IMG/VR virus record: IMGVR_UViG_3300021519_000041
Location: 1-31,554 of that record
Strand: one strand, 5' to 3'
DNA length: 31,554 bases
Origin: a virus
Shown: positions 1-31,554 of the stretch, piece by piece
Layout: every line of letters begins with the position of its first letter
Numbering within the stretch: the first letter of the stretch is position 1
The notes under the pieces: generated by a model
Database searches by the model: none
Seen by the model: the letters and a program-made list of their open reading frames with translations, nothing else
What the model was told of the DNA's origin: nothing
Made by a program: the position numbers and the translations under genes

Positions 1-570
1 CCCTATACCCTACTCCTACTACTCTTATTACTATGTTAGTTAGTTATCGATAGGACCTCATCTTATTATGTTAGTCCTTACTTACTTAGTAGTATTACCA
101 TCATCTTTAACATCAATCACTTAGCCCACATCTAATCTATATCATCTTATCAGTAACTCAATACACTGTGGACTTCTTTCGCTTACGCTGAGTCGATGGC
201 TATCGACACATGCCACTAATAGTGGCCATGTAACAGACGGATGCTCTCGCTCCTCAAAAGCGAATAACTACAGCTAAAGTCCTAGTCAATACAATTCAAA
301 AGCCCTTCTGCTACTATATCGTCAGCCACTAGTCTCGTCGCTCTGCTCCTCACCTTCGTGACTGCCTCTTATTCTCTCTACTAGGATGCTCAATTGTATC
401 ATGAAGTGTACAGCTAACCAATGACATGTCTGACCAAGCGACCTCTACGAACGATAAGACTGTTCGTGAGCGTCCTAGGCCAGCCAGTCTTGGGCTGTCC
501 ACAACTCATGTACAATGTGAGCTGTATAAGAGAGAATCTTATATGTTTATTAATCTAACTGGAGTTTATT
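1..570. other. Non-coding left region with small hairpins
   Basis: I see no convincing gene on either strand. The first 150 bases are rich in short pyrimidine/TA words such as CTACT and TTAG. Three compact inverted repeats follow: GTCGAT/ATCGAC (192-197 with 202-207, loop GGCT), CCACT/AGTGG (213-217 with 221-225, extendable by CATG on both sides with one bulge), and TCGCT/AGCGA (247-251 with 259-263). The stretch could be an untranslated leader, a terminal or packaging region, or a promoter region; the sequence does not decide. No sigma70 promoter close to consensus stands out. Confidence 0.5.
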
Positions 571-660
571 ATGACAAATCTCAAAGCAATTCTTATCACT
601 GTAGCAATTTTCGCTGTTTGTATCGCCATCTGGCACTTAACCAACATTCATTATCTGTAA
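571..660 (+). CDS. 29-residue single-span membrane peptide
   Basis: ATG at 571 follows GGAG at 561-564 with six bases between. The product is 29 residues, with a continuous hydrophobic stretch at about residues 4-21 (from LKAILITVAIF to CIAIW) flanked by a short polar start and an NIHYL tail, so it should be a single-span inner-membrane peptide. It is followed directly by a GC-rich hairpin, giving a monocistronic look. The function is unknown. Similar tiny membrane peptides recur in this genome near 9929, 11950 and 12214. The ribosome binding site and hydrophobicity are clear, but the peptide is so short that chance is not excluded. Confidence 0.55.
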   Translation: MTNLKAILITVAIFAVCIAIWHLTNIHYL

Positions 661-670
661 CCTTAGCCGC

Positions 671-698
671 CAAGCGGTGGTGCTTGTGGCACCGCTTG
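671..698 (+). terminator. Hairpin after the first small gene
   Basis: There is a perfect 9-base inverted repeat, CAAGCGGTG (671-679) and CACCGCTTG (690-698), with a 10-base loop. It is followed by CCGTCCTTATCTCTTATT, which is T-rich but not a T run. It may be a terminator or an mRNA processing/stability structure. A second GC-rich hairpin sits in the same position relative to the next gene (1148-1185). Confidence 0.5.
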
Positions 699-723
699 CC
701 GTCCTTATCTCTTATTAATTAAT

Positions 724-747
724 ATAAAGGTTTTTAATCACATTATG
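724..747 (+). promoter_or_regulatory. 24-base leader motif, copy 1
   Basis: The segment from ATAAAGGT to the ATG at 745 matches a second copy at 1212-1235 at 20 of 24 positions. Both end exactly at a start codon and both place AAAGG 14 bases before the ATG, longer than the usual Shine-Dalgarno spacing. Both lie just downstream of a GC-rich hairpin. It is probably a duplicated translation leader or promoter element; which of these is not decidable here. Confidence 0.45.
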
Positions 748-1140
748 CTATATAACCTACTAAACAACACACAAATTGGTCAACACTGCGCAATACCAGC
801 AGATGAAGGTCTAGCTGATATAGCCTTCGAAAACGGTTGGCGGATATTAGTTCCTGCATTACCTGAGAAGTTCCTAGCACCTACAATCACAAAGCGTGAA
901 GCGTGGGAATGGGATATGTATCTCTATGACCTAGCTAACTCAGACCTAGCTGAACCTACAATATGTGGTGAGATACCACTATTGGTAGATGACTCAAGAT
1001 TCTCACAGTTTGTTGAAGATTGTGGCGATGAAGTTGACGAGGAAGACGAAATCCTCGAATTAGATGACCCAACCGATGATGCAGATACAACAGTCGCTTT
1101 TGACTATGTTGAAACATTCCATCACCTAAATCAACAATAA
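745..1140 (+). CDS. Hypothetical acidic protein (131 aa)
   Basis: I do not recognise a family. The 131-residue product has an ordinary mixed N-terminal part (about 1-90) and a strongly acidic segment at about residues 91-122, rich in Asp and Glu (for example DEVDEEDEILELDD), then a short neutral tail. Acidic tails of this kind occur in DNA-mimic inhibitors and in partners of basic proteins, but nothing here proves such a role. The gene is flanked by a hairpin on each side, so it looks like an independent unit at the start of the plus-strand program. The start is supported by the shared 24-base leader ending at its ATG. Confidence 0.75.
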   Translation: MLYNLLNNTQIGQHCAIPADEGLADIAFENGWRILVPALPEKFLAPTITKREAWEWDMYLYDLANSDLAEPTICGEIPLLVDDSRFSQFVEDCGDEVDEEDEILELDDPTDDADTTVAFDYVETFHHLNQQ

Positions 1141-1147
1141 CACTAGT

Positions 1148-1185
1148 GGAATACGCCCGCCGTCCTCTTTGAGGCGGGCGATTCC
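1148..1185 (+). terminator. Strong GC-rich hairpin between two leader genes
   Basis: CGCCCGCC (1154-1161) pairs perfectly with GGCGGGCG (1173-1180), and GGAAT/ATTCC extend the stem with one bulge. It is followed by CCCTCTTAACT rather than a T run. It is a good intrinsic-terminator candidate, or an RNase-processed structure, placed seven bases after the stop of the upstream gene. Confidence 0.6.
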
Positions 1186-1211
1186 CCTCTTAACTAAACT
1201 AAATCATTTAA

Positions 1212-1235
1212 ATAAAGGTATATAAACAAATTATG
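1212..1235 (+). promoter_or_regulatory. 24-base leader motif, copy 2
   Basis: This is the second copy of the element found at 724-747, from ATAAAGGT through to the ATG of the 105-residue gene. The four differences are all in A/T/C positions of the spacer; the AAAGG block and the terminal ATTATG are kept. Confidence 0.45.
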
Positions 1236-1550
1236 GCAACTAACAATACAACAACTCTTCGTAAAGACTTCGACTGGAACGCATACAATGCAGTAATGAA
1301 AAATGCAAACAACGGTCTTAAATTATTCCTTGCTCAACAAATGTTAGCTGAAATCGCAGGACAAGTGTTTAAGTATAATAACCCGCTCGCTGAACCAATT
1401 CGTGATATTGCTGTAGAGTTATCAAGCATCATTATAACTTGGAAAGAACAGGCAAAGAAAGCACAACGCCAAACACCAGTAGGGCAACCAGTAGCACAGC
1501 CTGATGCACCTGTCTTTGATTCAAACAATTACGCACCTGCAATATTCTGA
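1233..1550 (+). CDS. Hypothetical protein (105 aa)
   Basis: The family is not recognised. The 105-residue product has a polar N-terminus (MATNNTTTLRKDF), a probable helical core at about residues 15-75 (many Ala, Leu, Ile, Glu and Lys in helical spacing), and a Pro/Gln/Ala-rich flexible tail (about 76-105). No membrane segment or catalytic motif is visible. It is followed 12 bases later by a clear intrinsic terminator and preceded by a strong hairpin, so it appears to be expressed as its own short transcript. Genes insulated like this at a genome end are often abundant early proteins, but that is inference. Confidence 0.75.
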   Translation: MATNNTTTLRKDFDWNAYNAVMKNANNGLKLFLAQQMLAEIAGQVFKYNNPLAEPIRDIAVELSSIIITWKEQAKKAQRQTPVGQPVAQPDAPVFDSNNYAPAIF

Positions 1551-1562
1551 GTAGTTTCATCG

Positions 1563-1598
1563 ACCAGAGAGGCTTAACGGCTTCTCTGGTTTTTTTTA
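1563..1598 (+). terminator. Intrinsic (Rho-independent) terminator
   Basis: ACCAGAGA (1563-1570) pairs with TCTCTGGT (1583-1590), with further partial pairing of GGC and GCT inside. The right arm runs straight into eight T residues. This is the clearest terminator on the plus strand; it ends transcripts of the 1233-1550 gene. Confidence 0.85.
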
Positions 1599-1620
1599 TA
1601 CCGCTTTAATAGAGTTCTAC

Positions 1621-1660
1621 GAGTCTAAGCGTACCCAAGCAAAGCTTGGGATACAGACTC
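1621..1660 (+). promoter_or_regulatory. Long leader hairpin before the next operon
   Basis: CCCAAGC (1634-1640) and GCTTGGG (1644-1650) form a tight stem with an AAA loop. GTA/TAC and GAGTCT (1621-1626)/AGACTC (1655-1660) extend it outward with small internal loops. It has no T run and lies 22 bases before the ATG at 1683, so it is more likely an mRNA 5' structure (stability, processing or translation control) than a terminator. Confidence 0.5.
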
Positions 1661-1682
1661 GGAACAAGAAAGTCAAAACATA

Positions 1683-1817
1683 ATGAAGATACATTGGTGG
1701 ATTCTAATATTTGCATTTGTAATGATGAGTTTAACGCATTCTCACACACCAAAAACAACTGCAACAACCACAATCCCTACACATACGTATGGGGGCAGCA
1801 ATTCACAGAAAGTATAA
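1683..1817 (+). CDS. Small membrane or secreted peptide (44 aa)
   Basis: The ATG at 1683 opens a 44-residue frame that starts MKIHWWILIFAFVMMSL: a short basic start, then a hydrophobic segment (about residues 5-17), then a Thr/His-rich polar tail. This looks like a signal peptide or membrane anchor. Its stop lies two bases before the ATG of the next gene, which fits translational coupling. The Shine-Dalgarno is weak (purine-rich AAGAAAG), and another frame is open across the same bases, so the call is tentative. Confidence 0.45.
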   Translation: MKIHWWILIFAFVMMSLTHSHTPKTTATTTIPTHTYGGSNSQKV

Positions 1818-1819
1818 AT

Positions 1820-2251
1820 ATGGCAGATTATATCAAAGCCGAAGTTGTTGTAGAAGAACCAATTGACACTGATTATGTCTACTCAATTGACGCTCCTATA
1901 GTACTAGATCTTTTTGAACCTGAAATTAATGAAGAGCCTGAAGATCGTGGCTTTAATACAACATGGGAAGAAAGAGCAGATGCTAAAGCTACTGCAATCA
2001 AAGAAGGCTTTGAAAAGCGTGCAGTAGTTGTAGCAGTATCAACTTCCAAGTATTTCCGTGATGAGCCTTGTCATTGGGGTATCATCCTTGATGTAATTGC
2101 TTATAATTACGGGTCTGATAAGTATTTTGCACCAATTGAAGTAAAATGGGTAACAGGTAAAACATCTTATCATTATCATGATGAGTTAATTGTCTGTATG
2201 TATGCTCCTGATAGTCAGGACTTAACCATGATTAGAAATGGAGATGTATAA
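1820..2251 (+). CDS. Hypothetical protein (143 aa)
   Basis: The family is not recognised. The start at ATG 1820 is chosen because it follows the stop of the 44-residue frame by two bases; an upstream in-frame TTG at 1646 would lie inside the leader hairpin. The 143-residue product begins with an acidic region rich in Glu, Asp and Val (about 1-45), followed by a more folded-looking part with aromatic residues (KYFRDEPCHWGIILDVIAYNYG at about 72-93, split here only as a description of Tyr/Trp content). It is the first of a tightly coupled row: its TAA overlaps the next ATG by one base. Confidence 0.75.
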   Translation: MADYIKAEVVVEEPIDTDYVYSIDAPIVLDLFEPEINEEPEDRGFNTTWEERADAKATAIKEGFEKRAVVVAVSTSKYFRDEPCHWGIILDVIAYNYGSDKYFAPIEVKWVTGKTSYHYHDELIVCMYAPDSQDLTMIRNGDV

Positions 2252-2481
2252 TGTTTGACGACATGATATATTATGTCACACTGTATCATCGTGACAGTCA
2301 TATAAATTGCCTTGTTTATGGTATGGATTTAGCTGAGTTTGTAGTAACCTTTTACACCAGACACAATAGACGTCCAAATATCCTCTCATTCATCAATATA
2401 AGTCAAGATGAATTCGATGAAGTGCAGGAATATCTTGATGGTGAATACATTTACATAGGTCAAGGAGAAATAACAGAATGA
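2251..2481 (+). CDS. Hypothetical protein (76 aa)
   Basis: The family is not recognised. The 76-residue product is acidic overall and rich in Tyr, Phe and Ile, with a likely helix near SQDEFDEVQEYL (about 51-62). The TAATG junction with the upstream gene and the ATGA junction with the downstream gene indicate coupled translation in one operon. Confidence 0.7.
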   Translation: MFDDMIYYVTLYHRDSHINCLVYGMDLAEFVVTFYTRHNRRPNILSFINISQDEFDEVQEYLDGEYIYIGQGEITE

Positions 2482-2657
2482 ACGAATTGCTAATCAAACA
2501 GCGTAACAACAACATGTTCGATGTATTCTTTGGAAAAGAAGGTTGGGATGACTGGGCTTGCTTTCGTCGTGAACGCAACCGAATCTTGCTTGTAAAAGGC
2601 AACCCTGTTCCAAACTTTATCTACTCCGCAATCTCTAAACAAATCTTGGGAAAATAA
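2478..2657 (+). CDS. Hypothetical basic protein (59 aa)
   Basis: The frame starts at the ATG of an ATGA overlap with the upstream stop and runs 59 residues. AAGGAGAAA at 2462-2469 provides a good ribosome binding site about 8 bases before the ATG. The product has an Arg-rich middle (CFRRERNRILLVKG, about 28-41) and ends in a Lys-rich tail. No family is recognised. Codon use and position in the coupled operon support it as real despite its size. Confidence 0.65.
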   Translation: MNELLIKQRNNNMFDVFFGKEGWDDWACFRRERNRILLVKGNPVPNFIYSAISKQILGK

Positions 2658-2663
2658 AAGACC

Positions 2664-3146
2664 ATGAAACTATACAAAAACTTTACAAATGACTGGAATG
2701 TACTCTGGACTAGGCTTAATAACCCAGATCAAGGTGTTGATGTTGGTGAGGGCTACACAGTTTGCCGTGATGGTATAGTATTAACATTGCGTGTCTCACC
2801 ACGAAACACTGCTATTATGCGAGTTCATCCAGATGCTACAACTTGGTGTTGTGGTGTAATGCAACTTGGTAATTTCTGGGAAATGAGATTAGCAACACCA
2901 GTTCCTGATGCAGTATTAGACGAGTATTTCAAAATCATTGCAAGTACATGTCGTAACATGTTCCGTAAAGGTATTATACAAGCATGGTTCTATAAACAAC
3001 CAAGAGCAACAGAGTTCGAACATCCTAACATCCGTAAAATGTTTATCAAAAACGGTATGCGTAAGATTGGTCGTTCAACTTTCAATCCTAACTCAGGCAA
3101 TCATATTCAAGGCTATCAAGCCTCATTACCAAAAGGGAGCAACTAA
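2664..3146 (+). CDS. Unknown protein (160 aa), possibly GNAT-like
   Basis: The 160-residue product is not firmly recognised. Its C-terminal third (around HPNIRKMFIKNGMRKIGR, about 117-134) resembles the helix/strand ending of GNAT acetyltransferases, in which a small residue run after HP is followed by a 'neighbour-of-last-strand' G-(F/M)-(K/R) segment. The expected acetyl-CoA loop (R/Q-x-x-G-x-G/A) is not visible, so this is only a hint. The gene sits just upstream of the amidoligase cassette and overlaps the next ATG by one base (TAATG). Confidence 0.7.
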   Translation: MKLYKNFTNDWNVLWTRLNNPDQGVDVGEGYTVCRDGIVLTLRVSPRNTAIMRVHPDATTWCCGVMQLGNFWEMRLATPVPDAVLDEYFKIIASTCRNMFRKGIIQAWFYKQPRATEFEHPNIRKMFIKNGMRKIGRSTFNPNSGNHIQGYQASLPKGSN

Positions 3147-3460
3147 TGGCTATAAATAAAATATGGCTCGTAACTAAACTCCCACACGATAACACAGAGG
3201 GTGAAACCACTCGACGTCGTGCAGCTACTAATATTCTAGTAAGTCTGGGTGTTTCAAGCGGTATTACATTTGAACGAGATGATGCCATCAAACTGTATTA
3301 CACAACAGAAGCTGACGCTATTCGTTCGTGTGAACACCTAGCAACTAAAAATCCAATGACTCCATATGCTGTCATGGCAATCTCAACAATTCGTGAAACA
3401 GGCGTTCCACAAGTTATTACCAAATCATTTACTAATGAAGGAGAACTTGTAATTGTCTAA
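3146..3460 (+). CDS. Hypothetical protein (104 aa)
   Basis: The family is not recognised. The 104-residue product looks alpha/beta, starting with MAINKIWLVTKLP and with two probable helices. It overlaps the upstream stop by one base and its own 3' end by 8 bases with the TTG start of the C26-type hydrolase; the GAAGGAG that serves that start lies inside this gene. This places it at the head of the amide-chemistry cassette, although its own role is unknown. Confidence 0.7.
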   Translation: MAINKIWLVTKLPHDNTEGETTRRRAATNILVSLGVSSGITFERDDAIKLYYTTEADAIRSCEHLATKNPMTPYAVMAISTIRETGVPQVITKSFTNEGELVIV

Positions 3461-4070
3461 ACTTAAAATCCTAGCAACAGTCCCACTGGGTACAGGAGTA
3501 GCTCGTGAAATTAAAGATCTTTTTGATATTACTATTCGTTGGACTCCTGACGCTGAGTATGATGCTATTCTTTTTGAAGGTGGTTCAGATATACATCCTT
3601 CATTATATAACAATCCAAATACCCACAGTCATGTAAACGATACACCATCAAGACGTGATGAAATTGAAGTAACAGCAATGAAAGATGCTATTCAAAAGAA
3701 AGCATTAATTATTGGTATATGCCGTGGAGCCCAATTAGCATGTGCCTTAGCGGGTGGTAAACTAGTTCAACATGTCAATCATCATGGCGGATCACATAAT
3801 GTTCTGACAGAAACTAATGAATCATTTCTAGTATCTAGTGTACATCATCAACAAATGTATCCATGGGAAGTTGATCATGAATTATTAGCATGGTCAGCAG
3901 AAAGTGATATCTATTTAGGTCATGAAATTAATGAAACAAATGCATACAATGAACCTGAAGCTGTCTTCTTCCCTAAAATTAACGCATTAGCATTTCAGTG
4001 GCATCCGGAGTGGGCAGCATCACCTGAAGAGCTTGACTATACTATTAACCAAATTAAGGAAAAGTTATGA
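3453..4070 (+). CDS. Class I glutamine amidotransferase-like hydrolase (peptidase C26 type)
   Basis: This predicted cytoplasmic amidohydrolase (205 aa) belongs to the gamma-glutamyl-gamma-aminobutyrate hydrolase/peptidase C26 group of class I amidotransferase folds. The signature pieces are GGSDIHPSLY (43-52), the nucleophile elbow IIGICRGAQ (86-94, Cys90), and FQWHPEW (181-187, His184 and Glu186), completing the Cys-His-Glu triad. These enzymes cleave gamma-glutamyl amide bonds or deliver ammonia. It starts at TTG 3453: GAAGGAG (3437-3443) sits nine bases upstream, and the first in-frame ATG lies beyond the GGSD motif, so no ATG start is possible. It is followed by an amidoligase with an ATGA overlap, which suggests it either supplies ammonia or trims a gamma-glutamyl product. 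Confidence 0.88.
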   Translation: MSKLKILATVPLGTGVAREIKDLFDITIRWTPDAEYDAILFEGGSDIHPSLYNNPNTHSHVNDTPSRRDEIEVTAMKDAIQKKALIIGICRGAQLACALAGGKLVQHVNHHGGSHNVLTETNESFLVSSVHHQQMYPWEVDHELLAWSAESDIYLGHEINETNAYNEPEAVFFPKINALAFQWHPEWAASPEELDYTINQIKEKL

Positions 4071-4906
4071 GCATAGAAGCCATGTACAATCTTGAACCTG
4101 CGGAACTAAATATTATTCAAGCAATGTTATCAACAGATACAGACTACGTTCGCATTGGTTCAGATCCTGAAACATTCTTAAAAGACAAAACAGGACGCTT
4201 TATATCATCTGTTGGTCTTATTGGTGGTAGTAAAGATGCTCCAATGTCTATTGGTAATGGTTGCTCTGTACAAGAAGACAATGTAACTGTAGAATTTAAC
4301 ACACCTCCAACCAACGACGTAGAGGAATTCGTAAATGTCATCAACTTTAATCTTAACTGGATTACAAAACGTGCTGCTGAGCTTGATCTCACTGTTGTTT
4401 TTGATCCAAGTGCTGAATTCGATGATGAACAGCTTAATACCAAAGCCGCTCAAACTTTCGGATGTGATCCTGATTTTAATGCTTGGAATTACGGTGCAGC
4501 TAATGCTAAGCCTCGCACTAAAAACAAGCATTTACGATCTGCTGGCGGTCATATTCATATTGAAGCTCCGCACTTGGATAAACTGGCACTCTGTCAAGCG
4601 ATGGATCTATTCGTCGGTGCGCCTATGTTAAGATTTGACACAGATACACGACGTCGTGAGCTTTACGGCAAAGCAGGTGCATATCGTCCAAAGGAATATG
4701 GTATTGAATACAGAACAGCATCGAATGCGTGGCTACAAAGCGACGAAACAAAGAAATGGGCGTTTGAACAAACTCAAAAAGCTGTTAGATTCGTGGAAGA
4801 AGGCAAGGTCATCACACCAGAACTCGGCGACTTGATACAAACAGCAATCAACACATCAAACGTTAATTTAGTACCAGACATTGAACATTGGGCAACTAGT
4901 TTATGA
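4067..4906 (+). CDS. phiEco32-type amidoligase (COOH-NH2 ligase, type 2)
   Basis: This 279-residue member of the glutamine-synthetase-fold amidoligases would join a carboxylate to an amine with ATP. Visible motifs are a SDPETFL segment (32-38), QEDNVTVEFNTPP (69-81) with the acidic metal ligands expected in strand 1-2, GGHIHIE (160-166), a basic run DTRRRELYGKAG (193-204) and YGIEYR (211-216). This order matches the phiEco32-like amidoligase-type 2 family as I know it. It overlaps both neighbours by four bases and sits between a Cys-triad amidohydrolase and an unknown protein. The acceptor and donor are unknown; family context suggests peptide or cell-wall peptide modification. The assignment is strong and the substrate is open. 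Confidence 0.88.
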   Translation: MSIEAMYNLEPAELNIIQAMLSTDTDYVRIGSDPETFLKDKTGRFISSVGLIGGSKDAPMSIGNGCSVQEDNVTVEFNTPPTNDVEEFVNVINFNLNWITKRAAELDLTVVFDPSAEFDDEQLNTKAAQTFGCDPDFNAWNYGAANAKPRTKNKHLRSAGGHIHIEAPHLDKLALCQAMDLFVGAPMLRFDTDTRRRELYGKAGAYRPKEYGIEYRTASNAWLQSDETKKWAFEQTQKAVRFVEEGKVITPELGDLIQTAINTSNVNLVPDIEHWATSL

Positions 4907-5499
4907 ATCCTAATCAGATATTTGAAGACTTTGATCGTAAATATCAAGGTAGTTTTGTCCAAGTATCGTTTAAAGGTGAAGAACCAAGCTTATTTCAACT
5001 TGTTAAAACTACAAATGGACCTAAATTCCCTAAATTAGAGCTAAAATCTGATAAAGTAGGTACAATTGTGCTTAATTATAACACAAGTGCACGCATCTTC
5101 TTTAAAATGCCACAAACAACTTACATCCAAATCGAGAAAGATGCAAACTTCTTCACCCGAAGACCTGAACGTCAATGGAAAAGAGGTATTCATCAAAACA
5201 ATTGTGGTGTATTTAGTCCACTTAACATATATACAGCTAGACGGGATTTACGTATTGTAGACTTTAATACAATTAGAGCAGCTTTTAATCCAGTATATTC
5301 AACATTTAGCAACGCAATGGACATGCTCAATAACAAAGGTTACAACGGTGTTGCATTATCTCGTAACCTAGCTATTCTTAATCCTAAAAAAGCAGGATAT
5401 GTCTTATTTTACAGGTTTGCACCTATTGGAACTGTAACAAAAGACGGTAAAATCAGTTGTAATGGCTTTGAGGAGGTACTTACTGATGAAATTAAATGA
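4903..5499 (+). CDS. Unknown protein of the amidoligase cassette (198 aa)
   Basis: I do not recognise a domain. The 198-residue product has an N-terminal part with alternating strands (about 15-75), a central basic segment TRRPERQWKRGI (about 85-96) followed by a lone Cys at about 101, and a helical part around FSNAMDMLNNKGYNG. There is no membrane segment. It lies between the two amidoligases, with an ATGA overlap upstream and a 14-base overlap downstream, so it is almost certainly part of the same pathway, perhaps a substrate or scaffold. The gene contains AGGAGG at 5471-5476, which is the ribosome binding site of the next gene. Confidence 0.75.
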   Translation: MNPNQIFEDFDRKYQGSFVQVSFKGEEPSLFQLVKTTNGPKFPKLELKSDKVGTIVLNYNTSARIFFKMPQTTYIQIEKDANFFTRRPERQWKRGIHQNNCGVFSPLNIYTARRDLRIVDFNTIRAAFNPVYSTFSNAMDMLNNKGYNGVALSRNLAILNPKKAGYVLFYRFAPIGTVTKDGKISCNGFEEVLTDEIK

Positions 5500-6337
5500 A
5501 CGTAACGACTATCCTAAACTAAACATCAACAAAGATATCAAAGAACCACTAAATACTCAAGGGTTCAATTATTATAGCATGCCCTTAACAGGTGTTGAAG
5601 TTGAAGTTGAAAACTTTACAACTCAGCTTGACCCTCTGCCAAGTCACAGCTGGCGTGTTGAGACAGATGGGTCATTACGTAATCGTGGCGTAGAGTTTAT
5701 CTCAAAACCAACAGAACCAAAACATATTGAATCTGCTATTACTTATTTATTTGATGACATCTTAAATCAAAGAAATCATTTTAGTCCTCGGACAAGTATT
5801 CATGTACATTTAAATTGCCGTGAATTAACATTTGATCAAGTCTATAACATTGTAATCTTATATCAATGCTTTGAAGATCTTTTATATAGCTTTGCCGGTC
5901 CAGAACGAAAGAAATCTATCTTCTGTATTCCTGTTGGCAACACAGATTATTATAATGCACTTAAAACATTAATGAAAGCAGAAACTTTACCAACATGGAG
6001 CAAATATACAGGCTTAAATCTTGGACCACTCCGTGAGTATGGTACTATCGAGTTCCGTCATCTGCGTGGTACTCGTAATAAATTTGTAGTATTTGATTGG
6101 CTTCACATCTTATATAAACTATATACCTTTGCAATCTCACTAGAAACAGAAGAACTAGAAAAACTTATTCATAATACAACAGTCTCTCATGATTACTTTG
6201 GTCTTGGCTACGCAGTATTTGGTACTCATTTTCTAACATTAACACGTGACGCTTCATATGAAAAAACAATGAAAACTGATATGACTATTAGTAGATTATT
6301 TAGCTATAAAAAACCTAACTTAGAAGGATACATCTGA
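5486..6337 (+). CDS. Second amidoligase (Amidoligase_2-like)
   Basis: This 283-residue protein shows the pattern of the glutamine-synthetase-like amidoligase_2 group: GVEVEVEN (36-43) with alternating acidic residues, DGSLRNRGVEFISKP (61-75), SIHVHLNC (104-111), and YGTIEFRHLRG (185-195) with the Glu/Arg pair near the C-terminal half. It is only distantly similar to the upstream amidoligase, so the cassette carries two ligases of the same fold. The start at ATG 5486 is chosen because AGGAGG (5471-5476) lies nine bases before it; an in-frame ATG at 5462 has no such site. Its stop overlaps the next ATG (TGATG). Confidence 0.85.
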   Translation: MKLNERNDYPKLNINKDIKEPLNTQGFNYYSMPLTGVEVEVENFTTQLDPLPSHSWRVETDGSLRNRGVEFISKPTEPKHIESAITYLFDDILNQRNHFSPRTSIHVHLNCRELTFDQVYNIVILYQCFEDLLYSFAGPERKKSIFCIPVGNTDYYNALKTLMKAETLPTWSKYTGLNLGPLREYGTIEFRHLRGTRNKFVVFDWLHILYKLYTFAISLETEELEKLIHNTTVSHDYFGLGYAVFGTHFLTLTRDASYEKTMKTDMTISRLFSYKKPNLEGYI

Positions 6338-7719
6338 TGTGTGGAATTGTTGGTCTTATATCAAAGACCCCTACAGGTCTCTACCATAGCGACTTAGACT
6401 TATTTGAAGAATTACTAATGTGTGACAGTGTTCGTGGTCTTGATAGCACTGGAGCCTTTGGTATCCATAAAAACAAACAAGCTAAAGCCTTCAAAGTAGC
6501 TGCTGCTCCAACAGAAATGTTTCGTTGCGAAGAGTGGGGCGATTTTCGTAACAAAGCTATAAGTAGTATGACAACATTAGTAGGCCATAACAGGTCTGCA
6601 ACACGAGGTGCTGTTAACTCCGAGAATGCACACCCTTTTCATGAGGGTAACATCATGCTCGTACATAATGGCACATTACATAACCATAAAGACTTTAACA
6701 AAGATGTGGAGGTTGACAGTCATGCAATTACCCATGCTTTTAATGAACGACCAGCAAAAGAAGTACTTAAAGAAATCAATGGAGCTTTCACCTTCGTGTG
6801 GTATGACAGACGTGTCGGACGATTGTTCATTGCCCGTAACAATGAAAGACCACTTGCGTATGTCGAAACGAGCAGCAATATTATATTTGCCAGTGAAGGG
6901 CCTATGTTGGACTGGATTTTAGGTCGTAAATCAAGTACATTCCCTAAAGCACAATCCTTCCCAGTTGGTGAATTAATCTCGTTTGATGGTAAAGGTGTAA
7001 AAACATCTGAACCCTTTGAACTATATACCCCAAAGCCTATCGGGAATACGAATATGACAGTTACAAGTCCTTACGGGCAACAAAGCCGCTTGCCTCTCGT
7101 TGGTATGACGAGGACAGTCTCTACCCTTTCTGTTAATGATCGTATTCCCGCAGGTACTAAAGTATTAGTAAAAGTTGATGAACTTATGCAAAACTCTATT
7201 CAAAACGGAACAATTCGCTTAAAAGGTAAGATGCTATATCCAAACAACAAAACGGATATCGCAGGCTATCTCGCTCGAGACTTAGATATTGCAGATGCAT
7301 ATCAAATGATTCGTTTACCTTATGTCGAAGGTACTGTACATAACTATCACTCGTCTAATTGTGGTGCTAGCTATTTCATTAATAACATTTGTTTTCCAGA
7401 AATGATTAAAGTTCATAATACATCATTACCAATAGTTATGTGGCAAAACATAGCTAATAACCACAAATGTGATAAGTGCGGTGGGAAGATCAGCCATCAT
7501 CAACCTGATTTTACTAGCGTTAAACTTAAACACACTTCAAACAAACTTAGAGTAGTCTGTGCAGACTGCGTCAGCGAGGCATTTAGTGAAGCGACAGAAA
7601 AACAACAAGCAGCTATCATCGAAAGTAGCTCTAACCCTATATCGAAGGGGCTCTCGATCGGCAAGAGCACTGATAGCTGGGCTTTCGCAAAGTATCCAGA
7701 AGCGTGTGCTTATCATTAG
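6337..7719 (+). CDS. Class II glutamine amidotransferase with C-terminal zinc knuckle
   Basis: The protein (460 aa) begins MCGIVGLIS, so Cys2 becomes the N-terminal nucleophile after Met removal, as in PurF/GlmS-type Ntn amidotransferases. GHNRSATRG (83-91), VHNGTLHN (109-116) and DSHAI (127-131) complete the glutamine site. The domain ends near residue 225. The middle (about 240-370) has no recognised domain. A CxxC...CxxC pair (Cys378, 381, 408, 411) forms a probable zinc ribbon, followed by a polar tail. It would release ammonia from glutamine for a partner ligase; no phosphoribosyl or sugar-isomerase domain is visible, so the partner is likely one of the neighbouring amidoligases or the ATP-grasp. 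The 3' end overlaps the next gene by 14 bases. Confidence 0.88.
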   Translation: MCGIVGLISKTPTGLYHSDLDLFEELLMCDSVRGLDSTGAFGIHKNKQAKAFKVAAAPTEMFRCEEWGDFRNKAISSMTTLVGHNRSATRGAVNSENAHPFHEGNIMLVHNGTLHNHKDFNKDVEVDSHAITHAFNERPAKEVLKEINGAFTFVWYDRRVGRLFIARNNERPLAYVETSSNIIFASEGPMLDWILGRKSSTFPKAQSFPVGELISFDGKGVKTSEPFELYTPKPIGNTNMTVTSPYGQQSRLPLVGMTRTVSTLSVNDRIPAGTKVLVKVDELMQNSIQNGTIRLKGKMLYPNNKTDIAGYLARDLDIADAYQMIRLPYVEGTVHNYHSSNCGASYFINNICFPEMIKVHNTSLPIVMWQNIANNHKCDKCGGKISHHQPDFTSVKLKHTSNKLRVVCADCVSEAFSEATEKQQAAIIESSSNPISKGLSIGKSTDSWAFAKYPEACAYH

Positions 7720-8389
7720 GCAAGATCGTGTCCATCTACTTAAACCTACTAGATTTATTATTAACTGGGGTAGCAGTGAGCCTTTCAATAACATACCATA
7801 TTGTCGTATTTACAATAATCCTGATAATGTACGCCTTGCTAGTAATAAGTTGTTTACTTTTAAGCAGTGGCGTCGTCATGGGGTATCATGTCCTGAATGG
7901 ACGGAAGATATTAATGAAGCTAAAGACTGGCTGGAACATAATCAAACCGTATTTTGTCGTACTCTGCTTCAGTCTCATAGTGGCGATGGTATTGTTATTG
8001 CCACCACTCCTACTGAGCTTGTCAGGGCACCTCTATATACGAAATATATAAAGAAAAAGAAAGAGTTTCGTGTCCATGTATTCAACGGTAAAGTTATTGA
8101 TGTACAAGAAAAAAGACGTAGTAATGATGCATATAACAGTAGCTTTCTTATCCGCAATCATGCTAGCGGCTTTGTGTTTTGTCGTGACAATGTTGTCGAA
8201 CCAACCGATCTCAGAGACACAAGTCTTAAATCTGTTGAAGCACTAGGTCTGGATTTTGGAGCAGTTGATATTGTATGGAATGAACATTATGACAAATGTT
8301 ACGCTCTAGAAGTAAATTCAGCTCCAGGTCTTGAAGGTACAACACTACAAAAGTATGTAACAACTATTAAGGACTTAGCATATGGCTAA
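7706..8389 (+). CDS. Small ATP-grasp ligase
   Basis: This 227-residue ATP-grasp protein has an N-terminal WGSS segment (21-24), a flexible glycine loop CRTLLQSHSGDGIVIA (84-99), a basic strand YIKKKKEFRVHVFNGKVIDV (114-133), FGAVDIVW (184-191) and the metal-binding LEVNSAPGLEGTT (201-213). These match the RimK/YheC-like superfamily that ligates an amino acid or peptide through an acyl-phosphate. I start it at GTG 7706 because similarity to ATP-grasp begins just after it; no ATG is available and the Shine-Dalgarno is weak, so an upstream GTG (7559) inside the amidotransferase gene cannot be excluded. It closes the enzymatic part of the cassette. Confidence 0.85.
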   Translation: MLIIRQDRVHLLKPTRFIINWGSSEPFNNIPYCRIYNNPDNVRLASNKLFTFKQWRRHGVSCPEWTEDINEAKDWLEHNQTVFCRTLLQSHSGDGIVIATTPTELVRAPLYTKYIKKKKEFRVHVFNGKVIDVQEKRRSNDAYNSSFLIRNHASGFVFCRDNVVEPTDLRDTSLKSVEALGLDFGAVDIVWNEHYDKCYALEVNSAPGLEGTTLQKYVTTIKDLAYG

Positions 8390-8669
8390 CAATCTATTCT
8401 GGCGTCGAGAACGTGAAGGTGTTGTTGAAGTAGGGCTTACAGATGACGCCTTTGCCTTATTTGGACAACTATGGGCTATCATCCCAACTAACGAACGTAA
8501 ACGTAACTATACTACCGGTGATGCTATTGTATCCATTGAAGGCTCGGACTCCTTAGGCAACATCACCATGGACTTTCCAGTACGTAAAATTACATTCAAT
8601 GGTACTGCTCTAGAACGCCCTGATGAAATGAATACCAACTCACCATTATTCTTTGCAGAGGCCACATGA
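8382..8669 (+). CDS. GcvH/lipoyl-domain-like protein without the lipoyl lysine
   Basis: The 95-residue product resembles glycine cleavage H protein over nearly its whole length: VGLTDDAFALFGQLWAIIP (17-35) corresponds to the VGIT-x-A-x-x-x-L-G-D region of GcvH, and GDAIVSIEGSDSLGN (46-60) to the hairpin that in GcvH reads E-S-V-K-A. Aligned this way, the modified Lys is replaced by Asp (EGSD). The following strand, ALERPDEMN and the final hydrophobic strand also match in order. It therefore has a hammerhead fold but probably no lipoate or biotin. It overlaps the ATP-grasp gene by eight bases, with AAGGA eight bases before the ATG. A binding or carrier-like structural role in the cassette is inference. 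Confidence 0.65.
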   Translation: MANNLFWRREREGVVEVGLTDDAFALFGQLWAIIPTNERKRNYTTGDAIVSIEGSDSLGNITMDFPVRKITFNGTALERPDEMNTNSPLFFAEAT

Positions 8670-8830
8670 ACGCAAATGAACTAGCTGATGCTTTAGATTG
8701 GGTGTGCGAAAACCATTTAGTAGGAATTGGCGATGCGGATTTTAAAGCGGCTACCAACATGCTACGCCAGCAACAAGCTGAGATAGAAAGACTTTATCGC
8801 ATCATTGAATTGAATGGGACTATAAAATGA
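8666..8830 (+). CDS. Hypothetical helical protein (54 aa)
   Basis: The frame starts in an ATGA overlap with the GcvH-like gene and gives 54 residues. The second half, NMLRQQQAEIERLYRIIEL (about 31-49), is a likely amphipathic or coiled-coil helix; such short coiled-coil proteins are common in phages. GCAGAGGCC upstream gives a modest ribosome binding site. No family or function can be stated. Its stop overlaps a five-codon minicistron (ATG 8827 to TGA 8844) that in turn overlaps the next gene's ATG. Confidence 0.6.
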   Translation: MNANELADALDWVCENHLVGIGDADFKAATNMLRQQQAEIERLYRIIELNGTIK

Positions 8831-8840
8831 AAGCAAATAA

Positions 8841-9209
8841 ATGACAGTAAGATATTCTACAAATTGGATGGGTGTTATCAATATGCAATGGTATATTGAC
8901 CGTGGATTAACCAAAAGAGTAACACGAACACTAACAGAAGATTCTAAATTAACTGGCAGAAAAGCTGGGGAATCATTTGAATATAATGAGATTACACAAT
9001 CATATTCGTGTGGTCGTATTGATTGCAATGGTGATGGTTTAGGTCCTTTTGGTGCAGAAATTGGTGTTGATCCTATGAAAGATGAATCATGGGGTAGATT
9101 TGGTCATTGGTTGGAAACATTTGAAACTGATGATTTGTGGACTATGGATCAATTGGTTGAATTGTATGAAAGAGCAAATCCTAAAATTGAATGGTGGATA
9201 GAGAAATGA
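8841..9209 (+). CDS. Hypothetical protein (122 aa)
   Basis: The family is not recognised. The 122-residue product has many Gly, Asp and Trp residues, an internal CGRIDCNGDGLGPFG segment (about 57-71) that loosely resembles a calcium-type Asp/Gly loop, and an acidic Trp-rich C-terminus. The codon style (TTGGTTGAATTG) is slightly richer in TTG than its neighbours. It is coupled at both ends by ATGA junctions. No function is assigned. Confidence 0.7.
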   Translation: MTVRYSTNWMGVINMQWYIDRGLTKRVTRTLTEDSKLTGRKAGESFEYNEITQSYSCGRIDCNGDGLGPFGAEIGVDPMKDESWGRFGHWLETFETDDLWTMDQLVELYERANPKIEWWIEK

Positions 9210-9406
9210 GTGAACTATACAACTTAAAACGTGGTGATAAATTTATTATTACTAATCTAAATGTAAACATCCCCCCAGCTGCACCTGTACCTGATGCAGC
9301 TATAACATATACCTACACACACGTTGATGGTATGTATGCTCCTTGTCAAGGCAGTGATGGAGAACGTTATTACTTTGCAGCATGGACAGAAGTGGAGAAA
9401 GTATGA
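9206..9406 (+). CDS. Hypothetical protein (66 aa)
   Basis: The start at ATG 9206 is chosen for its ATGA overlap with the upstream stop; an in-frame ATG at 9191 inside the upstream gene is less likely. The 66-residue product is probably beta-rich (KRGDKFIITNLNV, then TYTYTHVDGMYAPC and GERYYFAAW), the look of a small SH3-like or OB-like barrel. The family is not recognised. Confidence 0.65.
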   Translation: MSELYNLKRGDKFIITNLNVNIPPAAPVPDAAITYTYTHVDGMYAPCQGSDGERYYFAAWTEVEKV

Positions 9407-9576
9407 GATGTTTATCCTGTAATTGTGTATTAACAGACTTTGAAGCAACACGCAAAGGCGTAAACACAGGTGAATACATTGATATGTGTAACCGATGTTT
9501 TGCAACTATTGCAGATGATATTATGGTTCTTGAACGTGAAGACTTAAAGGAAGATAGCGATGACAACACAAACTAA
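9403..9576 (+). CDS. Small zinc-ribbon-like protein (57 aa)
   Basis: The start at ATG 9403 overlaps the upstream stop (ATGA), with GGAGAAAG just before it. The 57-residue product has CLSCNC near the N-terminus (Cys3, 6, 8) and MCNRCF in the middle (about residues 28-33), giving two CxxC knuckles about 24 residues apart, a likely zinc ribbon. The C-terminal third is acidic (EREDLKEDSDD). Small zinc-ribbon proteins in phages often bind nucleic acid or host RNA polymerase; no specific role is shown here. Confidence 0.65.
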   Translation: MRCLSCNCVLTDFEATRKGVNTGEYIDMCNRCFATIADDIMVLEREDLKEDSDDNTN

Positions 9577-9640
9577 AAACACTAAAAAAACAGTACGTGA
9601 ATTACGTTTCCCTTCACCAATTAAAATCCATGTACACTAA
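9560..9640 (+). CDS. Tiny basic peptide (26 aa)
   Basis: The ATG at 9560 lies six bases after AAGGAAG (9547-9553), a good ribosome binding site inside the 3' end of the zinc-ribbon gene. The 26-residue product is basic (TKNTKKTVRELR). It overlaps both neighbours. The ribosome binding site is the main argument; the peptide is very short. Confidence 0.4.
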   Translation: MTTQTKNTKKTVRELRFPSPIKIHVH

Positions 9641-9929
9641 AGCAATACTATATGCTCTATATAGAGACATGCGTACTGGGACTACCTTTGAAGTACGTGA
9701 TATCTCCAGTGACGGCACTAAAGCTGGTGTTAGAGATATAAAAACCAGAGACTGGGGAATTAGACCAACAAATCGACTAGTTCGAATTAAACACCATCGA
9801 TTAACATTTGAAGAATCTACTGGGTTTAGAAGCCAACCTAGCCTTGATTGGGAAACCCGAGGAACTTGGTTCCCCACTACAACAAACACCGACGACAATG
9901 AAGATAACGAAGACGAAGAGGATAGATAA
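9630..9929 (+). CDS. Hypothetical protein (99 aa)
   Basis: The family is not recognised. The product has a short N-terminal helix, then a strand-rich middle (TTFEVRDISSDGTKAGVRD, about 17-35) and an Asp/Glu-rich tail (DDNEDNEDEEDR). ATG 9630 is preferred, but a GTG at 9597 would add 11 residues; neither has a clear ribosome binding site. The acidic tail recalls the 745-1140 gene product. It is coupled to the next membrane peptide by TAATG. Confidence 0.6.
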   Translation: MYTKAILYALYRDMRTGTTFEVRDISSDGTKAGVRDIKTRDWGIRPTNRLVRIKHHRLTFEESTGFRSQPSLDWETRGTWFPTTTNTDDNEDNEDEEDR

Positions 9930-10006
9930 TGCTTGCATTTCTTCTATTAATACTAGTAGCAACATATCTAGTACACCTAGCAGATGAACGAAACAAACCA
10001 TATTAA
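9929..10006 (+). CDS. 25-residue membrane peptide
   Basis: The 25-codon frame is joined by TAATG to the gene before it and to the primase after it. Residues 2-15 (LAFLLLILVATYLV) are hydrophobic and the tail is polar (HLADERNKPY), so it should be a single-span membrane peptide. The perfect one-base coupling at both ends supports it as a real gene despite its size. The function is unknown. Confidence 0.55.
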   Translation: MLAFLLLILVATYLVHLADERNKPY

Positions 10007-10707
10007 TGGCAACCTTTTTACAACATGAAGCATGTCCCAAATGTGGGAGCAAAGATAACCTTGGAAGATACTCAGATGACTCAGCATACTGCTTTGGATG
10101 TGGCTACACTGAAAAACGAAGTCGATTCACTCCACCAACAGATAGATTGCCTGAAGAACCATCAATCCGACTACCAAAAGATGCAAGCACTGTTATTGGT
10201 GTGGCTGGAAAATCGTGGTTAGGTAAATATGACATAACTGTTGAAGAGCAACAACGCTATCGCATGCTATGGTCGGACTCCCGGAGACAATTGATCTTCC
10301 CGCTCTATAGTAAAACAGGCGACTTAGCAGCTTGGCAAGGCCGTAACTTTGACCCAAAAGCCACCGGAAAATACTTCTCACAAGGTAAAATCCATGATCT
10401 ATTGTACTTTTGTGGTAAAAAAGGCTCACCTGTCATTCTTGTAGAAGACCTCCTCAGTGCGATTAAAATAGGTAGAATGAGTATAGCTATGCCCTTATTC
10501 GGGTCAGAGGCTTCTACACCCCTTTTAATGCGTTTAAAAGGACATTGTAGCTCTATCATTACCTGGTTAGACAGCGATAAATGGAGAAACTCCCAAGATA
10601 TCGTAAAACGCTCGCAGTCCATAGGATTGCCAGCAATGTCAGCGTACACTAACTTAGATCCTAAAGAATATAATACGGATCAAATAAGATACTTCTTGAC
10701 AAAGTAA
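10006..10707 (+). CDS. DNA primase (zinc finger plus Toprim, T7 gp4-like N-terminal half)
   Basis: The 233-residue protein begins with a zinc-binding domain, CPKC (10-13) and CFGC (29-32), as in the T7 gp4 and DnaG primases that select the template start site. A core follows with LIFPLYSKTGDLAAWQGR (96-113), and a Toprim domain with VEDLLSAIKIG (146-156, Glu147) and TWLDSDKW (186-193, Asp189 and Asp191), which bind the catalytic Mg2+. It synthesises RNA primers for lagging-strand replication in the cytoplasm. Unlike T7 gp4, the helicase is a separate gene just downstream, under its own promoter. It lacks any motif beyond Toprim. Confidence 0.9.
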   Translation: MATFLQHEACPKCGSKDNLGRYSDDSAYCFGCGYTEKRSRFTPPTDRLPEEPSIRLPKDASTVIGVAGKSWLGKYDITVEEQQRYRMLWSDSRRQLIFPLYSKTGDLAAWQGRNFDPKATGKYFSQGKIHDLLYFCGKKGSPVILVEDLLSAIKIGRMSIAMPLFGSEASTPLLMRLKGHCSSIITWLDSDKWRNSQDIVKRSQSIGLPAMSAYTNLDPKEYNTDQIRYFLTK

Positions 10708-10724
10708 CAATACTATGGTATAAT
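10696..10724 (+). promoter_or_regulatory. Consensus sigma70-type extended -10 promoter
   Basis: TTGACA (10696-10701) and TATAAT (10719-10724) are both exact consensus hexamers with an ideal 17-base spacer, and TGG directly before TATAAT makes an extended -10. The expected transcription start, about seven bases downstream of TATAAT, falls at or within a base or two of the helicase ATG at 10731. The promoter lies across the end of the primase gene. It should be read by unmodified host RNA polymerase. Confidence 0.88.
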
Positions 10725-10730
10725 AATTAT

Positions 10731-11957
10731 ATGATCGAATTACAAGTACTTTATGCCTTTCTAACCAAAGAAATATGGTCTACATACCGTAAATTCTTTG
10801 AGAAAAGCAAGCTCACAAAAGAGATTAAAACACTGCTGGAGATTCTAGATGATTATCATACCAAGCACACTAACGACTTAACACTCAATGAGTTTGCTGT
10901 TGTATGTGAAACATCTGGAAAAACAGATGCTACCCATGTAGCCGTATTAGATACTATTAGTTCCTGCCATGTAAGACCAGAGTTAGTTGAAGGATTACTT
11001 AAATCCTACAAGCAGAAAGTCTTGCTTAATCAATTAGCTCTGGTTTCTTACGATGCCTCCGAAGGGCGTAAAGAAATGTCAGATGTTCATAAAGTAATTA
11101 ACGAACTAGACCAACAAACTGAAATAGGTTCAGTAGATGAAACAAAGTTTGCAACAGACGACCTTGAAGAACTCTATCAACATACCTACCTCAAACCTGG
11201 TTTACGTTGGCGTCTTGGTGCTCTTAATCGTAGCCTCGGCAGCCTTCGCAAAGGCGACTTTGGTTTTATATTTGCTCGTCCAGAGACAGGAAAGACAACC
11301 TTTCTTGCATCTGAACTAACACATATGGCAGAACAAGCTTCACGACCTGTTCTTTGGATCAATAATGAAGAACAGTCTTCTAAAGTTATGCTACGATGTT
11401 ACCAAGCATTACTAGGTCTCAATAGCACACAACTGTTTGCAAACAGAACAAAAGCTAAAGAAGACTATGATAACCGACTTAACGGTCGCTTAAAGATATT
11501 TGATGCAGTATCAGCAACAGCAACAGATATTGAATCACTATGTAAAACCATGAATCCAGAATTAATCGTCTTTGACCAGATCGATAAAATTAAAGGGTTC
11601 GACGACGATCGTGATGACTTGCGACTCGGTGCCATCTATCAATGGGCACGAGAACTAGCAAAGACTTACGGTCCTGTTATTGGTGTTACACAAGCAGATG
11701 GTAATGGCGAGGGCGTTCATTACCTAAACATGGGGCACGTCGCAAATGCAAAGACTTCTAAACAAGCGGAAGCTGATTGGATTCTAGGCATTGGTAAAGA
11801 CATTAATCAAGATGAGCTGGAGTATATTAGGTTCCTACACATTTGTAAAAACAAACTACAAGGTGATCCTGATACTATCCCTGAGCTTAGGCATGGTAAA
11901 CTAGAAGTACAAATTGCTCCCGAAATTGCCCGATATGAGGACTTGCAACATGGCTAA
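10731..11957 (+). CDS. Replicative DNA helicase (DnaB/T7 gp4 RecA-fold)
   Basis: The 408-residue protein has an N-terminal helical domain (about 1-140) and a RecA-type motor: Walker A RPETGKTTF (183-191, Lys188), the NNEEQ segment (211-215), Walker B LIVFDQIDKIKG (278-289), and GVTQAD (318-323), followed by the glycine-rich loop and helicase H4 region. It should form a hexamer that unwinds DNA ahead of the polymerase and recruits the adjacent primase. There is no Shine-Dalgarno before ATG 10731, and the perfect promoter upstream places the predicted mRNA start at the ATG, implying leaderless translation. The N-terminal residues look family-like, so a much later start is unlikely. Confidence 0.9.
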   Translation: MIELQVLYAFLTKEIWSTYRKFFEKSKLTKEIKTLLEILDDYHTKHTNDLTLNEFAVVCETSGKTDATHVAVLDTISSCHVRPELVEGLLKSYKQKVLLNQLALVSYDASEGRKEMSDVHKVINELDQQTEIGSVDETKFATDDLEELYQHTYLKPGLRWRLGALNRSLGSLRKGDFGFIFARPETGKTTFLASELTHMAEQASRPVLWINNEEQSSKVMLRCYQALLGLNSTQLFANRTKAKEDYDNRLNGRLKIFDAVSATATDIESLCKTMNPELIVFDQIDKIKGFDDDRDDLRLGAIYQWARELAKTYGPVIGVTQADGNGEGVHYLNMGHVANAKTSKQAEADWILGIGKDINQDELEYIRFLHICKNKLQGDPDTIPELRHGKLEVQIAPEIARYEDLQHG

Positions 11958-12162
11958 AACCATCTTTATCGCAATACTGTTCTTTGTAGCAGGATTCATT
12001 GCATGTGATATTTATAAACTAGAAGAGGAATTAATATGTTCGGATTATTCGACAAAGCACGGGATGTGGTTGGGTTACAAATCGAGCAGGGATGGGATCG
12101 TGCGTTGCTTCTGGGTGGAATCCTATTATCCTTATCGGACAAGGCAAGGTATAGCCAACTAA
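11950..12162 (+). CDS. Small membrane protein (70 aa)
   Basis: ATG 11950 overlaps the helicase 3' end by eight bases. Residues 4-20 (TIFIAILFFVAGFIACD region) are hydrophobic, giving a single membrane span or a signal anchor. Downstream of about residue 29 the frame runs on for 41 residues that are shared out of frame with the next gene. The membrane part is convincing; the tail (rich in Tyr, Arg and Trp) may be real or simply an open frame. Confidence 0.55.
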   Translation: MAKTIFIAILFFVAGFIACDIYKLEEELICSDYSTKHGMWLGYKSSRDGIVRCFWVESYYPYRTRQGIAN

Positions 12163-12233
12163 AAGAAGCTGCAGACAAAGAATGGAGTACTATCCACGTA
12201 AAAGGGGTTACAGATGAAAATCAACAGAACTGA
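12036..12233 (+). CDS. Hypothetical protein (65 aa)
   Basis: ATG 12036 follows an AGAGGAA ribosome binding site at an appropriate distance. The 65-residue product has an N-terminal amphipathic portion (FGLFDKARDVVGLQIEQ), a short hydrophobic run (RALLLGGILLSL, about 22-33) and a charged tail. It shares 127 bases with the membrane-protein frame in another register. The family is not recognised. It ends just after the start of the next small membrane gene. Confidence 0.6.
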   Translation: MFGLFDKARDVVGLQIEQGWDRALLLGGILLSLSDKARYSQLKEAADKEWSTIHVKGVTDENQQN

Positions 12234-12309
12234 AGCAATGTTCATCATTGTCTTATGTGCTACCTCCGTCATTGATACTCTATTCAACATACTAGCATAT
12301 TTCAAATGA
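12214..12309 (+). CDS. 31-residue membrane peptide
   Basis: AAAGGGG (12201-12207) lies six bases before ATG 12214. Residues 9-28 (MFIIVLCATSVIDTLFNILA) form one hydrophobic segment. The TGA overlaps the ATG of the next small gene (ATGA). It is a probable single-span membrane peptide of unknown role, within a run of four tiny genes between helicase and polymerase. Confidence 0.6.
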   Translation: MKINRTEAMFIIVLCATSVIDTLFNILAYFK

Positions 12310-12446
12310 AAAAACTAATATACATAACACTGCTTCTTGTAAGCCTATCAGCTATCGCTGACTCAACAATGCAACCAGTAGTCCTACCTGATGGTCGTAC
12401 TATTGTGTGCACTTCCTATGGATCAGGAGTAACTTATTGTAACTAA
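12306..12446 (+). CDS. Small secreted protein with signal peptide (46 aa)
   Basis: The 46-residue product starts MKKLIYITLLLVSLSAIA followed by DS, a textbook signal peptide with two lysines, a hydrophobic core and a small-residue cleavage site near residue 18. The mature part of about 28 residues is Thr/Val/Gly-rich and has two Cys (about 35 and 45) that could form a disulfide. It is probably exported to the periplasm or envelope. It is coupled upstream by ATGA. Its 3' end holds AGGAGT, the likely ribosome binding site of the next gene. Confidence 0.65.
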   Translation: MKKLIYITLLLVSLSAIADSTMQPVVLPDGRTIVCTSYGSGVTYCN

Positions 12447-12627
12447 TCCACGTCGTAAATTCACACCTTGCTGGGTTGTAATTAGAGAAAACCCACCACA
12501 TGTTCTCGCTGCATTTGAAGATCTCGAAATGGCTGATGCCTACGCCACTAAATGTAATGCAGAATACGATAACAAAAACACCACACTACATGCTATAGTA
12601 CAACCGACAGACTTCTGTCACTTCTAA
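12436..12627 (+). CDS. Hypothetical protein (63 aa), apparent ATT start
   Basis: An open frame between the TAA at 12430 and the TAA at 12625 reads as a compact protein: CWVVIRENPPHVLAAFEDLE (12-31), then a helix and a final strand (LHAIVQPTDF). No ATG, GTG or TTG opens it before codon 32. ATT at 12436 lies five bases after AGGAGT (12425-12430), so an AUU start is the simplest reading; ATG 12529 would give only 32 residues and cut the strand. The product looks like the small phage proteins of strand-helix-strand form, with no known function. Confidence 0.6.
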   Translation: MVTNPRRKFTPCWVVIRENPPHVLAAFEDLEMADAYATKCNAEYDNKNTTLHAIVQPTDFCHF

Positions 12628-12628
12628 A

Positions 12629-13750
12629 ATGAAAGTAATATGCTTTGATATTGAATGCACTATTTCAAATAAAGGACAACCTTTTGACACTACCAACAAA
12701 TTGGTATCTGTCGCTTGGACTGATGGCACTACTAGCCATTGTACAACGCCTGAAAACCTGGCACCATTCCTCACAGATTTACAATGTGCTGACATACTTA
12801 TCGGCTTTAACATCAAGTTTGACATTAATTGGCTTCGTCGTTACGGTGTTTCTTTTGATGACAAACGTGTCTATGACTGTCAACTTGCCGAGTATATTAT
12901 TAGACGTCAGCGTATTAAGTATCCTAGTCTCGCTGGCTGTCTGGAGACTTACGGATTGGACGGTAAGCTCGATATCGTTAAAGAGGAGTATTGGAAAAAG
13001 AATATCGACACTGATAAAATCCCTTGGGAAATCCTTGCCAGATATAACATAGTAGACGTAGAACAAACGTTTAAAGTCTATCAACTACAACAAGAACTAC
13101 TGAGTCCATTACAAAAGCGACTAGTTGCACTCTGTTGTGCTGATCTAATGACTCTTCAAGAAATGGAGTTCAATGGACTCCCAGTTGACTTAGAACGCTG
13201 TCAACACAAATCTACTGAGATACTAAAAGAAATAGCTATTGTGACTAATGAGCTAGCCTCTAAATATCCTCATGTCCCGATCAACTTCAACAGTACAGAT
13301 AATCTCTCAGCCTTTCTATATGGCGGTACAATTGAAGAAGAACGGCGAGAAGTAGCAGGCCTGTATAAAACAGGAAATAAGATTGGTCAACCAAGATTCC
13401 GCATCAACCGTATTGAACATACTCTTGCTGGTCTAGTTAAACCAATCGAAGGATCAGAACTTCAGAAACCTGGCATGTACTCTACATCGGAAGACGTCCT
13501 AAAAAAGATAAAGGACAAAACCGGAGTGATTGCTAACTTACTGAAACTAGCAGGGCTTACAAAGATCAATGAATTCTTTGAAGGCTTCATGCGTATACAC
13601 AAAGATATGAATTGGCCACCAAATCGGATTCATGGTCAATTTAATCAAGTAACTACATGGACTGGTAGGTTGTCTTCTACCAAACCAAATCTACAAAACA
13701 TGTGTCCTGAAATTCAGGAATGTGTAAGGAGCGAATATGGGCAAACTTAA
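12629..13750 (+). CDS. DNA polymerase I family, N-terminal part (3'-5' exonuclease and thumb)
   Basis: This 373-residue protein is the first part of a family A DNA polymerase. It has the proofreading exonuclease motifs FDIEC (6-10, Asp7 and Glu9), FNIKFDINWL (60-69, Asp65) and YNIVDVEQT (139-147, Asp143), then the thumb region (LMTLQEMEFNGLPVDL), and ends shortly after TGRLSS (345-350) and PNLQNMCPEIQECVRS (353-368). The palm motif A that normally follows within about 20 residues is missing here and starts a separate gene 207 bases downstream. The last four or so residues come from the overlapping next gene. The two halves together total 617 residues, close to the usual phage size. Confidence 0.9.
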   Translation: MKVICFDIECTISNKGQPFDTTNKLVSVAWTDGTTSHCTTPENLAPFLTDLQCADILIGFNIKFDINWLRRYGVSFDDKRVYDCQLAEYIIRRQRIKYPSLAGCLETYGLDGKLDIVKEEYWKKNIDTDKIPWEILARYNIVDVEQTFKVYQLQQELLSPLQKRLVALCCADLMTLQEMEFNGLPVDLERCQHKSTEILKEIAIVTNELASKYPHVPINFNSTDNLSAFLYGGTIEEERREVAGLYKTGNKIGQPRFRINRIEHTLAGLVKPIEGSELQKPGMYSTSEDVLKKIKDKTGVIANLLKLAGLTKINEFFEGFMRIHKDMNWPPNRIHGQFNQVTTWTGRLSSTKPNLQNMCPEIQECVRSEYGQT

Positions 13751-13973
13751 ACAAGCAATGATCATCTCAGAGGAATTAGCTGCTGTAGCTGCAGAATCTT
13801 GGGAGCACACAGTAATGTCTAACGTCAACGAATACATCGGAATTCATGGCGCCTCTGTCTTTAAAGATGCCCTTATGATGTTCAATCGAGATGCGTATGA
13901 CAAACTCTTTCATCCTAAAGAAAGTCCTAAGACATGTGCACTAACTGAAACTAAAAATGCTCATCCAAGCTGA
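13737..13973 (+). CDS. Unknown protein inserted between the two polymerase genes (78 aa)
   Basis: The gene has its own strong ribosome binding site, AAGGAG (13726-13731), five bases before its ATG, and overlaps both polymerase parts by 14 and 17 bases. All three genes are in different frames. The 78-residue product has a helical N-terminal half (KQAMIISEELAAVAAESW) and no HNH, GIY-YIG or LAGLIDADG motif, so it does not look like a homing endonuclease. It has no recognised family. It may be a small polymerase accessory or the remains of an inserted element. Confidence 0.7.
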   Translation: MGKLKQAMIISEELAAVAAESWEHTVMSNVNEYIGIHGASVFKDALMMFNRDAYDKLFHPKESPKTCALTETKNAHPS

Positions 13974-14691
13974 TGCAAAAGCCCTCGAATGGTGGACAGC
14001 TGTATGGTTAAGTCAAGACAAGACAGGGATTTCCGAGATAGTAAACGGTATCGATCTACACACCGAAAACGAAAAGACCTTCGGCTTACCATCTCGCCTT
14101 ATTGCCAAGAAGTATCTATTCAGGACAATCTATCGTGGGTCTGCGTATGCTTTTGCAAAAGATCCAGAGTTTGCGGCTACAAGCTCATCCATAAAGTTCT
14201 GGGAAGGCATCGGAGACAAGTTCTTCTCGAAGTACGCCGGTCTAAACGCAAAGCACAAAGAATGGGCAAAACTAGTAGCCCATGGTAAACCAATCATTGG
14301 ACCACAAGGCAGGGAGTGGTTCTTCGATATGAAACGCAACTTCCGTGGAGAATTAGAAGTACCATGGACAACACTAACCAACCATCCCGTACAAGGAACT
14401 GGTCATGACATTATGGCAATCATACGAGTATCGTTCTTCAACCGTCTAAAAAAACAAAAACTACAAGCTAGACTAATAGGTACGATTCATGACTCTATTC
14501 TGGTTGACACACCAGAAGAGAACGTAGATGCTGTAGTAAACTTATTTGAGTCTTGCTTCGCAGACATGCCTGACAATTTCAACAGGATGTTCGGAGTTAA
14601 ACCAAATATACCATTAGCATGTGAATGCTCAGTAGGTCCAAATATGAATAACTCTGTTGAGTATTATTCACAATACAAAAAAGAAAGGTAG
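13957..14691 (+). CDS. DNA polymerase I family, C-terminal part (palm and fingers)
   Basis: This 244-residue protein begins MLIQADAKALEW, that is, directly at motif A (Asp6, Glu11), then motif B RLIAKKYLFRTIYRG (47-61: Arg47, Lys51, Phe55, Tyr59) and motif C TIHDSILVD (176-184, His178-Asp179). These carry the catalytic metals and dNTP contacts, so the protein holds the polymerase active site but lacks exonuclease and thumb. It has to work with the 12629-13750 product as a split enzyme. Its ATG has only a weak ribosome binding site, so translation probably depends on coupling to the intervening gene. The next gene starts three bases after its stop. Confidence 0.9.
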   Translation: MLIQADAKALEWWTAVWLSQDKTGISEIVNGIDLHTENEKTFGLPSRLIAKKYLFRTIYRGSAYAFAKDPEFAATSSSIKFWEGIGDKFFSKYAGLNAKHKEWAKLVAHGKPIIGPQGREWFFDMKRNFRGELEVPWTTLTNHPVQGTGHDIMAIIRVSFFNRLKKQKLQARLIGTIHDSILVDTPEENVDAVVNLFESCFADMPDNFNRMFGVKPNIPLACECSVGPNMNNSVEYYSQYKKER

Positions 14692-14694
14692 TAA

Positions 14695-15201
14695 ATGCAA
14701 ATTGTAATCAGTAACATTGAACGAATCAGTCAAGGTACACGTAATTATATTATTGTACACTATAACACCAATGGCAAAGCAGAGAAAAAGAATGTAATGC
14801 CAAACAATCCAACATATCAAACATTCAGTACATCTAAAGTAGGAGATACATTTGAAGTCCAACTCGGTAAAAACGACAAAGGTTTCTGGGAGTTCAAAGA
14901 AGCCACAAAAGCAGGCGAAGCCAGTAACACAGCTGGTAGTGCAGGACAAAGCAAAACCACCAGTACAAGTCCAAGCCCTCGCAGCACCTACGAAACGCCG
15001 GAAGAGCGTGCCGCACGTCAAATCTACATCATCCGCCAATCGTCGCTCTCCACCGCAGTCAACATTCTCATGTCTGGTAACAAAACTGTTGGGCTATCTG
15101 ACGTTCTTAAAACGGCTAAAGTTCTAGAAAACTATGTAGTATCTAAAGAAGAAGAATCCTTCTTTGATGATATGGTTGAAGACATTCCAACAATAGAATG
15201 A
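14695..15201 (+). CDS. Putative single-stranded DNA-binding protein (168 aa)
   Basis: The N-terminal part (1-70) is strand-rich and OB-fold-like (QIVISNIERISQGTRNYIIV, then DTFEVQLGKNDKGFWEF). A low-complexity Ser/Thr/Ala linker (72-97) and a helical segment (105-148, IIRQSSLSTAVNIL) follow, and the tail is acidic with aromatics (ESFFDDMVEDIP), the classic partner-binding tail of SSB and T7 gp2.5. Its position between polymerase and exonuclease fits. Family membership is inferred from layout and tail; no aromatic DNA-contact pattern can be proven by eye. AAAGGTAG precedes the ATG at 14695. Confidence 0.65.
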   Translation: MQIVISNIERISQGTRNYIIVHYNTNGKAEKKNVMPNNPTYQTFSTSKVGDTFEVQLGKNDKGFWEFKEATKAGEASNTAGSAGQSKTTSTSPSPRSTYETPEERAARQIYIIRQSSLSTAVNILMSGNKTVGLSDVLKTAKVLENYVVSKEEESFFDDMVEDIPTIE

Positions 15202-15935
15202 TAGCACTCATTGATGGCGATATAATCGCCTATCGATGCTCTGCTAGTGCTCAACATGAACCGGAGGACGTGGCTGTCCTTCGGGTAGATAACATGATGA
15301 GAGATATCTTACGAGAATCAGAAAGTACAGAGTATTCAAACTTCCTGACTGGTAAAGGTAACTTTCGTTATGATATCTATCCAGAATACAAAGCTAACCG
15401 TAAAGATAAACCCAAACCAGTACACCTACAAGCATGTAGAGACTACATGGTTACGAAATGGAATGCAGTCATCTCAGAAGGCTGTGAAGCGGACGATCTT
15501 ATAGGGATCGCTGCAACAGACTGTGATGACATGATGGCCTACGTAATATGTTCGGTTGACAAAGACTTAAAGATGATCCCCGGTCATCATTTTAACTTTG
15601 TTACTAAAGATCGCACATTCGTATCACCACTCACCGGAATGAAGAACTTCTATAAGCAACTCATTCTTGGAGATGTTAGTGATAATATTCCAGGGTACGA
15701 CGGTAAAGCACGCCAGAAATGGCCTAAGTTCATGCAGCATCATCACGACAACATAGAGTACTGCTCTAATGCTATCGATATGTACACCTATGCCAGAGAG
15801 ATCTATACAAATGAAGCACAAAACATCATACTAAATGGCCGTCTCCTACACATCCAAAGAGAAGTTGGAGAAATCTGGAACCCCCCAAATCTACAAGTCA
15901 AAGTTCGAGGAACGGACCAGGAAGATATTACCTGA
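15198..15935 (+). CDS. 5'-3' exonuclease (flap endonuclease/T7 gp6-like)
   Basis: The 245-residue protein shows the PIN/FEN acidic sites in order: LIDGDIIAYR (4-13, Asp6 and Asp8), YKANRK (64-69), CEADDLIGI (96-104), VDKDLKMI (120-127), and GDVSDNIPG (158-166, the helix-hairpin entry). These bind two metals and cut 5' flaps and RNA primers, as T7 gp6 and the Pol I N-domain do; the polymerase here lacks that domain. It begins in an ATGA overlap with the SSB-like gene. The last 33 codons are shared out of frame with endonuclease I. Confidence 0.9.
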   Translation: MIALIDGDIIAYRCSASAQHEPEDVAVLRVDNMMRDILRESESTEYSNFLTGKGNFRYDIYPEYKANRKDKPKPVHLQACRDYMVTKWNAVISEGCEADDLIGIAATDCDDMMAYVICSVDKDLKMIPGHHFNFVTKDRTFVSPLTGMKNFYKQLILGDVSDNIPGYDGKARQKWPKFMQHHHDNIEYCSNAIDMYTYAREIYTNEAQNIILNGRLLHIQREVGEIWNPPNLQVKVRGTDQEDIT

Positions 15936-16242
15936 CTTCGTCCAATACGAACCTGACCGTCTAAAGTTTAAACAACCTGAAGTAACTAGAACCTATATCC
16001 CAGACTGGAAAGTCAAAGATAAAGTATATATAGAGACTAAAGGGAAACTTACGTCGGAAGACCGAAAGAAAATGAAATGGGTTCAAGAACAATATCCAGA
16101 CTATATATTCTATTTATTCTTTCAGAATGCTAGAGTAAAAATACGAAAGGGGTCAAAGACTTCCTACGGCGATTGGGCAACTAAGGCTGGCTTTATCTGG
16201 TCGGATTTGCGTGATGGTCTGCCGGAAGAATGGCTTAAATGA
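15835..16242 (+). CDS. Endonuclease I (T7 gp3-like Holliday-junction resolvase)
   Basis: The 135-residue protein aligns by eye with T7 endonuclease I along its length: YKSKFEER (20-27, Glu25), YIPDWKV (54-60, Asp57), VYIETKG (64-70, Glu67 and Lys69), EDRKK (75-79), and KGSKTSYGDW (105-114) with EEWLK at the end. The Glu/Asp/Glu/Lys set is the PD-(D/E)XK active site that resolves branched DNA and breaks host DNA. It starts inside the exonuclease gene, a 101-base overlap, and the catalytic Glu25 codon lies in the shared part. No clear ribosome binding site precedes ATG 15835, so coupling to the exonuclease is likely. Confidence 0.9.
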   Translation: MAVSYTSKEKLEKSGTPQIYKSKFEERTRKILPDFVQYEPDRLKFKQPEVTRTYIPDWKVKDKVYIETKGKLTSEDRKKMKWVQEQYPDYIFYLFFQNARVKIRKGSKTSYGDWATKAGFIWSDLRDGLPEEWLK

Positions 16243-16418
16243 AAATACATCAAGTAATTGAAATGAACGATGGTAGCGTAGACTTACACGCTAACCTATC
16301 AGAAAACCAAGTTCATCTGCTATTAGAAATGGCAATGAATATCTTAATTAATAATGGCATGCAACTCGTCGACACAAGAAATGTCGTCGTAGTAGATGGC
16401 CCGGAAGGAGTGCAATAA
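16239..16418 (+). CDS. Hypothetical protein (59 aa)
   Basis: The frame starts in an ATGA overlap with endonuclease I and ends in a TAATG overlap with the next gene. The product is a small strand-helix-strand protein (KIHQVIEMNDGSVDLHANLS, helix QVHLLLEMAMNILINNG, then NVVVVDG). GGAAGAA near 16222-16230 may serve as ribosome binding site. The family is not recognised. Confidence 0.65.
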   Translation: MKIHQVIEMNDGSVDLHANLSENQVHLLLEMAMNILINNGMQLVDTRNVVVVDGPEGVQ

Positions 16419-16687
16419 TGGCAATAGCCACATTACATGAACAGAGAGTAACAGACCAAGATCTAAACAATGCCTTACGTGGTGCATTCTTAGAAGGTTT
16501 TAAAGAAGGAACATCTATTAGCCAACGCTCTATGTTTGCTAGTGTCTTCTTAGACAATCTTTTAGAAAGATCACAAACTACACCAACCGACGAAGAGTTA
16601 CGAGATTGTTGGGTTAACGCTAGTGCCTTTGTTTCATTAGGCCAACCAAAGAAAGCGACGAATGAAACGATTCAAACTGCCCAGTAA
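16418..16687 (+). CDS. Hypothetical protein (89 aa)
   Basis: GGAAGGAG (16402-16409) is a strong ribosome binding site eight bases before ATG 16418. The 89-residue product is mainly helical (LNNALRGAFLEGFKEG, about 16-31; SMFASVFLDNLLER, about 38-51) with no membrane segment or catalytic motif. The family is not recognised. Its last 26 bases overlap the zincin-like gene. Confidence 0.7.
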   Translation: MAIATLHEQRVTDQDLNNALRGAFLEGFKEGTSISQRSMFASVFLDNLLERSQTTPTDEELRDCWVNASAFVSLGQPKKATNETIQTAQ

Positions 16688-16961
16688 GTTTCAAATAGGT
16701 GGACAAACCATTAACATTTTACTAAAAGATGGAATGTCAACTACTGATGCTCATGGACTTTGTAGATATGATGCAGGTGAGATTTGGTTTGATAGTAACA
16801 TTAAACCAGATGATCTTAAAGGCATTACATTCTATCATGAATTAATGCATATGTTGTTTAATACATTAGGTCAAGACGCTATGCGAGATAACGAAGGTCT
16901 AGTAGACTCTATTGGTAATCTCCTGTGGCAAGTACATAAGACAATGGAATACGATACATGA
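16662..16961 (+). CDS. Small metallopeptidase-like (zincin) protein
   Basis: The 99-residue product has FYHELMHMLFN (57-67), an HExxH zinc site (His59, Glu60, His63), followed about 15 residues later by Glu78 in DNEGLVDSIG, which could be the third ligand as in ImmA/IrrE-type gluzincins. A strand (GEIWFDSN) precedes the helix as usual. At 99 residues it is close to the minimal size for such a domain. Members of this group cut repressors, but some phage versions have no known target. It overlaps the next ATG by four bases. Confidence 0.7.
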   Translation: MKRFKLPSKFQIGGQTINILLKDGMSTTDAHGLCRYDAGEIWFDSNIKPDDLKGITFYHELMHMLFNTLGQDAMRDNEGLVDSIGNLLWQVHKTMEYDT

Positions 16962-17698
16962 AAATCTTACTACTAGATATTGAAACCTCGCCAAACACGG
17001 CGCACGTATGGGGGCTCTGGCAACAGAATGTCTCCATTAACCAACTACAGGAATCATCCTATGTTATGTGTTGGTCGGCGAAGTGGTTGGGAGATCGTGA
17101 GATCTTTTTCGAGTCCGTTTATAAAACCAAACCAGAAAAGATGTTAAAACAAATTCACAAGTTATTAGATGACGCTGACGCTGTCATTCACTACAACGGA
17201 ACTAAGTTTGACATCCCAACACTCAACAAGGAGTTCTTACTACATGGATTACCTCCACCTAGTCCTTACAAACAAATTGATTTACTTAGGTCTGTACGTA
17301 GTGCTTTTCGCTTTCCTAGTAATAAGCTCGATTATGTGGCCCAAAGACTTGGATTAGGATCTAAGACACATCATGAAGGTCATGGCTTATGGGTACGCTG
17401 TATGAACAACGATCCTAAAGCATGGAAAATCATGGAGACATACAACAAGCAAGACGTTGTGCTTCTCGAGAAAGTGTACAATGCAATCCTTCCATGGATT
17501 AAAAACCACTTAAACTACAACTTATTTAGCAAAGGAACTCATGTCTGCCCTAACTGCGGAAGTAAAAAGCTACATGCTAGAGGAACAGCTCGAACAATCT
17601 CAGGCACTTATCAACGATATCAGTGCACTGACTGCGGTACTTGGAGCAGATCAACTAAAACCGATGTGGCTCATGCAACAGTCAGACAAGCAGTTTAA
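16958..17698 (+). CDS. DnaQ/YprB-type 3'-5' exonuclease with C-terminal zinc ribbon
   Basis: The 246-residue protein has RNase H-fold exonuclease motifs LLLDIETSP (4-12, Asp7 and Glu9), HYNGTKFDIPTL (78-89, Asp85) and YNKQDVVLL (162-170, Asp166), typical of predicted RNase_H_2/YprB nucleases. After about residue 190 there is a zinc ribbon: CPNC (197-200) and CTDC (223-226) with basic residues between. It probably trims DNA or RNA ends; the ribbon likely binds nucleic acid. It starts in an ATGA overlap. The ribbon is encoded across bases that also carry the N-terminus of the next gene. Confidence 0.85.
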   Translation: MKILLLDIETSPNTAHVWGLWQQNVSINQLQESSYVMCWSAKWLGDREIFFESVYKTKPEKMLKQIHKLLDDADAVIHYNGTKFDIPTLNKEFLLHGLPPPSPYKQIDLLRSVRSAFRFPSNKLDYVAQRLGLGSKTHHEGHGLWVRCMNNDPKAWKIMETYNKQDVVLLEKVYNAILPWIKNHLNYNLFSKGTHVCPNCGSKKLHARGTARTISGTYQRYQCTDCGTWSRSTKTDVAHATVRQAV

Positions 17699-18116
17699 GG
17701 CCATATATGATCATAACAATGGGATTAGTTCTGTTAACAGTAGCTTACATACAACACAAATGATTACAAATAACGATATTAACGACATGATCCCCGAAGG
17801 GGGGCTCAAATACGATAACAACAAACCTCGCATGGATCTACTAGACTTTGATGCTCTAGAAGGTCTTGCTAAGGTACTAACCTTTGGAGCAGAAAAGTAT
17901 GCCGCACATAATTGGCGTCATGGTATTAGCTATAGTCGTCTCACTGCTGCTATGCTACGCCATCTCGCTGCTTTACAAAAGGGCGAAGACATCGACCCAG
18001 AAAGTGGCCTTCCACATATTGATCATCTTGGCTGTTGCTGGATGTTTTTATCTAACATGACAAAGACTCGACCTGATTTAGATGATCGATATAAGAATGC
18101 CACTAACCCTTCCTGA
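17541..18116 (+). CDS. dATP/dGTP diphosphohydrolase-like protein (DUF5664/dGTP_diPhyd_N type)
   Basis: Residues 86-185 carry the recognisable domain: GGLKYDNNKPRMDLL (87-101), TFGAEKYAAHNWR (114-126), MLRHLAAL (138-145) and GLPHIDHLG (156-164), as in phage dATP/dGTP pyrophosphohydrolases of the MazG-like group that adjust dNTP pools. ATG 17541 has AAAGGA four bases upstream and gives 191 residues, but its first 52 codons lie in the exonuclease gene in another frame. Internal ATGs at 17664, 17676, 17760 and 17787 lack ribosome binding sites. The domain call is good; the start is uncertain. It sits next to the ribonucleotide reductase, fitting nucleotide metabolism. Confidence 0.75.
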   Translation: MSALTAEVKSYMLEEQLEQSQALINDISALTAVLGADQLKPMWLMQQSDKQFKAIYDHNNGISSVNSSLHTTQMITNNDINDMIPEGGLKYDNNKPRMDLLDFDALEGLAKVLTFGAEKYAAHNWRHGISYSRLTAAMLRHLAALQKGEDIDPESGLPHIDHLGCCWMFLSNMTKTRPDLDDRYKNATNPS

Positions 18117-18267
18117 TATATATAACAGACTAAAACAAATAGACGAGATTACTTTACTAGAAGTCCTAGAGATTACTAGTGAAGAACTCGTTGAACGATT
18201 CAAAGACAAAATAGACGAACAAGCTGACAGGCTTGAGAAAGATTTAGAAGAAGAGTTTGATGAATAA
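18097..18267 (+). CDS. Small helical acidic protein (56 aa)
   Basis: The start at ATG 18097 is chosen because the protein pattern (LPDIYNRLKQIDEITLLEVL) begins just after it; an in-frame ATG at 18082 would add five residues. The 56-residue product has two likely helices and ends in an acidic coiled segment (DRLEKDLEEEF). Small proteins of this look, with a LLEVLEITSEELVERF core, are common next to replication genes in phages; the function is not known. It overlaps both neighbours. Confidence 0.65.
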   Translation: MPLTLPDIYNRLKQIDEITLLEVLEITSEELVERFKDKIDEQADRLEKDLEEEFDE

Positions 18268-20134
18268 ATTGAATGACTATCAACATTATATCCACGCTAG
18301 CCGATATGCCCGCTGGATGCCTGAACATGGACGACGAGAGACCTGGGAAGAGACTGTAACACGTTACTGTAGCTTTTGGCAAACTCGTTATCCTGACAAG
18401 TTTCCTTACGATGACATCTATAATGCAATATATAATCTTGATGTAATGCCTTCCATGCGTGCCCTTATGACAGCTGGTCCAGCTTTAGATAGAGATAACA
18501 TTGCAGGTTACAACTGTTCATATCTTCCGATCGATGACGTACGTGCATTCGACGAAGCTATGTTTATACTTATGAATGGAACTGGTCTTGGCTTCTCTGT
18601 TGAACGGCAATATGTCCAAAAACTCCCTACAGTCGCTAGTGAATTTATTCGTTCCAGCACTGTTATCACAGTCGCTGATTCAAAACAAGGATGGGCTACT
18701 GCTCTACGAGAACTCATTGGACTTCTCTACACCGGTTCTATACCTACCATGGACACAAGCAAAGTACGGCCAGCTGGAGCTAGACTTAAGACGTTTGGAG
18801 GACGTGCAAGTGGTCCTAAGCCCCTTGAAGACCTATTTCAATTTACGTGTGAGCTTTTCCAACGGGCCGCAGGACGACGACTTAACTCAGTCGAGTGTCA
18901 TGATTTAGTCTGTAAGATAGCCCAAATCGTTGTTGTAGGAGGCGTCCGTAGGTCTGCCCTTATCTCCCTATCAAACTTGACTGACGAGCGTATGCGTAAC
19001 GCTAAGAACGGTGCTTGGTGGGAGGATGAAAAGCAACGTGCACTGGCTAATAACTCTGTAGCCTATACAGAAAAGCCAGACATTGGTATCTTTATGAAAG
19101 AGTGGCAGACATTATATGAATCAAAATCTGGAGAACGTGGAATCTTTAACCGAGTATCTGCGCAGTTGCAAGCAGCAGCTACAGGACGTAGGGATCCTGA
19201 TCACGAATTTGGAACAAATCCTTGTGGGGAAATCATCCTTAGACCATGCGGCTTTTGTAACCTTACGGAAGTCGTTGTACGAGCGAATGACAGCATCGCC
19301 GACTTACATAAAAAGGTTCGCATTGCTACTATCCTTGGGACTTTCCAATCGACTCTCACCGATTTCAAGTACATCCGAAAGGTCTGGTCAAGGAACGCCG
19401 AAGAAGAACGTCTCTTAGGTGTTAGCTTTACTGGTATCCTTGATAACAAATTACTACAAACAATTAACATTGAAACACAACTACAGGAATTAAAGAATGC
19501 TACTATTGAAACTAATAAAGAGTGGGCAAGCAAGCTTGGAATCCCTCAAAGCGCAGCTATCACTACTGTTAAACCCTCCGGTACCGTATCTCAGCTTGTT
19601 GATTCTGCTAGCGGTATTCATCCTCGGCATAGTGACTATTACATACGCACTGTTAGAGCTGATATTAAGGATCCTCTTGCAGTTTTTCTAAAAGAAAAGG
19701 GTGTCCCCTACGAAGTAGATGTAATGAATGACAGCAATCTCGTCTTCTCTTTTCCACAACAGTCACCAGCAGGTTCAATTAAACGTAAAGACTGGTCTGC
19801 AGTTGAACAGTTAGAACACTACCTAGCCTTTAAAAAGCATTGGTGTGAACACAACCCATCAATCACAGTGTATGTTCGTGAAGAAGAATGGATGGAAGTC
19901 GGAGCATGGGTATACAAGAACTTTAATGACATAGGTGGCGTAAGCTTCCTGCCATTTAACGATCACGTATATCAACAAGCACCCTACCAAGACTGTACCA
20001 AAGAAGAGTATGAAGCTGCTGTTAAAGCTTTCCCAGCATTAGACTGGGCTGAGTTTGATAAGTTTGAAGGTGATGACTCTACTATTAACATGCATGAATT
20101 TGCTTGTACAAACGGTGCATGTGAGTATGTCTAG
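18260..20134 (+). CDS. nrdJ: Class II (adenosylcobalamin-dependent) ribonucleotide reductase
   Basis: The 624-residue monomeric reductase makes deoxyribonucleotides for phage DNA synthesis. Key pieces are AGYNCSYLP (82-90, Cys86), GTGLGFSVE (107-115), TNPCGEI (319-325, Asn320, the thiyl Cys322 and Glu324), and Cys333 eleven residues later, the spacing seen in the Lactobacillus leichmannii enzyme. The C-terminus ends CTNGACEYV, a C-x4-C redox pair that passes electrons to Cys86. It has no class I tyrosyl/diiron partner gene nearby and no class III glycyl motif. It implies a host that can supply B12. The ATG at 18260 is used; it overlaps the small upstream gene by eight bases. Confidence 0.92.
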   Translation: MNKLNDYQHYIHASRYARWMPEHGRRETWEETVTRYCSFWQTRYPDKFPYDDIYNAIYNLDVMPSMRALMTAGPALDRDNIAGYNCSYLPIDDVRAFDEAMFILMNGTGLGFSVERQYVQKLPTVASEFIRSSTVITVADSKQGWATALRELIGLLYTGSIPTMDTSKVRPAGARLKTFGGRASGPKPLEDLFQFTCELFQRAAGRRLNSVECHDLVCKIAQIVVVGGVRRSALISLSNLTDERMRNAKNGAWWEDEKQRALANNSVAYTEKPDIGIFMKEWQTLYESKSGERGIFNRVSAQLQAAATGRRDPDHEFGTNPCGEIILRPCGFCNLTEVVVRANDSIADLHKKVRIATILGTFQSTLTDFKYIRKVWSRNAEEERLLGVSFTGILDNKLLQTINIETQLQELKNATIETNKEWASKLGIPQSAAITTVKPSGTVSQLVDSASGIHPRHSDYYIRTVRADIKDPLAVFLKEKGVPYEVDVMNDSNLVFSFPQQSPAGSIKRKDWSAVEQLEHYLAFKKHWCEHNPSITVYVREEEWMEVGAWVYKNFNDIGGVSFLPFNDHVYQQAPYQDCTKEEYEAAVKAFPALDWAEFDKFEGDDSTINMHEFACTNGACEYV

Positions 20135-20276
20135 TATCAATCTTGATCTAATCCGAGGCCTAGCAATAGGCTTCGAGTACATAGATGATTATGAAGATGA
20201 TGAGGGTGCAGCTTTTATAATCGTACTACATCTATTTATGTTCCGTTTAGTATTTATATGGGAGAAGAATGGCTAA
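20127..20276 (+). CDS. Small C-tail membrane protein (49 aa)
   Basis: ATG 20127 overlaps the reductase 3' end by eight bases. The 49-residue product has an acidic middle (EYIDDYEDDEG, 17-27) and then a hydrophobic run AAFIIVLHLFMFRLVFIW (28-45) with one internal Arg near the C-terminus, so it may be tail-anchored. The ribosome binding site is weak. The function is unknown. Confidence 0.55.
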   Translation: MSSINLDLIRGLAIGFEYIDDYEDDEGAAFIIVLHLFMFRLVFIWEKNG

Positions 20277-20445
20277 CCGACATGATGGTGGCAAAGGCGA
20301 CAAGCCGATACTGCCACAAAACCAAGAACAGTTTGCCAACAACTGGGACACGATCTTCAATAAGACAATAGGCGAGCACCTTGTCAAAGAGACATTTAAA
20401 GGTGACACTGGCGGTGTACCACTATTAAAGGAACAAAAGAAGTAG
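20269..20445 (+). CDS. Hypothetical protein (58 aa), last plus-strand gene
   Basis: GGAGAAG (20261-20267) lies just before ATG 20269. The 58-residue product is polar and basic at both ends (ANRHDGGKGDKP; KEQKK), with a central helical part (QFANNWDTIFNKTIGEHLVK). The family is not recognised. A terminator begins right after its stop, so it closes the plus-strand transcription unit. Confidence 0.7.
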   Translation: MANRHDGGKGDKPILPQNQEQFANNWDTIFNKTIGEHLVKETFKGDTGGVPLLKEQKK

Positions 20446-20447
20446 AC

Positions 20448-20488
20448 AAAAAAATAGCCCCTTGGATGATAAGTCCTTGGGGCTTTTT
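20448..20488. terminator. Bidirectional terminator between convergent operons
   Basis: AGCCCC (20456-20461) and GGGGCT (20479-20484) form a stem, extended inward by GGA/TCC across a TT/TT mismatch. On the plus strand it is followed by TTTTT, and on the minus strand by a seven-base T run (the A run at 20448-20454). It can stop the plus-strand replication operon and the minus-strand late operon. The remaining 100 bases up to 20585 hold further small inverted repeats (CATAGG/CCTATG at 20530-20558; AGACGG/CCGTCT at 20541-20582) and no gene. Confidence 0.85.
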
Positions 20489-20585
20489 GTTTGGAAGGGA
20501 CACAAGCTCGCCTGCCAATTCGTTGATGCCATAGGTAGAAAGACGGAAAATGCCTATGTTCTTGATACCTTCCGTACCGTCTTAA

Positions 20586-20990
20586 TTAATGACTAGCTAC
20601 GCCTTCTTTCTTTTCCCAACTCCTCATGCCAGCTAAGCCTAGTAAACCAAGAAGCACTTGCATAGTTATTGTTGTATCAATTGTTGGATACACACCAGCA
20701 TATTTAAATATAACTGTAGATACGAACCTAATAATAGGATCAAACAAAGCTACATAAAGAAAAGCAAAACCACAACCCCAACCAATGAAGGGTCTCCAAC
20801 CCGAAACAAATAAGTTTGTAGAACCTGCTTCAATCTTATTAATCTCTAGCTGACTTGCCATAACTTGTAAGTCACCAGCTTGTTGCATCTTAAGCAACTC
20901 AAGCTTAGCAGCCGCTGCTGCGTTTGCATCTGGAAAGAACTTATCAATAAGCCTCATTCCCACATCTAGTATTGTTGCAATCGGAAACAT
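20586..20990 (-). CDS. Holin (3TM GTA/phage holin family)
   Basis: The 134-residue protein has an amphipathic N-terminal half rich in Ala and Lys (about 20-55), then GWRPFIGWGCGFAFLYVALF (about 64-83) and a second hydrophobic segment MQVLLGLLGLAGM (about 109-121), ending in EKKEG. The W-R-P-x-I-G-W motif and the GLAG-x-R-x-x-E ending match the phage 3TM holin family (PF11351 type). It should form pores in the inner membrane at the end of infection. It is the last gene of the late operon and overlaps the DUF5675 gene by one base. AAAGGTGG precedes its ATG. Confidence 0.8.
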   Translation of the reverse strand: MFPIATILDVGMRLIDKFFPDANAAAAAKLELLKMQQAGDLQVMASQLEINKIEAGSTNLFVSGWRPFIGWGCGFAFLYVALFDPIIRFVSTVIFKYAGVYPTIDTTITMQVLLGLLGLAGMRSWEKKEGVASH

Positions 20991-21400
20991 TATTCCACCT
21001 TTATTGTTACATCAGTTTGGTCTTGAAGCATGGTCATAAACTTACCTAATGCTATTGTAGAGTTACTAATCCAATCATTACCCGCCCAGTTCATTCCTAA
21101 CAGAATACAACCTTCAGTATCCTTATCAGAGTTACCTGAATGAATTCGGATCCCCTCAAACCCCTCTACGTCAAGTACGTGTGGGAGGTCTTTTTGGAAA
21201 TGATTAGAAAAGTCAACAACAACTTTATACACCCCAGTTGGGATCGCAGTTGCTCCTGGAACCTTCCAAGACGACACAGGATCTTTTTCGACCTGTCTAA
21301 ACTTATCTTCTAATGTATAACATACATATTCATCCCCATTATATAACTTACCAATTGTATAATTAGTGCCATATTCAAAACGTTTAAGGATTAAATTCAT
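20990..21400 (-). CDS. DUF5675-family protein, possible lysis enzyme
   Basis: The 136-residue protein matches the DUF5675 pattern: CYTLEDKFR (27-35), an IPTGVYKV segment (53-60), FEGIRIHSGN (81-90) and TEGCILLG (95-102). The order IPTG, then IRIH-x-G, then x-GCI recalls the catalytic region of L,D-transpeptidase (YkuD) folds, with His87 and Cys98 as possible active residues. It is next to the holin and there is no other endolysin candidate in the window, so a peptidoglycan role is plausible. That function is inference; the family itself has no firm activity known to me. The Shine-Dalgarno is weak, suggesting coupling. Confidence 0.75.
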   Translation of the reverse strand: MNLILKRFEYGTNYTIGKLYNGDEYVCYTLEDKFRQVEKDPVSSWKVPGATAIPTGVYKVVVDFSNHFQKDLPHVLDVEGFEGIRIHSGNSDKDTEGCILLGMNWAGNDWISNSTIALGKFMTMLQDQTDVTIKVE

Positions 21401-21816
21401 TATGTAGCAGCAGTCTGTGAGGTTAGTAAACCATCTGTAAACGTCATACTACCATTAGCACCTGCAAGAGTCAACTTAGCAGTTGTAATTGTTACAGACA
21501 ACCCACTCGGTACGACTACTGTGTTTGTAAGTGTACCACCAACATAACTTAAACCAGTACCAATCGTTACGTTTTGAAACTCACCTGACCCATTACCAGC
21601 AAGAATAGAAGACCCAATAGGTTGTGCTGGTACTCCTAAATTATTACGAGCACCTGCTGGACTTACTGCTCCAGTACCCCCTTGAAGAATACCAATTAAT
21701 ACATTACCAAGTTGAACTTGTTGAATGTACCCTCCTAAATTACGAAACCATTCACGCCAATTATGGCCTTCTTTAATTTCATCTTGAGGAATAGGAGGTA
21801 AGTTATTAGCCGCCAT
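21400..21816 (-). CDS. Small tail-fibre/baseplate-like protein (138 aa)
   Basis: The 138-residue product has a polar N-terminal part with NWREWFRNLGGYIQQ (19-33), then LQGGTGAVSPAGARNNLG (44-61), the GGTGA-x-x-x-x-x-AR-x-NLG motif found in many phage tail-fibre proteins. The rest is Gly/Thr/Ser-rich beta structure (GTGLSYVGGTLTNTVVV) typical of trimeric fibres. It is short for a host-binding fibre and may be a fibre tip, adaptor or truncated fibre. It lies one base from the ATP-grasp gene. Confidence 0.7.
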   Translation of the reverse strand: MAANNLPPIPQDEIKEGHNWREWFRNLGGYIQQVQLGNVLIGILQGGTGAVSPAGARNNLGVPAQPIGSSILAGNGSGEFQNVTIGTGLSYVGGTLTNTVVVPSGLSVTITTAKLTLAGANGSMTFTDGLLTSQTAAT

Positions 21817-23144
21817 TATTCATAATCCAAGTCAGGACAATAGCCATGCTCATGAAGCAATGGTAATTGTTTTTCAAGACGACAACCAATATCAGTACGA
21901 TACATAATACTATTTGGTATCTCAATCTTTTGTTTTATTGTTTTGTATGCACGATCACGAGCTACTTCGACAGTAGAGCCAGTACCACTAACAGTACAGA
22001 CATAGTCCCCAGCAGTAACGTACATAGGTACATTTTGTTTGACCTCTCCGTCAACCATGCATGGACCTTTTCCCCATTGTACTTCAGAGAAATGAATGTT
22101 TGTAATAGCATCTTCTTCATCTACACCCCATAAAGGATAACCAGAGTTTTCTTTTTTAGTTATTTGACTATAAGGATAGTCAGGGATAGCAATAACAACG
22201 CCAACAGCCACCTGTCCACTGACTTTGAGAGTGTCTTCTCCGTTAAGTAAGTCAAGCATCCATTGAGCAGGATCACCTTTGTGCAACGCTTGTTGGATCT
22301 GAAACAACGGCCAGCCCGGGCGCATAGTAAACTCAAGCGGCCAAGGAGTGCCATCTCTATCAATGATACAATTAACGTCAACATAACCTGTATATCCTAA
22401 CCCATGTAAATAATCTTCAAGTGGCTTTAGAACTCTATCAGCCAATAAAGAATCTTGTGTATAGCGAACAACAGTTCCTTGCTCACCAGTAGCTACTCCA
22501 AGATCGTCGTTCATTAGTTTCTTAAACTCAAAACTCTCACACCAGTATTTAGAAAAACCACAAGTACCAAACCAACCACCTACTCCAAACTCAGTACCAG
22601 CATGAAACTCTTGGAGAATAAAGTCACCTTTATATGCTTTCTTTTTCTTCCAATACTGTAACATGTATACCATATCAGCGGCAGTCTTAGAGACATATGA
22701 CATAGACTTAAGACCGTCACCTATTGGTTTTGATACATACCGTTGTGGATTATCTATAACAAACTTAATAGCTTCATCATAGTTAGAGAAACGAGTACTA
22801 GGTATAATTTTAATACCGGCCTTCTCCATGACATCTGCACCATGAGCACGATCAAGTTCCCATTTAGCAGTGTCAATTGAAGGACCAAAGATTGGATAAC
22901 CTTTATCTCTATAGCGTTCCAGACCATGTATATAAAAGATATTGTCTGTACAGAACACAAGGTCTGCCCAGTTCATATACTTTTCCCACTCTGATACACG
23001 GTCAATAATACCGTCACCAGATTCATTACGAGAACCATCTTTGTGATGTCTAATAAACGTCTTTACTTTATGCCCATAAACCTGACACCGTAGCGCAAAG
23101 TCTAGACACCCATTACCACCAGCATCAATGATTAGTATATTCAT
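21816..23144 (-). CDS. PurD-like ATP-grasp ligase in the late operon
   Basis: The 442-residue protein has a Rossmann-type start (MNILIIDAGGNG), the PIFGPSIDTAKWELDRA segment (84-100) shared with PurD, YVSKPIGDGLKS (136-147), LQEFHAGTEFGVGG (177-190), and YVDVNCI with PLEFTMRPGWP (254-279), the metal/ATP site. It resembles phosphoribosylamine-glycine ligase, but the C-terminal part differs and the usual acidic DPE of PurD after the R-x-G is replaced by W-P. It probably ligates an amine to another carboxylate. It is the second ATP-grasp in the window and sits among virion and lysis genes. AGGATAA precedes its ATG. Confidence 0.85.
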   Translation of the reverse strand: MNILIIDAGGNGCLDFALRCQVYGHKVKTFIRHHKDGSRNESGDGIIDRVSEWEKYMNWADLVFCTDNIFYIHGLERYRDKGYPIFGPSIDTAKWELDRAHGADVMEKAGIKIIPSTRFSNYDEAIKFVIDNPQRYVSKPIGDGLKSMSYVSKTAADMVYMLQYWKKKKAYKGDFILQEFHAGTEFGVGGWFGTCGFSKYWCESFEFKKLMNDDLGVATGEQGTVVRYTQDSLLADRVLKPLEDYLHGLGYTGYVDVNCIIDRDGTPWPLEFTMRPGWPLFQIQQALHKGDPAQWMLDLLNGEDTLKVSGQVAVGVVIAIPDYPYSQITKKENSGYPLWGVDEEDAITNIHFSEVQWGKGPCMVDGEVKQNVPMYVTAGDYVCTVSGTGSTVEVARDRAYKTIKQKIEIPNSIMYRTDIGCRLEKQLPLLHEHGYCPDLDYE

Positions 23145-26100
23145 TCGTTATCCTGTGCTTCTTTTATTTTACGTTCATATTTACGTTGATTTTTTTCATG
23201 AGTTTCTGCTGCTTTTTGAGCATCTGTCTTCCCATATACAGGTAAACCTGCCATACCCAATAACGTACGTTTAATTGCCTCTCCTTTAGGAGCACCTTGT
23301 GCCGCTTGTACCCAAAAAGGTAATGCAGTTTTAGCAATGGCTTTACCACGACCAGCCCACGAAGGATCCTCAAGCTTAGCTGCAGCAGGGCTAGCATACT
23401 CTAGGCCAGTTATGGCAACAATAGCAGCTTTAGGTAAGAAACCTAGCTTGTCCGCAATAAACTTATCTGAATCTTTAATAAAGTGGATAAACTCCATAGC
23501 ATGCTTTGTAGCTTGCATTGTAGTCTTATCTCTAAACTCAAGCCGTGTCGGATCTTTATTATCCCAAATCGGATGACCAGACGTTAACATATTTACACCA
23601 TTCAATAGTGTTAAATAAGTAAGTGCAAACTTCATCTGATACAGTCTAGCAAAGTCACCTTGTGTTTTTGGTTTCATTAAACCTTTAATACCACCAACAA
23701 CATCAGGTGCTAATAAGCTTTTAGGTAATGCAGTAGTAAACGAACGTAGGGTTGATACCGTCCAGTCGGGAGCAAACAATACAAGCTGTAAAGCTCTGCG
23801 ACCATTAGGTGAGTATGCTGCCATCTTCATAGACTCTTCAAACTTACTGCTTGATTGACGAGCAATATCGTACCAATTTAAACCACCAAAACTATTATTA
23901 ACAAACCGACCAATCTCTTTTGCATGAATAGCTTTTGGAACGTTTGGATGATCATGAACAGCTTGATCTAACAGCTTTGAAAACGTCAATAGTTTTAAAC
24001 CATCATGTACAAAATCCCAAGTAAACTTATCAATCTTACCTAAAGTAGCCTTCTCAGCTTTACCTAATGCAGATTGTAGTATCTTTTTATCAGAGTATGC
24101 ACCTAATAATCTATCACCAACTTTACCAAGCTCTTCAAGAGCAGAATGACTTACGTCTTCCACACTTGACATACCAAGTTTAACACCACCCTCACGGATA
24201 GCAAAGTCAGCCATATCACTCATACCACCTTGTCTAAGTATTTTTAATACACTACTGATACTATGATTACCTGCTTCTTTACCTAGATAAGGTCGAGCAG
24301 TTACATAAGCCTCAGCAAGGGATTTAGCATGAAACAAAGATGCACTAATGTTTGAACGTTTAATTGCAGTATTAAGAGCAATAGCAGACTTCATCCATGG
24401 ACCAAGCTCAGATGCACCTAACACAAAATTAAGAGCAGGCTTAATATCAGGATGAACAAACCAACCAGCATAAGGCCCATGCTCAATCATCTTGTAACCA
24501 TAATGATCTTCTTTTGATTTAGAATCAACAACAGCATATTTATCATCAATCTTAGTTACTTTAAGTTCATTAAATAGTTTTTTATCTTCAATAGCTTTGT
24601 ACATATCAGTCATATAATTATGTGCAATAGTAGCTAAATCTGATTCCATTTCAATACCTTTAGCAAGCATAGCTTGTCGTGCTTGTTCAATGGTAGCCGC
24701 AGTACGTTCTTTACCATACTTAGATCCAGCTTTTAAACCTTCTTGAACACCAGGAGCATGCAGAATTGAATTAATAAAACCAGACTCTTCTGCTTCTGTT
24801 ATACCGGCTTTACGGGCCATACGTGTTACATAGTTTGTAACTAACCCACGAATAACATCAACCTTTTCCGCCTGTTGACCAATCTCAAACATCTTTTCTT
24901 TATACTTCTCAGCTGCTGTGGCAGCTGGTCCTTCTAATGGTAAGCCATGTTCAATCGCAGCTGGTAATGCACTACGTTCTGCTTCATCTGGTACAAGCCT
25001 AATAAGTTCATCTTTAAAGATATTAGCAAGCCGTTGGTTAGCATCAACGTTGTTAAGGTTAACACCAATACGATCTTTAATGTCCTCTACAACCTTTGAA
25101 GATAGTGGAGTTACTTGTTCAAGATACGCAACAGCAGCCTCAGGTCCTTGTGTATGATAAAGTTTACGAGCATTTGCTTCGTGAATTAACGCCTCATCCT
25201 TAGGTCCTTTAGTTTTCTTTTCAGTACCAATCTTACGCTGTTCACCAGGCTCTGAAGTACTTACTTTATGCTCAGCAGTATCTTTAGGCTTATAGGGAAC
25301 TTTAGCTGTTCTCCCTTTATTTTCATTAGCCCAAGCTTCTTTTTCACGATCTAGTTTAGTTTTAGGTTGGTCATGTTTAATTGCTGCTTCAGTATCTTCT
25401 AAGAACGCTCGAACCCTATCTTCTTTACTACCGCCCAAGAGTTCAGGATCCGTGTAATGATATAGTTTTCGTGCTAAGTCTTCACGTTCCTTTGGAGAAA
25501 GCTGTTCATAAGTAAACTCATCAGGAGGATGGGTATCTCTCAATTTAGCTATCTCACGATCAAGCTCTGTTTGAGTTCCATGGTGACCAGCAGCAATATC
25601 TTCTTGATACATTTCACTCTTGTATCGTGCTTTAGCTTCCGCTTCATTAAACGGCAAGTCAAACTTAGGATCATATTTCCGATGTGGAGTATCCTTTGCT
25701 TCACTACCAGAAATTAAACGATCAGCAATACCAACTAACTGTGTATATGCTGTACTCTTGTCTGGACTAACTCCAACAAGATTAAGAACATTACGAACAA
25801 ACCTAGTCCAACCAGTTTCTTTACCTTCAAATTTAATTGAATTAAGTATTTCTTTAGTTTTTGAATTTGTTAATCCCCATGTCAATAATTCTTCAGGAGA
25901 ATTGTCACTAAAACTATGACCAGCTTTTTTTAATCGTCGAGAAGCATCTTGATTATATTTAATATCATAAAACAATTGTGTTAATTGTTTTGCTGCTCCA
26001 TGAAAAGGATTACTAGGATCTTTAAGTCCTTCTACATAATTCTTATTAGTAGCACTATGAAGCCCCTCATGTACAATAGTTTCAAATGAATTGCCATGTT

Positions 26101-27490
26101 CCCAATTCTTACCAAGGGCTATTTGACTGTCCCCTGTTTTTATATTTCTAGTATATAATCCAGCAGCTTTACCATCTGTAATCTTGTCTTTAGTTTGAAA
26201 TGTAACATCTTGAACAAAGGGTTCAAAACGATCAACAAAAGCTTTTAAATCTAAAGGTAAATGATCTTTAATATGATTTAATACATCAGTGTAAGATGTA
26301 AATTTATCAAGAACATTCCAATCAACAGTAGTTTTTCTTGGGTCTATACGACCATTAAGTCCTGTATTATCCGTAAAAACAACACGTATACCTGCATCTG
26401 CAGCAGCCGAACGAGCTGGATCATTTACTTCATAGTTTGTATGTTGTTCTAATGGGTGTCTTGCAACCTTATCAGGATCAGATACATTAGCATTTTCAGC
26501 TCGTTTAGACGCTAACCAATCATCATACGTTGGTTTATCGGCCTTACCTGTTTTACGATTAGCTTCATTGGCATCATGCTCAGCTTTAAACTTAACCAAT
26601 AACTCAGCATCACTCAGAATTTTATCAGAAGATTTAGTAGTAGTCTTAGTTTTAGAGGCTTCGTCAGCCTTGGCTTCCGCATCAAACTTATCAATAGTTG
26701 TTTGAATAGTTGAATCACGTTTAGCTGTATCAGCAGCAACAGAATCTTTACCTAACTCAACATTAGAAAGCCGTGCGGTATTACCAAACATATTTGATAT
26801 TGCTTTTGTGATAGCAGTAGGCTTAGCAAACACACCTTGGAAGGTTGCAGCTTCACCAATCTTAACAGGATCAAGTGGGCCTCCATGATAGAGTTCCGTA
26901 CCAGTTTCCATACCACCACCAACAATTGCCCCAAATGCCCGTTCAATTGCTTTAACTTTACCAGGACCAAAGAACGGTAACGACGACGCAAGTTCACCAG
27001 CAAAGGACGCTTTAGGATGTTGAGTCTTTTCAACTTCACGTTCACCACGAGTAAAGCCAGCTTGTTTAAGAGTTGACTCAGGTATGAGGTTCTTTAAAGT
27101 TTCACCAGTCTTAGCACCTGTGTAACCACCAATAATTGCACCACTAATAGCCCCTACAATAGGGCCTACAGGGCCTGTAACAGGCGATGTCATAGCCCCT
27201 AAGGCTAGGCCACCTTCAGCACCAACAACAGCTCCAGCAGCTCCAGGAATACCTTCAACAGCAGCTTTAAACCCAGCCTTAACATCCTGACCAAACGCAC
27301 TCATATCTTCTCTGAGCTTATCTATCCCTTCAGGTTTTTCTTGAGGAACATATCTGGCTTTTGTACGACCAAGATGGTCTGCTTTAATAGGAGGACCAGC
27401 AAAGGGATCATCACCAGTAGGTGTGGAAGGGCCTTCAAAGGTTGCTGTAGTTTGGGTAGTATCTTTTGTTGGTCCTTCAAATGTTGCCAT
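23141..27490 (-). CDS. Large internal virion/DNA-ejection protein with metallopeptidase motif
   Basis: The 1449-residue product is the largest gene. It opens with two copies of ATFEGP (residues 2-7 and 16-21), followed by a Gly/Ala/Val-rich hydrophobic stretch (about 78-128: GAAGAVVGAEGG to GAISGAIIGGYTG) that could insert into membrane. TIVHEGLH (471-478) gives an HExxH zinc site, with PEELLTWG (532-539) some 55 residues later as a possible third ligand, as in zincins of phage polyvalent proteins. A long charged linker (about 595-760) precedes a mostly helical C-terminal half. Size, layout and position suggest an ejected protein like T7 gp16 or P22 gp16/gp20. AAAGGA precedes ATG 27490. Confidence 0.8.
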   Translation of the reverse strand: MATFEGPTKDTTQTTATFEGPSTPTGDDPFAGPPIKADHLGRTKARYVPQEKPEGIDKLREDMSAFGQDVKAGFKAAVEGIPGAAGAVVGAEGGLALGAMTSPVTGPVGPIVGAISGAIIGGYTGAKTGETLKNLIPESTLKQAGFTRGEREVEKTQHPKASFAGELASSLPFFGPGKVKAIERAFGAIVGGGMETGTELYHGGPLDPVKIGEAATFQGVFAKPTAITKAISNMFGNTARLSNVELGKDSVAADTAKRDSTIQTTIDKFDAEAKADEASKTKTTTKSSDKILSDAELLVKFKAEHDANEANRKTGKADKPTYDDWLASKRAENANVSDPDKVARHPLEQHTNYEVNDPARSAAADAGIRVVFTDNTGLNGRIDPRKTTVDWNVLDKFTSYTDVLNHIKDHLPLDLKAFVDRFEPFVQDVTFQTKDKITDGKAAGLYTRNIKTGDSQIALGKNWEHGNSFETIVHEGLHSATNKNYVEGLKDPSNPFHGAAKQLTQLFYDIKYNQDASRRLKKAGHSFSDNSPEELLTWGLTNSKTKEILNSIKFEGKETGWTRFVRNVLNLVGVSPDKSTAYTQLVGIADRLISGSEAKDTPHRKYDPKFDLPFNEAEAKARYKSEMYQEDIAAGHHGTQTELDREIAKLRDTHPPDEFTYEQLSPKEREDLARKLYHYTDPELLGGSKEDRVRAFLEDTEAAIKHDQPKTKLDREKEAWANENKGRTAKVPYKPKDTAEHKVSTSEPGEQRKIGTEKKTKGPKDEALIHEANARKLYHTQGPEAAVAYLEQVTPLSSKVVEDIKDRIGVNLNNVDANQRLANIFKDELIRLVPDEAERSALPAAIEHGLPLEGPAATAAEKYKEKMFEIGQQAEKVDVIRGLVTNYVTRMARKAGITEAEESGFINSILHAPGVQEGLKAGSKYGKERTAATIEQARQAMLAKGIEMESDLATIAHNYMTDMYKAIEDKKLFNELKVTKIDDKYAVVDSKSKEDHYGYKMIEHGPYAGWFVHPDIKPALNFVLGASELGPWMKSAIALNTAIKRSNISASLFHAKSLAEAYVTARPYLGKEAGNHSISSVLKILRQGGMSDMADFAIREGGVKLGMSSVEDVSHSALEELGKVGDRLLGAYSDKKILQSALGKAEKATLGKIDKFTWDFVHDGLKLLTFSKLLDQAVHDHPNVPKAIHAKEIGRFVNNSFGGLNWYDIARQSSSKFEESMKMAAYSPNGRRALQLVLFAPDWTVSTLRSFTTALPKSLLAPDVVGGIKGLMKPKTQGDFARLYQMKFALTYLTLLNGVNMLTSGHPIWDNKDPTRLEFRDKTTMQATKHAMEFIHFIKDSDKFIADKLGFLPKAAIVAITGLEYASPAAAKLEDPSWAGRGKAIAKTALPFWVQAAQGAPKGEAIKRTLLGMAGLPVYGKTDAQKAAETHEKNQRKYERKIKEAQDNE

Positions 27491-27492
27491 AA

Positions 27493-28494
27493 TTATTGTC
27501 CTTTTAAGAGCTTGTCAGCTGCTCCTTTTCCATAATGCTGATCAAATTGTTTCTTAAGTTCTGGAGTTAATTTACCAGATTTCTTAAGTTCAATAAGTTT
27601 CTTTTTATCATTTGGATTTAGATTTGGAATAGTTACTATTTTCTCTTCAGGAGCTGCCTCTGGATCTTTGGGAGCATACTTTTCCTGATTCTTAAAAAGC
27701 CGTTCATCATACAAATCATTAATTTCTTGTTGACGCTCTTCTAATGGTTTCTTACCAAAGTAAGGTTTAGTCGTTAGATCTTTTAAAGCGGTTGTACGTT
27801 CTGATTCAATACGATCTTCATTAGCGTACCCACGTTTTGTATGCCAATCCTCCATAACCCTTGCACGTTTTGTAGCTGGGGTCTCTTTACCAGAAGCCCG
27901 CTGTGCCGAAAGGGCCTGTCCTTGGATTAATAATTCTAACCGTTTTTCACGATCTTGATGCGCAAGCATTGTAGTTAAATATTTGTTTGCAGCAGCAGAG
28001 CGGTGTTGACCATCCATTGCTGCATTAGTAAACTTCTCGACTACAGCCTCTACTTTCTTAGGATCATCTCCTGCTTCTTTAAACATAGCAGCTGCCCGCA
28101 TCTTCTGATCATCAGGGAGGTCTGATTTTAAAACCATCTCCTCACCATCTTTAGCGGTCTTAATAGTTTGTAACATACGTTCAAGTTGGCCAAACTTAGC
28201 CTGTTGAACTTTAATATCATTCAACTGGTTTTCCATAGCAGATGATTTTGACTCTTGTGCTTGCTTATCAAACTTCTCTGCAGCTTTAAGATTACCTTGA
28301 CGAGCTGCCATCTGAGCAGCAAGACTATTAACCTTAAACATATCCTTAGCAGCCGTTACTTCACCCGTCTTAGGGTCAGACTCACTAGGTGTCTTTTCAT
28401 ATGCTTGTTGTAAGTCTTTACGGGCTTGAGTATCATCTTGTGTTGTTGATACTGCCTCATACCCTGACTTATAAGCATCCATAAAACCAGCCAT
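27493..28494 (-). CDS. Helical internal virion protein (333 aa)
   Basis: The 333-residue product is almost all charged helix, with repeated Lys/Glu/Ala/Gln patterns and long coiled-coil-like stretches (about 60-190), and a Pro/Glu-rich joint near residue 275-290 before a basic C-terminus. No catalytic motif is seen. Lying two bases from the giant putative ejection protein and beside a Gly/Gln-rich protein, it is likely one of three ejection or internal virion proteins, analogous in order to P22 gp7/gp20/gp16. Sequence family is not recognised. AAGGAA precedes its ATG. Confidence 0.7.
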   Translation of the reverse strand: MAGFMDAYKSGYEAVSTTQDDTQARKDLQQAYEKTPSESDPKTGEVTAAKDMFKVNSLAAQMAARQGNLKAAEKFDKQAQESKSSAMENQLNDIKVQQAKFGQLERMLQTIKTAKDGEEMVLKSDLPDDQKMRAAAMFKEAGDDPKKVEAVVEKFTNAAMDGQHRSAAANKYLTTMLAHQDREKRLELLIQGQALSAQRASGKETPATKRARVMEDWHTKRGYANEDRIESERTTALKDLTTKPYFGKKPLEERQQEINDLYDERLFKNQEKYAPKDPEAAPEEKIVTIPNLNPNDKKKLIELKKSGKLTPELKKQFDQHYGKGAADKLLKGQ

Positions 28495-28509
28495 ATAATT
28501 ATTCCTTAA

Positions 28510-29145
28510 TTAAACTGGACCACCATAATAGGATCCATCACCAAATTGCATATCAGAACCAAAAGATTGTTGATATGAAGCACCAGTAGAAGCATACCCT
28601 GCTGCATTTTGAGCTGATGATTGATTACCACCACCGCTTCCAAAGAAAGCATTTAACCCACCTGCACCGCTTGCCATGTTAGACAATCCTTGAGTTTGGA
28701 TATTACTGCGAGCAAGGTTAGCTTGAGTCTGTGCTTGACCAGCAGCGGCAGGGCTTTGCGAAGCTCCAGATAACTGCATAAGGTTAGCTACTTGTGAATT
28801 ATAATAAGACCCAAATGTATTCTGACCTTGAGAATTTAAAGCTAACTGTTCGGCACCAGACTGAGATTGCCCAGTAGCAGCCATTCCTCTATTTGTCTGT
28901 TGCATACCTGCTTGTAGTTGCTGTGCATAACCAGGTTGACCTATCGCTTGAGATGGATCATTCATTAATGTATTTAATTTATCAGCAGACTGTGTTCTAT
29001 ATGGACCATAAGGGTCATAAGTCTGAGCCGTACCACCCCCACCACCGCCACTACTCCCGCCACCGCCACCTCCACCACCGCCTCCAAAGAGGGCGTTGGC
29101 GCCTGCGGCAATACCTACTACTGATGCGACAGCACTTAATGGCAT
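28510..29145 (-). CDS. Gly/Gln/Ala-rich virion protein, gp7-like DNA transfer protein candidate
   Basis: The 211-residue product starts with an Ala/Val-rich segment (PLSAVASVVGIAAGANALFG), then two runs of glycine (10 and 6 residues) broken by SS, then a YDPYGPYR patch and a long Gln/Ser/Ala/Asn-rich helical or disordered part to the end. Such low-complexity, Gly-rich small proteins are typical internal or ejected virion proteins. The run of GGN codons is a slippage-prone tract. GAAGGGA lies before its ATG. The assignment is by composition and position only. Confidence 0.65.
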   Translation of the reverse strand: MPLSAVASVVGIAAGANALFGGGGGGGGGGSSGGGGGGTAQTYDPYGPYRTQSADKLNTLMNDPSQAIGQPGYAQQLQAGMQQTNRGMAATGQSQSGAEQLALNSQGQNTFGSYYNSQVANLMQLSGASQSPAAAGQAQTQANLARSNIQTQGLSNMASGAGGLNAFFGSGGGNQSSAQNAAGYASTGASYQQSFGSDMQFGDGSYYGGPV

Positions 29146-29146
29146 A

Positions 29147-29500
29147 TCATTTCCCTTCTATTAGAACGTTATCAATCTTATTTATATCCGTCTCATCTGT
29201 TGCATGTATGCAATACCATATTGAATCTTCAAGAGCTTCAATGGAATGATGTACGTGTTTTGTTATTTCTAGACAGGCTGGTGCAGTATACTCTACAGTT
29301 GAGTTATCTGTTTTAACAATTACTTTTCCCTTAGACAAAATACTTAAATGACTATATGCATGTGCATGTGTGACAGCCATAAACCCTTTAGGGATATGCA
29401 TTTCTTTTGTATACAATCCATCAGAAAAATGATGTACGGTACCTAAGTCACATTCAAAGACACCATTTAGGCTTTCATGTAGATCTTTAATTGTTTTCAT
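29147..29500 (-). CDS. Cupin-fold protein (117 aa)
   Basis: The 117-residue protein is a single cupin barrel: IPKGFMAVTHAHAYSHLSIL (36-55) provides His45, His47 and His51 in the first cupin motif, SKGKVIV the glycine turn, and EITKHVHHSIEAL (78-90) the second motif with one or more metal His. It probably binds Fe2+ or another divalent metal; without the Glu of the classic first motif it may be a sensor or dioxygenase variant. It is translationally coupled (four-base overlap) to a 2-oxoglutarate oxygenase-like gene, suggesting a joint modification step in virion production. Confidence 0.8.
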   Translation of the reverse strand: MKTIKDLHESLNGVFECDLGTVHHFSDGLYTKEMHIPKGFMAVTHAHAYSHLSILSKGKVIVKTDNSTVEYTAPACLEITKHVHHSIEALEDSIWYCIHATDETDINKIDNVLIEGK

Positions 29501-30084
29501 TCTTTACCAGCTCCTGCTACTTTATCTGATCGAATACAAACAATCATTGCAATTCGATCTTCATTACTATGATTCTCAACCCAATGTGGGACAGAATTAT
29601 CAAACCACCAAGCATCGCCTAGTTGTGGATAGATGATACCATCATTAAAATTGAAGGTTGCACCAGGTGCATTCTGAATAGGAATATAATACTTATCATA
29701 ATACTCGGCATGCCAGCCAGTATCTATGTGAGGTTCAATTCGTCCGCCAGGAGGGATCTTTGTAATGAGAACAGCACCTAGCCGTTCGCCTTGTACTAAA
29801 GCCATTAACGCAAACACAATAGGTCTTATTTGTGGTAAAGCATAATATGCTGGATACCACTCTGCCTCATGCTCGTCATTAAATCCTGTAAAATCTCCTG
29901 CTTCAAGATACTTATCAATCTTGTTATAACGTACCCAAATGTCAGTCATGTTTGTATGAGGTGACTCACCATAACCTGCTTGTCTAAAAGGGTACTTACC
30001 AAATAACTTTGGTTGACGTTTAAGGGCTAATTGTAATGGTAATACATCAAAGCCACATGCTATCTTTGCAAACGATTCACTCAT
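29497..30084 (-). CDS. Aspartyl/asparaginyl beta-hydroxylase-like oxygenase
   Basis: The 195-residue protein has RIEPHIDTGWH (115-125) with the H-x-D iron ligands His119 and Asp121, then GDAWWFDNSVPHWVENHSNEDR (156-177 region) with His167 as third ligand and Arg177 for the 2-oxoglutarate carboxylate. This is the pattern of Asp/Asn beta-hydroxylases (PF05118 type), Fe(II)/2-oxoglutarate enzymes that hydroxylate protein side chains or small molecules. It lies between the gp10-like tail gene and the cupin in the late operon, so a virion protein or envelope component is a plausible target; this is inference. TAGGAAA precedes its ATG. Confidence 0.82.
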   Translation of the reverse strand: MSESFAKIACGFDVLPLQLALKRQPKLFGKYPFRQAGYGESPHTNMTDIWVRYNKIDKYLEAGDFTGFNDEHEAEWYPAYYALPQIRPIVFALMALVQGERLGAVLITKIPPGGRIEPHIDTGWHAEYYDKYYIPIQNAPGATFNFNDGIIYPQLGDAWWFDNSVPHWVENHSNEDRIAMIVCIRSDKVAGAGKE

Positions 30085-30086
30085 TT

Positions 30087-31554
30087 TTATTTCCTATATT
30101 GTGCGGGCTGTAGCCCTTCATTCTCTATCTCACCAATCTTAAAGTCTATCTCTGCAGAGTTTAATCTTAATGGAACTGCATCTGTACATAAAAATTCCCA
30201 GGCACGGCGACGATCAGCACCTAGTATATATATCTGCGGCCTAGCTTTATTTAAGTCTACAGATCGATATGTTGACCATGTCTTATAGTCATCACCCGTA
30301 TGTCGTACTTTCATATTACCAGGAATTTTATCTCCGATAATTTCAAGACGTTCATAAAACTTTCGTTTAGTACTACCACTATCCATAATGTCTGTTACAG
30401 TTCTATAATAAATCGGAACAGTACCATCCGAATAACTCTGTGGAGTTAGTTCATAAAACAAACCATTGTCATCATCAATAACAAATGTTTTAAGATTATA
30501 ACCAGCAGCAAAGCTTGGTCTAAAATACTGCTCACCATATACTCCAGTTGTTGAGTCAGGCGCCCATTGCGTCCATTGATTCCACATCTTTTCAGATAAA
30601 TCATAAACAAGAGTTATGTTACTTTCATGTAATGTTAATACATAAAAGGTATGTCCATTTGTTTTAAAAGCAAACGCTCTAATTTGATTTAAATTACTTT
30701 GTTGTAAGATGCGATCAATATATCCATTAGAAATACGAGTTGGTGATGTTCCATCTAATAAATAAATAACAGGTCCAGTTGTAACAGAAGTACCTAGAAA
30801 GATAACTGTCTGATCAAACTGAACAATAGAATCTCCATTAGCTGCACCAATTTCTAGTTTGTAAGGTGACGCAACGGCAAGAGGTGATGCGGTTGCATTA
30901 CCTATATCATAAAAGAACTCAGTAGAGTATTGACCATAACCAATAACATAGTTTAAATGTTTACTAATCCCAACAAGATTATCTGGTTCAGACTCAGCAG
31001 TTAAATAAGAAAGGGCATCCCAGATCTTTGGATTGCCTACGTCGCTATTATATATCCTACCAGCAACTGTTCCTACAATAATATAAGAATCTAAGTAAAC
31101 TGCACCCGGGCACAAAGGGCCACTTGGAAAAGCATTTAATAGACAAGTAGCACTAAAGCCTACTCCTGTACTGGTTGTAACTGACACACTAGGTGGGCTG
31201 CTATAACCTGAGCCACCACTTGTAATAGTAATACCAACAATAGCAGTACCACTCAGAATCAAAGTACCTGTAGCAGTAGTACCGCTTCCTCCAGGAGCTG
31301 AGAATACTACAGCATCACCAGATACATAACCTGAACCACCTACAAGAATGTTTGTAGAGACAACGTTATCATTAGTATATTTAGTAAGGGACCACGTAGT
31401 CCCGTCAATTAAATATCCATAAGTTTGATTATGAAAGAATAAGTATTGGTTATTACTCGAAGGTGCAAAGTAACAGGTTTTAACTGTTCCAGAGATTGTA
31501 CCAAGAGATGTTACTGCATAAGAACTAGTACTAACTTTGTATACAGTATTATTA
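30087..31554 (-). CDS. P22 gp10-like tail/DNA-stabilisation protein, 5' end beyond the window
   Basis: The frame is open to the window edge, giving 488 visible residues with no start codon inside that must be used; a TTG at 31262 is internal. The body (PGAVYLDSYIIVGT, then LVGISKHLNYVIGYGQYSTEFFYD, VIFLGTS, and EKMWNQWTQW) follows the beta-propeller repeats of P22 gp10-like packaged-DNA stabilisation proteins that plug the portal and join the tail. Near its N-terminal side two GGSGY repeats (about 31230-31340) form a short beta module, absent from P22 gp10 as I recall it. It would be part of the virion tail. Confidence 0.82.
   Translation of the reverse strand, partial: NNTVYKVSTSSYAVTSLGTISGTVKTCYFAPSSNNQYLFFHNQTYGYLIDGTTWSLTKYTNDNVVSTNILVGGSGYVSGDAVVFSAPGGSGTTATGTLILSGTAIVGITITSGGSGYSSPPSVSVTTSTGVGFSATCLLNAFPSGPLCPGAVYLDSYIIVGTVAGRIYNSDVGNPKIWDALSYLTAESEPDNLVGISKHLNYVIGYGQYSTEFFYDIGNATASPLAVASPYKLEIGAANGDSIVQFDQTVIFLGTSVTTGPVIYLLDGTSPTRISNGYIDRILQQSNLNQIRAFAFKTNGHTFYVLTLHESNITLVYDLSEKMWNQWTQWAPDSTTGVYGEQYFRPSFAAGYNLKTFVIDDDNGLFYELTPQSYSDGTVPIYYRTVTDIMDSGSTKRKFYERLEIIGDKIPGNMKVRHTGDDYKTWSTYRSVDLNKARPQIYILGADRRRAWEFLCTDAVPLRLNSAEIDFKIGEIENEGLQPAQYRK

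Follow-up and report, generated by a model that had tools for sequence, protein, structure and literature searches.

A phage amidoligase cassette in which a C26-type hydrolase and a gamma-glutamyl cyclotransferase appear to stand in for each other, with a predicted H-protein fold that lacks the lipoyl lysine

Seven overlapping or abutting genes on the + strand of a viral genome fragment form a phage amidoligase cassette, a type of locus that is nearly always accompanied by a C26-type hydrolase, a gamma-glutamyl cyclotransferase (GGCT) or both. The fragment, IMG/VR record IMGVR_UViG_3300021519_000041, was analysed over its whole length of 31,554 nucleotides (the window). That C26 and GGCT appear to stand in for each other is new here, as are the H-protein fold without a lipoyl lysine and the cassette-specific fold predicted for protein X. 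The cassette itself is not new, since earlier phage papers describe it and give it a name, and the gene set is not a chance grouping; it recurs in hundreds of phages. The reading proposed here, with a probability of about one in two, is a cytosolic pathway encoded by the phage and probably expressed early, in which gamma-glutamyl-type amide bonds are made, amidated and cleaved. The seven genes, in order, and two small flanking genes are as follows.

3453..4070, + strand: C26-type (class I GATase-like) hydrolase, 205 aa (PF07722, 2e-18)
4067..4906, + strand: phiEco32-type COOH-NH2 ligase (PF14395, 1e-10; phrog_3815, 3e-68)
4903..5499, + strand: protein X, 198 aa (weak PHROG match, phrog_11055, 7e-9)
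5486..6337, + strand: Amidoligase_2, a glutamine-synthetase-like fold ligase; longest reading frame 5462-6337 (PF12224, 6.5e-6; phrog_7469, 1e-39)
6337..7719, + strand: class II (Ntn) glutamine amidotransferase, 460 aa (GATase_6, 1e-21)
7586..8389, + strand: RimK-like ATP-grasp ligase; longest reading frame from GTG 7559 (phrog_2599, 2e-78; rimK_fam, 1e-10)
8382..8669, + strand: predicted GcvH-fold protein without the lipoyl lysine, 95 aa (profile and model)
3146..3460, + strand: small conserved reading frame overlapping the C26 start (relatives in 33 loci, duplicates included)
9382..9576, + strand: four-Cys zinc-finger-like small protein 3′ of the cassette (recurs in 61 loci, duplicates included)

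Identities were assigned by profile searches of Pfam, PHROG and NCBIfam. The first-pass annotation had described a linked seven-gene amide-bond system at 3453-8669; a check of open reading frames finds all seven at that span and strand, the profiles name the families, and both the identities and the linkage are borne out. Ribosome-binding sites and homologue starts place the most likely start of Amidoligase_2 at ATG 5486, with GAGGAGG upstream, and that of the ATP-grasp at GTG 7586. From 7586 the ATP-grasp frame shares about 134 nt with the amidotransferase gene, and a similar overlap is found in Alcaligenes phage vB_Af_QDWS535 (OK172329; locus L002) and in IMGVR_UViG_3300020694_000009 (locus L003). 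The start codon of the COOH-NH2 ligase is uncertain, most homologues beginning near residue 22-28. Fusions joining cassette enzymes were looked for and none were found.

The cassette is defined by four enzymes encoded together, all present in the window: the COOH-NH2 ligase, Amidoligase_2, the amidotransferase and the ATP-grasp. Of 114 well-flanked viral loci that have the COOH-NH2 ligase, 111 encode all four, so that the expected conservation of neighbours holds. Among 50,697 phage records, the COOH-NH2 ligase is present in 312, the amidotransferase in 331, the ATP-grasp in 312 and the amidoligase in 324, with a nearly identical split by host. A scan of GTDB yielded only 16 MAG contigs, of which the informative ones carry the phage-type cassette, several of them alongside phage replication genes. 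That scan turned up no cellular operon with a known function, and a cellular origin was rejected.

The accompanying hydrolases point to the chemistry. Among the 111 loci, 44 have C26 only, 33 GGCT only, 29 both and five neither (Fisher 4.5e-10, although the lineages are not independent and the complementarity goes back to some five independent changes on the tree). A phylogeny-aware independent-pairs test of the exchange was not significant, with too few pairs. Four of the five loci with neither gene have GGCT elsewhere in the genome, so that C26 and/or GGCT is present with 110 of 111 cassettes; the lone exception is a 22-kb fragment. Whole-record scans of 50 cassette records gave 28 with C26 only, 13 with GGCT only, nine with both and none with neither (one record, L044, being counted as C26 from a gene cut at the contig end). 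In related phages without the cassette, neither gene is found at the loci compared (0/5, five loci only). A home-built profile did not find GGCT in the window, an incomplete fragment of 31.5 kb; C26 is there instead, and GGCT is evidently no defining part of the cassette. The near-universal presence of C26 or GGCT points to gamma-glutamyl bonds and narrows the likely chemistry to them.

The C26 protein has the triad C90, H184 and E186, kept in 100% of 70 homologues, and the C26-type HHQ motif (131-133). Its nearest PDB structures by profile are Lin1909 (1e-23), 7d4r (4e-18; entry title 'probable glutamine amidotransferase') and PuuD (8e-13). The best NCBIfam match, gamma-glutamyl-CDP-amidate hydrolase, scores 40 bits, far under the cut-off of 250. 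From these comparisons the protein is probably a gamma-glutamyl hydrolase, but it could act as a glutaminase instead. Two amidotransferases had been proposed for the operon; the class II enzyme stands, whereas the C26 protein resembles gamma-glutamyl hydrolases (PuuD, Lin1909) more than class I enzymes that supply ammonia. One amidotransferase plus one gamma-glutamyl hydrolase is therefore the better reading of the pair.

Glutathione and gamma-glutamyl-polyamine metabolism use the GS-like ligase, ATP-grasp, GGCT and C26 classes. These are the classes found in the cassette, and the product might be a soluble metabolite, glutathione-like or a gamma-glutamyl-amine, turned over by C26 or GGCT for redox, nucleotide or nitrogen economy. 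The COOH-NH2 ligase would then take a GshA-like step and the ATP-grasp a GshB-like step. Genes of the same kind in phage ZRK32 have been read as nitrogen and amino-acid metabolism (PMC10945688), and a glutaredoxin gene lies directly downstream of the RIO-1 cassette. This glutaredoxin was met only once, however, the ATP-grasp best matches RimK-like rather than glutathione-synthetase-like enzymes, and glutathione needs no class II amidotransferase. A soluble product is the less probable case, at roughly one chance in four.

The amidotransferase conserves C2, R86, N111, G112 and D127, and has the class II Ntn features of a Cys after the initial Met, a Gln-binding Arg and Asp and an NG oxyanion motif. 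Only its N-terminal ~190 residues match the asparagine synthetase, GlmS and PurF families. No synthetase domain, isomerase or phosphoribosyltransferase was recognised with Pfam or NCBIfam, and the protein is none of these three enzymes. The C-terminal domain does carry the zinc knuckle that had been claimed for the protein, with four cysteines (C378, C381, C408 and C411) kept in 56-67 of 89 homologues. Amidoligase_2 and the amidotransferase adjoin, in either order, in 152 of 162 loci. Conserved positions are E46, E48, D69, E78, H114, H116, E197 and R199 in Amidoligase_2 (numbered from 5462), and D33, E35, D71, E76, H162, H164, E214 and R216 in the COOH-NH2 ligase. As far as alignments can tell, catalytic residues are kept in the cassette enzymes.

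In 108 of 162 loci protein X is encoded after one ligase and before the other, in the interval from COOH-NH2 ligase to amidoligase; its viral matches include CW02 protein H9D1D2 (4e-8). The AlphaFold2 model (pLDDT 93, pTM 0.86) has no match in the PDB (best E 0.17) and predicts a cassette-specific fold. Assignment to a known enzyme was rejected, there being no Pfam, PDB-sequence or PDB-fold match.

The ATP-grasp conserves K97, E169, R171, K185, D237, E251 and N253 (numbered from 7559). It matches RimK-type ligases in the PDB at 4e-8 and scores 41 bits against rimK_fam, where the cut-off is 143. In 19 of 19 loci the gene that follows it in the cassette is the GcvH-fold gene; the copy in QDWS535 is an unannotated reading frame. 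The idea that the GcvH-fold gene is unique to this contig was dropped. Its relatives were missed by tblastn against 50,697 phages and by a single-sequence scan of IMG/VR; profiles were required. PF01597 matches at 0.006, under the curated cut-off, NF002270 at 4e-4, and PDB H-proteins at 5e-6 and 1.3e-5. The top 22 PDB fold matches of the model (pLDDT 92) are H-proteins or complexes that hold one (best E 5e-5), and the predicted fold is a genuine H-protein fold.

The first-pass annotation had called this protein carrier-like; the fold agrees, but the lipoyl site does not. At the lipoyl-lysine position, residue 56, it has D, and the 18 homologues have D (13), R (2), E, Y and L (one each), never K. 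An ESVKA-type lipoylated lysine motif was sought in the 18 and is absent from all. The protein is therefore not a lipoyl carrier, and clearly exemplifies the reuse of a metabolic carrier fold minus its cofactor site. Most cassettes lack it; the gene is restricted to the window's clade and is therefore not essential to the pathway.

These observations bear on another possible product, a modified protein. The RimK-like enzyme would attach a residue, glutamate or some other, to a protein of the host or the phage, C26 or GGCT would remove it, and the GcvH-fold protein might be an acceptor. The closest ATP-grasp families are RimK alpha-glutamate ligases, the GcvH-fold gene keeps its place after the ATP-grasp, and 14 of 18 homologues have D or E in place of the lipoyl lysine. 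Yet the acidic residue is not universal, the GcvH C-termini are not conserved, and the protein is missing from most cassettes, so that protein modification is rather unlikely. It is a long shot that the lipoyl-less H-protein serves as scaffold or acceptor for the ATP-grasp in a phage gamma-glutamyl relay, a new carrier-protein-like route of peptide conjugation during infection.

Phage amide and amine base modifications exist. They are a precedent for decoration of a DNA base with an amino-acid or amide group by the cassette, but neither a base hydroxymethylase nor a base kinase, nor any enzyme of that kind, was noticed in the window, and DNA of phage tf has been sequenced and digested with HaeIII in its native form (PMC3517423). 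DNA hypermodification is thus very improbable.

In the proposed gamma-glutamyl pathway, the COOH-NH2 ligase and the ATP-grasp would each form one amide bond using ATP, and Amidoligase_2 with the class II amidotransferase would be a glutamine-dependent amidating pair. The gamma-glutamyl group would be removed or recycled by C26 here or by GGCT elsewhere. Neither protein X nor the GcvH-fold protein would have a catalytic role; the GcvH-fold protein might be a docking or substrate-presenting subunit. Within this pathway only the gamma-glutamyl chemistry is argued from the present data; the candidate targets are a peptidoglycan precursor, a small gamma-glutamyl metabolite and a host protein.

Gamma-glutamyl bonds occur in peptidoglycan stem peptides, which fits the end use ranked likeliest, in which unusual linkages in the stem peptide of the precursor (the gamma-D-Glu-mDAP region) would change the wall and block superinfection. 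LtsA/AsnB, a known wall-amidating enzyme, has a synthetase domain, which the cassette amidotransferase lacks, and no sequence feature ties any cassette enzyme to UDP-MurNAc peptides. The occurrence of the cassette in phages of many hosts counts for peptidoglycan, and this hypothesis has been put forward before, with reference to Iyer et al. and Hardies et al. 2013 (PMC5498523, section 16; PMC10580990), but no experiment was found in the literature searched. This specific end use is therefore held tentatively, at somewhat under one chance in three. Nor did that literature yield a tested assignment of the cassette product.

The locus belongs with the 'peptidoglycan modification cassette' of LUZ24-, phiEco32- and RIO-1-like phages (PMC5498523; PMC3890496). 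PMC5498523, which refers to Iyer et al. and to Hardies et al. 2013, lists RIO-1/HP1, phiEco32, 7-11, PA11, LUZ24, PaP3, tf and CW02. The cassette is found in hundreds of sequenced phages, including common ones of Pseudomonas aeruginosa and E. coli. The published cassette shares the four defining enzymes and an early region upstream of primase/helicase, and many cassettes of this type have protein X, as in the window. For SU10, which is related to phiEco32, mass spectrometry detected three such proteins, the ATP-grasp, the amidotransferase and YtfP/UPF0131 (GGCT family), and they are listed among the early gene products (PMC4281155). Unlike published cassettes, the window has C26, no GGCT in 31.5 kb and an extra GcvH-fold protein after the ATP-grasp.

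Closer relatives are the two loci with the similar gene overlap. QDWS535 has the same gene order, including C26, X and the GcvH-fold reading frame (14333-14617), but GGCT is also present, and the proteins are about 26-55% identical by BLAST (GcvH-fold, 22%). L003 matches the window in all seven genes, in the two small flanking genes and in their order, at 41-64% protein identity, with an additional reading frame separating C26 from the COOH-NH2 ligase. Glycine cleavage H protein and GcvH-L share fold and sequence profile with the phage protein, which differs in the missing lipoyl lysine and has no glycine cleavage partners seen nearby.

A gamma-glutamyl group is attached and then removed by PuuA/PuuD in putrescine catabolism and by BtrJ/BtrG in butirosin synthesis. 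In both, an amide ligase is paired with a C26 or GGCT-fold remover of the gamma-glutamyl group, as in the cassette. They have no operon in common with it, and may be compared with it as an analogy of working only.

The cassette in the window is real and ordinary in kind; it is a version, with C26 and a lipoyl-less GcvH protein, of a known phage cassette. All seven genes named in the first-pass annotation were found at 3453-8669 on the plus strand, and Pfam, PHROG and NCBIfam confirmed the domain identities given there. Neighbouring genes overlap or abut throughout.

Overlaps between neighbouring cassette genes, in order (3453-8669, plus strand)
C26 hydrolase and COOH-NH2 ligase: 4 nt
COOH-NH2 ligase and protein X (198 aa): 4 nt
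Protein X and amidoligase: 14 nt, amidoligase start taken at 5486
Amidoligase and class II amidotransferase: 1 nt
Amidotransferase and ATP-grasp: about 134 nt; the ATP-grasp starts at GTG 7586 within the amidotransferase gene
ATP-grasp and GcvH-fold protein: 8 nt

An amidotransferase/ATP-grasp overlap of similar kind occurs in Alcaligenes phage vB_Af_QDWS535 and in IMGVR_UViG_3300020694_000009. A small four-Cys protein (9382-9576, plus strand) recurs 3′ of the cassette in 61 loci, duplicates not yet removed.

At the sequence level, the composition, gene order, conservation and intact predicted sites of the cassette are well established. Among 50,697 phage records, relatives of the COOH-NH2 ligase are found in 312, amidotransferase in 331, ATP-grasp in 312 and amidoligase in 324, and the four tallies for each host genus are nearly the same. 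A profile search of IMG/VR, phage and GTDB loci yielded 182 distinct COOH-NH2 ligase loci. Flanks were long enough in 114 of them, and 111 of these 114 contain all four enzymes. The amidoligase adjoins the amidotransferase in 152 of 162 four-enzyme loci, in both orders, and in 108 protein X is encoded between the COOH-NH2 ligase and the amidoligase. In all 19 loci with a GcvH gene, that gene comes next after the ATP-grasp. Six orders of the four enzymes were seen; since gene order is shared among related phages, the counts do not represent independent events. In L027, L051, L062, L072 and L095 the amidoligase is followed by an additional short gene with an amidotransferase domain.

Loss of catalytic residues, which would have spoken against the original proposal, was not seen in the sequences, and sites are conserved in the cassette enzymes. 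C26 residues C90, H184 and E186 are kept in 70/70 homologues. Amidotransferase C2 is present in 86 of 89 (the other three are gaps), and R86, N111, G112 and D127 are conserved. Conserved sets are K97, E169, R171, K185, D237, E251 and N253 in the ATP-grasp (numbered from GTG 7559), E46, E48, D69, E78, H114, H116, E197 and R199 in the amidoligase (numbered from 5462), and D33, E35, D71, E76, H162, H164, E214 and R216 in the COOH-NH2 ligase. Two cassette enzymes would be ATP-dependent amide-bond formers, and amidoligase and amidotransferase would act as an amidation pair; a protein target is a live rival for what is modified.

Pfam scores the window hydrolase higher as C26 than as class I GATase. 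Its profile is nearest in the PDB to Lin1909, PuuD and 7d4r ("probable glutamine amidotransferase"), which we take to be Pseudomonas SpuA. An uncultured human-gut phage (cr108_1; MT774385, 83051-83602) encodes a C26 protein with 41% identity to that of the window.

Pfam scans of 50 whole cassette records found C26 in 36 and GGCT (gamma-glutamyl cyclotransferase) in 22. The C26 gene of L044 is truncated at the end of its contig; with L044 counted as a carrier, nine records have both, 28 C26 only, 13 GGCT only and none neither (Fisher 1.4e-6, kinship ignored), so that GGCT is present in every record that lacks C26. The 111 loci divide into 29, 44, 33 and 5, respectively. Four of the last five have GGCT elsewhere in the genome and the remaining one, L137, is a 22-kb fragment; the corrected table gives Fisher 4.5e-10, kinship ignored. 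C26 changes about five times on the tree, at least four changes being forced by supported branches; an independent-pairs test had too few pairs (median p 0.5). The distribution suggests that C26 and GGCT substitute for each other in cassettes, and this complementarity suggests that a gamma-glutamyl-cleaving step belongs to the pathway. Such a step would remove a gamma-glutamyl group; a soluble gamma-glutamyl metabolite as product is likewise a live rival.

The GcvH-like sequence alone has a weak Pfam match (0.006); PDB H-proteins were matched at 5e-6 with a three-sequence profile and 1.3e-5 with a 16-sequence profile. The top 22 PDB fold matches of its AlphaFold2 model (pLDDT 92) are H-proteins or complexes holding one (best E 5e-5, TM 0.80). 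At the position equivalent to the lipoyl lysine, 18 homologues have D (13), R (2), E, Y or L (1 each). The protein was seen in the window's clade only; in vB_Af_QDWS535 (OK172329) it is an unannotated ORF (14333-14617) directly 3′ of the ATP-grasp. Protein X is a cassette-specific phage fold. Its confident model (pLDDT 93, pTM 0.86) has no significant PDB match and matches other phage proteins well, including H9D1D2 of CW02, presumably the X gene product of that phage's cassette.

The window, a 31,554-bp IMG/VR virus fragment, also encodes a helicase and a primase, an endonuclease I, a ribonucleotide reductase and a family-A polymerase that is split. Other features are:

10696-10724, plus: perfect sigma-70 consensus (TTGACA-17-TATAAT, with TG preceding the second hexamer) where the primase ORF ends, just 5′ of the helicase gene
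12629-14691, plus: family-A DNA polymerase in two ORFs that are separated by a 78-aa ORF
21816-23144, minus: ATP-grasp protein of 442 aa that resembles PurD (phosphoribosylamine-glycine ligase), among late structural genes (TIGR00877 4e-25; GARS_C match)
29147-30084, minus: cupin and aspartyl/asparaginyl beta-hydroxylase-like pair, late gene region

The first part of the polymerase is of similar length in locus L109, so the division into two ORFs appears to be conserved, as it is in LUZ24-like phages.

The gene set of the window is an already known one. It is present in UFV-P2 (PMC3890496) and tf (PMC3517423) as well as in the RIO-1/HP1 group (PMC5498523); their annotated records show GGCT together with COOH-NH2 ligase, a hypothetical protein, amidoligase, class II amidotransferase and ATP-grasp. 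PMC5498523 names the set a seven-gene peptidoglycan modification cassette, with reference to Iyer et al. and Hardies et al. 2013, and gives phiEco32, 7-11, PA11, tf, LUZ24, PaP3 and CW02 as carriers. The published proposal of peptidoglycan modification that blocks superinfection, the latter point restated in PMC10580990, may hold; no experimental test of the cassette was found in the literature searched. In SU10, three cassette proteins were seen by mass spectrometry and classed as early gene products (PMC4281155). The cassette itself was previously described, and what is new in the window is a detail, C26 together with a lipoyl-less GcvH protein.

Follow-up and report, generated by a model that had tools for sequence, protein, structure and literature searches.

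A family A DNA polymerase encoded in two genes, divided just ahead of motif A, in a lineage of MEP401-type phages and their freshwater relatives

Comparative analysis indicates that the family A DNA polymerase of the virus studied here (IMG/VR record IMGVR_UViG_3300021519_000041; all 31,554 nt analyzed are referred to as the window) is a real two-gene polymerase, shared by a whole phage lineage. We consider it very probable that a single event in the ancestor of this lineage divided the gene and that the two polypeptides assemble into one active enzyme, with a homing endonuclease as the likely origin of the split. A split polymerase is already known from the OM43 phages MEP401 and MEP402, for which it was reported in 2023 with an intron left open (PMC10580990). 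Relative to the literature searched, the evidence speaking against an intron, the constant position of the half boundaries, the two layouts for expression of the C-half and a probable second fission in the ICP2 line are new here.

The three genes of the region lie on the plus strand in three different frames. The N-half (373 aa, positions 12629..13750; identified by Pfam and PHROG matches, exo I-III motifs and dN/dS) contains the 3'-5' exonuclease, the thumb and the TGRLSS/QN segment, with the TGRLSS motif at 13661..13678, near the 3' end of the gene (located by sequence and by alignment with intact homologues); its C-terminus reads VRSEYGQT, followed by the stop. The C-half (244 aa, 13957..14691; identified by Pfam and PHROG matches, alignment, a PDB profile match to the Taq/Klenow polymerase domain, and dN/dS) starts with M-LIQAD and contains the palm and fingers, with the catalytic Asp codon of motif A at 13972..13974 (residue 6 of the C-half), motif B (the O-helix, R...K...F...Y) at 14095..14133 and motif C (HDS) at 14488..14496, all three placed by alignment. 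In Pfam, the N-half matched DNA_pol_A_exo1 (5e-6) and positions 53-133 of the DNA_pol_A profile (3e-16), and the C-half matched positions 154-379 of the latter (1e-19). Alignment with intact homologues showed that all motifs are retained, i.e., exo I-III, TGRLSS/QN, motif A (DxxxLE), motif B (R-K-F-Y) and motif C (HD); the halves together carry the PF01612 exonuclease, the PF00476 polymerase, exo I-III, TGR and motifs A, B and C of a family A (phage PolA) enzyme. The middle ORF (78 aa, 13737..13973), which overlaps the N-half by 14 nt and the C-half by 17 nt, is predicted to encode a helical protein; its AAGGAG ribosome-binding site, read from the sequence, lies within the N-half (13726..13731), 5 nt ahead of its ATG, and its reality is supported by homologues in the same gap, dN/dS and an AlphaFold model. 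Median dN/dS values in the clade were 0.16, 0.08 and 0.12 for the N-half, middle ORF and C-half, respectively, and purifying selection acts on all three genes. These data agree with an earlier note on the window, which had placed the three ORFs, their frames and their overlaps at these positions and had assigned the exonuclease, thumb and TGRLSS to one polymerase gene and motifs A, B and C to the other; the 78-codon gene that it described, with its own AAGGAG and overlapping both halves, is a real gene as judged by its dN/dS of approx. 0.08.

The location of the break between QN and motif A, just before the first catalytic Asp, was likewise borne out by alignment with intact homologues. The only difference lies in the loop that connects SEYG to the motif A strand, where a handful of residues have given way to a short tail, a stop codon and a new start Met. 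The N-half ends 13-18 residues past QN in most split relatives (it is longer in the L012 group and in phage QDWS535), while the Met of the C-half lies 5 residues ahead of the motif A Asp in nearly all of them. In most of the loci L012-L024 and L027, the N-half extends 24 codons further and overlaps the middle ORF in another frame. The AlphaFold model of the intact homologue L109, with a mean pLDDT of 88, places the break within loop 442-447, and the strand that directly follows (448-454) bears the motif A Asp. This model suggests that the split opens a palm hairpin loop and leaves the flanking elements intact, and that the two chains would meet inside the palm. A correlation of 0.93 between N-half and C-half distances was set aside as proof of contact, as it reflects shared ancestry.

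To place the break in an evolutionary context, relatives were gathered from IMG/VR and from phage isolates, and a tree of 53 polymerases was built. The 35 split polymerases in this tree were monophyletic (100/100 support), with the intact HMO-2011-type genes as their sister group and the ICP2 type outside; the window shares both the break position of MEP402 and this common ancestry. Every assessable locus with a C-half at least about 37% identical to that of the window was split, and no fused polymerase gene was seen at assessable loci inside the split clade; HMO-2011-type relatives (about 30% identity), found in the search for intact relatives that the earlier note had proposed, had a single ORF in every assessable locus. 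A scan of genome contigs for relatives returned only distant Aquificota and Peribacillus polymerases. The distance from the N-half stop to the C-half start varied among relatives, with values of -17, -14, -1, 0, 1, 29, 41, 48, 52 and 83 nt at the short end and larger gaps of about 180-284, 380-500 and up to 3598 nt; all three relative frames of the halves occurred. In L085 just TAA-ATG separates the halves, in one frame, while in MW202796 a methyltransferase and other genes lie between them. Dozens of relatives from separate assemblies have the identical break, as do the sequenced isolates MEP401/402 and QDWS535; many relatives carry no insert at this point, so the break is not tied to the middle gene. 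Overall, these comparisons indicate a genuine, old gene fission.

Several known systems resemble the window to different degrees. MEP401 and MEP402 (Zobellviridae) have a similar order of the replication module, the same break and a small ORF in the gap, and they belong to the same clade; the window nevertheless represents a distinct branch, with about 41-42% identity per half, and the homology of its middle ORF to MEP402 gp14 is remote and no more than probable. In Alcaligenes phage vB_Af_QDWS535 two adjacent coding sequences show the same break (halves 41% and 47% identical to those of the window), but there is no middle gene, stop and start overlap as TAATG, and the N-half has a longer tail. 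The Vibrio phages ICP2, ICP2_2013_A_Haiti and VP41s3 also have a Zobellviridae family A polymerase split in the same segment; however, their break lies approx. 13 residues further upstream and they form a separate tree branch, which suggests that this fission was probably independent. One fission in the window clade and another in the ICP2 line would be the simplest reading, although an older single fission, followed by re-fusion and a shifted boundary, keeps some slight probability. In ICP2 (L136, HQ641345) the HNH gene 51 occupies the gap, while in ICP2_2013_A_Haiti about 10 nt separate the two ORFs, with nothing inserted; the ICP2 polymerase annotated as joined around gene 51 is thus probably a mis-annotated split gene, and our literature search found no paper on an intron in it. 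Bacillus phage Goe9 (L146), which has an SPO1-type gp31 with I-HmuI, shares with the window a family A polymerase annotated as two coding sequences with an ORF between them. Unlike the gap of the window, the interruption of SPO1-type gp31 is a known group I intron that carries a nuclease (see the references in PMC10580990).

The starts of the C-halves were compared for signals of separate expression. Of the 52 distinct starts, 45 overlap the stop of an upstream ORF or are located near it. Stop/start overlaps are common in phages anyway, as a result of tight gene packing. Six of the remaining seven starts are preceded by a TTGACA-17-TATAAT/TATACT sigma-70 promoter (11-12/12 matches) located 8-16 nt before the ATG, and the seventh is at a contig edge; the 41-nt gap of L028-L031 consists essentially of such a promoter. 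Strong TTGACA/TATAAT sites numbered 0 to 4 per contig on the plus strand, as compared to a rate of 0.026 per kb in shuffled sequence. The short distance to the ATG implies a leaderless or nearly leaderless mRNA for these C-halves. In the window, the first codon of the C-half lies inside the middle ORF, 17 nt ahead of its end; as neither a clear ribosome-binding site nor a strong promoter precedes this codon, translation of the C-half is probably coupled to termination on the middle ORF (termination-reinitiation). Both layouts, i.e., stop overlap and promoter, agree with separate expression of the C-half and with hardly anything else. The window also has a perfect TTGACA-17-TATAAT site at 10696-10733, six nt before the ATG (10731) of its helicase gene, which would probably yield a leaderless mRNA; this layout is the same as that of the C-half promoters in relatives.

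The possibility that a self-splicing (group I) intron or another RNA element containing the 78-codon ORF is removed, giving a single polymerase mRNA, deserves attention because group I introns are frequent in phage polymerase genes, the authors who described MEP401/402 considered an intron (PMC10580990), the ICP2 polymerase is joined in GenBank and motif B of the same gene is interrupted in three relatives by an intron-like insert that contains an HNH ORF. In a permissive covariance-model search, the motif B insert of L101 matched Rfam RF00028 with 33.8 bits (E 1e-6), under the gathering score of 50; the region 5300-6000 of L101 holds a group I intron with an HNH ORF in motif B of an already split C-half. 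The motif B inserts of L093 and L100 resemble this intron by eye, and those of L093 and L101 carry a TTGACA-17-TATAAT site of their own. At the gathering threshold Rfam detected no intron in the whole window, a threshold that also misses the motif B introns of L093, L100 and L101 (of these three, L101 was searched permissively). With L101 as positive control, the group I search suggested earlier found no intron in the gap of the window; positions 13500-14200 gave no RF00028 match up to E 10, and the best match (E 1.8) was to a snoRNA model on the other strand. Moreover, the same break occurs in relatives with only -17 to 52 nt between the halves, which is too short for a self-splicing intron, the window gap is filled by a conserved gene that overlaps both halves, and an intron would account neither for promoters directly ahead of the C-half nor for other genes in a 3.6-kb stretch between the halves. 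Splicing is therefore very unlikely. A programmed frameshift, a ribosomal bypass of the T4 gene 60 type or stop readthrough that would join the halves is just as improbable: the arrangement in L085 is compatible with readthrough, but even close relatives differ freely in the length of the gap and in the relative frame of the halves, at odds with the defined gap of the T4 gene 60 type, several C-halves have their own promoter, and the window would need a bypass of 206 nt. Of the two routes left open by the earlier note, reassembly of two polypeptides is strongly supported by comparison, while repair at the RNA level is very unlikely.

Rejoining of the halves by a split or degraded intein has a precedent in the split intein reported for the phage polymerase MIJ3 PolB (PMC6892783). 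In the window and most relatives, however, both half ends lie within a few residues of the fold boundary, with no room for intein blocks. The earlier argument that three frames rule out an intein holds as to the frames, but frames alone do not exclude a split intein; it is the lack of any intein-sized extension past the fold boundary that refutes it for the window, and we give this reading hardly any weight. An error in sequencing or assembly is equally negligible, as is a pseudogene in decay. The window does consist of one virus contig only, and an error joining the frames had been named as a way in which the split could disappear; both error and pseudogene are refuted by recurrence of the break in many separate assemblies and isolates and by strong purifying selection on all three ORFs.

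The middle ORF had no match in Pfam or among 50,697 phage records, a single weak match in PHROGs (phrog_37267, E 0.006) and no significant fold match in the PDB; AlphaFold predicts three helices (pLDDT 81). It is conserved among close relatives of the window, and in many MEP402-like relatives the gap holds small acidic proteins of similar layout. In ct2os315 the small middle-type protein stays beside the N-half though the C-half has moved away. Window-type and MEP402-type middle proteins are probably homologous, on suggestive evidence that falls short of proof (hhalign probability 36%; HMM cross-hits with E 0.07-0.4, as compared to reversed decoys starting at 0.41 for the combined model). No middle-type ORF was found in the gaps of L028-L031, QDWS535, L061, L073, L085 and others, and it thus seems dispensable for a working split polymerase. 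Other gaps contain HNH endonucleases (L059, L086, L094 and L096), unrelated small proteins or, at 3782-3988 of L052 (MW202697), an R67-type dihydrofolate reductase gene (PF06442, E 3e-22). It is conceivable, though rather unlikely, that the polymerase has three components, with the helical middle protein binding one or both halves and controlling their assembly, and with separate expression (from an own promoter or by coupling) adjusting how much of the exonuclease half is free relative to the complete polymerase.

No homing endonuclease motif had been seen earlier in the window, and the middle ORF indeed has no nuclease match in Pfam or PHROGs; the relatives listed above and ICP2 do carry HNH genes in the gap. 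As the middle ORF is not a homing endonuclease, the evidence on the origin of the split is indirect. The HNH genes in the gap, the HNH-bearing motif B intron and the ICP2 pair suggest that homing endonucleases repeatedly attacked conserved active-site codons and that one such attack made the split, but an endonuclease could equally have invaded a split that already existed. In L059 (1539-2083) and L086 (403-939), the C-half start (MLIQADA / MLLQADA) is duplicated, and an HNH gene separates it from a second, recoded start, which is followed by a frame-shifting extra stretch of 7 nt or 4 nt. This arrangement weighs against the reading preferred here.

Taken together, the preferred reading is that a single fission in the ancestor of a large phage lineage, comprising the MEP401-type Zobellviridae and freshwater relatives, would have cut the gene at the palm hairpin loop just ahead of the motif A strand. 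A free-standing homing endonuclease, since lost or replaced in the window, was the likely insertion at the origin. N-half and C-half would be translated separately and then assemble, one chain contributing the exonuclease and the other the three catalytic motifs. In the window, where the start of the middle ORF overlaps the N-half stop, translation of the C-half would be coupled to termination on the overlapping middle ORF; in some relatives, a promoter of its own would drive the C-half, whose mRNA is apparently leaderless. Precedents for an essential phage enzyme encoded in two genes are nrdA/mobE of phage Aeh1 and gene 43A/43B of Aeromonas phage 25, in which the splits are linked to a homing endonuclease and the halves function together: the split NrdA of Aeh1 is active, and gp43A/B of phage 25 co-purify and have polymerase activity (PMC2988022). 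These are a ribonucleotide reductase and a family B polymerase, respectively, whereas the window encodes a family A polymerase. The window shares with Aeh1 nrdA a single gene in outgroups and two ORFs, whose separate translation is suggested by their layout; it differs in having no endonuclease gene in the break and in that its split is fixed across a whole clade.

Outside the polymerase region, positions 3453-8389 of the window encode class I and class II glutamine amidotransferases, two COOH-NH2 ligase/amidoligase genes and a RimK-like ATP-grasp gene, a putative set for peptide or cell-wall modification.

Overall, these data indicate that stable division of a replicative family A polymerase right before its first catalytic aspartate is possible and that it persists through the diversification of a whole phage lineage, thus answering the question of intron or split raised in 2023. 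The natural split points may be useful for engineered split polymerases, and the comparison suggests that homing endonucleases have targeted the motif A region repeatedly.
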